This document shows positions 1 to 44,698 of a stretch of 44,698 bases of DNA, piece by piece. A program made the translations under genes and the position numbers. The notes beneath the pieces are model-generated. The model made no database searches, had not been told where the DNA came from, and saw only the letters and a list, made by a program, of their open reading frames with translations. Position 1 is the first letter of the stretch; each line of letters begins with the position of its first letter. The DNA comes from Candidatus Mediterraneibacter excrementavium. GTDB lineage: Bacteria; Bacillota; Clostridia; Lachnospirales; Lachnospiraceae. Location: positions 1 to 44,698 of the forward strand of contig DWVL01000093.1 of NCBI GenBank assembly GCA_019120275.1, written 5' to 3'.

Positions 1-7
1 CCCCTCA

Positions 8-38
8 AAAGACCGATGGCTCCCCCATCGGTCTTTTA
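8..38. terminator. Intrinsic terminator, probably bidirectional
   Basis: A perfect hairpin with arms around GACCGATGG and CCATCGGTC is flanked by an A-run on the left and a T-run on the right. It can end transcription in either direction, most likely for a gene lying left of the window. The stretch from 39 to 197 is AT-rich and I see no gene in it. Confidence 0.75.
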
Positions 39-197
39 CCTTTTATGCATGTTCATAATTTGTTCATTTATCATTTAAAAAACTTTCATTATCTCAACAC
101 GTTTTCTTCATTTCTCCCTCTTATACTAAAACCATCAAAAGAAAAGCAATCAACCGAGACGCTGCAAAGTTATATAGAAAAAACTTTTTCATAATAC

Positions 198-230
198 ATG
201 CCGGGGACTGAGAGATCAGTCACCCGGCAT
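198..230. terminator. Hairpin just beyond the pseudokinase gene
   Basis: Arms ATGCCGGG and CCCGGCAT, with additional inner pairing (ACTGA/TCAGT), form a stable stem about 10 nt after the stop codon of the minus-strand gene at 240. The U-tract in the minus direction is poor, so this is a terminator by position and stem strength rather than by a classical T-run. Confidence 0.5.
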
Positions 231-239
231 CCTCCCTTT

Positions 240-1259
240 TTACGGACTGTTTTCAGAGACCGCTTCCGCGCCGGTCTCTTTTTCATTTTCCAGTTCACTC
301 TTCTTCTGTCTGATTTCCTCTGCTTTTACCGGGTCGCTCTCATATCCCAGTATCGCATCATATGCCGCCAGGAGCTCCCGCTCGACTTCCTGCGCAGAGA
401 TCTTATCCGTTATATCCATCGCCTGTCTGCTAATCCCGGCGATCATTCCGGCAGCCGCCTGCGCCGCAAGCTTTTCCTGCTGTTCTGCTTTCATGGAAAT
501 CAGCCTGTTTTCATATTTTTCTTTTGCCTTCTTTTCGCCTTCGGCTTCCGCTTCCTGGTATAGTTCTTCCGTCTCCGCTCTCACAAGGCCCTGTTTTTCC
601 ACTCCAAGCAGTACGCACAGGCACAGACATGCCGCCGCACCGAGCCCCACTCCGCCGGCGACGCGTTTCAGGCTCAGTTTTCCGCCCGGCATCTTTTCCG
701 GAACTGTCCGGGGAATCTGCGGCAAAGCTTTCAGGACCTGTGCAAAATCCTGATACTTCTTCCCCGTTTCGCCTGTACATCGTCCGATCACTCTCTCCAG
801 CCGGAACTCCTCCCATCCCGTCAACGCAGGGTGGACATTCGTATACGCCAGCATGAACTGGATCGTTTTCCCGTAGGCGAACAGATCCGCTTCGTGATTC
901 TTTGTTATCCCCAGGCCGCATACAGGCCTGACAAAATGATTCCTCACCGCACCGGTCTGCATCTGCTTGAGCACTCCGGCATTGTCCGGTGCTTCCAGAT
1001 CCAGAAGCATCAGTCTGTTGTCTTCCGTCACAACAATGCTGCAGGGATTCAGATAACGGTAGTTCTGCCCGCTCCCTGATCTGTGGTACTGATCGACACA
1101 CCGTGCGATCTCCCGGAACCATGCAAGCATCCCTTTTCTGTCCATATGCGGGCATTCCTTCAGCCGCTGCATCAGACTGGTGCCCTGCACGCAGTCCAGA
1201 CTTCGCCTGCAGTGTGTTCCGTGTTCGATAAATTTCAGCACTTCATACATTTTTTCCAT
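240..1259 (-). CDS. Membrane-anchored protein-kinase-like (pseudokinase) protein
   Basis: About 339 aa. The N-terminal ~185 residues resemble a Ser/Thr protein kinase C-lobe: a region aligning with the HRDxKPxN loop reads YRYLNPCS (about residues 67-74) and the DFG position reads DLE. The catalytic Asp, the Lys and the metal-binding Asn are therefore replaced, which makes it a likely pseudokinase. One membrane helix follows (about 201-220), then a charged, coiled-coil-like outer segment ending in a Glu-rich tail. The first in-frame start would be TTG at 1265. I prefer ATG at 1259; neither has a strong ribosome site. It stands alone, with a hairpin downstream. The architecture (pseudokinase, one helix, outer helical domain) superficially resembles EssB/YukC of type VII secretion, but no other ESX gene is nearby, so I do not assign that role. 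Confidence 0.6.
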   Translation of the reverse strand: MEKMYEVLKFIEHGTHCRRSLDCVQGTSLMQRLKECPHMDRKGMLAWFREIARCVDQYHRSGSGQNYRYLNPCSIVVTEDNRLMLLDLEAPDNAGVLKQMQTGAVRNHFVRPVCGLGITKNHEADLFAYGKTIQFMLAYTNVHPALTGWEEFRLERVIGRCTGETGKKYQDFAQVLKALPQIPRTVPEKMPGGKLSLKRVAGGVGLGAAACLCLCVLLGVEKQGLVRAETEELYQEAEAEGEKKAKEKYENRLISMKAEQQEKLAAQAAAGMIAGISRQAMDITDKISAQEVERELLAAYDAILGYESDPVKAEEIRQKKSELENEKETGAEAVSENSP

Positions 1260-1265
1260 ATGCAA

Positions 1266-1588
1266 TTTCTCACTGGCTGCGCGTTATACCGCCGGCAGTC
1301 CCTCAACTGCCCGCCACGGTCCAAACACATCCATTTCTTCAGTGGGTATCATCCGAAACCGATGCAGAAAAAATAAGAGCATTCTGGATCAGAGCGATCC
1401 AGGTACAGATATAATAATAGAAATATGTCGAAAAAGCAAGCACTGCTTTTAGTCCGGGTGCAATAACGCAGGCAACCGATAAAGTGGCGGTACAGCCAAA
1501 AGGTTGTGCCGCCACTTTGCATTGATGTGTTCCGTCTTCTGAAGGTATTCCATATGACATTATGTTCCTCACGGACAGGACTCACAAA
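1266..1588. other. Non-coding stretch between pseudokinase and glf
   Basis: A gap of about 320 bases in which I find no convincing gene. Short minus-strand reading frames of 77-78 codons cross it (about 1339-1585), but they lack a good ribosome site and include a strong hairpin. The main content is the 17-bp hairpin listed separately at 1481-1518. Confidence 0.5.
1481..1518. terminator. Long perfect hairpin downstream of glf
   Basis: The arms run 1481-1497 and 1502-1518 around an AAAA loop, pairing over 17 bp with two G-U pairs on the plus strand and none broken. Outer arms are AAAGTGGCGG and CCGCCACTTT. It lies about 70 bp beyond the glf stop codon in the direction of glf transcription. The T-run is only the three T of the arm itself, so it may be a weak bidirectional terminator or part of a small structured element. 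Confidence 0.5.
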
Positions 1589-2689
1589 TTACTCCATCCG
1601 CTCCAGCTGCTCCAGCGCCGCTGCGATCACTTTATCCATATCGTAATATTTATAATTTCCGAGCCGTCCGCCGAAGATCACATTTTCTTCCTTATCTGCA
1701 AGTTCTCTGTACTTCTTAAACAGCGCATTGTTCTTCTCGTCGTTGACCGGATAGTAAGGCTCCATTCCCACCGTCCACTCGGATGAATACTCCCTGGAGA
1801 TCACAGTCTTCTCCTGCTTCCCGAACTCAAAATGCTTGTGTTCGATCACACGTGTGTATGGCACCTCGCGCTCCGTGTAATTGACAACCGCATTGCCCTG
1901 ATAATTCCCGCAGTCCAGCACTTCCGTCTCAAAACGGACGGAACGGTACTCCAGCGCACCCAGCTGATAATCGAAATACTCATCGATCTGCCCGGTGAAA
2001 ATGATCTTCTCCGCGATATCCGGGTTTTCTTTCCGGAACTCAAAGAAATCAACACCCGTGCGCACATCCGCGCCGGCCAGCATCTTCTCAACGATCGGCG
2101 TGTAGCCGCCCATCGGGATCCCCTGATAGCGGTCGTTAAAATAGTTGTTGTCATAGATAAACCGGCAGGGGAGACGTTTGATGATGAACGCCGGAAGCTC
2201 CGTACAGCTTCTGCCCCACTGTTTCTCCGTATATCCTTTCACCAGCTTTTCGTAAATGTCCCGTCCCACCAGGAACAGCGCCTGCTCTTCCAGGTTCTTC
2301 GGATCTGTGATCCCGGTCTCTCTGCGCTGGCGCTCGATGATCTCTTTCGCCTCCGCCGGCGTCCGGATCCCCCACATCTTGCTGAACGTATTCATATTGA
2401 ACGGCAGGTTGTAAAGCTCGTCCTTATATACTGCCACCGGTGAATTGATATAATTGTTAAACTCCGCGAACTGATTTACATAATCCCAGATCTTCTTATC
2501 AGATGTATGGAAAATGTGCGCGCCGTATTTGTGGACATGGATCCCTTCGATATCTTCGCAGTAGATATTTCCCGCGATATGGTCCCTGCGGTCGATCACC
2601 AGACAGCTTTTCCCTTTCCGGCCGAGCTCGTACGCCATCACTGCCCCGTAAAGTCCCGCTCCCACGATCAGATAATCATATTTTTTCAT
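1589..2689 (-). CDS. glf: UDP-galactopyranose mutase
   Basis: This flavoenzyme converts UDP-galactopyranose to UDP-galactofuranose, the donor for galactofuranose-containing surface glycans; it acts in the cytoplasm. The protein is 366 aa, the usual length for the family. It opens with a dinucleotide-binding GAGLYGA motif (about residues 10-16) and an ERxD-like acidic end to the second strand (IDRRDHIAGN). It contains the family's conserved stretches around YGAHIFHT, YNLPFNM and EKQWGR, and ends with the FGGRLGNYKYYDMDK block typical of bacterial Glf. A GAGGTG ribosome site lies just upstream of the ATG. It is a single gene divergent from pfp, and no glycosyltransferases adjoin it, so its glycan target is not visible here. 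Confidence 0.95.
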   Translation of the reverse strand: MKKYDYLIVGAGLYGAVMAYELGRKGKSCLVIDRRDHIAGNIYCEDIEGIHVHKYGAHIFHTSDKKIWDYVNQFAEFNNYINSPVAVYKDELYNLPFNMNTFSKMWGIRTPAEAKEIIERQRRETGITDPKNLEEQALFLVGRDIYEKLVKGYTEKQWGRSCTELPAFIIKRLPCRFIYDNNYFNDRYQGIPMGGYTPIVEKMLAGADVRTGVDFFEFRKENPDIAEKIIFTGQIDEYFDYQLGALEYRSVRFETEVLDCGNYQGNAVVNYTEREVPYTRVIEHKHFEFGKQEKTVISREYSSEWTVGMEPYYPVNDEKNNALFKKYRELADKEENVIFGGRLGNYKYYDMDKVIAAALEQLERME

Positions 2690-2820
2690 AATACACCTCT
2701 TCCGCTGATTCGCTTTATCTTTTTAGCTGATTATATCATCATCCGCGTTTCTTTTCTCTGTCATCTTTATTTTTTCGTCATTTATACATATTTTTAACAA
2801 TTTTTCATTTACAAATTAGA

Positions 2821-2826
2821 TATAAT
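2821..2826 (+). promoter_or_regulatory. Probable -10 element for pfp
   Basis: TATAAT sits about 75 bp before the pfp start in the AT-rich divergent gap 2690-2900. No good -35 is present at 16-18 bp spacing, so only the -10 is proposed. Confidence 0.4.
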
Positions 2827-2900
2827 GCACTAAAATGTACTGGTAGGTGTTTTTCAGTCGGAAAAGCAGAACACGAATTGCAATATGGAGGTACTTGAAA

Positions 2901-4133
2901 ATGAAAGGAAATGTAATCGTCGGACAATCAGGCGGACCGACAGCTGCGATCAACTCGAGCCTTGCGGGCGTATACCGTACAGCTAAGGACCGCGGAGCCG
3001 CTAAAGTATACGGAATGCTTCACGGAATCCAGGGACTGCTGCAGGAGCGCTATATCGATCTGTCCGAATATATCACAAATGAACTGGATGCAGAGCTCCT
3101 GAAGAGGACGCCGGCCGCTTTCCTCGGCTCATGCCGCTACAAACTGCCGGAGATCCATGAGAACCGCGAAGTATATGAAAAGATCTTCGAGATCCTCAAC
3201 AAACTGGATATCGAGGCATTTATCTACATCGGCGGAAATGATTCCATGGATACGATCAAAAAGCTCTCTGACTATGCGATCATCACCGGACATCCGACCC
3301 GTTTCATCGGCTGCCCGAAGACCATTGACAATGACCTTGCCCTGACAGACCACACGCCGGGTTACGGAAGCGCTGCCAAATACATCGGCACTTCTGTAAA
3401 AGAGATCATCCGCGACAGCTTCTGTCTGGAATATGAGAAAGGCCTTGTGTCCATCATCGAGATCATGGGCAGGAATGCCGGCTGGCTCACAGGCGCAGCC
3501 GCACTCGCCAAAGGTGAGGACTGCGCAGGGCCAGACCTGATCTATCTGCCGGAGCTTCCGTTTGACATCGAAGCTTTCGGCGAGAAAGTCAAAGCACTTC
3601 TTGAAAAGAAATCTTCCGTAGTCGTTGCCATCTCCGAGGGCATCCGCCTGGCAGACGGCCGCTACGTATGTGAACTGGGCCAGAGCATTGACTTCGTCGA
3701 TGCGTTCGGCCACAAGCAGCTCTCCGGAACCGCAAACTACCTTGCAAGCTATATCGCAGGCGAGATTGGCTGCAAGACCCGCTCCATCGAGCTAAGTTCC
3801 CTTCAGCGCTCCGCTTCCCACTGCGCATCCCGCGTGGATATCCTGGAAGCATACCAGGTCGGCGGTGCGGCTGTGAAAGCTGCCGATGAGGGCGATTCCG
3901 GAAAAATGGTTGTCCTCACCCGTCTCTCTGATGATCCGTATCAGAGCGGAACCGAGGTAAAAGATGTTCACAAGATCGCCAATGACGAAAAACTCGTTCC
4001 GCGCGAGTGGGTAACCGAGGACGGTTCCTATGTAACCGACGAGTTCATCAACTATGTACGCCCGCTCATCCAGGGCGACGTATCACCTGTAATGGTAGAC
4101 GGCATACCGCGTCATCTTTACCGTCAGATCTGA
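2901..4133 (+). CDS. pfp: PPi-type 6-phosphofructokinase
   Basis: Phosphorylates fructose-6-phosphate in glycolysis, probably with pyrophosphate as donor, and is reversible in that form. The product is 410 aa. An N-terminal GQSGGPTAAIN loop is followed by GGNDS (about 111-115), where Asp occupies the position that is Gly in ATP-using enzymes. PKTIDND (139-145) carries the catalytic Asp and the Lys also associated with PPi use. A Gly-to-Asp change at the first site plus Lys in PKT is the standard signature for PPi specificity. I chose ATG 2901 because a GGAGG ribosome site lies 8-12 bp upstream and homologues begin with MKGN-like residues; the frame is open 18 codons further up. A terminator follows at 4165. 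Confidence 0.92.
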   Translation: MKGNVIVGQSGGPTAAINSSLAGVYRTAKDRGAAKVYGMLHGIQGLLQERYIDLSEYITNELDAELLKRTPAAFLGSCRYKLPEIHENREVYEKIFEILNKLDIEAFIYIGGNDSMDTIKKLSDYAIITGHPTRFIGCPKTIDNDLALTDHTPGYGSAAKYIGTSVKEIIRDSFCLEYEKGLVSIIEIMGRNAGWLTGAAALAKGEDCAGPDLIYLPELPFDIEAFGEKVKALLEKKSSVVVAISEGIRLADGRYVCELGQSIDFVDAFGHKQLSGTANYLASYIAGEIGCKTRSIELSSLQRSASHCASRVDILEAYQVGGAAVKAADEGDSGKMVVLTRLSDDPYQSGTEVKDVHKIANDEKLVPREWVTEDGSYVTDEFINYVRPLIQGDVSPVMVDGIPRHLYRQI

Positions 4134-4164
4134 TCCTGTCAGATGATATGATCGTCCGGATACT

Positions 4165-4212
4165 GCCGGGAAGTTCAGTCTGTTTCATGCAGGCTGTGCT
4201 TCCCGGCTTTTA
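4165..4212 (+). terminator. Intrinsic terminator after pfp
   Basis: Arms CCGGGAAG and CTTCCCGG are followed by CTTTT. It lies between pfp and pyrC and separates the two transcripts. Confidence 0.75.
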
Positions 4213-4214
4213 TA

Positions 4215-4223
4215 TGCTATACT
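4215..4223 (+). promoter_or_regulatory. Extended -10 promoter for pyrC
   Basis: TGCTATACT forms a TGn-extended -10 (TATACT, 4218-4223) directly after the pfp terminator and about 30 bp before the pyrC start. The -35 is weak, as is usual with an extended -10. Confidence 0.45.
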
Positions 4224-4253
4224 GGAGTCAGATTATCGCAGGGAGGTTTCAAA

Positions 4254-5516
4254 ATGATCATTAAAAACGGACACATCATGGATCCCGCTTCCGGGAAATC
4301 GTATTTTGCCGATATAAAAATCACAGACGGCGTGATCGGGAAGATCGCGGACAACATTGACGCTTCAGATGATGAGGAAATCATCGACGCCAAAGGGCTC
4401 ACCGTCGCTCCCGGACTGATCGACACCCACGTCCATTTCCGGGATCCCGGATTCACCTATAAAGAAACGCTGCATACCGGCGCGCTTGCCGCGGCAAAGG
4501 GCGGCTTCACCACCGTCATCTGCATGGCTAACACTTCGCCGGTCGTGGACAACACAGAAGTCCTGTCCGGCATCCTTGAGCGGGCCGCATCGGAGAAGAT
4601 CCGGATCCGCCAGGCGGCCAGCGTCTCCCGCGGTCTGAAGGGGGAAGAGCCGACCGATATGGAAGCGCTGAAAGAAGCCGGCGCCTGCGGGTTCACGGAC
4701 GACGGCATCCCGCTTCGCAACGGCGCTTTCCTCTACGAGGCCATGAACCGGGCGAAAGAACTGGATGTACCGGTCAGCCTCCACGAAGAGGATCCCGCCT
4801 TCATTAAGAACAACGGGATCAACCACGGCACGGTTTCCGAACAGCTCGGCATCTACGGTTCGCCGTCCATCGCTGAAGAATCGCTGGTGGCCAGGGACTG
4901 TATGCTTGCCCTGCGCTCCGGCGTCCACGTGGTCATCCAGCATATCAGCTCCGGCAGATCCGTGGAACTGGTCCGCATCTTCAAGGGCCTTGGCGCCAAC
5001 CTCCACGCGGAGGCCACACCCCATCACTTCACCCTGACAGATGAGGCCGTTCTGAAATACGGCACGCTGGCAAAAATGAATCCCCCTCTCCGGAAAGAGG
5101 AGGACCGTCAGGCCATTATAGAAGGACTTGCGGACGGGACCATCGACCTGATCGCCACGGACCACGCGCCCCACAGCAAAGAGGAAAAGGACCGCTCCAT
5201 CACCGCCGCTCCAAGCGGCATCACCGGGCTTGAGACATCCCTGGCTCTTGGCATCACTTCGCTGGTGCGCCCGGGACACCTCTCCCTGATGCAGCTCCTG
5301 GAAAAAATGACGGCCGGCCCTGCCGACCTCTATCACCTCCCCGCAGGGAAGATCATCGAAGGCGGCCCTGCCGACCTGGTGATTTTTGATCCGGACGAAT
5401 GCTGGAAACCGGAAAGCTACGCTTCCATGTCATCCAACACCCCGTTTACCGGATGGGAACTGTATGGAAAAGTAAAATATACGATCTGCCGCGGAGAAAC
5501 TGCATACCGCGACTGA
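4254..5516 (+). CDS. pyrC: Dihydroorotase
   Basis: Zinc-dependent amidohydrolase of pyrimidine synthesis that cyclises carbamoyl-aspartate to dihydroorotate. The 420-aa length and the early HVHFRDPG motif (His59, His61) mark the class I (Bacillus PyrC) type. Further family features are the KGGFTTV segment, HEED, HISS and the ATDHAPH motif with the catalytic Asp near residue 305. A GGGAGG ribosome site lies a few bases before the ATG. It stands apart from other pyr genes; no pyrR-type attenuator is evident in the short leader. The transcript ends at the shared terminator at 5534. Confidence 0.95.
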   Translation: MIIKNGHIMDPASGKSYFADIKITDGVIGKIADNIDASDDEEIIDAKGLTVAPGLIDTHVHFRDPGFTYKETLHTGALAAAKGGFTTVICMANTSPVVDNTEVLSGILERAASEKIRIRQAASVSRGLKGEEPTDMEALKEAGACGFTDDGIPLRNGAFLYEAMNRAKELDVPVSLHEEDPAFIKNNGINHGTVSEQLGIYGSPSIAEESLVARDCMLALRSGVHVVIQHISSGRSVELVRIFKGLGANLHAEATPHHFTLTDEAVLKYGTLAKMNPPLRKEEDRQAIIEGLADGTIDLIATDHAPHSKEEKDRSITAAPSGITGLETSLALGITSLVRPGHLSLMQLLEKMTAGPADLYHLPAGKIIEGGPADLVIFDPDECWKPESYASMSSNTPFTGWELYGKVKYTICRGETAYRD

Positions 5517-5533
5517 CCCTTTTGATCATTTTT

Positions 5534-5562
5534 CGGACCGCTGATCATCAGCGGTCCGTTTT
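5534..5562. terminator. Bidirectional terminator between pyrC and the SEDS gene
   Basis: Arms CGGACCGCTGA and TCAGCGGTCCG form a near-perfect palindrome followed by TTTTCTT, with ATTTTT-type flanks on the other side. The minus-strand gene's stop codon (5548) lies inside the stem. Confidence 0.85.
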
Positions 5563-6942
5563 CTTATCCGTTATCTTCGCCGCAGGAGCCGCCGCCCTGA
5601 ACGGAAATATGTTTCCTGCGGCCTCCCGCTCCGGCGCGGTCCTGGTGTACCGGCAGATGCTGAGCAGAAGCCCCAGCAGCACATAAGTAACGATCGTGCC
5701 CGTCCCGCCGTAACTCAGGAAAGGACAGAAGACACCGATATAGGAAACGCCCAGATTGGTCACGATATAACCCGCTGTTTCCAAAAGGAACAGAATGGAA
5801 CACGCCGTCCCCATCAGCATGCCAAGCTGATTCCTCTGCCTCAGGGAAATCTTCAGGAAGCGGAACAGGAGAAACAGAAGCAGTCCGGCCAGAACCGCCG
5901 CGGCAAGGATTCCGTAATAGGCGATCACACCGGTCAGTGCGAACTCGGAAACTTCCGGTATCCGCAGTACATCCGCATCAGCGGCTCCCGCCCCTGCGAT
6001 CCGGCTGCTGTCCAGGAACTCCCGGACGACCTGAACCACATAGCCGCCGGCTCCCGCCCCCTGATTCGGATCCCTCAGGATCGCCTGCACGCGTTCCTGC
6101 TGATACTCTGCTCCAAAAAACCAGAGCCAGGCAAACAGCGCAGCAGGCAGGCAGAAAATGCAGGCAAGAATCCCGGCGAAAGTCCCTTTTTTTGCCACCC
6201 GGAACCACCCTTTCCACACAGCTGCCGCCAGGACCGCCATAAAGCAGACAGACAGCATGTATGCCGATGTCAGCCTGGGAATCCGGAACGTCAGTACAAC
6301 CGGCACCAGCATCCACAGGACCGCCTTCCCGAGCGCCCGGTATCCCTGTCCCCGGTATGCATACAGCACCGCTGCGTAAAGCGGGACTGTCAGGAGCATC
6401 AGATATTCCGCCGTAACATATCCGATGAATGGAATATCCACGTAATTTGACGCTCCGTTTATCGTGCGCCCGAACAGAAGTACCGCCAGCATCCCCGCAT
6501 CAAACAGGAGCATCAGAAACCTGGCATGTCTTGCGATGCGGGTATAGTCTGCAAAACAGACCGCCATCATGACCGTCAGGCCGATGATCATAAAAGACAG
6601 ATTCCTTGATATGCTCATCCATCCATAGCCGCCTGCCGTCTCCACTTTTCCCTGCATGGTCATCTGGATCGCAAACCCTATGATGCTGAGCGCCGCGATC
6701 AGCGCGATCATCCCCCAGGGCATGACCGGGCGGTGGATCCGGTCCAGTTCATTCCCTGTCTCCACAGGGTCGCCCATCTCCTTCACTGCCGCCTCCTCAG
6801 CCTCTTTCCTGTCCATCCCTTCACTCATGAAATCCTGCATCTGATCCTCAATGTGGGCGCAGTATTCTTCCTTCACCGCATCCCGCGCCATCCGGCATCG
6901 GATCTGGTCTGTCAGGATCTGTAAATACTCCTCTCTCTTCAA
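5548..6942 (-). CDS. HAAS-SEDS fusion: FtsW/RodA/SpoVE-like membrane protein
   Basis: 464 aa. Residues 1-70 form a helical HAAS/DUF1700-like signalling domain, a type often encoded beside PadR regulators. From about residue 75 there are roughly ten membrane helices of the SEDS family (FtsW, RodA, SpoVE), which polymerise lipid II. Visible SEDS features are the ERVQAIL segment (about 283-289) and the C-terminal PFLSYGGTG motif (407-415). The loop that normally reads PExxTDF, with a conserved Asp essential for polymerase activity, reads IPEVSEF here, placing Glu333 at that position. Translation most likely starts at TTG 6942, preceded by GGGGGAG at good spacing. The gene lies 16 bp downstream of padR in the same operon. 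It may be a conditional or altered-activity SEDS protein; the conservative Asp-to-Glu change leaves activity open. Confidence 0.85.
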   Translation of the reverse strand: MKREEYLQILTDQIRCRMARDAVKEEYCAHIEDQMQDFMSEGMDRKEAEEAAVKEMGDPVETGNELDRIHRPVMPWGMIALIAALSIIGFAIQMTMQGKVETAGGYGWMSISRNLSFMIIGLTVMMAVCFADYTRIARHARFLMLLFDAGMLAVLLFGRTINGASNYVDIPFIGYVTAEYLMLLTVPLYAAVLYAYRGQGYRALGKAVLWMLVPVVLTFRIPRLTSAYMLSVCFMAVLAAAVWKGWFRVAKKGTFAGILACIFCLPAALFAWLWFFGAEYQQERVQAILRDPNQGAGAGGYVVQVVREFLDSSRIAGAGAADADVLRIPEVSEFALTGVIAYYGILAAAVLAGLLLFLLFRFLKISLRQRNQLGMLMGTACSILFLLETAGYIVTNLGVSYIGVFCPFLSYGGTGTIVTYVLLGLLLSICRYTRTAPEREAAGNIFPFRAAAPAAKITDKKTDR

Positions 6943-6958
6943 AACTGCTCCCCCTCTC

Positions 6959-7291
6959 CTACACCGCCGCCAGGCTCATCACACTGGCCACGGCTCTCGA
7001 GTAAACATCCCACTCGGCCTTCTTCTCTTCCAGAACTTTCTTCCCGGCTTTCGTAATACTGTAATACTTGCGCAGCTTCCCGCCGGCCGGCTTCTCGTAG
7101 GACTTCAGGCACCCTTTCTCCTCCAGCCCGTGAAGCAGTGGGTACAGCGTTCCCGCCTTCAGCTCAAACACATTTTCCGAGCGCTCCCGGAGCTTCTCGA
7201 TCATCTCATACCCGTACATGTCGTTTTCCTCAAGAAGCTTCAGCACCAGCATGGCCGTACTCCCTGATACCAGACTCTTGTCTATCTTCAT
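6959..7291 (-). CDS. PadR-family transcriptional regulator
   Basis: About 110 aa with a winged-helix PadR domain: MYGYEMIEKL, GTLYPLLHGLEEKG and the basic wing KLRKYYSITKAGKK are classic. PadR proteins of this size (PadR-s2) repress their own operon and often a membrane stress module. ATG 7291 is chosen because a strong AAGGAGG site precedes it by 6-7 bp; an in-frame ATG at 7312 lacks one. It is first in a two-gene operon with the HAAS-SEDS gene. Two similar AT-rich dyads upstream (7317-7333 and 7350-7366) are probable operators. Confidence 0.9.
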   Translation of the reverse strand: MKIDKSLVSGSTAMLVLKLLEENDMYGYEMIEKLRERSENVFELKAGTLYPLLHGLEEKGCLKSYEKPAGGKLRKYYSITKAGKKVLEEKKAEWDVYSRAVASVMSLAAV

Positions 7292-7316
7292 TTCAACTCC
7301 TCCTTCATTCATTTTT

Positions 7317-7366
7317 ATATAGATTATCTATATATCATGATCTTATTATATATAGGTTATCGATAT
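7317..7366 (-). promoter_or_regulatory. Paired dyads, likely PadR operators
   Basis: Two imperfect palindromes (ATATAGATTATCTATAT at 7317-7333 and ATATAGGTTATCGATAT at 7350-7366) share the pattern ATATAG-N-TTATC-N-ATAT. Their centres are 33 bp apart, three helical turns, so two dimers could bind on the same face. They sit at the padR transcription start region. Confidence 0.55.
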
Positions 7367-7431
7367 AAGTCAATGCAATTTTACACAATTACGGAGAAAT
7401 TAATTTTTAACGGATTTTTGAAAATTGGGGG

Positions 7432-7460
7432 TTTACAACTGCTTTTGATTATGATAGAAT
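7432..7460 (+). promoter_or_regulatory. Promoter for tRNA-Leu
   Basis: TTTACA (7432-7437), a 17-bp spacer and TAGAAT (7455-7460) end 12 bp before the tRNA. Confidence 0.6.
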
Positions 7461-7472
7461 ACCTTTTGTCGA

Positions 7473-7556
7473 GCGGAAGTGGCGGAATGGCAGACGCGCT
7501 AGATTCAGGTTCTAGTGGGAGTTAATCCTGTGAGAGTTCAAGTCTCTTCTTCCGCA
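7473..7556 (+). tRNA. tRNA-Leu (anticodon CAG)
   Basis: 84 nt with a seven-base acceptor stem GCGGAAG/CTTCCGC and discriminator A. The anticodon stem is CTAGA/TCTAG with loop TTCAGGT, giving anticodon CAG, which reads CUG. The long variable arm fits a class II tRNA-Leu. The 3' CCA is not encoded. Confidence 0.93.
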
Positions 7557-7563
7557 TAAAAAG

Positions 7564-7594
7564 ACGGAGATCCTTATAGGGTCTCCGTTTTTTG
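7564..7594 (+). terminator. Intrinsic terminator after tRNA-Leu
   Basis: Arms ACGGAGA and TCTCCGT with CC/GG inside, followed by TTTTTTG. Confidence 0.8.
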
Positions 7595-7602
7595 TTTATC
7601 AT

Positions 7603-7630
7603 TTGCATTTCTGTTTTAAAGTGCTATAAT
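7603..7630 (+). promoter_or_regulatory. Promoter for tRNA-Val
   Basis: TTGCAT (7603-7608), a 16-bp spacer and a perfect TATAAT (7625-7630), ten bases before the tRNA. Confidence 0.6.
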
Positions 7631-7639
7631 GTCTTGTAT

Positions 7640-7713
7640 GGAAGCATAGCTCAGCTGGGATGAGCGTTCGCCTCACACGCGAGAGGTCATGGGTTCGAGC
7701 CCCATTGCTTCCA
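7640..7713 (+). tRNA. tRNA-Val (anticodon CAC)
   Basis: 74 nt with acceptor GGAAGCA/TGCTTCC and discriminator A. The D-arm is GCTC/GAGC and the anticodon stem TTCGC/GCGAG surrounds loop CTCACAC, giving CAC for GUG codons. The T-arm contains GGTTCGAGCC. A short T-run (7714-7718) follows directly, and the TetR gene's stop codon on the other strand begins at 7718. Confidence 0.92.
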
Positions 7714-7717
7714 TTTT

Positions 7718-8308
7718 TTAATGCTCGTCTTCCGTCAGGATCCCCGACCGGATCAGATCCGTGAGCAGCACCCTCGCCTGGGGAAGCAGCTCATTCATCG
7801 GCGTATTTTCTTCCCTTGACTCATTGACAAATCCGAACATCCCGAAGCACACAAAACCGGCGATCTTTTTCGGCGAATATTTCAGCCGCATCCGCTTTTT
7901 CACATGCAGCGTATGCTGCTCCACCGTCTCCAGCACAATACTGTACAGCCTGGACGCCAGATAAGGATTCTTCTCCGGGTCTGTGTGCCGAAAAAAATCT
8001 GACCGGTCAGAATAAAGCTGCAGGATCGCATCCAGCATGTTCACGTAGCCGGCGGCCAGCCTGCCGGTCGGATTGTTCTCCCGCTGCCGGCGGTAATAAT
8101 CCTCGGTTCCAAGCTTAAGCATATCGTCAAATATCTCATCCAGCAGTGCATATTTATCATTATAATGCGAATAAAATGTGATCCGGCTGACTTCCGCCTC
8201 CCGGCACAGTTCCGTGATCGTGATGTGCTCGAAATCCTTTTTCCCAAGCATAATGATCATAGCTTCTTTCAGGCTTTTCTTTGTTTTTACGATTCTTCTG
8301 TCTTCCAT
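7718..8308 (-). CDS. TetR-family transcriptional regulator
   Basis: 196 aa. The N-terminal TetR helix-turn-helix is clear: ITITELCREAEVSRITFYSHYNDKYALLDEIF (about residues 27-58). The C-terminal ligand domain is of the dimerising TetR_C type found in many Lachnospiraceae regulators; the ligand is unknown. AAAGGAAA precedes the ATG. It is divergent from the DegV-family gene 142 bp away and may control it; FakB/DegV proteins bind fatty acids, so a lipid signal is possible but only inferred. A dyad at 8336-8372 in the shared gap is a candidate operator. Confidence 0.85.
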   Translation of the reverse strand: MEDRRIVKTKKSLKEAMIIMLGKKDFEHITITELCREAEVSRITFYSHYNDKYALLDEIFDDMLKLGTEDYYRRQRENNPTGRLAAGYVNMLDAILQLYSDRSDFFRHTDPEKNPYLASRLYSIVLETVEQHTLHVKKRMRLKYSPKKIAGFVCFGMFGFVNESREENTPMNELLPQARVLLTDLIRSGILTEDEH

Positions 8309-8335
8309 TTACTGACATTTCCTTTACTTTGTATA

Positions 8336-8372
8336 GATAACTAACATTTTTCTGTTTTTGTAAATTGTTATC
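8336..8372. promoter_or_regulatory. Candidate TetR operator dyad
   Basis: Inverted GATAAC (8336-8341) and GTTATC (8367-8372) flank an AT-rich centre in the gap between the TetR and DegV genes, overlapping the -35 of the degV promoter. The half-sites are short, so support is modest. Confidence 0.35.
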
Positions 8373-8393
8373 CATTGTTCATTTTGCTATAAT
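8365..8393 (+). promoter_or_regulatory. Promoter for the DegV-family gene
   Basis: TTGTTA (8365-8370), a 17-bp spacer and TATAAT (8388-8393). A second TATAAT occurs at 8406-8411 without a matching -35. Confidence 0.6.
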
Positions 8394-8450
8394 TTTAACA
8401 CCTGTTATAATAACGGTCAATGAAATGAAATCAATACAGGAGGAATCATT

Positions 8451-9323
8451 ATGTCCGGGATTGCGATCATGACAGACAGCAACAGCGGCATCATGCCGTC
8501 AGAGGGAGCTGATTACGGAATCCACGTGCTCCCTATGCCAGTCATAATTGACGGAAAAACTTATTTTGAAGGAATTGATATCACACCGGATGAATTTTAC
8601 GAAAAACAGACTGCCGGAGCCGTGATCACAACTTCACAGCCTTCGCCCGGAGATGTAACAACCATGTGGGATGAACTGCTCAGAGAATACGATGAGATCC
8701 TTTTTATCCCTATGTCGTCCGGCCTGAGCAACACCTGCCAGACTGCAGCCCTCCTTGCGGAGGAAGAACCATACACAGGAAGAGTTTTTGTCGTTGACAA
8801 TCACCGTATTTCCGTGACACAGGCCATGTCTGTGCTGGACGCCGCCACACTCGCGGCTCAGGGGATATCCGGTCTCGGCATTAAAGAAACCTTAGAGAAA
8901 GAAGCATTGGATGCAACAATCTATATTGCAGTAGACACACTCGAATATCTGAAAAAGGGCGGGCGCATCACGCCGGCCGCAGCCGCACTTGGGACAATCC
9001 TTAAACTGAAACCCGTTCTTACCATTCAGGGTGATAAGCTGGATTCCTATGCCAAGGCACGTGGAATGAAATCCGCATTCCGCACCATGCTGGACGCACT
9101 TTCAGGTGATATCGCCGGACGCCTGTCCCATCTGAAAGCAGAGGGGCGTCTGAAGATCGGACTTGCCAATACACGCATGGCTCCCGACAGTCTGGAACAT
9201 TATAAAAATGAGCTCCAGAAGGCTTTCCCTGATCTGGAACTCATCTATTTTCCGCTCACTATGAGCATCGGTACGCATGTCGGCCCCGGCGGTCTTGGGA
9301 TCGGCGCCGTGATAAGCAGGTAA
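8451..9323 (+). CDS. DegV-family (FakB-like) fatty-acid-binding protein
   Basis: 290 aa, the normal DegV length. The family's hallmarks are present: MTDSNSGI at the N terminus, TSQPSPGD (about 63-70), MSSGLSNTCQTA (about 89-100) and the central EYLKKGGRITPAAAALGTIL block. DegV/FakB proteins hold a fatty acid and present it to the kinase FakA for phosphorylation; no fakA is nearby, so the lipid partner is unknown. An AGGAGG site lies 9 bp before the ATG. The stop codon falls inside the 5' arm of its own terminator. It is divergent from a TetR gene. Confidence 0.92.
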   Translation: MSGIAIMTDSNSGIMPSEGADYGIHVLPMPVIIDGKTYFEGIDITPDEFYEKQTAGAVITTSQPSPGDVTTMWDELLREYDEILFIPMSSGLSNTCQTAALLAEEEPYTGRVFVVDNHRISVTQAMSVLDAATLAAQGISGLGIKETLEKEALDATIYIAVDTLEYLKKGGRITPAAAALGTILKLKPVLTIQGDKLDSYAKARGMKSAFRTMLDALSGDIAGRLSHLKAEGRLKIGLANTRMAPDSLEHYKNELQKAFPDLELIYFPLTMSIGTHVGPGGLGIGAVISR

Positions 9324-9349
9324 GCGCATCCCGCTTACCTGCTGTTTTA
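9315..9349 (+). terminator. Intrinsic terminator overlapping the degV stop codon
   Basis: Twelve-base perfect arms AGCAGGTAAGCG (9315-9326) and CGCTTACCTGCT (9332-9343), then GTTTTAT. The TAA stop at 9321-9323 lies within the first arm. Confidence 0.85.
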
Positions 9350-9353
9350 TATT

Positions 9354-10316
9354 TCAATCATCATCATTGTCATACGGGCTGCCTCCGCCATCGTCATCAC
9401 TGTCATAATTACTTTCATAAGAACTGTTCCCGCCGCTGTCATCGTTGCTTTCGTAAGGACTGTTCCCGCCGCTGTCATCATTGCTTTCATAAGGACTGTC
9501 ACCGCTGTCAGCTTCATACCCCGAATCATTATCGGGCTGTACCGACGGCCTGGGAACGGTCTGTACAGGCTGCGGATCAGCCGGTACTCCGTAATCTGTT
9601 ATCCCGTCGTCTTCTTCATATGGTGAATCCGCATCCTCCTGTTGCTGAGGGATCGGCACAGTCACAGTCTGCGGCTCATCCAGCACTTTCTTCTCTTCGG
9701 TATCATCTTCTGTATTTTCCGGCCGGACAAGCGGACCGACGGTCAGTTCAACCGTAATGTCCTGCTCCGCCAGATAACGATTCAATTCTTCGAGAAGTTC
9801 TGTCTCGGTCCTTTCTGCCCATTTGCCGCTCCGTGCATCCACTGTGATCGCAATCTGTCCTCCGTCGGAAAGATATTCCTGGTCAATGGCGCGCCCGGCG
9901 AGTTCATCGACAACGGTCTCTTTGTCTTTTCCCTTATATTCATAATCCCTGACCAGCGCACGTCCATCTGCATTTTCTCCTTCAACATCCAGTACTCTTC
10001 CGGAACGGCTCAGAGAGATCTCCACTTCCGGATTAATCTGCATATGCACGCTTCCATATTCTGTATAAATGTACTGATATTCATATATACCGAATATTCC
10101 CGCACAGACAGATGCGGCAATCCCTGCGGCCATGCGGATCACATAGGCCCGGCGCTTCTGTCTGTCCTGGGGATACACGATCGGGATGACTTTATCCGTG
10201 ATATCGCCCGTCTCATATCCGGTATTGGCAGCTTTGATAAAACGTCCCTCATTATCCAGGACAGTCACATAAGCACTGTGTGTTTCCACTACCAGATAAG
10301 TCGTTTCTTTTTTCAT
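9354..10316 (-). CDS. rsgI: RsgI-family anti-sigma factor with a repetitive acidic tail
   Basis: 320 aa. The small N-terminal domain (1-50) matches the RsgI cytoplasmic anti-SigI domain (YLVVETHSAYVTVLDNEGRF). One membrane helix lies at about 57-78. The outer juxtamembrane domain (about 85-195) has INPEVEISLSRSGRVL, including Asn95-Pro96, the position where RsgI proteins are reported to cleave themselves. The C-terminal ~120 residues are low-complexity, Asp/Ser/Tyr/Gly/Pro-rich, ending in 12-residue repeats of the form SPYESNDDSGGN. Many clostridial RsgI proteins carry sugar-binding domains at this place; none is visible here. The gene lies 17 bp downstream of sigI with its own ACGGAG site. 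It should hold SigI inactive until an envelope signal arrives. Confidence 0.88.
   Translation of the reverse strand: MKKETTYLVVETHSAYVTVLDNEGRFIKAANTGYETGDITDKVIPIVYPQDRQKRRAYVIRMAAGIAASVCAGIFGIYEYQYIYTEYGSVHMQINPEVEISLSRSGRVLDVEGENADGRALVRDYEYKGKDKETVVDELAGRAIDQEYLSDGGQIAITVDARSGKWAERTETELLEELNRYLAEQDITVELTVGPLVRPENTEDDTEEKKVLDEPQTVTVPIPQQQEDADSPYEEDDGITDYGVPADPQPVQTVPRPSVQPDNDSGYEADSGDSPYESNDDSGGNSPYESNDDSGGNSSYESNYDSDDDGGGSPYDNDDD
9417..9500 (-). repeat. 36-bp tandem repeats encoding the RsgI tail
   Basis: Two and a fraction near-identical 36-bp units, each coding for 12 residues of the pattern SPYESNDDSGGN. The number of units is likely to vary between strains. Confidence 0.7.
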
Positions 10317-10333
10317 TTCCAGCTCCGTTTCTT

Positions 10334-11071
10334 TTATGAATCAGTATCTTTACTGTTTCCGGAAAGATGATATAAATGCCCCCGTATGATCTCGTATCCG
10401 TTCGTAAATGCAAGAAGCACAGCTACCAGATATTTCCGGTGCCGTTCCATCGTCTTTTTGTCCGTTTTGGAGATTTCCGCCAGACCGACTATCGGAAGTT
10501 TTTTTGTCCGGAGAAGTTCGTCAAGATACTCCGGATGTTCCCTCGCCGCAGCCAGCACCCGGCCGCACGCTTTGAATGTACGCTCCTGGCGCGGACAGTT
10601 ATCAGCCACATCTGAAAATGTGAGGCCGAATTTCTGAAGCTTCTTCTCAAATTCCAGAATCTCCTCTTTTGTGGCGCTCTGCCGGTGGCTCTTTTCAATA
10701 TCATTTTCCGGATGTTCCAGCTGATCGATCTTCATCGTATCGCCTTCATCCTCCTGGACAGGTTCATGCAGAGAGGTCACCTTCGCATGTTTTCTTTCTT
10801 TGCGGTAATAATCGATCAGCCGGCTTCTGATCCCTCTGGACGCATAGGAAAGAAAAGCTCCCCGGTTCTTTTCATATCCAAGGATTGCTTCGTAAAAGGC
10901 AAGGAGAACAATGCTGAATTCTTCATCCTGTCCTTCTACCGGGGCACGGTGAAGATATTTTGCTGTCTCGGCGCGTATGAAGCCCATATACTGCCTGATC
11001 AGGCGATCCGCAGCTTCAGCGTCTGTCTTCGCCGCATATACCTGTTCCACAAGTTCATGAACACCGTTCAT
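10334..11071 (-). CDS. sigI: RNA polymerase sigma factor SigI
   Basis: About 245 aa. The sigma region 2-like part (DEEFSIVLLAFYEAILGY, FLSYASRGIRSRLIDYYRKERKH) and the unusual C-terminal domain ending in a helix-turn-helix (LAEISKTDKKTMERHRKYLVAVLLAFTNGYEIIRGHL) are diagnostic of SigI. ATG 11071 is chosen for its AGGAGG site 8-9 bp upstream; the frame is open for 22 more codons but would run into the promoter. It is the first gene of sigI-rsgI. The upstream region carries CGACCCCG and TTCCGTAT blocks, which also occur in front of the divergent lipoprotein gene. Autoregulation is therefore likely. Confidence 0.92.
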   Translation of the reverse strand: MNGVHELVEQVYAAKTDAEAADRLIRQYMGFIRAETAKYLHRAPVEGQDEEFSIVLLAFYEAILGYEKNRGAFLSYASRGIRSRLIDYYRKERKHAKVTSLHEPVQEDEGDTMKIDQLEHPENDIEKSHRQSATKEEILEFEKKLQKFGLTFSDVADNCPRQERTFKACGRVLAAAREHPEYLDELLRTKKLPIVGLAEISKTDKKTMERHRKYLVAVLLAFTNGYEIIRGHLYHLSGNSKDTDS

Positions 11072-11098
11072 CAGATGTTTCCTCCTATATTTATAGTA

Positions 11099-11129
11099 AT
11101 ACGGAACCGAAAACTTAATTTCGGGGTCG
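11099..11129 (-). promoter_or_regulatory. Proposed SigI promoter for sigI-rsgI
   Basis: On the minus strand: CGACCCCG (11129-11122), 15 bases, TTCCGTAT (11106-11099), ending 28 bp before the sigI ATG. The same blocks and spacing occur on the plus strand at 11277-11307. The C-rich -35 and CGTA-type -10 resemble SigI-dependent promoters described in other Firmicutes. Confidence 0.7.
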
Positions 11130-11276
11130 CAGGGCAAAAATGTGTTTTCAGTATATTTAGTTTGTATAAAATACAGGTTAAATATATGTAAACTATACGT
11201 AAATACCGGGACGTAAGCTCTGTTACTACATTATAATGATAAAAATACCAGGAAATTTTTTCAAATTTTTTTATAC

Positions 11277-11307
11277 CGACCCCGTTTTCCATATTTTGCT
11301 TCCGTAT
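11277..11307 (+). promoter_or_regulatory. Proposed SigI promoter for the lipoprotein operon
   Basis: CGACCCCG (11277-11284), 15 bases, TTCCGTAT (11300-11307), 50 bp before the lipoprotein ATG. It is identical in both blocks and in spacing to the sigI promoter on the other strand, while the spacers themselves differ. That argues for conserved promoter elements rather than a recent duplication. Confidence 0.7.
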
Positions 11308-11357
11308 CCTACATCAAAAGCAGAAACAAAATTCAAATGAAAAGGAGTGTATGAATT

Positions 11358-12338
11358 ATGACAAAGAAAAAATTAATGGCAACTCTTGCAACAGTATTAT
11401 CACTTTCTCTTTTGGGCGGACTCATGGGATGCGCTCCAAGAGAACAGGCAGCTGAACTTCCTCAGCAGACAACCGCAGCCGTCAAGACTCAGAAAGAAGC
11501 TCTTACCGGCGTGATATCCATCAAAATAAATCCTGAGATTGCAGTCTTCTATGACGAGAAGGGCATCGTCACTTCTGTCGAAGGCCGCAACGACGACGGC
11601 AAAAAAGTGATCACCGATTACACCGGTTTCACGGGCAAGGAGTGCCGCACAGTCATCAGTGAACTGATCGCCAGGATCAATGAAGCAGGATATTTTGCAG
11701 AAGAAATAGAGGGAGAGCCCCATCAGATCACCCTTGAAATCGAAAAAGGATCCGTTCTTCCAACCGACAATTTCTTAAGCGCCATTGTAGCCGAGATCCA
11801 GAAATATACAAGTGCGGAAAAGATCAATACCCCCGTGGCAATAGACGGAGAAAGCACTTACGGCTGGACTGATTACGGCGACACAGATTACGGTCCGGAC
11901 AACGACGGCATTACTGACTACGGCGACACAGACTACGGCACCACTGGCGACGGAGTAACGGATTACGATGATGCAGCACCTGCTGTATCCGGCAATACAG
12001 GTGCAGCCGACAGCGGTAACTCTGACTATGGAAATACGGATTATGGCTCAGGCAGCGACGGTGTGACCGATTATGATAACGGACAATCCAATTATGATGA
12101 TGGACAGTCCAATTACGACGACGGGCAGTCCAATTATGACGATGGGCAATCTGATTACAATGCGCCTCAGTCAACACCGGCTCCGGCTCCCGAGCCGACC
12201 CCGGCTCCGCAGCCGTCCGCTCCTGTACAGTCAGGTACGACCGACTATGGCGATTCCGGTTATGACGACGGCAACTCCGGCTACGGCGACAGCGATTCCG
12301 GTTATGATGACGATGGGGATTCCGGTTATGATGATTGA
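11358..12338 (+). CDS. Lipoprotein with RsgI-like juxtamembrane domain and Asp/Tyr-rich repeat tail
   Basis: 326 aa. A lipoprotein signal peptide ends in the lipobox LMGC (Cys25). Residues about 50-155 are homologous by eye to the outer domain of the neighbouring RsgI: GVISIKINPEIAVFYDEKGIVTSVEGRNDDGKK aligns with the RsgI segment around Asn95-Pro96, and Asn58-Pro59 is kept. The cytoplasmic anti-sigma domain and membrane helix are absent. The rest is low-complexity: DYGDTDYG-type units, three exact SNYDDGQ heptads, a Pro/Ala linker and a final GYDD-rich stretch. AAAGGAG precedes the ATG. It is the first gene of a four-gene operon behind a SigI-like promoter. It should sit on the outer membrane face, tethered by lipid. 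Its function is not known; a structural surface protein or a modulator of RsgI are both possible. Confidence 0.8.
   Translation: MTKKKLMATLATVLSLSLLGGLMGCAPREQAAELPQQTTAAVKTQKEALTGVISIKINPEIAVFYDEKGIVTSVEGRNDDGKKVITDYTGFTGKECRTVISELIARINEAGYFAEEIEGEPHQITLEIEKGSVLPTDNFLSAIVAEIQKYTSAEKINTPVAIDGESTYGWTDYGDTDYGPDNDGITDYGDTDYGTTGDGVTDYDDAAPAVSGNTGAADSGNSDYGNTDYGSGSDGVTDYDNGQSNYDDGQSNYDDGQSNYDDGQSDYNAPQSTPAPAPEPTPAPQPSAPVQSGTTDYGDSGYDDGNSGYGDSDSGYDDDGDSGYDD
12087..12149 (+). repeat. 21-bp tandem repeats encoding SNYDDGQ heptads
   Basis: Three successive 21-bp units at 12087, 12108 and 12129 encode the identical heptad SNYDDGQ, with synonymous differences between units; a fourth, diverged unit (SDYNAPQ) follows. 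Synonymous variation suggests the peptide repeat is under selection. Confidence 0.8.
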
Positions 12339-13023
12339 ACAGTCTCCTGTTTCTTTCCGGCATGAACTAAAACATCTGATTACCCCTGCCGAAGACAGGA
12401 TCTTAACCGGCAGACTCGGCAGGCTGTTTCACCGGGACAGTCATGCCGGTCCCGGCGGGGTATATACAGTAAACAGTCTTTATTTTGACACGCCGGATGA
12501 CCGGGCTCTGACAGAGAAAATATCCGGGGCGGACCGGCGGGAAAAATTCCGGATCCGGTATTACGGTGACACGCCGGACTTTCTCCGGCTTGAAAAAAAG
12601 ATTAAAAAAGGCGGGCTTTGCTCAAAACGCAGCGCCCGTCTTACTTATAAACAGACAGAAGATCTGCTGGAAGGGAAAATGGAATTTCTTCTGGAAAGCG
12701 AAAATGGACTGCTGACAGAACTCTATGCGAAAATGAAAGGAGAACTGCTCCGTCCCCGAAGCATTGTACGCTACGAAAGAGAGGCTTATATATTTGCCCC
12801 CGGCAATGTCCGTGTCACACTGGACAGACATCTGAGCACCTGTACCTCCTGCCTTTCTTTTCTGATTCCAGGCACTCCCCGCATCGCACCGGAACCGGGA
12901 AACACCGTCCTGGAGGTAAAGTATGACGCGTTTCTCCCGGACATTGTCCGGATGGCCGTGCAGGTGCCCGACAGAAAAACCGGCGCATATTCAAAATATG
13001 CCGTCTGCAGACGATTCGACTGA
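12331..13023 (+). CDS. VTC-domain (polyphosphate polymerase-like) protein
   Basis: About 230 aa with a single VTC domain, the tunnel-shaped triphosphate-tunnel fold that in yeast Vtc4 makes polyphosphate from ATP. Signature segments in order: FRHELKHLI, VNSLYFDTPDD, KFRIRYYG, RLEKKIKKGG, VRYEREAY and, near the end, VLEVKYD with the metal-binding Glu. It starts at ATG 12331 (or the adjacent ATG 12328), overlapping the end of the lipoprotein gene by 8-11 bp in another frame, so the two are probably translationally coupled. The reading frame is open further upstream, but that part only shadows the lipoprotein repeats. Such proteins frequently neighbour DUF4956 and CotH genes, as here. Polyphosphate synthesis is a family inference, not shown. 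Confidence 0.85.
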   Translation: MIEQSPVSFRHELKHLITPAEDRILTGRLGRLFHRDSHAGPGGVYTVNSLYFDTPDDRALTEKISGADRREKFRIRYYGDTPDFLRLEKKIKKGGLCSKRSARLTYKQTEDLLEGKMEFLLESENGLLTELYAKMKGELLRPRSIVRYEREAYIFAPGNVRVTLDRHLSTCTSCLSFLIPGTPRIAPEPGNTVLEVKYDAFLPDIVRMAVQVPDRKTGAYSKYAVCRRFD

Positions 13024-13062
13024 CCGTCTGCCCTCACTATATATAGAAAAAGGTGGATAATC

Positions 13063-13734
13063 ATGACATTTCAGGATATTTTCAAATCAGGATTTCTGGA
13101 GAATGTAAATGCGATCTCGGTGCTGGATATGGCGGTTGCCCTCGTCCTGTCTTTTGCCCTTGGACTGTTTATATTTTACATCTATAAAAAGAGCTACTGC
13201 GGGCTGATGTACTCTGCCGCTTTCGGGGCCACGCTCGTCGCCCTGACCCTGATCACCACGCTCCTGATCCTTGCCGTAACGAGCAACGTGGTGCTCTCTC
13301 TCGGAATGGTCGGCGCCCTGTCGATCGTGCGTTTCCGGACCGCGATCAAAGAGCCCATGGATATCGCATTCCTGTTCTGGAGCATCGCCGCAGGCATCGT
13401 CCTCGCCGCAGGCTTCATTCCGCTGGCGGTTTTCGGCAGCATATTCATCGGCCTGGTCCTCCTTATCTTCTCCGGAAGGAAAAATATCGAGCGCCCGTAT
13501 ATCCTTGTCATCCACTGTGATACGGATGAAAAAGAAAAGGAGGCGGAAGCCTACATAAAAAATCAGGTGAGCGCGCTTTCTCTGAAGAGTAAATCCGTCT
13601 CCCCCGGATGTATCGAACTGAACTACGAGGTCCGGTTTAAAGAAGGGGAATCCGCATTCGTCAACACGCTGTCACAGATCGACGGCGTCAGCAATGTTAT
13701 TCTCGTTTCATACAATGGAGACTATATGGGGTAA
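13063..13734 (+). CDS. DUF4956 membrane protein
   Basis: 223 aa. Three to four membrane helices occupy residues about 20-145, with the conserved DUF4956 stretch GMVGALSIVRFRTAIKEPMDIAFLFWSIAAGI in the middle. A soluble ferredoxin-fold-like C-terminal domain (about 150-223) follows. The biochemical role is unknown. It is regularly found next to VTC-domain and CotH genes and may form the membrane part of that system. AAGGTGG lies 7 bp before the ATG. It starts 39 bp after the VTC gene and ends 5 bp before the CotH gene. Confidence 0.88.
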   Translation: MTFQDIFKSGFLENVNAISVLDMAVALVLSFALGLFIFYIYKKSYCGLMYSAAFGATLVALTLITTLLILAVTSNVVLSLGMVGALSIVRFRTAIKEPMDIAFLFWSIAAGIVLAAGFIPLAVFGSIFIGLVLLIFSGRKNIERPYILVIHCDTDEKEKEAEAYIKNQVSALSLKSKSVSPGCIELNYEVRFKEGESAFVNTLSQIDGVSNVILVSYNGDYMG

Positions 13735-13739
13735 CCGAT

Positions 13740-15155
13740 ATGCTGAAAGACCGAAAGATTGATTTTATATGCATTGCAGCCATCCTCGCGGCCTGTATCA
13801 TGGCAGCGCTGTTCCTTTCAGGAGAAAAGATCGGGATCACGCCCCTTTCATCGGAACCCGGCTATTCGTCCCATCTCTTTGACGACAGCCATGTCCATCA
13901 TATCGATATACAGACGGACGACTGGGATGCATTCCTTGAAACAGCATCGGAAGAAGAATACACAGAATGTAATCTTTCCATAGATGGGGAAACTTTCTCT
14001 TCTGTCGGCCTGCGGGCCAAAGGGAACAATTCCCTGCGTCTTGTAGAGGAATACGGACTTGACAGATACAGCCTGAAAATCGAATTCGATCATTTTCAGG
14101 ACGGGAATACCTATTACGGGCTTGACAAGTTCTCTCTTGACTCGTCCTTCCAGGATAATTCCTACATGAAAAACTATATGACATATGACATGATGGATTT
14201 TATGGGGGTTCCCGCACCACTCTGCAGTTATGTCAACGTCACGGTAAACGGGGAAGACTGGGGACTTTTCCTGGCCGTCGAAGAGCCGGAAGAGGCGTTT
14301 GCACGCCGGAATTTCGGCGCTGACCATGGCATGCTATACAAGCCGGATTATCGTTCTCTCGAAGATGAGAACCGGGACGTCGCACTCCAGTATACGACGG
14401 ACGACCCGGCTGATTACGATAATATCTTCCGTCACGCCAGATTCGACTGCAGCGATTCCGACATGCAGCGGGTGATCCGTGCGCTGAAAGCCCTGTCAGA
14501 TCCCGACAATGCCGACCTGAACTCCGCTGTAAATGTAGACGAGGTCCTCCGCTACTTTACCGTACAGGTTTTCGTCGTCAATCTGGACAGCTATCTCGGA
14601 AAGACCGGACACAATTACTTCCTTTATGAAGAGAACGGCGTCCTCAGCATCCTTCCGTGGGATTACAACCTGGCGTTTGCCACATATTCTCTCGGCATGC
14701 CGGATCCGGTCAACGACGCGCAGCTCTATGTGAATTATCCCATAGATACGCCGGCTTCCGGGGAAATCATGCAGAACCGTCCGCTCTATCACAATCTGAT
14801 GAAGCAGGATGAATATTTTTCACAGTACCACGGATATTTTGATTTCTTTATCAGGGAATATTTTGAAAGTGGATATTTCGAAGAAAAAACAGCAGGGACG
14901 ATCCGGATGATCGCCCCTTATGTAAAAAACGACGCCACTGCTTTCTGCTCCTATGCAGACTTCCTGACAGGCGCAAAAACTTTTACAAAATTCTGTCTGC
15001 TGCGCTCCGAGAGCGTGCGTTGCCAGCTGGACGGTACGATTCCGTCAACGATCGCCGGACAGGAAGCAGACATAGACAGCCGGATCGACGCATCCGGGAT
15101 ATGGCTTCCGGATATGGGTGAGATCGAAGACCTGCGGATCAGCTCTTCTTTATAA
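13740..15155 (+). CDS. CotH-family protein kinase, membrane-anchored
   Basis: 471 aa. An N-terminal signal anchor (about residues 9-27) places the body outside the membrane. CotH-kinase features follow: RAKGNNSL (about 98-105), KIEFD, DKFSLDSSFQDNSYMKNYMTYDMMDFMGVPAP, the GLFLAVEEPEE segment (about 178-188), and the ILPWDYNLAF motif (about 303-312) holding the metal-binding Asp. CotH of Bacillus phosphorylates Ser residues of repetitive spore-coat proteins; vegetative relatives act on other surface proteins. Here the obvious candidate substrate is the Ser/Tyr/Asp-repeat lipoprotein encoded first in the same operon, but that is inference. It is last in the operon and its 3' end overlaps the convergent zinc-ribbon gene by 17 bp. 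Confidence 0.88.
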   Translation: MLKDRKIDFICIAAILAACIMAALFLSGEKIGITPLSSEPGYSSHLFDDSHVHHIDIQTDDWDAFLETASEEEYTECNLSIDGETFSSVGLRAKGNNSLRLVEEYGLDRYSLKIEFDHFQDGNTYYGLDKFSLDSSFQDNSYMKNYMTYDMMDFMGVPAPLCSYVNVTVNGEDWGLFLAVEEPEEAFARRNFGADHGMLYKPDYRSLEDENRDVALQYTTDDPADYDNIFRHARFDCSDSDMQRVIRALKALSDPDNADLNSAVNVDEVLRYFTVQVFVVNLDSYLGKTGHNYFLYEENGVLSILPWDYNLAFATYSLGMPDPVNDAQLYVNYPIDTPASGEIMQNRPLYHNLMKQDEYFSQYHGYFDFFIREYFESGYFEEKTAGTIRMIAPYVKNDATAFCSYADFLTGAKTFTKFCLLRSESVRCQLDGTIPSTIAGQEADIDSRIDASGIWLPDMGEIEDLRISSSL

Positions 15156-15564
15156 ATGTGGTGCCGCATTTCGGGCAGCGCACTTCAATCTTCCCTTTTC
15201 CTTTCGGGATGCGGATCTTCTGCTTACAGGAAGGGCATGTATAAATGTGATATACTTTCCGCTGCTGCCAGATATTCTTCTGCTTCTGGAAGAAACTCCG
15301 GATCCCGTAAGTCTTCGCCAGGAATGTCTGGTTTTCCGCATAACGCTTCGTCACATTTCTGGAAAACACCCTGTAATAACTGTAGATCACCAGGATCCAT
15401 CCCAGAAAATAAGGGACCAGCGCCGCCGGATGATCCCCGAACAATGCGGAGATCAGTACACAGACCACACCGATCACCAGTATAAATTTTGACAACTGAT
15501 CGATCCCGTATCTTCCCTGCATGAACCGGATCAGCCTTTCTCTGAAATTCATCTGTCCATCCAT
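15139..15564 (-). CDS. Membrane protein with C-terminal zinc ribbon
   Basis: 141 aa. Two closely spaced membrane helices (about 22-65) are followed by a basic linker and a cytoplasmic zinc ribbon with CPSCKQK (about 110-116) and CPKCG (130-134). The family is widespread in Firmicutes as an uncharacterised protein; no function is assigned. Start at ATG 15564, or 15552 if the AAGGA site is used at longer spacing. The stop codon lies within the last codons of the CotH gene on the other strand, so the two transcripts converge with no separate terminator. Confidence 0.7.
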   Translation of the reverse strand: MDGQMNFRERLIRFMQGRYGIDQLSKFILVIGVVCVLISALFGDHPAALVPYFLGWILVIYSYYRVFSRNVTKRYAENQTFLAKTYGIRSFFQKQKNIWQQRKVYHIYTCPSCKQKIRIPKGKGKIEVRCPKCGTTFIKKS

Positions 15565-15636
15565 CCTTTTTTATCAAGTATGGAATACATTTTCCTCTGT
15601 TTTCCGGGCAAAGTCAATTAAATTCCTATAAAATCT

Positions 15637-15873
15637 TCAGAATATAATTTCGTGCAGATCCTCCTGCTCGATCCCGTTTTCCGCCATTACACTCAGAAGG
15701 CTTTCCCGCTGATCCGGCAGGGCACACCAGGCAAGCCCGCAGCCGGCGGAGATCTCTCTGGGCACCGGGATCAGCCTGCCGGGAACATCCTTCGACCGGC
15801 AGGCTTTCTCCATGGCCATGGCATCGGCCGTTGTATGAAATGTTACGATCAGTTTCAGTTCTTTCTTTCTCAT
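15637..15873 (-). CDS. DUF3343 protein of the selenium cluster
   Basis: 78 aa. The small domain (LIVTFHTTADAMAMEKACRSKDVPGRLIPVPREISAGCGLAWCA) is a typical DUF3343, predicted to bind a small thiol/selenium-type group through the conserved GCGLAWC cysteines. The biochemical role is unproven. It is the last gene of the yedE-tusA block, 12 bp after tusA, and DUF3343 genes often accompany YedE and SelD genes. Confidence 0.85.
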   Translation of the reverse strand: MRKKELKLIVTFHTTADAMAMEKACRSKDVPGRLIPVPREISAGCGLAWCALPDQRESLLSVMAENGIEQEDLHEIIF

Positions 15874-15885
15874 CCCACAAACCCG

Positions 15886-16089
15886 CTATCCGATGACCAC
15901 TGCAAAACCGTCTTCCGTCTCTTCAGACGTGTATTTCCGGCCGTGGTCTCTCGCGCATTTTTCAACATTCATTCTCTGATGCGGCTCGGTAACGAGCACA
16001 CGCACAGGTTCATTTCCGCTTTTCAGGGCTTCTTCCGTAAGCATCACTGGTTCCGGACAGGACAGTCCTCTTGCATCTACTTCTTTCAT
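15886..16089 (-). CDS. TusA-family sulfur carrier protein
   Basis: 67 aa, the normal size. The family motif DARGLSCPEPVM carries the active Cys11 followed by PxP, which passes a persulfide (or selenide) group. It lies between yedE and the DUF3343 gene, so here it probably carries selenium or sulfur for that pathway rather than for tRNA thiolation. Close spacing (15 bp from yedE, 12 bp to DUF3343) indicates one transcript. Confidence 0.9.
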   Translation of the reverse strand: MKEVDARGLSCPEPVMLTEEALKSGNEPVRVLVTEPHQRMNVEKCARDHGRKYTSEETEDGFAVVIG

Positions 16090-16104
16090 TATAATTCTCC
16101 CTTC

Positions 16105-17202
16105 TTATTTTCCTTCCGTACGCTTATTCCCGAATCCGATAATAAAACATACGGCTATGCAGATTATAACCGCGATTTTTCCGTTCAGCGGCACGCTGCC
16201 TGATACGATCTCCTGAGTCTCTGCATTCACTGCCGTGGCACTCGCCGCCAGTCCGAGATTATGCGCCAGCGCAGCGCCGAGAAGCATGCCGAACACTGTA
16301 ACGGCCGAATCCGACGATCCCTGTCCGGCCAGGATCAGCTGCCGGAGCGGGCATCCGCCTGCAAGCACAGCGGCAAATCCCACCGCATACATGCCAAGGA
16401 TGTTCCACAGATGCTCCGAATGTGCGATCACGCCCGGCGTATCGAATGCCGGGACAAAGTTCCCGGACGCAATATTATAGACCAGCATGACTACAAAGAA
16501 GCTTCCGATGATCGTCAGCAGATCGAAATTTCTCATCAGGATCACATCCCGGATGCTTCCCGCAAAACACATCCTCGATTTCTGCGCAAACGCGCCGAAG
16601 ACCAGGCCGCCGGCCAGCGACAGCAGGACCGGCGCATGCATACTTCCCGGTCCGCTCTGGCTTGCCTTTAACAGTGTGGTAGCCAGTGAAAGGATCAGGA
16701 CTCCGAGCAGCAGGACCGAAAGCACGGCACCGCTCATGCGGCCGGCGAGATGTGCCCTACCCAGGCTGAACCCTTTCTTTAATGCAAATACGCCTGTCCC
16801 CACGCCCAGGACAAATCCAATAAGCGCCACCCATGCATTCAGGTCGCCTGCGGACATCCGGATGATCATCCGGAGCGGGCATCCCAGAAATACCAGTGAG
16901 CCGATTGCCAGGATCATACCGAGCACAAATCTGGTCATCGGCGATGATCCCGCTGTGGAACGGTATTCCTTTGTCACAGCGGATATAAGAAAGGCGCCAA
17001 GTACAAGACCGATGATCTCCGGTCTTACATACTGTACTGTTTCCGTGGAATGGAGCCCCAGCGCGCCGGCTGTATCCCGGATAAAGCAGGCGATACAGAA
17101 AGCCATATTGGCCGGATTGCCGAAATAGGCAAGCGCAGCCGCCACGATCCCGCAGACTGCGCCCGCAAGGGCAAGCTTTTTCTTAGAATCTGATAAGTTC
17201 AT
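16105..17202 (-). CDS. yedE: YedE-family putative selenium transporter
   Basis: 365 aa with about ten membrane helices built as two repeats. Each repeat has a short Cys motif: FCIACFIRD (about 34-42) and GCPLRMIIR (about 107-115) in the first, SRMCFAGSIRD (about 208-218) and GGCPLRQLILAGQG (about 284-297) in the second. This is the YeeE/YedE thiosulfate-type channel fold, and the form next to selD, yedF and tusA is annotated as a putative selenium transporter. It lies 19 bp after the aminotransferase V gene and should bring a selenium or sulfur species into the cell. Confidence 0.88.
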   Translation of the reverse strand: MNLSDSKKKLALAGAVCGIVAAALAYFGNPANMAFCIACFIRDTAGALGLHSTETVQYVRPEIIGLVLGAFLISAVTKEYRSTAGSSPMTRFVLGMILAIGSLVFLGCPLRMIIRMSAGDLNAWVALIGFVLGVGTGVFALKKGFSLGRAHLAGRMSGAVLSVLLLGVLILSLATTLLKASQSGPGSMHAPVLLSLAGGLVFGAFAQKSRMCFAGSIRDVILMRNFDLLTIIGSFFVVMLVYNIASGNFVPAFDTPGVIAHSEHLWNILGMYAVGFAAVLAGGCPLRQLILAGQGSSDSAVTVFGMLLGAALAHNLGLAASATAVNAETQEIVSGSVPLNGKIAVIICIAVCFIIGFGNKRTEGK

Positions 17203-17221
17203 CTTTATTTCCTCCTGTCTC

Positions 17222-18358
17222 TCATTCCTCTGCCAGTTCTTTCACCGCACGGACTGATACATCAACCTCTTCTTCCGTATTGAAGTGGGAGAAACTGAAC
17301 CTCACAGCCCCCTGGTCCACCGTTCCAAGCGCCTGGTGCATGAGCGGCGCGCAATGGGCGCCCGGCCTCGTTACGATACCATAGTGCACGTTCAGTTCAT
17401 CGCTCACTTCCGAAGAATCGTAATCCCCGATATTGAAGGAAACGATCGCTGCACGGTTATTTGTGCTGAAATCTCCGTACACCTTTACACCCGGGATCCC
17501 GGATATACCCTGATAAAACCGCTGCATCAGCGCCAGTTCCCACTCCCGGATCGTATCAGGTCCGGTTTCCATGATATAGGAAACCGCCGCGCCAAGCCCC
17601 GCGATCCCGTGCCCGTTCAGCGTCCCCGCTTCCAGGGCGGTCGGCATCTGTGCCGGATGGTGCGTATTATAGGTATCAATGCCGCTTCCCCCGGAGAGCA
17701 ATGGCCGGATCTCCACACCGGGGCGCACATACATGCCGCCGGTCCCCTGTGGTCCCAGCAGACCCTTATGTCCGGTAAAGCACAGCACATCGATCCCCAG
17801 CTTCTGTACATCGATCTCCCACACGCCGGCGGTCTGCGATGCATCCACGATAAGCAGAAGACCGTGCCGCTCTGCGATCGCATGCACCCGTTCCAGATCG
17901 ATCATATTTCCGGTCAGATTGGAGGCGTGGGTACAGACGATCATCTTCGTCTCCGTGCGAATGGCCCGCTCCATCTCCTCATAGGAAATGTTCCCTTTCT
18001 CATCACACCCGAGGATCGTCAGGGCTGTTCCCTGTTCCCGGCACTCATACAGAGGCCGGAGCACGGAATTATGCTCCAATACAGTTGTGATCACATGGTC
18101 TCCGGGATCGCACAGCCCTTTTATGGCGATATTCAGGCTCTCTGTAGAGTTTGCCGTAAACACGATCCTGGAAGGCGATTCCGCATGGAACAATCCTGCC
18201 AGCTTCTCCCGTGTCCCGTATATGACACGCGATGCATCCAGGGCCGGATCCGACGCCCCGCGTCCTGCGTTCCCCATCGTATCGAGCGCCGCAAGCACCG
18301 CTTCTTTTACCTGCACGGGCTTGCGCAGTGTAGTCGCGGCATTGTCCATATAGATCAT
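17222..18358 (-). CDS. Aminotransferase class V (cysteine desulfurase / selenocysteine lyase-like)
   Basis: 378 aa PLP enzyme that removes sulfur from cysteine or selenium from selenocysteine. The start MIYMDNAATT is typical. The PLP Lys lies in FTGHKGLLGPQGTGG (about residues 195-209) and a C-terminal active Cys in RPGAHCAPLMHQ (about 338). This matches the type linked to selenium genes. ATG 18358 has a GGAGGTG site; an upstream in-frame extension to 18445 runs through the promoter. It opens the downstream part of the selenium block (csd-like, yedE, tusA, DUF3343) with its own promoter behind the lysR terminator. Confidence 0.9.
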   Translation of the reverse strand: MIYMDNAATTLRKPVQVKEAVLAALDTMGNAGRGASDPALDASRVIYGTREKLAGLFHAESPSRIVFTANSTESLNIAIKGLCDPGDHVITTVLEHNSVLRPLYECREQGTALTILGCDEKGNISYEEMERAIRTETKMIVCTHASNLTGNMIDLERVHAIAERHGLLLIVDASQTAGVWEIDVQKLGIDVLCFTGHKGLLGPQGTGGMYVRPGVEIRPLLSGGSGIDTYNTHHPAQMPTALEAGTLNGHGIAGLGAAVSYIMETGPDTIREWELALMQRFYQGISGIPGVKVYGDFSTNNRAAIVSFNIGDYDSSEVSDELNVHYGIVTRPGAHCAPLMHQALGTVDQGAVRFSFSHFNTEEEVDVSVRAVKELAEE

Positions 18359-18405
18359 ACTTTTCACCTCCGGCCGTCTGGCATACAGAATCATTATCCT
18401 ATTTA

Positions 18406-18435
18406 AGTATAGATTTATCTCCCGTTTCCGTCTAA
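18406..18435 (-). promoter_or_regulatory. Promoter of the desulfurase-yedE-tusA-DUF3343 operon
   Basis: On the minus strand TTAGAC (18435-18430), an 18-bp spacer and TATACT (18411-18406). It lies between the lysR terminator and the desulfurase start. Confidence 0.5.
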
Positions 18436-18450
18436 TCGAAAACAAAAATA

Positions 18451-18493
18451 AGGAGCCGCCGCCTATAGATTTTTTCTATAAGCGTTGGCTCCT
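18451..18493 (-). terminator. Terminator after the lysR gene
   Basis: Arms AGGAGCC/GGCTCCT and CTATAG/CTATAa with a six-A/T loop form a long stem right after the lysR stop, followed on the minus strand by TTATTTTTGTTTT. It separates lysR from the desulfurase operon. Confidence 0.75.
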
Positions 18494-18498
18494 GTTTT

Positions 18499-19401
18499 TC
18501 AGTTTTCCGGATACATCTGCTGTACCGTTTTTATGAACTTTTCTGCCGCCGGAAGGCTAGGATATCCCGCATCATAGACCATATTGATATTCCTTGTGCC
18601 GCCCGCCTTTCCCAGTGGGAATGCCAGCAGTTTTCCGCTTTCGATCTCTTCCTTTGCCGCAAGATGCGAGAGGATCGTCACGCCCATTCCACCGGCTGCC
18701 GACCGCTTGATCGCCTCCTGGTTCTCCATTACCGCCGCCACATTCAGTCCGGACGGATCGATGCCGTTCTCACCGAGCATGCGGAACGCTTCTTTTCTCG
18801 TTCCCGATCCTTCTTCCCTGAGAATGACCGGCTCATCCAGGATCCAGGAAATGTCATCCTCCCCCTGTCTCCGGCAGAACCGCTCTTCCGGGGGCGCCAG
18901 GATCACCAGTTCATCTTCATAGAACGGTACATACGTGCAGTTCCCGCGTTCAAGCACGGTTCCGGTAAATCCTACATCCGCCTTATGCGAAAGGATCATC
19001 TCCACCACGCCGCTGCTGTCCGTCTCAAAAAGCTTCAGCTGTTCCTTCGGGTATTCTCTGCAGAACCGGGCCATAATGTCCGGCAGAAGATACTGCGCCG
19101 GGATTGTGGATGCCGCAATGCGGAGCACGCTGCCAGCATACTTTTCTTCCAGACCGAACCGCCTGCGGATCTTCTGTTCCAGCTCCAGCATCTGCCCGGC
19201 ATAGGCATACAGTTCCTTTCCCGATTCGGTAAGCGAAACTTCTTTTGTGTTCCGCACCAGCAGACAGGTGGAAAGTTCCCGTTCCAGTGAAGCGATATGC
19301 GCGCTGACCGTGGGCTGGGTCAGATAGAGCTGTTTTGCGGCTTTTGAAAAACTCGTTGTCTCCGCCACGCGGACGAAGGCTTCCAGCTGTTTCAGGTTCA
19401 T
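18499..19401 (-). CDS. LysR-family regulator associated with selenium metabolism
   Basis: About 300 aa. An N-terminal winged helix (MNLKQLEAFVRVAETTSFSKAAKQLYLTQPTVSAHI, residues 1-36) and a periplasmic-binding-like effector domain (about 90-295) are clear. Its ATG at 19401 overlaps the selD TGA in an ATGA arrangement, which fixes the start and indicates translational coupling. It probably senses a selenium or sulfur species and controls the two flanking operons, but no operator can be singled out by eye. Confidence 0.88.
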   Translation of the reverse strand: MNLKQLEAFVRVAETTSFSKAAKQLYLTQPTVSAHIASLERELSTCLLVRNTKEVSLTESGKELYAYAGQMLELEQKIRRRFGLEEKYAGSVLRIAASTIPAQYLLPDIMARFCREYPKEQLKLFETDSSGVVEMILSHKADVGFTGTVLERGNCTYVPFYEDELVILAPPEERFCRRQGEDDISWILDEPVILREEGSGTRKEAFRMLGENGIDPSGLNVAAVMENQEAIKRSAAGGMGVTILSHLAAKEEIESGKLLAFPLGKAGGTRNINMVYDAGYPSLPAAEKFIKTVQQMYPEN

Positions 19402-20462
19402 CTCCCATCCACCTTTCTCAGAAGCCGGATGCACGGATGGTCTGCATTGCTCTCCACAACTCTTCCCACGATTGATACTTCTGTCCCGAGATCTGCTTTT
19501 GCCAGCGCCCGGAGCATCCCGTCCGCTTCTTGTTCCGGCACGGCAAACAACAGGCCGCCGGACGTCTGGGGATCGCTTAACAGATCCACATACACCTCGT
19601 CCACACCGCCGATGTCCAACATGCCGCTCACATGTCGCTGGTTGCGGTACGCGCCGCCCGGGATCAGCCCCATTTCCGCATATTCTTTTGCTCCGGTCAT
19701 AAATGCGATGCCGTCCACACCGATCTCAATCACCGCCCGGCTTGCCTCCGCCATTTCCGAACAGTGTCCGAGAAGTCCGAAGCCGGTCACATCGGTGCAG
19801 GCATGGACCGTAAAGTCCTGCGCCGTCTCCTTCGCCTTTTTGTTCAGCGTGGTCATCACGCGGATTGCTTCCTGCTCCGCTTCTTCCGAAGCCATCTCCG
19901 CTTTGACCGCCGTATTGATGATCCCGCTTCCAAGCTGTTTCGTAAGGATCAGGATATCCCCTTCCTGACAGCCGAAATTCTTATATATATGATCCGGATG
20001 TACCAGCCCGGTCACAGACAGACCGTACTTCGGCACATCATCCTGAATGGAATGTCCGCCCACCAGGACCGCGCCGGCTTCTCTCACCTTGTCCGCGCCG
20101 CCCCGCAGGATCTCTCCCAGGACATCCGGATCCACATTTTCCGGAAAACAGACAATGTTCAGCGCGATTTTCGGCTCGCCGCCCATGGCGTATACGTCGC
20201 TCAGCGCGTTCGTCGCCGCTACCTGTCCGAATGTATACGGGTCGTCCACCACCGGCGTAAAAAAGTCCAGGGTCTGGATCACCGCCGTATCATCACTGAT
20301 CTTATACACCGCCGCGTCATCCGATGTCTCGAACCCCACAAGCAGATCCGGATCGCTGAACTTCGGCAGCCGCCCCAGCACCTTTGAAAGGGTGTCCGGC
20401 CCGATCTTGGCCGCGCAGCCCCCATGTTTTGCGAACCGGGTCAGTTTTATCTTTTCCTGCAT
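19398..20462 (-). CDS. selD: Selenide, water dikinase (selenophosphate synthase)
   Basis: Makes selenophosphate, the active selenium donor, from selenide and ATP. About 354 aa. The N-terminal catalytic motif reads GGCAAK (Cys16, Lys19), so this is a cysteine, not a selenocysteine, form. The ATP-site motifs follow: TSDDAAVY, TLDFFTPVVDDPYTFGQVAATNALSDVYAMGG and the VGGHSIQD and CTDVTGFGLLGH stretches. ATG 20462 is preceded by GGAGG; an ATG at 20474 is a weaker alternative. It lies 20 bp after yedF and overlaps lysR by 4 bp. Neither selA, selB nor a selC-like tRNA is in the window, so the use of selenophosphate (Sec, selenouridine or a selenium cofactor) cannot be decided here. Confidence 0.95.
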   Translation of the reverse strand: MQEKIKLTRFAKHGGCAAKIGPDTLSKVLGRLPKFSDPDLLVGFETSDDAAVYKISDDTAVIQTLDFFTPVVDDPYTFGQVAATNALSDVYAMGGEPKIALNIVCFPENVDPDVLGEILRGGADKVREAGAVLVGGHSIQDDVPKYGLSVTGLVHPDHIYKNFGCQEGDILILTKQLGSGIINTAVKAEMASEEAEQEAIRVMTTLNKKAKETAQDFTVHACTDVTGFGLLGHCSEMAEASRAVIEIGVDGIAFMTGAKEYAEMGLIPGGAYRNQRHVSGMLDIGGVDEVYVDLLSDPQTSGGLLFAVPEQEADGMLRALAKADLGTEVSIVGRVVESNADHPCIRLLRKVDGR

Positions 20463-20482
20463 GTTCTCCTCCATCTTCCCGT

Positions 20483-21139
20483 CTATGGACGAATCACACT
20501 CATGGCATTCTGGAGTGTCTCCACAATGCTGTACATATTCGTCACGCCGCCGATCGCCAGCCTGTCTTTAATTCCGTAATAGTCAAGGCAGGTGCCGCAG
20601 GTCATGATCTCCACGCCCTGCTCCTCCAGCACTTTCAGGTCTTCCAGGCTTTCCGATCCTTCCACCGTGAGCTTCGCCCCGCCATTGTAGAAAAGGAGCT
20701 TATCCGGCAGGTCATCAAGCTGGGTCAGCGCGAATATAAAACTCTTGATCAGGATGCGCCCCAGTTCCTCGCTGCCTTCGCCCATCCGGTCCGATCCGAC
20801 CGCGACGACCGTTCCGACACAGGTCCGGCATCCGTCCGCTCCGTTTCCAGCCGGCTGCGCCGCGTCCTGCCCGCGGTTCTTAGATCCGCTCTGCGATGCC
20901 TTCATCTGTGCGGCTGCCGCTTCTCCCACGGTGATCAACACCCGGTACTGACGCTCCCCAAGCTGTTCAGACTCCGCAGACGCACCGGAGCTCTTCGCCA
21001 TCTTCGTTACATTTTTTACGGCGGTTTCATTATCCACCAGCACCTCGATCTCACCCGGGCCGTCCAGTTCATTCAAAGCCTTTTTCGTCTTCACGACCGG
21101 GATGGGGCAGATATCGCCCATTGCATTTACTGTGATCAT
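20483..21139 (-). CDS. yedF: YedF-type selenium metabolism sulfurtransferase-like protein
   Basis: 218 aa. The N-terminal ~75 residues are a TusA-like domain with the CPIPVVKTKKAL motif (Cys11). A linker rich in Gly, Ala and Gln (about 80-105) leads into a C-terminal DsrE-like domain with GRILIKSFIFALTQLD, LLFYNGG and the CGTCLDYYG cysteine pair. This layout is the YedF family found with SelD. ATG 21139 is chosen for its GGAG site at 8 bp; a GTG at 21148 is possible. It is first in yedF-selD-lysR. Confidence 0.88.
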   Translation of the reverse strand: MITVNAMGDICPIPVVKTKKALNELDGPGEIEVLVDNETAVKNVTKMAKSSGASAESEQLGERQYRVLITVGEAAAAQMKASQSGSKNRGQDAAQPAGNGADGCRTCVGTVVAVGSDRMGEGSEELGRILIKSFIFALTQLDDLPDKLLFYNGGAKLTVEGSESLEDLKVLEEQGVEIMTCGTCLDYYGIKDRLAIGGVTNMYSIVETLQNAMSVIRP

Positions 21140-21201
21140 CTTTCTCACTCCGTTTCTGATCTTTCCGCATCATTCCATTTGAATGACGCCTGTCTGCTCC
21201 G

Positions 21202-21230
21202 AGTATACCACACTCTTTCTGATCCGTCCA
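21202..21230 (-). promoter_or_regulatory. Promoter of yedF-selD-lysR
   Basis: On the minus strand TATACT (21207-21202) preceded by TGG, with a weak TGGACG-type -35 17 bp upstream. It lies in the gap divergent from the methyltransferase gene. Confidence 0.4.
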
Positions 21231-21260
21231 TTGCCTGATCCGGCCCACCTGTGCTATAAT
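21231..21260 (+). promoter_or_regulatory. Promoter of the methyltransferase gene
   Basis: TTGCCT (21231-21236), an 18-bp spacer and a perfect TATAAT (21255-21260), 45 bp before the start codon. Confidence 0.55.
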
Positions 21261-21305
21261 CAGTTGAACTTTGAAAATGCTGTCCTGAAAGGAATAGAAT
21301 CGATT

Positions 21306-22163
21306 ATGTGGATTGCTGACAACTGGAAAGATTATGAAGTCATAGACTGCTCAAAAGGCGAGAAGCTGGAACGCTGGGGCGACTACATCCTGGTGCGCCC
21401 GGATCCCCAGGTGATCTGGGATACCCCGCGCGTACACCGGGGATGGAAGCATATGAACGGCCATTACCACCGCAGCAAAAAAGGCGGCGGCGAATGGGAA
21501 TTCTTCAGTCTGCCGAAGCAGTGGCAGATCCATTACGGATCCCTCACCTTCAACCTGAAGCCTTTCAGCTTCAAACACACCGGACTCTTCCCTGAACAGG
21601 CGACCAACTGGGACTGGTTCTCTGAGAAGATCCGCCGGGCCGGACGCCCGGTCAAAGTGCTGAATCTCTTCGCCTATACCGGCGGCGCCACTCTCGCTGC
21701 AGCTGCTGCGGGGGCAAATGTCACGCACGTGGACGCATCCAGAGGAATGGTCACCTGGGCAAAAGAAAACGCAGTGTCTTCCGGCCTGAAAGATGCGCCC
21801 ATCCGCTGGCTGGTGGACGACTGTGTAAAATTCGTCGAACGTGAAATCCGCAGGGGAAATACATACGACGCCATTATCATGGATCCGCCGTCCTACGGAA
21901 GAGGTCCCAAGGGTGAGATCTGGAAGATCGAAGATATGATCCACCCGCTCATTAAACTGTGTACGAAGATCCTCTCAGAAGACGCGCTGTTCTTCCTGGT
22001 CAATTCCTACACCACCGGACTGGCTCCGGCTGTGCTGACCTATATGATCGCCACCGAACTGAAACCGTGGAACGGCCATGTGGAATCCCATGAGATCGGA
22101 CTGCCGGTAACCGGATCCGGTCTTGTACTTCCCTGCGGGGCATCCGGGAGGTGGGAGCGATGA
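21306..22163 (+). CDS. Class I SAM-dependent methyltransferase (RlmI/RlmK-like)
   Basis: About 285 aa. The Rossmann core has VLNLFAYTGGATLAAAAAGANVTHVDAS (SAM site, about 119-146) and the catalytic DPPSYGRG (about 196-203), the pattern of rRNA cytosine/guanine methyltransferases related to RlmI and RlmK. No N-terminal PUA domain is evident, unlike RlmI. The substrate is likely ribosomal RNA but is not proven. ATG 21306 has AAAGGAA about 12 bp upstream. Its stop overlaps the next gene's ATG (ATGA), so the two are coupled. Confidence 0.82.
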   Translation: MWIADNWKDYEVIDCSKGEKLERWGDYILVRPDPQVIWDTPRVHRGWKHMNGHYHRSKKGGGEWEFFSLPKQWQIHYGSLTFNLKPFSFKHTGLFPEQATNWDWFSEKIRRAGRPVKVLNLFAYTGGATLAAAAAGANVTHVDASRGMVTWAKENAVSSGLKDAPIRWLVDDCVKFVEREIRRGNTYDAIIMDPPSYGRGPKGEIWKIEDMIHPLIKLCTKILSEDALFFLVNSYTTGLAPAVLTYMIATELKPWNGHVESHEIGLPVTGSGLVLPCGASGRWER

Positions 22164-22696
22164 TACGAAAAACCGCAGAATATTTTCTCTATTTCATCAT
22201 GTATTCCGTCTTCGGGTGGCTCTATGAAGTCTTTCTCGAAGTTGTCGTATACCGCTGGGGCTTTTCCAACCGGGGCGTCCTCTTCGGACCCTGGTGCGTG
22301 GTCTACGGCGTAGGCGCGCTGATCCTGATCTTTTCATTAAGCGGCCTCCAGAAGAAAAAGCTGTATCTGGGCAGGATCCCGGTCACACCGTTTCTTGTCT
22401 TTATCGGCATCGTTGTGATCACCACCATAGTGGAACTGATCGCCAGCTATATTATGGAGTTCACCCAGGGCGGCTGGCTCTGGGATTACACAAGATTTTC
22501 CTTCAACTTCCAGGGGCGGATCGCCCTGAACCCGAGCATCCGCTTCGGCATCGGCGGCATGGTGTTCCTCTACCTGCTGCAGCCCCTGTTCCGGAAGCTG
22601 ACGGACAGGATGAACGGCAAAGTCCTTTACACGACTGCAGGAATTCTGCTTGCTCTGTTTACAGCCGATATTATTTATACATTTTTCATCCGATAA
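22160..22696 (+). CDS. CmpB-type membrane protein (putative ABC transporter permease family)
   Basis: 178 aa with five membrane helices. The family motif FGWLYEVFLEVVVYRWGFSNRGVLFGPWCVVYGVGAL (about 16-52) and the later FTQGGWLWDYTRFSFNFQGRI block are typical of the ABC_trans_CmpB/DUF1113 family, whose function is unknown despite its name. ATG 22160 sits in an ATGA overlap with the methyltransferase and has GGGAGG upstream. A strong terminator follows. Confidence 0.82.
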   Translation: MIRKTAEYFLYFIMYSVFGWLYEVFLEVVVYRWGFSNRGVLFGPWCVVYGVGALILIFSLSGLQKKKLYLGRIPVTPFLVFIGIVVITTIVELIASYIMEFTQGGWLWDYTRFSFNFQGRIALNPSIRFGIGGMVFLYLLQPLFRKLTDRMNGKVLYTTAGILLALFTADIIYTFFIR

Positions 22697-22702
22697 AACA
22701 CC

Positions 22703-22745
22703 AAAAGGCTGAAATGCATCCGTGCACCTCAGCCTTTTCTCTTTT
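22703..22745. terminator. Terminator after the CmpB-type gene
   Basis: Arms AAAAGGCTGA and TCAGCCTTTT, followed by CTCTTTTTC. With A-runs at its left end it may also serve the convergent sirtuin gene (stop at 22755). Confidence 0.8.
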
Positions 22746-22754
22746 TCTTTTCCT

Positions 22755-23480
22755 TCAGACGTGAAGTCCGCTCATCACTTCCCCGATCGGCGCGGAAATG
22801 GAAAGCTCTGCCCGTACTGACCGGCCCGTGGATGATTTATTGATCACCACCAGATGTTTCCCCCTGAAATAGTCGATAAACCCGGCCGCCGGATAGACCA
22901 CCAGGGACGTCCCGCCGATGATCAGCGTATCCGCTGCGGCAATGGCTTCCACTGCGCCCCGGATCACGTTCTGGTCAAGTCCCTCCTCATAGAGCACCAC
23001 GTCCGGTCTGATCAGCCCGCCGCATTCGCAGCGCGGCACGCCCTCTGAATTTTTCACATACCGCGCATCATAAAACCTGCCGCATTCCATACAGTAATTC
23101 CTGTGGATGCTCCCGTGCAGCTCCCATACCGTCCTGCTGCCCGCCGCCTGGTGAAGACCGTCTATATTCTGAGTCACCACCGCCGTCAGCTTCTCCGCCT
23201 GTTCAAGTTCTGCAAGCTTCAGATGCGCCGCATTGGGCTTCGCATCCAGGCACATCATTTTATCTTTATAGAATTCATAAAACGCCTCCGGATATCTCAT
23301 AAAGAATGTATGGCTCACTACCTGCTCCGGCGAATATTTATACTTCTGATGGTAGATCCCGTCCGCACTGCGGAAATCCGGGATCCCACTCTCCGTCGAT
23401 ACGCCGGCGCCGCCGAAAAATACGATCCGGCTGCTGTCGTCTATGATCTTCTGCAGCTGCTCTGTTTCTTTCTCATACAT
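22755..23480 (-). CDS. cobB: NAD-dependent protein deacylase (sirtuin)
   Basis: 241 aa. All sirtuin motifs are present: GAGVSTESGIPDFRS (about 25-39), TQNIDGLHQAAG (about 103-114), the catalytic His in ELHGSI, a zinc site formed by CMEC and CEC, and the GTSLVVYPAAG NAD segment. It removes acetyl or related groups from lysines using NAD. AAAGGAG lies 9 bp before the ATG. It lies 55 bp downstream of the HD gene on the same strand. The narrow set of contacts that define desuccinylases (Tyr and Arg in one loop) is not obvious, which favours a deacetylase. Confidence 0.93.
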   Translation of the reverse strand: MYEKETEQLQKIIDDSSRIVFFGGAGVSTESGIPDFRSADGIYHQKYKYSPEQVVSHTFFMRYPEAFYEFYKDKMMCLDAKPNAAHLKLAELEQAEKLTAVVTQNIDGLHQAAGSRTVWELHGSIHRNYCMECGRFYDARYVKNSEGVPRCECGGLIRPDVVLYEEGLDQNVIRGAVEAIAAADTLIIGGTSLVVYPAAGFIDYFRGKHLVVINKSSTGRSVRAELSISAPIGEVMSGLHV

Positions 23481-23535
23481 TGGCCCTTCTCCTTTCCCTG
23501 ATCCGACCTTTTCTTCCGGACCTGCACTGTGTTTA

Positions 23536-24150
23536 TCAGTCCGCTTTCAGATGGCCTCTTGCAATATGGTCATCCATGATCTCCAGCATCTTTTCCCATA
23601 TGATCTCTGATGTCTCCGGGATCCGCTCATTCCGTCTGCACACCTGCGACTTATGCACGCCGTGCTCCGACCAGCTCCGGCCGTCCGACGCATCATTCAG
23701 GAGCAGCGGCTGGAAATTGTCGAGAAGATGCGCAAACTTCGCATCCGCTGTCTCATACGCCTCGAACTCATCCCACAGTTCCCGGAAATATGACCCCTGG
23801 TCTTCCGGAAGGATGCTGAAGATCCGGTCTGCGGCTTTTACTTCCCGGCCCCTTTTCGTCAGTGCCCCCTCCGCATCATATGCGTAGGTATCCCCGGCGT
23901 CGATCTCCACCAGGTCATGGATCAGCACCATGGTCATCACTTTTAACAGATCCACATCTTCTTCCATATGCTCCTTTAAGAGTACGGCGCACAGGGCCAG
24001 ATGCCAGGAATGCTCCGCATCATTTTCTTTACGCTGCCCGTCCGCCAGATAGGTCTGCCGGAAAATGTTTTTCACCCTGTCCACTTCGATAATAAAGCGG
24101 ATCTGCTGTTCCAGCCGTTCCCGCTGTGCGTCTTCCGTCATTTTTTCCAT
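23536..24150 (-). CDS. HD-domain phosphohydrolase (YfbR/HDDC2-like)
   Basis: About 204 aa. The HD metal site is clear: His in DAEHSWHLA, then LIHDLVEIDAGDTYAYD with the HD pair, and the later Asp near DAKFAHLLDNFQPLL. The family includes 5'-deoxynucleotidases such as YfbR, so a nucleotide-monophosphatase role is likely. I prefer ATG 24150, which has GGAG at 9 bp. ATG 24192 is also in frame, but it overlaps a TACAAT that looks like a -10 box. Confidence 0.82.
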   Translation of the reverse strand: MEKMTEDAQRERLEQQIRFIIEVDRVKNIFRQTYLADGQRKENDAEHSWHLALCAVLLKEHMEEDVDLLKVMTMVLIHDLVEIDAGDTYAYDAEGALTKRGREVKAADRIFSILPEDQGSYFRELWDEFEAYETADAKFAHLLDNFQPLLLNDASDGRSWSEHGVHKSQVCRRNERIPETSEIIWEKMLEIMDDHIARGHLKAD

Positions 24151-24200
24151 CGCAGTCATCTCCGTTTCCGTTCTTGTATATCTGATATCCATTGTAACAC

Positions 24201-24229
24201 AAAAAGAGCTTCCCGAAGGAAACTCTTTT
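24201..24229 (-). terminator. Terminator after the Ala/Lys-rich protein gene
   Basis: On the minus strand AAAAGAGTTTCC pairs with GGAAGCTCTTTT across a TTCG loop, ending in a run of T. Confidence 0.8.
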
Positions 24230-24255
24230 GCATTTTACGTATGTAGCTTTTCTGC

Positions 24256-24795
24256 TTACAGGATGACTTTTCCGCTCTCCTCGCCGTTTACCACATAGTA
24301 TGCTGCGGACTCTTCCGGTTTCAGATAAAGCTGAACGTCTTTGATCTCATCGATGTTTTTGCCAAGATCATATGTCCAGATGTCTTTCACTTTCTGGATG
24401 ATCTCGTCCTGAGAGTACTCTTTGCCAGCAAACTGCAGAAACATCTCTGTTTTGATCTCTGCTTTTTTAGCTGTTGACTTCTTAGCTGTTGTTGTCTTCT
24501 TTGCTGTCGTTTTCTTTGCAGCTGTTGTCTTCTTTGCTGTTGTCTTAGCTGCGGTTGTTTTCTTTGCTGTCGTCTTCTTTGCAGCCGGAGCTTTCTTCTC
24601 CTCTGCCGGTGTATCTACTAAAACTGCCGCTTTTGTCTCAAGCTTCTTTGTTGTGTCTTTCTTTGTCTCGATTGCCTTTGCTGTCTCTGCCTTTGCCGGA
24701 GCTGCTTTTACTTCTTTCTCTGCTGCTTTAGCCGGCTCTGCCTTTACTGCCTTTGCAGCTGTCTTTGTTGTTGCAGTTGTTTTCTTTACTGCCAT
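24256..24795 (-). CDS. Histone-H1-like Ala/Lys/Thr-repeat protein with C-terminal DUF6465-like domain
   Basis: About 179 aa. Residues 1-110 are low-complexity and strongly basic, built from KKTTAKK, AAKTTAKK and similar units, like histone-H1-type and HU-tail sequences that bind DNA or RNA. The last ~65 residues form a compact acidic domain (MFLQFAGKEYSQDEIIQKVKDIWTYDLG, DVQLYLKPEESAAYYVVNGE) common in Lachnospiraceae as DUF6465. ATG 24795 has AGGAGGG about 9 bp upstream; earlier starts run into the leader. A strong promoter and a strong terminator suggest high expression as a single gene. A nucleoid-binding role is inferred from composition only. Confidence 0.8.
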   Translation of the reverse strand: MAVKKTTATTKTAAKAVKAEPAKAAEKEVKAAPAKAETAKAIETKKDTTKKLETKAAVLVDTPAEEKKAPAAKKTTAKKTTAAKTTAKKTTAAKKTTAKKTTTAKKSTAKKAEIKTEMFLQFAGKEYSQDEIIQKVKDIWTYDLGKNIDEIKDVQLYLKPEESAAYYVVNGEESGKVIL

Positions 24796-24840
24796 AATAC
24801 TTGTCCCTCCTAAAATATAACACACCAAGTATTTCCGACA

Positions 24841-24856
24841 GCGGCTTGTATGCCGC
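24841..24856 (-). other. Small hairpin in the leader of the Ala/Lys-rich gene
   Basis: GCGGC and GCCGC pair around a six-base loop between the promoter and the ribosome site. No U-run follows, so it is not a terminator; it may stabilise the transcript. Confidence 0.4.
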
Positions 24857-24894
24857 GTCATTAAATTTAAGCTCAATCCTCAAGTTCCATAGGG

Positions 24895-24923
24895 ATTGTA
24901 ACTCATTTTTCTGAAAAGGTCAA
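24895..24923 (-). promoter_or_regulatory. Strong promoter for the Ala/Lys-rich protein
   Basis: On the minus strand TTGACC (24923-24918), a 17-bp spacer and TACAAT (24900-24895), followed by a leader of about 100 nt. Confidence 0.7.
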
Positions 24924-24948
24924 ATTTTTTTGTTTCTTTGAATGATTT

Positions 24949-25404
24949 TTACTGTTTTTTTACAAGATCCTTATATCCTCTGAAAAAATCTGACAGATCT
25001 TTCAGAGCTTTCGTAAGTACAGAGACTTCTTCATCATTAAGTCTGGCAAGCACAGCCTCTGTCATCTGACGGTGATATTCCCGATGGTGTTCATACGCCC
25101 GCTTTCCCTTTTCAGTAAGATCCAGAAATACCACCCGCCGGTCTTCTTTACTTCTTTGTCTCTTCACATATTTTTTATTGACAAGAGCATTCACGGAAGT
25201 CGTAAGTGATCCGGCGGTGATATTGAGTTTCTTTGCCACCGCCGACATCGTATTCTCACCGGACAGTCCGATCGCTTCGATAATATGCATATCATTGTTG
25301 GTGATATCTTTAAATTCCTCTGTAATGATCGCTTCTTCTTCCAGCTTTAATATCTCATTAAACAGATTGACCAGAATATCATTAATGGTCTCTTTCGGAT
25401 CCAT
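24949..25404 (-). CDS. fabT: MarR-family regulator of fatty acid synthesis (FabT-like)
   Basis: 151 aa. The MarR winged helix spans about residues 35-105: NNDMHIIEAIG, MSAVAKKLNITAGSLTTSVNALVNKKYVKR and the wing RSKEDRRVVFLDLTEKG. In streptococci and relatives FabT, with acyl-ACP as co-repressor, represses the fab genes. Here the gene sits at the 3' end of the fab cluster, and a palindrome of FabT type overlaps the -10 of the fabH promoter at 35874-35894, which fits autoregulation. ATG 25404 has AAAGGAG at 8 bp. The name rests on family, context and that operator. Confidence 0.8.
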   Translation of the reverse strand: MDPKETINDILVNLFNEILKLEEEAIITEEFKDITNNDMHIIEAIGLSGENTMSAVAKKLNITAGSLTTSVNALVNKKYVKRQRSKEDRRVVFLDLTEKGKRAYEHHREYHRQMTEAVLARLNDEEVSVLTKALKDLSDFFRGYKDLVKKQ

Positions 25405-25442
25405 CCGGCTGCTCCTTTCCGCCTGTTCTCCCTCTGATGAGC

Positions 25443-26495
25443 TCAGGCAAATAATTCCTGCACCGCTTCTCTGACCGTATCGATCTTCTGTGCTTTCCAC
25501 GCTTTTGCCCCGCAGAAAAGCAGTGCATTCTCCACATTTCCTTTTACTGCATTGATCAGACCGTCCGTGATACAGTACGGGATCTCTGCCGGCTTACATT
25601 TTGCCAGGCATCCATGGCACGGACTGTGCGGGATCTTCCCGCCTGCCATGACACGCTTCATAAACGGGTTAAGGATCGCCCGTCCAGGCATTCCTACCGG
25701 ACTTTTTACGATGGCGATATCTTCTTCAGATGCACGGATGTAAGCCTCTTTATAGCGGATATCCGCATCACATTCTTCCGTAGTCACAAAGCGTGTCGCC
25801 ACCTGGACGCCGTCCGCGCCGAGTGCCATCACACGCTTCACGTCATCGCCGTCATAGATGCCGCCGGCCACAACGACCGGTATATCCACGCCGTATTTTT
25901 CACCGTAACTTTTTACCGTACGGATGATCCGGCGGATCTCTTCACTGTAGACATCAGGCGTGTATTCTGAAAGATCCTCTTTTTTGAATCCCAGATGTCC
26001 GCCGGCCAGAGGCCCTTCGATCACGACCAGATCTGCGGTGCGCTTATATTTTCTGTCCCAGTATTTCAGGATCACCTGGGCAGATTTGTCCGTGGATACG
26101 ATCGGTGCGATCTTCGTCCTGCTCCCTTCCGTCAGCGCCGGAAGTTCGGTGGGCAGGCCTGCACCTGATATAATGATGTCCGCCCCCGCTTTCACTGCTG
26201 CCCGGATGTGCTCTGCATGTTCCCTCAGAGCTGTCATCACATTAAACCCGATAATCCCATCCGGAGATATTGCGCGCGCTTTCTCCATCTCGCGCCTGAT
26301 CGCACGCAGATTTGCCTCTGCCGGATTGTCATCGAAGTCCGGTTCTCTGTATCCGATCTGCGCTGTGGAAATGATGCCGACTCCGCCTTCTTTTGCCACG
26401 GCGCCGGCCAGCCTGCCAAGGCTGATGCCCACGCCCATACCGCCCTGGATCAGCGGGATCCGCGTCAGCTTGTCGCCGATTTTCATATTCTTCAT
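25443..26495 (-). CDS. NPD-family flavoprotein (FabK / nitronate monooxygenase-like) with Cys cluster
   Basis: 350 aa FMN barrel of the nitronate monooxygenase/FabK family: IPLIQGGMGVGIS (about 14-26), GADIIISGAGLPTELP, VVIEGPLAGGHLG (about 157-169) and VVVAGGIYDGDDV (about 207-219). The C-terminal region has four clustered cysteines, CHGCLAKC (293-300) and Cys308, with Cys328 further on, a pattern able to bind metal or an Fe-S cluster and not found in the true FabK of this operon (33562-34500). It lies between accDA and fabT, 7 bp after accDA. Its substrate is unknown; a second enoyl reductase or a nitronate/quinone oxidoreductase are both possible. Confidence 0.82.
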   Translation of the reverse strand: MKNMKIGDKLTRIPLIQGGMGVGISLGRLAGAVAKEGGVGIISTAQIGYREPDFDDNPAEANLRAIRREMEKARAISPDGIIGFNVMTALREHAEHIRAAVKAGADIIISGAGLPTELPALTEGSRTKIAPIVSTDKSAQVILKYWDRKYKRTADLVVIEGPLAGGHLGFKKEDLSEYTPDVYSEEIRRIIRTVKSYGEKYGVDIPVVVAGGIYDGDDVKRVMALGADGVQVATRFVTTEECDADIRYKEAYIRASEEDIAIVKSPVGMPGRAILNPFMKRVMAGGKIPHSPCHGCLAKCKPAEIPYCITDGLINAVKGNVENALLFCGAKAWKAQKIDTVREAVQELFA

Positions 26496-26502
26496 AACTG
26501 CC

Positions 26503-28251
26503 TCACATCTTACGGAATCTATTATAACGCCTGTCTGTCAGCTCGGATACACTGAGCTCGGTATATTTTTCCAGAAAACCGTTGATCCTGTCTTCCAGGT
26601 CAATGCAGACAATGTCCATGTTCTGCTCCGTATAATCTTCCGGTTCCGGGATCACCTGTTCAATGATGCCCAGACGTTTCAGATCGCCGGCCGTCAGTTT
26701 CATTACTTCCGCCGCTTCGCTGGCTCTCTTGCTGTCCTTCCAGAGAATACTTGCGAATCCTTCCGGTGATAACACGGAATAAATCGCATTTTCCAGCATC
26801 CAAACTTCATCGGCTACTGCCATGGCAAGCGCGCCTCCGCTTCCGCCTTCTCCGATCACGATGGAAAGCACCGGAACTTTCAGTCCGGACAGTTCGTAAA
26901 GATTTCTGGCAATGGCTTCGCCCTGTCCTCTTTCCTCCGCCTCAAGCCCGCAAAATGCCCCCGGCGTATCCACGAAACAGATCACCGGTCTTCCAAACTT
27001 TTCCGCCTGCTTCATCAGACGCAGCGCTTTCCGGTATCCGTCCGGTGACGGCATAGAAAAATTGCGGTCCAGATTTTCCTTCGTCGTCTTTCCTTTTGCC
27101 TGGACGATCACAGTCACCGGAACACCATGAAAATATGCGATGCCGCCGACGACCGCATGATCGTCTTTGAAATACCGATCCCCGTGAAACTCCATAAAAT
27201 CCGTAAATAACGCGTGGATATAGTCCGTTCCGACCGGACGGTCTTTTTTCCGTGATATCTGTACACGCTCCCATGCACTGACGGGATCTGCCGTCTGATG
27301 CCCGGACGCATCCGGTTCTGTCTGTGACACTTTATCATCCACGGCTTTTGCTCCCGGATGACCGTTACGGATCAATTCTTTCAATGCATTCGCCCGGCTG
27401 CCGGCACTGTGCATTTTCAGGATCTGCGCCAGCACATCTTTCAGTTCTTCCCGCTCTACGATCCGGTCTACAAAGCCATGCTCCAGCAGGAATTCCGAAC
27501 GCTGGAATCCCTTCGGCAGCTTCTGTCCGATCGTCTGCTCGATCACCCGCGGTCCGGCAAATCCGATCAGCGCTTTCGGCTCCGCCAGGATAATATCGCC
27601 CAGCATTGCGAAACTGGCCGTGACACCACCAGTCGTCGGATCGGTAAGCACAGTCACATAGAGCAGGCCGGCATCGCTGTGTTTTTTTAATACAGCGGAT
27701 GTCTTTGCCATCTGCATCAGTGATACAATGCCTTCCTGCATACGGGCCCCGCCCGAACAGGTAAACAGAATCACCGGCAGCTTCTCTTCCGTAGCGCGCT
27801 CCACCGCGCGGGCAATCTTTTCACCCACGATCCGCCCCATGCTCGCCATCATAAAGCGCCCGTCGCAGACTCCGACAACAGCCGGATTTCCATTGATCTG
27901 TACTTTTCCTGTCACGACCGCTTCATTCAGATGCGTCCTCTCCTTCAGGCTGGCGATCTTCTCCTCATAGCCCTTGAAGTCCAGAGGATTGACGAAGTCC
28001 ATTTCTTTATCCCATTCTTCAAACGTGCCCTCATCCGCGATCATCTCGATCCGTCGGTACGCGTGCACTCTGAAATATCCGTGGCATTTCGGACAGATAT
28101 AATAGCCGTTCTTCACATCCTCGGCAATGATTGCCGCACCACATTTATTGCACTTGCGAAGAAGTCCTGTCGGGACTTCCGGGTGTGAATGTCTCAGTGA
28201 AATGTAATGAGCCCGGGTATTTGTCTTTTTAAACATGTCTTTCAGATTCAT
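26503..28251 (-). CDS. accDA: Fused acetyl-CoA carboxylase carboxyltransferase (AccD-AccA)
   Basis: 582 aa. Residues about 1-290 are the beta subunit with a zinc finger at Cys34/Cys37 and Cys53/Cys56 and the crotonase-like carboxyltransferase core ([28 protein letters not shown]). A short Gln/Ser/Pro-rich linker (about 300-325) joins it to the alpha subunit (about 325-582; [47 protein letters not shown]). In most bacteria AccD and AccA are separate proteins; the single chain keeps them equimolar. It transfers carboxyl from BCCP-biotin to acetyl-CoA, giving malonyl-CoA. It follows accC by 38 bp. Confidence 0.95.
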
Positions 28252-28289
28252 CTGAAATCCCTCCTGATATCCTCACGAACATGACCGGT

Positions 28290-29639
28290 TCAGTCAGCGT
28301 CTTTGCTCATGTTCTCGATAAACTCAATATCAATGCTGCCTGAAATGAAATCCGGATGATTCAATATGTCATACTGATAATCTACATTCGTATCGATCCC
28401 TTCGATGATTACCTCGCCAAGGGCACTGCGCATCTTGCGGATCGCCTCGCTCCGGTTCTTTGCATGTACGATCAGTTTCGCCAGCATGGAATCATAATAC
28501 GGCGGAACCGTATAACCGCTGTAAATCGCGGAATCGATACGCACCCCTTTTCCGCCCGGCAGATACATATCCGTGATCATTCCCGGCGACGGACGGAAAT
28601 TCTTCGCCGGATTCTCGGCATTGATCCGGCACTCAATAGCATGTCCTGTGATATGCACGTCTTCCTGCTTATAACTCAGTTCTTTTCCGTCAGCGATGCG
28701 GATCTGCTCTTTCACCAGATCGATCCCGGTCACCCACTCCGTCACCGGATGTTCCACCTGGATCCTGGTATTCATTTCCATAAAATAGAAATTACCATTT
28801 TTCTCCAGCAGGAATTCAATCGTCCCGGCATTCGTATAATGAGCCGCTTTCGCCGCTTTCACTGCTGCCTCACCCATTTTCTCACGGAGTTCCGGCGTCA
28901 GGGCAATGGACGGCGACTCCTCGATCATCTTCTGATGATTCCGCTGGATGGAACAGTCACGCTCGCCCAGGTGGATTACGTTCCCGTGCTCGTCGGCAAG
29001 GATCTGGAACTCAATATGACGCGGATGCTGGACAAAATGTTCGATGTACATGGTATTGTCCCCAAACGCCATCTGTGCTTCTTTCTGCGCGGTATTAAAG
29101 CTATTCTCAAACTCTTCCGGAGTCTGCGCCACTCGCATTCCCTTGCCGCCGCCGCCGAGGGCCGCTTTCACGATCACCGGATAGCCGATCTCTAACGCGG
29201 CCGCTGCACCGGTCTGTGCGTCATAGATTGGTTCTTTGCTTCCCGGAATGACCGGAACACCGGCATTTATCATGGTATTTCTCGCCTCTGATTTATTGCC
29301 CAGACTCTGGATCACCTGAGACTTCGGCCCGATAAATGTGATATTGCACTGCTCACACAATTCTGCAAATTTACTGTTTTCCGAAAGGAATCCGAATCCC
29401 GGATGAATCGCATCCGCTCCGGAGATCAGTGTTGCACTGATAATATTCTGCATATTCAGATAACTTTCTGATGACGGAGCCGGTCCGATGCAGACAGCTT
29501 CGTCAGCCAGCTGTGTATGCAGGGCGTCGCGATCCGCTTCCGAGTAAACCGCTACTGTCTCAATCCCCATTTCCCGGCACGCACGGATAATGCGCACTGC
29601 GATCTCGCCACGATTTGCGATCAATATTTTCCCAATCAT
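28290..29639 (-). CDS. accC: Acetyl-CoA carboxylase, biotin carboxylase subunit
   Basis: 449 aa, the standard length. ATP-grasp enzyme that carboxylates the biotin on AccB. Motifs: [20 protein letters not shown] at the start, the Gly-rich ATP loop [14 protein letters not shown] (about 158-171), [17 protein letters not shown] (about 235-251) and [14 protein letters not shown] (about 288-301). It lies 6 bp after fabZ and is followed by accDA. Confidence 0.97.
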
Positions 29640-29645
29640 CTTAAT

Positions 29646-30077
29646 CTACTCTCCTACCATAAAGGTCAGTTCTGCGCTGACAACCACTTTGCCGTCCACA
29701 TAAGCCGTCGCCTGCCCGACTCCCACCGGGCCTTTGCTCTTAATGATCTTTGTCTCCAGCTTCAGCGTATCCCCCGGCATGACCATGCCCTTAAAACGGC
29801 ACTTCTGAACACCGCCGAAAAACGCGATCTTTCCCTGGTTCTCCGGCATACTTAAGATGGCCACCGCACCGGTCTGCGCCAGCGCTTCAAGGATCAGCAC
29901 GCCCGGCATCACCGCTTTCTGCGGGAAATGCCCGCGGAAGAAATCCTCTCTGTATGTCACTGCTTTATAACCAACCGCATACTGTCCCGGCTCATAATCC
30001 TCGATCCTGTCAAGAAGCAGGAAGGGATGTCTGTGGGGAATGATCTCCTGGATCTGTTCTACTGTTAAACTGTTCAT
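29646..30077 (-). CDS. fabZ: 3-hydroxyacyl-ACP dehydratase FabZ
   Basis: 143 aa hot-dog-fold enzyme removing water from 3-hydroxyacyl-ACP. The conserved [11 protein letters not shown] start, catalytic His50 in [14 protein letters not shown] and Glu64 in ILEALAQTG are present. No FabN/FabM-type isomerase is adjacent, so how unsaturated acids form is not visible here. It sits between accB and accC with gaps of 11 and 6 bp. Confidence 0.96.
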
Positions 30078-30088
30078 GGCTGTGCCTC

Positions 30089-30598
30089 CTAACCTATTAC
30101 GAAGAGCGGCTGGCCGAATTCTACGCCCTGTCCGTTCTCAACAAGGATCTCTTTTACAGTTCCTGTATAATCGCTCTCGATCTCGTTCATCAGCTTCATG
30201 GCTTCAACGATCGCCAGCACCTGGCCTTCTTTTACGCTGTCGCCCACTTTTACGAAGGGTTCTGCATCTTCTGCAGGCGCGGCATAGAAGGTGCCTACAA
30301 GCGGGGATTTCACGACATTTCCCGCCGGCGCTTCCGCCTTTGCCGCCTCTGCATCCGGAGCCGGTACTTCTGCCGGCGCAGCCATCGGAGCCGGTGCAGG
30401 CGCCGCCGGCATGACTGCCGGTGCCGCAGGCATGACAGCCGGCGGGACCATCGGGGCCGGTGCGGGCGCTGCAACCGGAATGATCCGGTCACTTGTTTTC
30501 TTCAGAGACAGCTTTACGCCGTCCTCTTCGTATTTGAATTCTGTCAGTTCAGATTCTGAAACAGCTTTTACCAATTCCAATACCTGTTCAACTTTCAT
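30089..30598 (-). CDS. accB: Biotin carboxyl carrier protein of acetyl-CoA carboxylase
   Basis: 169 aa. The N-terminal segment (1-35) resembles the AccC-contacting region. A long Ala/Pro/Met linker (about 42-95) leads to the biotinyl domain with [10 protein letters not shown]; Lys135 takes the biotin. The linker DNA is GC-rich and repetitive. It is 11 bp downstream of fabF. Confidence 0.96.
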
Positions 30599-30609
30599 TG
30601 CCGCACCTC

Positions 30610-31848
30610 TTACCCTTCATATTTCTTTAATAACAGTGTTGCATTGTGTCCGCCGAATCCGAGAGAGTTCGTCAGCACATAATTAACGTCCGTCTCGACA
30701 GGCGCGCCCACTGTATAGTTCAGATCGCACTCCGGATCTACATTTTCGGTTCCCACGGTCTGGTGGATGAATCCGTCCATAATACTCTTCACGCATACCA
30801 CGAACTCTACGCCGCCGGCCGCGCCAAGAAGATGTCCGATCATGGATTTTGTAGAATTGATGTGGACGTTCTTCGCCGCATCGCCGAGCGCATATTTGAT
30901 CGCTCTCGTCTCAAAGAGGTCATTGTGGTGCGTGCTCGTGCCGTGTGCGTTAATGTAATCGATCTGCTCCGGCTCAACGCCTGCATCCTTCATCGCAAGC
31001 TTCATCGCCATGCCTGCGCCCTCGCCGCTCTCTTCCGGGGAAGTGATATGGTAAGCGTCGCCTGTCGCGCCGTATCCCACGAGCTCAGCGTAGATCTTCG
31101 CACCTCTTGCCTTCGCGTGTTCCAGTTCTTCCAGAACTACGATCCCGGAACCTTCGCCCAGCACAAATCCGTCTCTGTCCTTATCGAACGGGCGGGATGC
31201 ATGCTGCGGGTCGTTGGTCGTGGAAAGCGCGGTCAGCGCTGTGAATCCCGCGATGCCGGTCGGACACACGGAAGCCTCCGTACCGCCTGCGACCATCACA
31301 TCCGCATCGCCGTACTCAATGGCACGGAACGCATCGCCGATACAGTGGGTACCGGATGCACAGGCTGTGACCACATTCGTACATTTTCCTTTCAGTCCCA
31401 GCTGAATGGAAATATTTCCTGCCGCCATATTGGAGATCATAAGCGGAACCATCAGCGGATTCACCTTGTTCGGTCCCTTTGTCATGATCTTCTCATAGTT
31501 CGTCTCCACGCACTGAAGGCTTCCGATACCGGAGCCGACGATCACGCCCACTCTGTACGGATCCTCTTTCTCCATATCAATCCCTGCATCTTCAAACGCT
31601 TCTTTCGCAGCGGCCACCGCATACTGTGAAAACGGCTCCATTCTCTTTGCCGCCTTGAAATCCATACGCTCTTTCGCGACAAAATCTTTTACCTCAGCCG
31701 CAATCTGCACTTTATACTCAGATGCGTCAAACTTTGTGATCGGCCCGATGCCGACCTTACCTTCCCTGATGCCGGCCCAGAACTCCTCTACCGTATTCCC
31801 GATCGGTGTGACCGCTCCAAGGCCTGTAACTACAACTCGTCTCTTCAT
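30610..31848 (-). CDS. fabF: Beta-ketoacyl-ACP synthase II
   Basis: 412 aa condensing enzyme that elongates acyl-ACP with malonyl-ACP. The nucleophile Cys163 is in [12 protein letters not shown]; the two His come later ([11 protein letters not shown] and [12 protein letters not shown]), with Lys in NSTKSMIGH. Length and order are normal for FabF. It starts 66 bp after fabG. Confidence 0.97.
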
Positions 31849-31914
31849 ATCAATAAAAACCCTGTCCTTTCCAAAGCATCCGACCTGCTCAGCTCGATGC
31901 AGATCTCACTTAAT

Positions 31915-32655
31915 TCACATGGCCATGCCGCCGTCTACATTGAGTACCTGTCCGGTGATATATCCGGCTCCGTCCCCCGCCAGGAACGCCGCTGCATTAG
32001 CGATATCTTCCGTCTCGCCGAATCTTCCGAGCGGGATCTGTGCCACAGCCCCTTCTTTTACCTTATCGGAGAGTACTTCTGTCATCTCTGTATGAATGAA
32101 TCCCGGTGCGATCGCGTTTACAGTAATGCCGCGGCTCGCAAGCTCTCTTGCCGCAGACTTTGTAAGTCCGATCACGCCGGCTTTTGATGCGGAATAGTTC
32201 GCCTGTCCCGCATTACCGAGTACGCCGGATACGGACGCCATATTAATGATGCGTCCGCCGCGCTGTTTGATCATCTGCCGGGCAACGAAGCGGATGCAGT
32301 TGAACGTCCCCTTCAGATTCGTATCGAGGACGGCGTCATAATCTTCTTCTGTCATCTTCATCAGCAGGCCGTCTCTTGTAATGCCCGCATTATTTACAAG
32401 GATATCCACACGGCCGAATGTCCCGATGATCTCTTTAAACATTTCCTCACATGCATGATAGTCAGATACATTGCACTGTCTGATCTCTGCTGTCCCGCCG
32501 TTTTCCTCGATCTCTTTTTTCACTTCTTCCGCACGCGCCTGTGAGCCGTTATAGTTCACGACCACCGTCGCGCCTTCCGCTGCCAGACGGAGGGCGATGG
32601 CGCGCCCGATCCCGCGTGAAGCGCCTGTAACTACCGCTACCTTACCATTTAACAT
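31915..32655 (-). CDS. fabG: 3-oxoacyl-ACP reductase
   Basis: 246 aa short-chain dehydrogenase that reduces 3-oxoacyl-ACP with NADPH. The [12 protein letters not shown] cofactor loop (about 10-21), [14 protein letters not shown], Ser in MASVSGV and the YSASKAG active site (about 153-159) are present. It overlaps the end of fabD by 7 bp, suggesting coupling. Confidence 0.97.
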
Positions 32656-33569
32656 AATTCACTTACCACCTTATCTACATCTTCCCATGTGCCTACATTG
32701 TATACTTTCACGTCGCGGTTGATCTTGCGCATGAATCCGGCCAGCGTCCTGCCGGGCCCGATCTCCACAAATGTATCCACGCCGTCCGCGATCATATTCT
32801 CCACACTCTGCTGCCAGCGCACGGATGATGCGACCTGTTCTGCAAGAAGCGCTTTCGTCTCTGAGATATCTGTCACATACTCCGCCGTAACATTCGTCAC
32901 ATAGGGGATATTGAGCGGCGAAAGCTCCACGCCTGCGAGCACTTCGCCCAGTTCTTCCCCGGCTTCACGAAGCATCGGGGAGTGGAACGGGCCGCTGACA
33001 TTGAGCGGCATCACTCGCTTCGCGCCTGCTTCTTTCAGCGCTTCAGATGCTTTCTCCACGCTTTCTTTCCATCCGGTGATGACAATCTGGCCCGGACAGT
33101 TATAGTTGGCGATGGTCACGCCGTCGATCGGATCTACCACCTTCTCGATCGATTCCCCGGTCATGCCGAGCACTGCGGCCATTGTTCCCCTGCCGCCCGG
33201 CACCGCATTCTGCATCAGGATCCCGCGCTTTCTCACAAGCATGATGGCATCCTCTGTACTCATCCCGCCGGCGGAAGCGATGGCGCAGTACTCGCCCAGG
33301 CTTAAGCCCGCGGTAACATCCGCCTTCAGTCCTCTTTCGCGGAGGACATGCTCCATCGCCATACAGACCGTCACAAGCGCCGCCTGTGTATACTCGGTCT
33401 GGTCCAGCTTATCATTTTCCTCAAAGCACAGTGCTTTCATATCTATACCCAGCAGCTCTGTCGCCTTATCGATGACTTTTGCCGCTGTTTCACTCTGTTC
33501 ATAAAAATCTTTGCCCATTCCGGCTTTCTGCGCTCCCTGTCCCGGGAACATAAATGCGATCTTACTCAT
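32649..33569 (-). CDS. fabD: Malonyl-CoA:ACP transacylase
   Basis: 306 aa. It loads malonyl groups onto [17 protein letters not shown] opens the protein, the catalytic Ser90 lies in GLSLGEYCA, and the His comes in [13 protein letters not shown] (about 193-205). It overlaps fabK by 8 bp and fabG by 7 bp. Confidence 0.96.
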
Positions 33570-34500
33570 AGAAACCTTTTCCTCCGATCAGGTCGTCTGT
33601 CTCTTTCACGAGCTTCTGGATCAGGTCATGGCATGACATTTTCTCTTTGACCATACCTGCGATCTGGCCTGCCATTACGCTTCCCGTCTTCACATCGCCG
33701 TCTACCACCGCGCGTCTCAGTCCGCCCAGCGTCAGAAGTTCAAGTTCCTCAAACGATGCGCCTTCCTGCTCTTTCTGCAGGTACTCTTTTGTCATCTGGT
33801 TCCTCAGGGCACGTACCGGATGTCCTGTTGTACGTCCCGTTACTCTTGAGTCAATGTCTCTTGCCTTGATGATCATGTCTTTATAATTTTCATGAACCTG
33901 AGATTCATTCGTAACCACAAAGTGGGTTCCCATCTGCACGCCCTGCGCGCCCAGCATGAACGCCGCCGCGATCCCTCTTCCGTCCGCGATGCCGCCTGCC
34001 GCAATGACCGGAACGCTCACTGCATCTACGACCTGGGGTACAAGTACCATCGTCGTATTCTCACCGATGTGTCCGCCGGCCTCTGTCCCTTCTGCAACCA
34101 GCGCGTCCGCGCCGCATCTCTCCATGCGCTTCGCAAGCGCTACCGATGCAACGACCGGGATCACCTTTACTCCGGCTTCTTTCCACATCTTCATATATTT
34201 TTCCGGAGAGCCCGCTCCTGTCGTAACGACTTTCACGCCCTCCTCAACAATCACTTTTGCCACGTCGTCCGCATAAGGACTCATGAGCATGATGTTTACC
34301 CCAAAAGGTTTGTCAGTCAGCTTCTTTGCTTCCCTGACCTGTTCACGCACCCAGTCAGCCGGCGCACTCGCAGCACCGATCAGCCCCAGGCCGCCGGCCT
34401 CGGATACGGCGGCTGCAAGATGATACTCAGCAACCCATGCCATTCCGCCCTGAATGATCGGATATTCAATTCCTAATAATTCGGTTACTTTTGTTTTCAT
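33562..34500 (-). CDS. fabK: Enoyl-ACP reductase II (FabK)
   Basis: 312 aa FMN enzyme that performs the last reduction of the cycle; it replaces FabI, which is not seen here. Signature segments are GIEYPIIQGGMAWVAEYHLAAAVSEAGGLGLIG (about 9-41), VEGTEAGGHIG (about 136-146) and VIAAGGIADGRGIAAAF. Its position between acpP and fabD supports the FabK assignment over nitronate monooxygenase. Confidence 0.95.
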   Translation of the reverse strand: MKTKVTELLGIEYPIIQGGMAWVAEYHLAAAVSEAGGLGLIGAASAPADWVREQVREAKKLTDKPFGVNIMLMSPYADDVAKVIVEEGVKVVTTGAGSPEKYMKMWKEAGVKVIPVVASVALAKRMERCGADALVAEGTEAGGHIGENTTMVLVPQVVDAVSVPVIAAGGIADGRGIAAAFMLGAQGVQMGTHFVVTNESQVHENYKDMIIKARDIDSRVTGRTTGHPVRALRNQMTKEYLQKEQEGASFEELELLTLGGLRRAVVDGDVKTGSVMAGQIAGMVKEKMSCHDLIQKLVKETDDLIGGKGFYE

Positions 34501-34551
34501 ACTCTACAACCTTTCTTTCTCTTAAAATATAAACGTTATGTTTCGTGTTCC

Positions 34552-34776
34552 TTATTTGTGTGCCTCAAGATATTTTACAACATCGCCGATCGTGTTGATC
34601 TGCTCCAGATCTTCTGACGGGATCTCTACCTCGAACTCTTCCTCAAAAGCCATTACCATCTCAAAAAGGTCCAGGGAATCTGCTCCCAGATCATCCTTAA
34701 AAGATGTTGCCTCTGTAAGTGTTGCTGCATCAGCGTTTAATGAATCTGCTACGATTTCTTTGATTTTCTCTAACAT
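34552..34776 (-). CDS. acpP: Acyl carrier protein
   Basis: 74 aa, acidic. The phosphopantetheine Ser34 lies in the GADSLDLFEMVMAFEEEF motif. It carries all acyl intermediates of the surrounding enzymes. Gaps of 94 bp to fabH and 51 bp to fabK are the largest among the early genes; a small CCGGC/GCCGG hairpin lies in the former. Confidence 0.97.
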   Translation of the reverse strand: MLEKIKEIVADSLNADAATLTEATSFKDDLGADSLDLFEMVMAFEEEFEVEIPSEDLEQINTIGDVVKYLEAHK

Positions 34777-34870
34777 GGTTTTCTTTCCTTTCTCTTTTAA
34801 AAAACTTTTATATGATTGTAATCCGGCCTTGCCGGTAATTACCCTGAAATACTATCTCCGGACCGTGCCC

Positions 34871-35842
34871 CTACCATTCAAACAGACATGCCGCCCAGGT
34901 AAGCCCCGCTCCGAATCCCGCTGTCATGATCTTCTGTCCTCTTTTCAGCATTCCTTTGCGGTTCATCTCATCCAGAAGGATCGGCACGGTCGCTGCGGAC
35001 GTATTGGCATATTCCTCCAGGTCCATGGGGAACTTCCTGATATCCGCCTTCAGCCGCTTGGCCACCGCCTCGATGATCCTGCGGTTTGCCTGATGGAGGA
35101 TGAAATAGTCGATCTCATTCTGGTCTGTCCCGGATCCTTCCAGGATTTCCTCGATGATCTCCGGAACTTTGCGGACTGCGAATTTAAACACCGCCTGTCC
35201 GTCCATATGTATAAACGATTCTTTCACCGCGCCGTCTTCCAGCTCTTTCTCCCAGTCTTTCCGGTGTCTGCTTAAACCGGTAAGCGCCACACCCTTCGCA
35301 CCGTCGGAATGGGCTGACATATGGACCGGTGCGCCTTCCTCCGCACGCAGGATCACCGCGCCGGCTCCGTCTCCGAAAAGGATGCAGGTCCCCCGGTCTG
35401 TCCAGTCCACCATATTGCTCATACTCTCTGCTCCAACCACCAAGACCGTTCTGCAGAAGCCGGCACTGATATATGCCTGCGCCGCATTAAACGCCAGCAC
35501 GAATCCGCTGCAGGCTGCATTCAGATCATATCCCACCGCTTTTTTCGCGCCGATCATCTTCTGTACCTCGCATGCTGCGCACGGGTAAACCGTTTCCGAA
35601 GAAGACGTTGCCACCATGATCATATCAATCTCTTCCGGATCGATCCCGCTCTGCTCCAACGCACGCCGGGCAGCCTGACCAGCCATATAGGAAGTCGTTT
35701 CCTCTTCGATAATATGCCTCCTGCCGATTCCGGTCCTCTCACGGATCCATTCGTCATTCGTATCCACGATCCGGGCCAGATCGTCATTTGTCATAACATG
35801 AGCCGGCACATAAGAACCGGTTCCGCATATCTTACCAACCAT
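34871..35842 (-). CDS. fabH: Beta-ketoacyl-ACP synthase III
   Basis: 323 aa initiating enzyme that joins an acyl-CoA primer to malonyl-ACP. Cys111 lies in LNAACSGFVLAF, the His in FILHQANRRIIEAVA (about 247-261) and the Asn in EYANTSAATVPILLDE (about 276-291). It is the first gene of the fatty-acid operon, and AGGAG precedes the ATG. The promoter and FabT-like operator are immediately upstream. Confidence 0.97.
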   Translation of the reverse strand: MVGKICGTGSYVPAHVMTNDDLARIVDTNDEWIRERTGIGRRHIIEEETTSYMAGQAARRALEQSGIDPEEIDMIMVATSSSETVYPCAACEVQKMIGAKKAVGYDLNAACSGFVLAFNAAQAYISAGFCRTVLVVGAESMSNMVDWTDRGTCILFGDGAGAVILRAEEGAPVHMSAHSDGAKGVALTGLSRHRKDWEKELEDGAVKESFIHMDGQAVFKFAVRKVPEIIEEILEGSGTDQNEIDYFILHQANRRIIEAVAKRLKADIRKFPMDLEEYANTSAATVPILLDEMNRKGMLKRGQKIMTAGFGAGLTWAACLFEW

Positions 35843-35873
35843 TTCTTTACTCCTGAATTACTTTGAGTCTTAA

Positions 35874-35894
35874 ATACTTTGATATCCAAAGTAT
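35874..35894. promoter_or_regulatory. FabT-like operator
   Basis: A perfect palindrome with 8-bp arms ATACTTTG and CAAAGTAT around a 5-nt centre, close to the FabT consensus (TTTGA-type half-sites). It overlaps the -10 of the fabH promoter, so binding would block transcription. A single similar half-site (ACTTTGA) follows at 35860-35866. Confidence 0.75.
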
Positions 35895-35917
35895 ATCACG
35901 GTAAAAGTTTTTGTCAA
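35890..35917 (-). promoter_or_regulatory. Promoter of the fatty-acid synthesis operon
   Basis: On the minus strand a perfect TTGACA (35917-35912), a 16-bp spacer and TATACT (35895-35890), about 50 bp before the fabH ATG. Confidence 0.75.
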
Positions 35918-35932
35918 CATTTTTTGTAATAA

Positions 35933-36508
35933 TTATGTAACAAAAATCTTCGGCATCAAAGCTATCCCGGCTTTTGCCACACCTGCCAGCACCATTACCA
36001 GGATCGGATTCATTTTAAACCTGCGCAATAACACGATGCAGACCAAAAAGAGCACCACCAGAATCCAGTTTGTATTTCCCAGCGAAATCTGTTCCACACT
36101 TCCCCAGACCGCCGTGATCAGCATGGAAATTCCCGCTGATGCGATCATGGCGACAACCGCAGGACGCAGAGACGCCAGTATTCCCTGAAGCATATTCATG
36201 CTGCGGTACTTCAGATACAGTTTTGCGATCAGCATCACGATCACACAGGCCGGCAGGATGCAGCCTGTCGTTGCAGCCAGCGCTCCCGGTATCCCGGCAA
36301 TCTTGATCCCTACAAAGGTCGCTGAATTAATGGCGATCGGTCCCGGCGTCATCTGGGAAATCGTGACAAGATCCGTAAACTCCCCCATACTGAGCCAGCC
36401 GTGAGAAGAAACCACCTGCTCCTGGATCAGAGGCATAGACGCATATCCGCCGCCGAAGCTGAACAGTCCAACCTTCAGAAAACACCAGAACAATTCCAGA
36501 CAGATCAT
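35933..36508 (-). CDS. Chromate-transporter-family protein, subunit 2 (half-size)
   Basis: 191 aa with about five to six membrane helices. The ChrA half-motif FSFGGGYASMPLIQEQVV (about 16-33) and the SQMTPGPIAINSATFVG stretch are clear. Half-size ChrA proteins occur as pairs. The transported ion in gut anaerobes is unknown; chromate is a family name. Its ATG overlaps the partner's stop by 4 bp. No terminator is visible before the fab promoter, which begins 15 bp beyond its stop. Confidence 0.9.
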   Translation of the reverse strand: MICLELFWCFLKVGLFSFGGGYASMPLIQEQVVSSHGWLSMGEFTDLVTISQMTPGPIAINSATFVGIKIAGIPGALAATTGCILPACVIVMLIAKLYLKYRSMNMLQGILASLRPAVVAMIASAGISMLITAVWGSVEQISLGNTNWILVVLFLVCIVLLRRFKMNPILVMVLAGVAKAGIALMPKIFVT

Positions 36509-37071
36509 GCCTTTCTCCTCCTCTCGCCAATCAGCGTCCTGATCACGCCGATCAACAGACAGGCGATCACGATATAAACGACATTAACGCCAAATACGCA
36601 GGCGGCAAGAAATGCTCCCGCCATAATTATGACCGAACCTGTATTTCTGCTTTGCACAATGCCTTCTCCCATCTCATATACAACTGCAGCGATCACAGCC
36701 GCCACACCCGCCTGCATTCCTTCCAGGATCTGGGCGATAAGGAAGTTCTCGCGAAATGCATTATAAAAAAGCGAGATCAGTGAAATGATCAGAAACGGAG
36801 GGATTACAGTTCCCACGATAGATACAAGCGCCCCTGCAAACCCTGCCAGTTTATAGCCGACAACGATCGCGCCGTTGACTGCGATCGCACCGGGCGCCGA
36901 CTGTGCGACAGCAACCAGGTCAAGCATCTCATCTTCTTCGATCCAGTGATATTCATCCACGAACTTTTTTTTCATCAGCGTAACGATCACATAACCCCCG
37001 CCAAACGTAAACGCGCTGAGATATAATGTAGAAACAAACAGCCTGAACAAAACTTCTTTCTTATTTTTCAT
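36505..37071 (-). CDS. Chromate-transporter-family protein, subunit 1 (half-size)
   Basis: 188 aa, homologous to its neighbour: FTFGGGYVIVTLMKKKFVDEYHW (about 21-43) and AQSAPGAIAVNGAIVVGYKLAG (about 51-72), with about six helices. The two halves presumably pair in opposite orientation in the membrane. AAAGGAG precedes the ATG. It is first of the two-gene unit, just downstream of the HAD gene's terminator. Confidence 0.9.
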   Translation of the reverse strand: MKNKKEVLFRLFVSTLYLSAFTFGGGYVIVTLMKKKFVDEYHWIEEDEMLDLVAVAQSAPGAIAVNGAIVVGYKLAGFAGALVSIVGTVIPPFLIISLISLFYNAFRENFLIAQILEGMQAGVAAVIAAVVYEMGEGIVQSRNTGSVIIMAGAFLAACVFGVNVVYIVIACLLIGVIRTLIGERRRKA

Positions 37072-37103
37072 TCCGTCTCCTTTTTATGTCATTTCCCAAA
37101 ATA

Positions 37104-37137
37104 CGGGAAGTCCATTCAACAGACTTCCCGCATTTTT
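37104..37137 (-). terminator. Terminator after the HAD hydrolase gene
   Basis: Arms CGGGAAGTC (37104-37112) and GACTTCCCG (37122-37130); the minus strand continues with TATTTT. It separates the HAD gene from the chromate-transporter pair. Confidence 0.7.
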
Positions 37138-37148
37138 CTCTTTCCTGT

Positions 37149-37862
37149 CTACAATGTCTCTACAAATTCCAGCAGTTCCTCAAGAGACCCCTGGTATTCT
37201 GTCTCGATCGGCAGATTATTTTTATTCTCCATGGTATCTGTCACCAGGAAAGTCTTTACGCCCAGTGTACGGATCGACAGATCCTCTCCCACATCATTTC
37301 CAACCATCAGACAGTCCGCCGGATCAAGTGAAAATGTATCCAATATCTTTTTATAGTACTCCGGATTCGGTTTGCAGAAGCTGCATGTCTCATAAGTTGT
37401 GATCAAACTGAAATCTTCCGCCTCGAGTCCTGCCCAGCGGATCCGGTTCATTGTGGCGCATCTTGGGAATACCGGATTCGTTGCCAGATATGTTTCCAGT
37501 CCTTTTCCCTTTACCGTCTTTACGATCTGATCCGCCAGCGGCGTCGGCCTGGTTGTACAGACAGCCTGATTAAACTCGCCGCCATAGAACTCTTCTGCTA
37601 TCTTTTCCGATTCTTCCGCACCGATCGGAAGTTCCGGATCGATATAACTCCAGAATGCCTCCCGGTTCGTCCGGCTCCCATCGTTTTTCACCATCGCTTC
37701 ATATCCGGCCCACACTGCACCGATAAATTTCTTCGGCTCGACCGGCACGCCTTTGGACAGATAGGCTTTTGCCAGAAGCGGCATATAGAATTTCACAAAT
37801 TCATCCTGAACCATCGGCAGAAGCGTTCCGTCCAGATCAAATAAAATATGCTGAATACCCAT
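37149..37862 (-). CDS. HAD-superfamily hydrolase
   Basis: 237 aa phosphatase-type HAD protein. Motif I is FDLDGTLLP (nucleophile Asp9, Asp11); motif II is near LATNPVF; the motif III Lys is in CSFCKPNPEYYKKIL; motif IV is MVGNDVGEDL. A large helical cap is inserted between I and II. The substrate is unknown. It lies 10 bp after the BFD-like gene on the same strand and ends at a terminator. Confidence 0.88.
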   Translation of the reverse strand: MGIQHILFDLDGTLLPMVQDEFVKFYMPLLAKAYLSKGVPVEPKKFIGAVWAGYEAMVKNDGSRTNREAFWSYIDPELPIGAEESEKIAEEFYGGEFNQAVCTTRPTPLADQIVKTVKGKGLETYLATNPVFPRCATMNRIRWAGLEAEDFSLITTYETCSFCKPNPEYYKKILDTFSLDPADCLMVGNDVGEDLSIRTLGVKTFLVTDTMENKNNLPIETEYQGSLEELLEFVETL

Positions 37863-37872
37863 CGCTTTACGA

Positions 37873-38067
37873 CTATGCCATCATGATCTCAGAGATCGCA
37901 TCCAGGATCTTGTCATGACATCCTCCGCATCCGGTGGAACAGTGTGTGATCTTCTGCACCTCTTCAAAAGCAGACAGAACATCGTCGAATTTGTCCATCT
38001 GATGCAGTGCATTCTCCACATCCGCGTATGATACCTGTTTACAGTTACAGATCATTCCTGTACTCAT
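37873..38067 (-). CDS. BFD-like [2Fe-2S]-binding protein
   Basis: About 64 aa. CNC near residue 7 and CSTGCGGC near residue 46 reproduce the four-cysteine BFD pattern (CxC and CxxxxCxxC-like) that binds a [2Fe-2S] cluster. Stand-alone BFD proteins assist in iron release from bacterioferritin or act as small redox partners. ATG 38067 is favoured because AAAGGAG lies 7 bp upstream; ATG 38073 is too close to that site. Its neighbour is a HAD gene; the link between them is unclear. Confidence 0.82.
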   Translation of the reverse strand: MSTGMICNCKQVSYADVENALHQMDKFDDVLSAFEEVQKITHCSTGCGGCHDKILDAISEIMMA

Positions 38068-38106
38068 TTTCATTCTCCTTTTCTGTATATTATTGGTTTT
38101 CTTACA

Positions 38107-39240
38107 TCAGTCAAAATCAAAATCAATTCCATAGAGTTCACATGCTTCTTTAAAGATCGCCTGCGTATTTTCTGTTGCACTGGAATTGTCAACAGTCAGG
38201 TCAAGCATCACCATGCCGCCATCCACCTGGTCGCATTTTATGATCTCGATGCATGGTGTTTTTTCTCCATCCCAGTTAATGTAATTATAATTGATCTGCT
38301 GGAGTGCAAACCCATCTCCGGTTATCATTTCGTCAACGGTAATATCTGCATAATATTCCGGCATGCTTTCCATCGTTTCACATGTACTCTCTACAGAGTC
38401 GCTGACCATCTGCGGAATATCCGCATACATGGCTCCCGCATACAGAGATGTTGATACGCCGTCTGACAGTGCGGATGCAGCCGAGCCTGCTGCGGCAAGA
38501 TATTCACTGTTCAATACCGGAACACTGACCTGCCCATCTCCGCTGTCAAGCACGATCGTCACAAAATAGTCATACCCCTCGATCGGCGTCGTTTCCACAT
38601 CTGAGTAGATGTCATCATAGTCATCGTAATCATCTGCATACAGATCATCTTCATCTTCATACAGATCATCATACTCATCGTAGTCGTCTTCATACAGATC
38701 ATCATATTCATCATAATCGTCAACATATGCCTGAGATGGATCGCCTGCCTGCATCACTCCTGATGTGACCGCGCCAACGGCCAACAATCCGTAGAGCAGG
38801 ACGCCCAGACCTCCAAGCACTCCGCACGCGATGATCGGCCCTTTCTTACTGCTCTGGTCCGGTCCCTGATATACGGCACCGCTTCCAAAGGCCAGCATGG
38901 GCAGAAAGATGAACGGTACAAAAATCAATCCGACCGCATATCCTGTTCCCTTTCCAAATACTCTGGCCAGCTTGATCCATGTAAAGATCAGGAAAATAAT
39001 ATTCCCCAACGGAAGAAATCCCAACAGGAACAACCATCCATTTCCCCACGTGATCTTTGTCAGCACATAAGAATTATAAAACGGTATGATCGCTGCCCAT
39101 CCATGTTCCCCTGCTTTCTTAAACAGCTTCCACTCTGCAACGATCATAAGGATACCTATTATGAGCATCACCACTGTAAAAATCAGCATAAAAATAATGA
39201 TTCCTCCGGCAAGAGCCGCTGTCATCTGTCCTCCTGACAT
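38107..39240 (-). CDS. DUF5684-like membrane protein with acidic Tyr/Asp repeat
   Basis: About 377 aa. The N-terminal third has four helices and the segment AEWKLFKKAGEHGWAAIIPFYNSYVLTKI typical of DUF5684 membrane proteins. A fifth helix lies at about 135-155. Next comes a strongly acidic stretch (about 172-212) made of DDYDEYDDLYED-type repeats, then a soluble C-terminal domain of about 160 residues (two-strand VTIVLDSGDGQVSVPVL, later CIEIIKCDQVDGGMVMLDLTVD), probably outside the cell. The function is unknown. ATG 39240 has AGGGAG at 9 bp. The acidic-tyrosine repeat recalls the tails in the SigI locus, though no SigI-type promoter is seen here. Confidence 0.72.
   Translation of the reverse strand: MSGGQMTAALAGGIIIFMLIFTVVMLIIGILMIVAEWKLFKKAGEHGWAAIIPFYNSYVLTKITWGNGWLFLLGFLPLGNIIFLIFTWIKLARVFGKGTGYAVGLIFVPFIFLPMLAFGSGAVYQGPDQSSKKGPIIACGVLGGLGVLLYGLLAVGAVTSGVMQAGDPSQAYVDDYDEYDDLYEDDYDEYDDLYEDEDDLYADDYDDYDDIYSDVETTPIEGYDYFVTIVLDSGDGQVSVPVLNSEYLAAAGSAASALSDGVSTSLYAGAMYADIPQMVSDSVESTCETMESMPEYYADITVDEMITGDGFALQQINYNYINWDGEKTPCIEIIKCDQVDGGMVMLDLTVDNSSATENTQAIFKEACELYGIDFDFD
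38605..38725 (-). repeat. Degenerate repeats encoding the Asp/Tyr/Glu stretch
   Basis: Repeated TCATCATA/TCATCGTA and CATACAGATCATC units encode DYDEYDDLYED-like residues; about three degenerate copies. Confidence 0.6.
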
Positions 39241-39312
39241 TTTTTCATCTCCCTTCCACATGTATAGTCTCATTATATAGTGCCCGTATGGGGATGTCCA
39301 GAAGATTCAGGT

Positions 39313-39345
39313 AAAAAAAGAAACACCTGCGTTAAAAGGCGTTTC
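39313..39345 (-). terminator. Terminator of the four-tRNA transcript
   Basis: On the minus strand GAAACGCCT pairs with AGGTGTTTC (one G-U), followed by seven T. It lies just past tRNA-Leu(TAA). Confidence 0.8.
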
Positions 39346-39351
39346 TCTCAA

Positions 39352-39437
39352 TGCCGCAGGCCGGGGTCGAACCGGCACGGGTATTACTACCCACGGGATT
39401 TTAAGTCCCGGGCGTCTGCCAATTCCGCCACTGCGGC
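39352..39437 (-). tRNA. tRNA-Leu (anticodon TAA)
   Basis: 86 nt, acceptor GCCGCAG/CTGCGGC with discriminator A. The anticodon stem CGGGA/TCCCG surrounds loop CTTAAAA, giving TAA (UUA/UUG codons). A long variable arm fits class II. Last of the minus-strand tRNA cluster. Confidence 0.93.
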
Positions 39438-39490
39438 AAAATATAAAATTGTTCCCTTATCAGTGCAGTTATTATACCTCTAAAGGAAAA

Positions 39491-39564
39491 CGACCCAGAA
39501 GAGACTCGAACTCTCGACCTCCGCCGTGACAGGGCGGCGCTCTAACCAACTGAGCCACTGGGCC
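39491..39564 (-). tRNA. tRNA-Asp (anticodon GTC)
   Basis: 74 nt with acceptor GGCCCAG/CTGGGTC (one G-U pair) and discriminator G, as expected for Asp. Anticodon loop CTGTCAC gives GTC. Third of the cluster. Confidence 0.92.
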
Positions 39565-39572
39565 TCGCTATG

Positions 39573-39607
39573 AGCACTTAGTGCCTGTTTTTTAGGCACT
39601 TACGTGC
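39573..39607 (-). other. Hairpin in the tRNA-Ile2/tRNA-Asp spacer
   Basis: GCAC and GTGC outer arms and GTGCC/GGCAC inner arms form a long stem with one internal loop and an AT-rich tip. It is between two cotranscribed tRNAs, so a processing signal is more likely than a terminator. Confidence 0.5.
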
Positions 39608-39610
39608 TAA

Positions 39611-39684
39611 TGGACCTTCGGGGACTCGAACCCAGGACCGACCGGTTATGAGCCGGTTGCTCTAACCAACTGAGCTAAAGGTCC
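39611..39684 (-). tRNA. tRNA-Ile2 (anticodon CAT, lysidine type)
   Basis: 74 nt with acceptor GGACCTT/AAGGTCC and discriminator A; anticodon loop CTCATAA gives CAT. The acceptor stem and the D-arm (TAGCTCAGTTGGTTAGAGCA) match the Bacillus-type minor isoleucine tRNA, whose C34 is changed to lysidine by TilS to read AUA, rather than the methionine tRNAs. Confidence 0.8.
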
Positions 39685-39690
39685 GCGAAA

Positions 39691-39762
39691 TGACCCCGAC
39701 GGGAATCGAACCCGTGTTACCGCCGTGAAAGGGCGATGTCTTAACCGCTTGACCACGGGGCC
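39691..39762 (-). tRNA. tRNA-Glu (anticodon TTC)
   Basis: 72 nt, acceptor GGCCCCG/CGGGGTC with discriminator A; anticodon loop CTTTCAC gives TTC. The D-arm GGTCAAGCGGTTAAGAC is typical for Glu. First of the cluster. Confidence 0.93.
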
Positions 39763-39792
39763 ATAATGCATACTTTTTCTGTCAAATATAAG

Positions 39793-39845
39793 CCGCCGTC
39801 TTTAACGGCGACTTATATCATACCATACGGCATATATTTTTGCAA
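39793..39845 (-). promoter_or_regulatory. Promoter and leader hairpin of the tRNA cluster
   Basis: On the minus strand TTGCAA (39845-39840), a 17-bp spacer and TATGAT (39822-39817), then a leader stem AGTCGCCGT/ACGGCGGCT (39813-39791 region) before tRNA-Glu. Confidence 0.65.
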
Positions 39846-39885
39846 GCATTATTCCGCATTTCTTGCGGCTGCCCGGGAATGAGTT

Positions 39886-40251
39886 TTATGCCTTGTCCAC
39901 ATTTTTCGTTGCTACAATATCTACTCCTGTTCCAGCCACATCGGACATGATCACATCCCCGATATGCACCGGCGCTTCCACCGCAATGTCTTTGAGCGCT
40001 TTTACACAGTCAGATATTTTCCCTTTCGGGATATCGGATCTGGTCTTTACCGACACCATATCCGCTTTCCCGCCGCTGACCCTGACTGTCGTTGTTACGA
40101 TCCGGGTCGGATCTGTCACTTCTTTTCTGGCATAAACCTCGCCGCGCTTACACGTATTCCCTGATACCCGGACCACTTCACTTCCGTTCATCTCCACAGT
40201 GATCTGGCATCCCATCGGGCAACTGATGCAGGTCAGATTTCTGATCTCCAT
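39886..40251 (-). CDS. DUF1667 protein of the glycerol-3-phosphate operon
   Basis: 121 aa. The N-terminal CISCPMGCQI and a later Cys (NTCKRGEVYA) are the DUF1667 hallmark and probably hold an Fe-S cluster. The protein is regularly encoded after two flavoprotein genes as the third part of a clostridial glycerol-3-phosphate dehydrogenase-like complex. It begins 3 bp after the middle gene and is last in the operon. Confidence 0.88.
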   Translation of the reverse strand: MEIRNLTCISCPMGCQITVEMNGSEVVRVSGNTCKRGEVYARKEVTDPTRIVTTTVRVSGGKADMVSVKTRSDIPKGKISDCVKALKDIAVEAPVHIGDVIMSDVAGTGVDIVATKNVDKA

Positions 40252-40254
40252 TTC

Positions 40255-41520
40255 CTACGCCTCCTCTATCTTCACAGTGACCGTTTTCAGGCCGGGATGT
40301 TTAAGGATCTGCTCTTTTACAAGCTGGATTTCTTCCATTTCCCCGGGAGCCGCGATCTGCCGCTTCCGGCGGGCCACCCGCTCATTGTCAAAATACACGC
40401 TCACAAAACAGTTTTTATACACGGCGCTGACGCGGAACCTTACCTTCAGCGTCTCATCCATCCTGTCCGGATCGATCGTTGACGGTACCGTGTAGCGCAC
40501 TCCTTCGGCCGGTACAAGTCGGATGGTTCGGGCGGTTTCAGCGCACAGTTCTCCTTTCACATATGAAGCCGCATTCTTTCCTGCGGCTGCGGCCTCTTCA
40601 GATACATAATCCACCAGGTCATGCACGTGGAGGACGTTCCCGCAGGCAAAAACACCTTCGATATTTGTTTCAAGGCTCTCATTTACAACCGGTCCGGAAG
40701 TGACTCTGTTCATCTCCACCCCCATCCCGTTTGACAACTCATTTTCCGGAATGAGTCCTACGGACAAGAGCAGTGTGTCACAGGGATATTCTTCCTCTGT
40801 CCCGGGGATCGGCTTCCCACTCTGGTCTACTTCTGCCAGAGTGACCCCTTCCACCCGTTCCTTTCCTTTAATATCCACCACCGTATGGCTCAACTTCAGC
40901 GGGATGCCGTAATCGTCCAGACACTGGACGATATTCCGCTTCAATCCTCCTGAATACGGCATCAGCTCAGCAACAACTTTTACCTTCGCCCCTTCCAGCG
41001 TCATACGTCTCGCCATGATCAGTCCGATGTCCCCGGATCCAAGGATCACGACCTCGCGCCCCGGCATCAGCCCTTCCATATTTACAAGACGCTGCGCCGT
41101 GCCTGCAGAATAAATCCCCGCCGGTCGGTATCCCGGGATATTCAGGGCGCCTCTGGATCGTTCACGGCAGCCCATGGCGAGAATGACAGCTTTGGCCCGG
41201 ATCTCGAAAAGTCCCTCTTCACGATTCACCGCCGTGATCACTTTTTCCCGACTGATCTCCATGACCATCGTATTCAGGCGATATTCGACCCCCAGTTCCC
41301 GGACCTGATCGATAAACCGCTGTGCATACTCCGGCCCCGTCAATTCCTCTTTAAATGTATGGAGGCCAAACCCATTGTGGATGCACTGATTCAGGATGCC
41401 GCCAAGTTCCCTGTCCCGCTCCAGGACCAGGATGCTGCTAATCCCGCCTCTCTTTGCCGAAACTGCAGCCGCCAGTCCCGCCGGGCCTCCCCCGATGATA
41501 ACAATATCATAGCTTCCCAT
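40255..41520 (-). CDS. FAD/NAD-dependent oxidoreductase of the glp operon
   Basis: 421 aa pyridine nucleotide-disulfide-type flavoprotein. The FAD motif is IIGGGPAGLAAAVSAK (about 8-23), the NAD motif VILGSGDIGLIMARRM (about 158-173), and the GVFACGNVLHVHDLVDYVSEEAAAAG block lies near 289-314. It has conserved CIHNGFG near the N terminus. It likely passes electrons from the GlpA-type partner to NAD or another acceptor. AAGGAGG precedes the ATG; it lies 14 bp after the glpA-like gene. Confidence 0.88.
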   Translation of the reverse strand: MGSYDIVIIGGGPAGLAAAVSAKRGGISSILVLERDRELGGILNQCIHNGFGLHTFKEELTGPEYAQRFIDQVRELGVEYRLNTMVMEISREKVITAVNREEGLFEIRAKAVILAMGCRERSRGALNIPGYRPAGIYSAGTAQRLVNMEGLMPGREVVILGSGDIGLIMARRMTLEGAKVKVVAELMPYSGGLKRNIVQCLDDYGIPLKLSHTVVDIKGKERVEGVTLAEVDQSGKPIPGTEEEYPCDTLLLSVGLIPENELSNGMGVEMNRVTSGPVVNESLETNIEGVFACGNVLHVHDLVDYVSEEAAAAGKNAASYVKGELCAETARTIRLVPAEGVRYTVPSTIDPDRMDETLKVRFRVSAVYKNCFVSVYFDNERVARRKRQIAAPGEMEEIQLVKEQILKHPGLKTVTVKIEEA

Positions 41521-41534
41521 GCCCGCGCCTCCTT

Positions 41535-42971
41535 CTACAATGTATCTTTATTAATACCAACAACCAGTTTCGCCGCCCCGCCGGATTTTGTTATATCCGC
41601 CATACTGATCCCAAGCTCACGCGCCAGGATTTCCATCGTCCTCGGAGAACAAAAACCGGACTGGCACCGCCCCATCCCGGCCCGTGTCCTGCGCTTTACG
41701 CCGTCCAGAGATTTCGCCCCCAGCGGACGGCGGATCGCATCGATGATTTCGCCTTCCGTGACCATCTCACACCGGCAGATGATATTACCGTATGCAGGTT
41801 CTCTCCGGATCAGTTCGGCGCGCTCTTCTTTCGTCAGTGTAGCCGGATCAAGGATTCCTTTTCGTTCTGCAATGAAATCGTCTTTCTCCTCAAGATGCAG
41901 CTTCTCCCGCAGGATCCCTGCAGCCATTTTGCCGATCGCCGGAGCGCTTGTAAGCCCCGGTGATTCAATCCCTGCGCAGTCGATAAACCCTTGTGCATCC
42001 TCCGGTTCGCCTATAATAAATTCATCTCCATCCTCATGGGCGCGAAGTCCTGCAAATGATGTGATCACCTGACGCATGGGAAGATCCCTCACGCTCTGCC
42101 CGGCTTTGCTTATAACTCCATCGAGTCCGGCGGCTGTCGTATTGGTCCCTTCCTTATCCTCAACATCGATCGCCGTCGGTCCGACCAGCAGATTTCCGTG
42201 TACGGTCGGTGTGACCAGCACGCCTTTGCCATATTTTGTCGGAAGTGTAAATATCGTCCGCCCCACATGGCTGCCGGCGTTTTTATCGAGGAGACAGTAG
42301 TCCCCTCTCCGTGGCGTAATGTGGATCTTTTTCCCGCTGACCATATTGTGGAATTTATCCGCATAAACCCCCGCTGCATTTACGATATATCTGGCCTGAA
42401 ATGTCCCGTTATCTGTATGTATCTCATATCCTTTTTCAATCCTCACGATCTCCTGCACTTCTGTATCAAATCTGAAGTCAATCCCGTTCATGTATGCGTT
42501 CTCCGCCAGCGCAATATTCAGGCTGAAAGGGCATACGATCCCGGCTGTCGGTGCATACAAAGCCGCATATACATCCTCCGCAACATTCGGCTCCATTTCC
42601 AGCATTTCTTCCCTGTCCAGTATCTTCAGATCCGGCACTCCGTTTTTTATCCCTTTATCATACAGTCTCCGAAGGGCCGGCATCCCCTCTTCATCTCTGC
42701 AGATAACGAGTGAACCGTTCCGTTTAAACGGAAAATCAAGCTCTTCTGAAAGCCGCTCCATCAGCTTATTGCCCTGTACGTTCAGCCGGGTTTTAAGCGT
42801 CCCCGGCTCCGCATCATATCCTGCGTGAACAATTCCGCTGTTGGCTTTGGACGTCCCGCAGCAGACGTCCTCCTCTTTTTCCAGGACACAGGCATTCACC
42901 CTGTATCTGGAAAGTTCCCGCGCTACAGCTGCACCGCACACACCGGCCCCGATTATGATCACATCATACAT
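41535..42971 (-). CDS. glpA: Glycerol-3-phosphate dehydrogenase-type flavoprotein with C-terminal BFD domain
   Basis: 478 aa. A DAO-type FAD domain opens with IIGAGVCGAAVARELSRY (about 6-23) and contains TSKANSGIVHAGYD (about 40-53). The C-terminal ~80 residues are a BFD-like [2Fe-2S] domain with CRCE (about 397-400) and CQSGFC (about 432-437). This is the anaerobic GlpA layout; with GlpP just upstream the substrate is most likely sn-glycerol-3-phosphate, although related enzymes use 2-hydroxyglutarate. It lies 3 bp after glpP. Confidence 0.85.
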   Translation of the reverse strand: MYDVIIIGAGVCGAAVARELSRYRVNACVLEKEEDVCCGTSKANSGIVHAGYDAEPGTLKTRLNVQGNKLMERLSEELDFPFKRNGSLVICRDEEGMPALRRLYDKGIKNGVPDLKILDREEMLEMEPNVAEDVYAALYAPTAGIVCPFSLNIALAENAYMNGIDFRFDTEVQEIVRIEKGYEIHTDNGTFQARYIVNAAGVYADKFHNMVSGKKIHITPRRGDYCLLDKNAGSHVGRTIFTLPTKYGKGVLVTPTVHGNLLVGPTAIDVEDKEGTNTTAAGLDGVISKAGQSVRDLPMRQVITSFAGLRAHEDGDEFIIGEPEDAQGFIDCAGIESPGLTSAPAIGKMAAGILREKLHLEEKDDFIAERKGILDPATLTKEERAELIRREPAYGNIICRCEMVTEGEIIDAIRRPLGAKSLDGVKRRTRAGMGRCQSGFCSPRTMEILARELGISMADITKSGGAAKLVVGINKDTL

Positions 42972-42974
42972 ATC

Positions 42975-43544
42975 CTATAACATCCATACATTCCGATTCG
43001 TAGAAGACACGCAGACTGCCCCGGCCGCCAAAGCAGCCATCACCGATTTTTTATCTGATATCAGTCCGCCCGCAATAATCGGCGTTTTAAAGTTCTGACA
43101 GATTTCACGTATCACGTCCGGCATCAATCCGGGAAGCACTTCGATCATATCCGGCCGGACTCCGGACTGCTGGGACCGGATGTTTTCCAGCGCCATGGAA
43201 TCGATCAGGAAATACCGCAGCACCGTAAACATTCCCAACTCCCTGGCATGTCTGACCAGAGCCGGCTTGGTCGTTATGATCCCGTCCGCCTGGGTATTTT
43301 CCCTGATAAAGTCAACGGCAATCTCCCGGGTCCCCAGTCCGTTGATCAGATCAATATGTACGACCGCCATTTTCCCCGCTTCTTTCACTTTCGCCGTAAT
43401 ATCCGGTATGCTGCATATATCCCCGAACAAAATAAATACCACTCTGATATCCTCAAGTCCGGCGCACTCGTTGAGCCCGTCCATATCCTTGACTGCGGCG
43501 ATCACCGGATTGCTTTCAAACATATCATACAGTCTCTGGTCCAT
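42975..43544 (-). CDS. glpP: Glycerol-3-phosphate-responsive antiterminator GlpP
   Basis: 189 aa TIM-barrel RNA-binding regulator that, with glycerol-3-phosphate, lets RNA polymerase read through leader terminators of glp operons. Recognised segments: NPVIAAVKDMDGL near the start, VHIDLINGLG (about 58-67), ADGIITTKPALVRHARELG and EVLPGLMPDVIREI (about 133-146). An AAAGGGG site precedes the ATG. It is first in the operon, behind a leader terminator that is its likely own target. Confidence 0.93.
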   Translation of the reverse strand: MDQRLYDMFESNPVIAAVKDMDGLNECAGLEDIRVVFILFGDICSIPDITAKVKEAGKMAVVHIDLINGLGTREIAVDFIRENTQADGIITTKPALVRHARELGMFTVLRYFLIDSMALENIRSQQSGVRPDMIEVLPGLMPDVIREICQNFKTPIIAGGLISDKKSVMAALAAGAVCVSSTNRNVWML

Positions 43545-43568
43545 CGTTATCCCCTTTCATGCTAAATG

Positions 43569-43618
43569 AAAAAAGGAGAGCAAAACAAAACAACATCTCT
43601 GTTGTCCAGTTGCTCTCC
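43569..43618 (-). terminator. Leader terminator, probable GlpP antitermination target
   Basis: On the minus strand GGAGAGCAA (43618-43610) pairs with TTGCTCTCC (43583-43575), with further pairing inside (ACAAC/GTTGT), followed by six T (43574-43569). It lies between the promoter (43649-43677) and the glpP start, so transcription should stop here unless GlpP acts. Confidence 0.8.
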
Positions 43619-43648
43619 CGTCTCAGCCATAATTATTTAACTAGGTAA

Positions 43649-43677
43649 AGTTTAGCACAGGCAAATACATTTTACAA
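43649..43677 (-). promoter_or_regulatory. Promoter of the glp operon
   Basis: On the minus strand TTGTAA (43677-43672), a 17-bp spacer and TAAACT (43654-43649), about 30 bp upstream of the leader terminator stem. Confidence 0.6.
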
Positions 43678-43680
43678 GGC

Positions 43681-43719
43681 AAAAAATAAAAGCCTGCAGG
43701 ATAACTCTGCAAGCTTTTG
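43681..43719 (-). terminator. Terminator of the tRNA-Asn remnant
   Basis: On the minus strand AAAAGC and GCTTTT arms with inner GCAG/CTGC, then ATTTTTT. It follows the 3' end of the tRNA-Asn sequence. Confidence 0.7.
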
Positions 43720-43721
43720 CG

Positions 43722-43783
43722 CTCCCCCTGTTGGACTTGAACCAACGACACTTCGGTTAACAGCCGAATGCTCTAGCACTGAC
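43722..43783 (-). pseudogene. tRNA-Asn (GTT) lacking its 5' end, at an element junction
   Basis: From the D-loop on, the minus strand is a normal tRNA-Asn: TAGAGC, anticodon stem TTCGG/CCGAA with loop CTGTTAA (GTT), T-arm GTTGG/CCAAC and acceptor 3' half AGGGGGA with discriminator G. The 5' acceptor strand (expected TCCCCCT) and the first D-stem bases are absent; unrelated sequence begins at about 43783. The tRNA's own terminator is intact. The serine recombinase gene starts its 3' end 57 bp further on, so the gene was probably split by integration. Confidence 0.75.
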
Positions 43784-43840
43784 CCGAATAACACCGAAAA
43801 AGCATTTTTACAGTCGATAGAGTCTATACCAAAAGTGCCT

Positions 43841-44698
43841 CTAAACCGCGCATTTTAGCGGTTTCTCGCAATTCTGCCAATCTTCACAGAACTGTTCGTA
43901 ACTTACATTTACTTTGATATTTAGTGCATAACCTTTACCCAATTCTATCCTGTCAAACAGTTGACACGCAATCATTTTTTTCTGATCAAGGCTTGCAGCG
44001 TCAAATTCTTCTGCCCAGCTTTTAAATTTTTTATATGCAGGCATAACAGATTTTATCAGTTCTTCCTGATGTGAAAATTGTTCATCCATCTTTGCAAGTT
44101 TCTCTTCATCCTCTGCAATCCTGTTTTTTACAACTTTAATTGCATCCTGAAGATCAGCCGGAGTATATATGCTGTCTCCCAGCAGTGTTTTTCCAATCTC
44201 AAGCTGAAGAATTTCTAACTGGCGTTTATTCTTCTCTATATTATATGAAGCTTTCTTTGCCGTCGCTCGGTATGCTCGTTTCTTCTTCTGCATGATCTCT
44301 TTGAACTTTTCTTCTTCCGGCGCCCCTTTCATATTAGCGAATATCTGGTGCATGATCTCTATTACCACTTCATCAACGCGTGAGGCTTGATAGTTTGTCT
44401 GACCGTCGCAGTCACACAGTTTATTGGTCTTATGGTAACAGCGGTATTTCACATCATCACGCAAATATTCAGATCCATCTTTTCTTATATAATGATCCCT
44501 ATGGTGTGTCGTAATCATCCGCCCGCCACAATGAGCACAAAAGATATTACCGGATAATAATGCCTTTCCTTTCGTTGTCCTGGCAATGCGACGTTTATCT
44601 TCATCTTTCTTTGATCTCTGCTCCAGTATCTCATCGATCCGGGCACTCTCTTCATCAGAAATAATCTTTAATTTCTGCAATTCTTCCGAGGTCTCGCC
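43841..44698 (-). CDS. Large serine recombinase, C-terminal part (runs off the window)
   Basis: At least 285 codons; the frame is open to the window edge without a real start, so the catalytic N-terminal resolvase domain lies outside. Seen here: the end of the recombinase domain, a zinc beta-ribbon (FCAHCGGRM and the later YRCYHKTNKLCDC), a long coiled coil (KKRAYRATAKKASYNIEKNKRQLEILQLEIGK to EDEEKLAKMDEQFSHQEEL) and a C-terminal IELGKGYALNIKVNVSYEQF region. This is the layout of large serine integrases of clostridial conjugative elements and phages. Its position beside a broken tRNA-Asn marks one end of such an element. Confidence 0.9.
   Translation of the reverse strand, partial: GETSEELQKLKIISDEESARIDEILEQRSKKDEDKRRIARTTKGKALLSGNIFCAHCGGRMITTHHRDHYIRKDGSEYLRDDVKYRCYHKTNKLCDCDGQTNYQASRVDEVVIEIMHQIFANMKGAPEEEKFKEIMQKKKRAYRATAKKASYNIEKNKRQLEILQLEIGKTLLGDSIYTPADLQDAIKVVKNRIAEDEEKLAKMDEQFSHQEELIKSVMPAYKKFKSWAEEFDAASLDQKKMIACQLFDRIELGKGYALNIKVNVSYEQFCEDWQNCEKPLKCAV

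Follow-up and report, generated by a model that had tools for sequence, protein, structure and literature searches.

In the window, the whole 44,698-nucleotide stretch of Candidatus Mediterraneibacter excrementavium DNA analysed here, the genes for a sigma-I factor and its anti-sigma factor diverge from an operon headed by a lipoprotein gene, and two identical pairs of sequence blocks face outward in the DNA between them. The locus raises two questions: whether the blocks are promoters that the neighbouring SigI would read, and what a lipoprotein resembling the outer domain of an anti-sigma factor might do under such control. The features to which the argument refers are as follows.

9354..10316, minus strand: rsgI, anti-sigma-I factor (Pfam RsgI_M and RsgI_N; alignment of 15)
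10334..11071, minus strand: sigI, sigma-I factor (NCBIfam SigI model; PDB 8i24 match)
11099..11129, minus strand: predicted SigI-type promoter of sigI, A-tract form CCCCGAAAT (exact pattern, congener conservation, held-out relatives)
11165..11203, minus strand: four TTWACA-type half-sites at an 11-bp period, putatively of the Pho/WalR response-regulator type (periodicity, relatives)
11277..11307, plus strand: predicted SigI-type promoter of the lipoprotein operon, T-tract form CCCCGTTTT (exact pattern, congener conservation, held-out relatives)
11358..12338, plus strand: lipoprotein with a stand-alone RsgI_M domain, lipobox LMGC and NPE site (Pfam RsgI_M 55.8 bits, cut-off 25.3)
12328..13023, plus strand: VTC-domain protein of the polyphosphate polymerase type (Pfam VTC 115 bits)
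13063..13734, plus strand: DUF4956 membrane protein (Pfam 42.8 bits, cut-off 30.6)
13740..15155, plus strand: CotH-type secreted kinase (Pfam CotH 203 bits)

Two SigI-type sites beside sigI

The arrangement CGACCCCG-N15-TTCCGTAT occurs exactly twice in the window, at 11099-11129 on the minus strand and at 11277-11307 on the plus strand. The search used the exact pattern CGACCCCGN{15}TTCCGTAT, for which 100 dinucleotide shuffles of the window gave a mean of 0.00 matches. In the whole assembly (2,164,332 bases) the same two are the only exact matches, and the reversed-pattern control gave 0; at 86% completeness, the assembly may lack additional SigI targets. The initial annotation had described identical, outward-facing blocks at an exact spacing of 15 bases, and the search recovers both of them; we likewise see no relation by eye between the two 15-base spacers, as it had stated. 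Of the distances that it gave, the 50 bases from block end to the lipoprotein start codon (ATG at 11358) stand, and the 28 bases to that of sigI (ATG at 11071) become 27 on our count.

Both sites carry ACCCC at the -35 position, with G as the sixth base in place of the C of the Bacillales consensus, and CGTA at the -10 position, in agreement with CGWA. They resemble the published SigI consensus, which an excerpt of PMC4711584 gives as ACCCCC--AA-15N-CGAA for Bacillales and C-----AAA-13/14N-CGWA for C. thermocellum. Counted from the first C, the consensus gap in that excerpt is 22-23 bases in C. thermocellum and 24 in Bacillales; the corresponding gap in the congeneric sites described below is 23-24 bases, with 19 bases between ACCCC and CGTA in all but 2 of the 30 sites, which have 20.

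The Pfam and NCBIfam models used here confirm the gene calls of the initial annotation, the lipoprotein-VTC-DUF4956-CotH set by Pfam and sigI-rsgI by both. The NCBIfam SigI model matches the sigma factor at E 4.7e-50, with scores below both equivalog cut-offs (170.4 of 306 bits for NF006178; 164.2 of 185 for TIGR02895), so that by these models the protein is a divergent SigI and no equivalog. Its similarity to the family runs over the full length and includes the C-terminal domain, as seen in the alignment to SigI6 of PDB 8i24 (E 1.4e-21; query residues 17-232 on SigI6 residues 31-242). The RsgI protein comprises a cytoplasmic N-terminal part, one transmembrane helix identified by eye, an RsgI_M ectodomain with an INPE sequence and an acidic tail rich in S, G, Y and D; Pfam assigns it RsgI_M at 83.1 bits (cut-off 25.3), and RsgI_N at 15.5 bits, below the cut-off of 25. 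Downstream of the operon, at 16105-20474 on the minus strand, adjoining genes encode a YedE-type sulphur transporter, a class V aminotransferase, a LysR regulator and an AIR-synthase-like (SelD-like) protein, a group that we take to be a selenium/sulphur cluster, the selenium part being our presumption.

From these features and the comparisons that follow, we consider it probable, at roughly 85%, that the blocks are promoters read by the SigI encoded beside them and driving both sigI-rsgI and the lipoprotein operon.

Conservation and gene content among relatives

An orthologous SigI (71-100% identity) was found in 15 of the 58 genomes of the genus, and all 15 carry both blocks, before sigI and before the lipoprotein gene. 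The regular expression used for the congeners demanded CCCC and CGTA, which makes their invariance partly a matter of construction; a position weight matrix (PWM) test is free of this bias. When the 15 congeneric intergenic regions are aligned, each of the two sigI blocks has a mean pairwise column identity of 0.88, and the lipoprotein blocks reach 0.89 and 0.81. The two spacers stand at 0.51 and 0.59, and the stretch separating the promoters at 0.52.

The matrix was trained on the 30 sites of the 15 congeners, and the best site was sought in the 350 bases upstream of each gene. Applied to 24 held-out loci, which represent other genera as well as another family and include near-identical ones (L090, L092 and L093, for example), it gave every testable gene a site of at least 13.2, collinear cassettes included: 23 of 23 for sigI and 20 of 20 for the lipoprotein. 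The weakest held-out sites score 13.2 bits (L094 sigI and L103 lipoprotein) and 16.2 bits (L098 lipoprotein). Outside both upstream regions, five matches exceed 13 in 265 kb on both strands; by our reading, one in L083 and two in L086 precede a lipoprotein gene lost at a contig end, and the remaining two, at 18.4 and 15.3, overlap the range of the weakest held-out sites. The distance from best site to gene is 50-62 bases for sigI (23/23), and for the lipoprotein 73-111 bases in 19 of 20 loci and 154 in one. A further set of 11 loci, made up of 10 new genera and G089, which repeats the Sellimonas locus L077, scores above 13 before sigI in 10 of 11 cases and before the lipoprotein gene in 8 of 10 testable ones, the other three sites reaching 12.1, 11.9 and 10.1. 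In nine of the ten further loci with both genes, the two sites rank first and second within the locus; in L186 a background match of 14.5 outranks the sigI site at 12.1. The initial annotation had named conservation of the blocks among relatives as a check on its proposal, and they are present at both genes in the 15 congeners and in held-out genera. Tandem SigI-type sites some 70-170 bases apart precede the lipoprotein gene in L082, L084, L085, L087, L088, L090-L093, L095-L097 and L099; this second site, seen in many Oscillospiraceae loci, is usually weaker and lies further upstream.

A genome-wide promoter profile, run over the 58 genomes with stricter filters and trained partly on the same sites, lists both sites of all 15 SigI-bearing genomes, at E 5.6e-9 to 0.043. 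In the window genome the two sites have E values of 6.5e-8 and 2.5e-5, the next among the matches listed being at 0.34. The sigI site of G002 (E 0.043) is weaker than an unrelated match in G029 (0.023), which is the best other match listed in the 15 SigI-bearing genomes, and with these filters the matches listed for the 58 genomes hold no convincing extra SigI target in the genus. Sites with E below 0.01 also occur in three genomes that lack SigI (best E 0.007-0.009, among the matches listed). Two of these sites (L150, L151) overlap an FMN riboswitch before a gene that is RibU-like by eye, a reason for care in any promoter scan that uses this motif; the third (L152) is an unexplained match.

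The genes are distributed together as well. The lipoprotein domain occurs in the same 15 of 58 genus genomes as SigI, and CotH gives a strong match in 14 of these 15, the fifteenth being cut by a contig end, with weak matches only in two other genomes. A search of 250 genera in the window's family gave a strong lipoprotein match (at least 127 bits) in 11 and this SigI clade (at least 263 bits) in 12; all 11 are among the 12, and in the twelfth the contig ends beside rsgI. Distant SigI types (82-134 bits) came with no strong lipoprotein match in the 250 genera. The pairing of SigI with the lipoprotein thus recurs in related gut bacteria. Many of the named carriers, L066-L103, are presumably poultry-gut isolates or MAGs, going by record titles or strain series, a bias that could reflect sampling or a habitat link.

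Gene order varies among the 39 named loci, of which those from Mediterraneibacter largely repeat the genus genomes of the 58-genome set. Eighteen are divergent, 17 with six genes and one contig-ended before CotH, and 11 are collinear with all six genes in the order sigI-rsgI-lipoprotein-VTC-DUF4956-CotH. L103 has the lipoprotein and CotH only, L082 and L098 have the lipoprotein only, six loci are cut by contig ends and L104 is a non-orthologue; L192 likewise has only CotH of the VTC-DUF4956-CotH set. Collinear loci have a SigI-type site of their own before the lipoprotein gene, and the coupling of sigI to that gene survives REARRANGEMENT between divergent and collinear order. In a SigI tree of 37 rows, built without L099 and L104, the divergent loci lie on one side of one branch (support 98/96), so that one rearrangement suffices. 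The genome of Pseudoflavonifractor capillosus An827 holds, besides a first cassette, a second one of six genes (L208; G308:C189:62000-74000), in which the two SigI-type promoters and the array upstream are likewise present.

Comparative evidence thus supports the initial prediction that SigI controls itself and the lipoprotein-VTC-DUF4956-CotH genes, except that the last three would not be a constant target. The lipoprotein gene of two further genera (L185, L187) has no VTC-DUF4956-CotH genes in the 6 kb downstream; together with L082 and L098 this makes four loci without the set in the 4-6 kb downstream, which points to the lipoprotein as the constant target.

The two promoters differ in the stretch after CCCCG, which in the window reads GAAAT at sigI and GTTTT at the lipoprotein gene. 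Described SigI promoters carry an A-tract where the window lipoprotein promoter carries a T-tract; according to an excerpt of PMC6056542, the A-tract is essential by mutagenesis for C. thermocellum SigI3, and ECF promoters may carry T-tracts. The named set and the window together divide without exception, with an A-rich stretch in 38 of 38 sigI promoters and a T-rich one in 35 of 35 lipoprotein promoters. This, together with the CGTA -10 elements common to some ECF types, would suit a lipoprotein promoter read by a different sigma factor, for instance an ECF factor, and merely like the sigI promoter in appearance. We regard such a reading as improbable, since the -35 ACCCC and the spacing equal those before sigI, and since the lipoprotein and SigI co-occur genome by genome. 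In the further loci, a T-tract precedes sigI itself in 7 of 11 (read by eye), so the rule of an A-tract for sigI and a T-tract for the lipoprotein, which held in the named set, had to be given up; these loci argue that the same SigI reads both forms.

The array between the two sites

Between the two promoters, on the sigI strand, we found a four-fold array, TTTACG-N5-TTTACA-N5-TTAACC-N5-TTTATA. Its period test over the 15 congeners gave a summed score of 304, compared with a shuffle maximum of 264, with period 11 as the only peak, and the array is significant singly in 13 of the 15 loci (0.02 or less). In collinear cassettes it stands before sigI only, in a single orientation on the sigI strand, with none before the lipoprotein gene; the array belongs to sigI. 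Its form in Oscillospiraceae is TTTACA-N5-TTGACA-N5-TTGACA, and a scan of 10 genomes allowing up to 2 mismatches returned 9 with the sequence seen before sigI, one extra match before a second sigI and two other matches (reversed control, 1). No pst operon was found with this pattern in the 10 genomes, the neighbouring genes being visible for 2 of the 3 extra matches.

Boxes before PstS-like genes of Mediterraneibacter have a similar form, TTTACA-N5-TTAACA in the same orientation to the gene (13 distinct), as collected by a pattern that demanded this sequence and beside PstS-like genes that score below the TIGR02136 cut-off. A half-site matrix trained on these pst boxes ranks its best intergenic position first in 11 of the 15 loci, in 8 of them on the array. 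Genome-wide, a TTWAYA/TTWACA pattern showed no excess in 15 genomes (18 matches, 22 for the reversed control); Pfam assigned 10 of the ORFs flanking its matches to PHO4, choline-binding and unrelated genes. Two other candidates in this region were set aside: a single WalR box, whose consensus is TGTWAH-N5-TGTWAH, scored weakly region by region, and the four-fold 11-bp array fits the signal better; a sigma-A -10-like TATAAT/TATACT near the array is partly conserved by eye and absent from the promoter scan. Periodicity, orientation, linkage to sigI and likeness to the PstS boxes together point to a putative PhoP/WalR-type operator for sigI, which probably sets basal sigI expression.

Identical blocks flanking a central array, each with the nearly invariant 19- or 20-base spacing given above (28/30 and 2/30), could also be repressor or activator binding sites set symmetrically around a common control region, with no promoter function. 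To this we give very little weight: each copy keeps a promoter orientation and a fixed distance to its start codon, collinear cassettes keep separate copies before each gene, and the blocks resemble the SigI consensus excerpted from PMC4711584.

The RsgI_M lipoprotein, a proposed circuit and known systems

Taking the blocks as SigI promoters, the second question concerns the lipoprotein. It shares 26% identity with its own RsgI over the RsgI_M (SEAL) domain, profile-profile comparison of the two (hhalign) gives a probability of 98.5% (E 2.7e-15), and its profile matches a solved RsgI domain, PDB 8t9n, at E 7.7e-8. The bond at which RsgI cleaves itself is Asn-Pro, and this residue pair is present without exception in the aligned rows, 31 for the lipoprotein and 30 for RsgI. 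Pfam finds RsgI_M only: RsgI_N and the transmembrane helix are absent and a lipobox signal stands in their place, so the lipoprotein is an RsgI_M protein and no anti-sigma factor. By sequence, it is a stand-alone paralogue of the RsgI ectodomain; the initial annotation mentions neither this relationship nor the central array.

The tails of the two proteins are also related. That of the lipoprotein carries the acidic repeats DTDYG..DGVTDY / DSGYDD, and the longest stretch that it has in common with the RsgI tail is longer than in composition shuffles in 28 of the 34 loci (p<0.05), 18 of them at p<0.01, and falls short of significance in 6; the common stretch reaches 20 residues, and some such stretches are poly-Asp or Pro/Ala low-complexity runs. 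The full repeat occurs in 32 of 34 lipoproteins and 10 of 34 RsgI proteins, the half repeat in 32 and 20, respectively.

We propose the following circuit. The membrane protein RsgI would hold SigI until a signal acting on its outer domain frees the sigma factor. This step is modelled on the SigI-RsgI literature, in which, according to an excerpt of PMC12203970, RsgI ectodomains self-cleave, and self-cleavage, intramembrane cleavage and ClpXP lead to SigI release. Freed SigI would transcribe sigI-rsgI from one promoter and, from the other, the operon led by a lipoprotein copy of the RsgI outer domain. Only two strong sites were found in the window genome, and the module therefore looks like a small closed circuit. 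The lipoprotein might then compete for the input of RsgI, or the co-transcribed CotH kinase might modify lipoprotein and RsgI alike; either would damp the response once enough lipoprotein had been made. One or other of these is the role that we infer and favour; an excerpt of PMC7821199 reports that CotH of B. subtilis phosphorylates the spore-coat protein CotB on its serine-rich repeats. The specific form of a titrating decoy, in which lipoprotein and RsgI compete for an input, possibly CotH phosphorylation of common S/T/Y-acidic repeats, and the response both gauges and limits its own surface output, we put forward tentatively and with more doubt than belief.

SigI might instead drive the operon for a lipoprotein that is a structural or enzyme-associated wall protein and no decoy, its RsgI_M domain acting as a tether or cleaving itself to release the acidic tail, perhaps as a phosphate or calcium carrier for VTC/CotH products. 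The conserved Asn-Pro and lipobox would suit such a protein, as would the usual linkage to VTC-DUF4956-CotH and the confinement of the acidic repeat, as queried, to the lipoprotein within the genus. Weighing against it are the four loci in which the lipoprotein lies beside sigI-rsgI with no VTC-DUF4956-CotH nearby and the RsgI tails that carry full or half repeats in the 10 and 20 of 34 loci counted above, both of which point to a link between the lipoprotein and signalling. We consider the wall-protein role a serious possibility at somewhat under even odds.

SigI autoregulation and SigI-type promoters are already known. Our searches of the open-licence PMC literature turned up neither a lipoprotein with an RsgI ectodomain nor VTC-DUF4956-CotH genes controlled by SigI, nor sensor-mimic feedback for RsgI-type anti-sigma factors. 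SigI of gut Lachnospiraceae and Oscillospiraceae would gain a concrete and apparently very small regulon, and if the lipoprotein is a sensor mimic, the feedback design would be new to the RsgI-type anti-sigma literature searched.

One of the closest parallels is the SigI-RsgI/WalR system of B. subtilis, with promoters at sigI, lytE and mreBH, which in the excerpts of PMC7478892, PMC7299342 and PMC4711584 shares SigI autoregulation (predicted here), the ACCCC -35 and the CGWA -10 with the module described here. Response-regulator sites upstream of sigI, putative ones in the window, are a further likeness (excerpts of PMC7478892 and PMC7299342), and WalR acts on sigI there (excerpt of PMC7478892). 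The targets excerpted for B. subtilis are wall hydrolase and elongation genes, whereas one operon was found here besides sigI-rsgI, and the excerpted descriptions of that system mention no RsgI-ectodomain lipoprotein. The SigI/RsgI paralogues of the C. thermocellum cellulosome are alike in SigI family, in the autoproteolytic periplasmic domain of RsgI, in CGWA promoters and in the A-tract, shared with the window sigI promoter, and the SigI6 target cseP has a CotH domain (excerpts of PMC4711584 and PMC12203970). As excerpted, RsgI there has sensor C-terminal domains, such as carbohydrate-binding modules, and many targets, whereas tails of the window type consist of acidic repeats, and what the module would produce is a lipoprotein resembling the sensor. 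Pho box and WalR box arrays share with the array described here direct repeats at an 11-bp period; unlike them, the Oscillospiraceae array occurs at sigI and in only two other places in 10 genomes.

Lastly, the Pel loci of Gram-positive bacteria have contiguous genes of the CotH, polyphosphate polymerase and DUF4956 types (excerpts of PMC7112168 and PMC12345266), where we equate the MgtC/ACT membrane protein of PMC12345266 with DUF4956. Synteny of CotH, polyphosphate polymerase and MgtC/ACT was not found outside the Pel locus in the analyses excerpted from PMC12345266, whereas the gene set of the window lies beside sigI and away from pel. Of 25 module-bearing genomes, two have a PelG; one is the window's own, where it lies on another contig (G000:C70:6097-7470, minus strand), so the species may have a Pel locus and the module may be linked to Pel. 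Read by SigI as proposed, the little-understood VTC-DUF4956-CotH set would here be tied to envelope signalling outside Pel loci.
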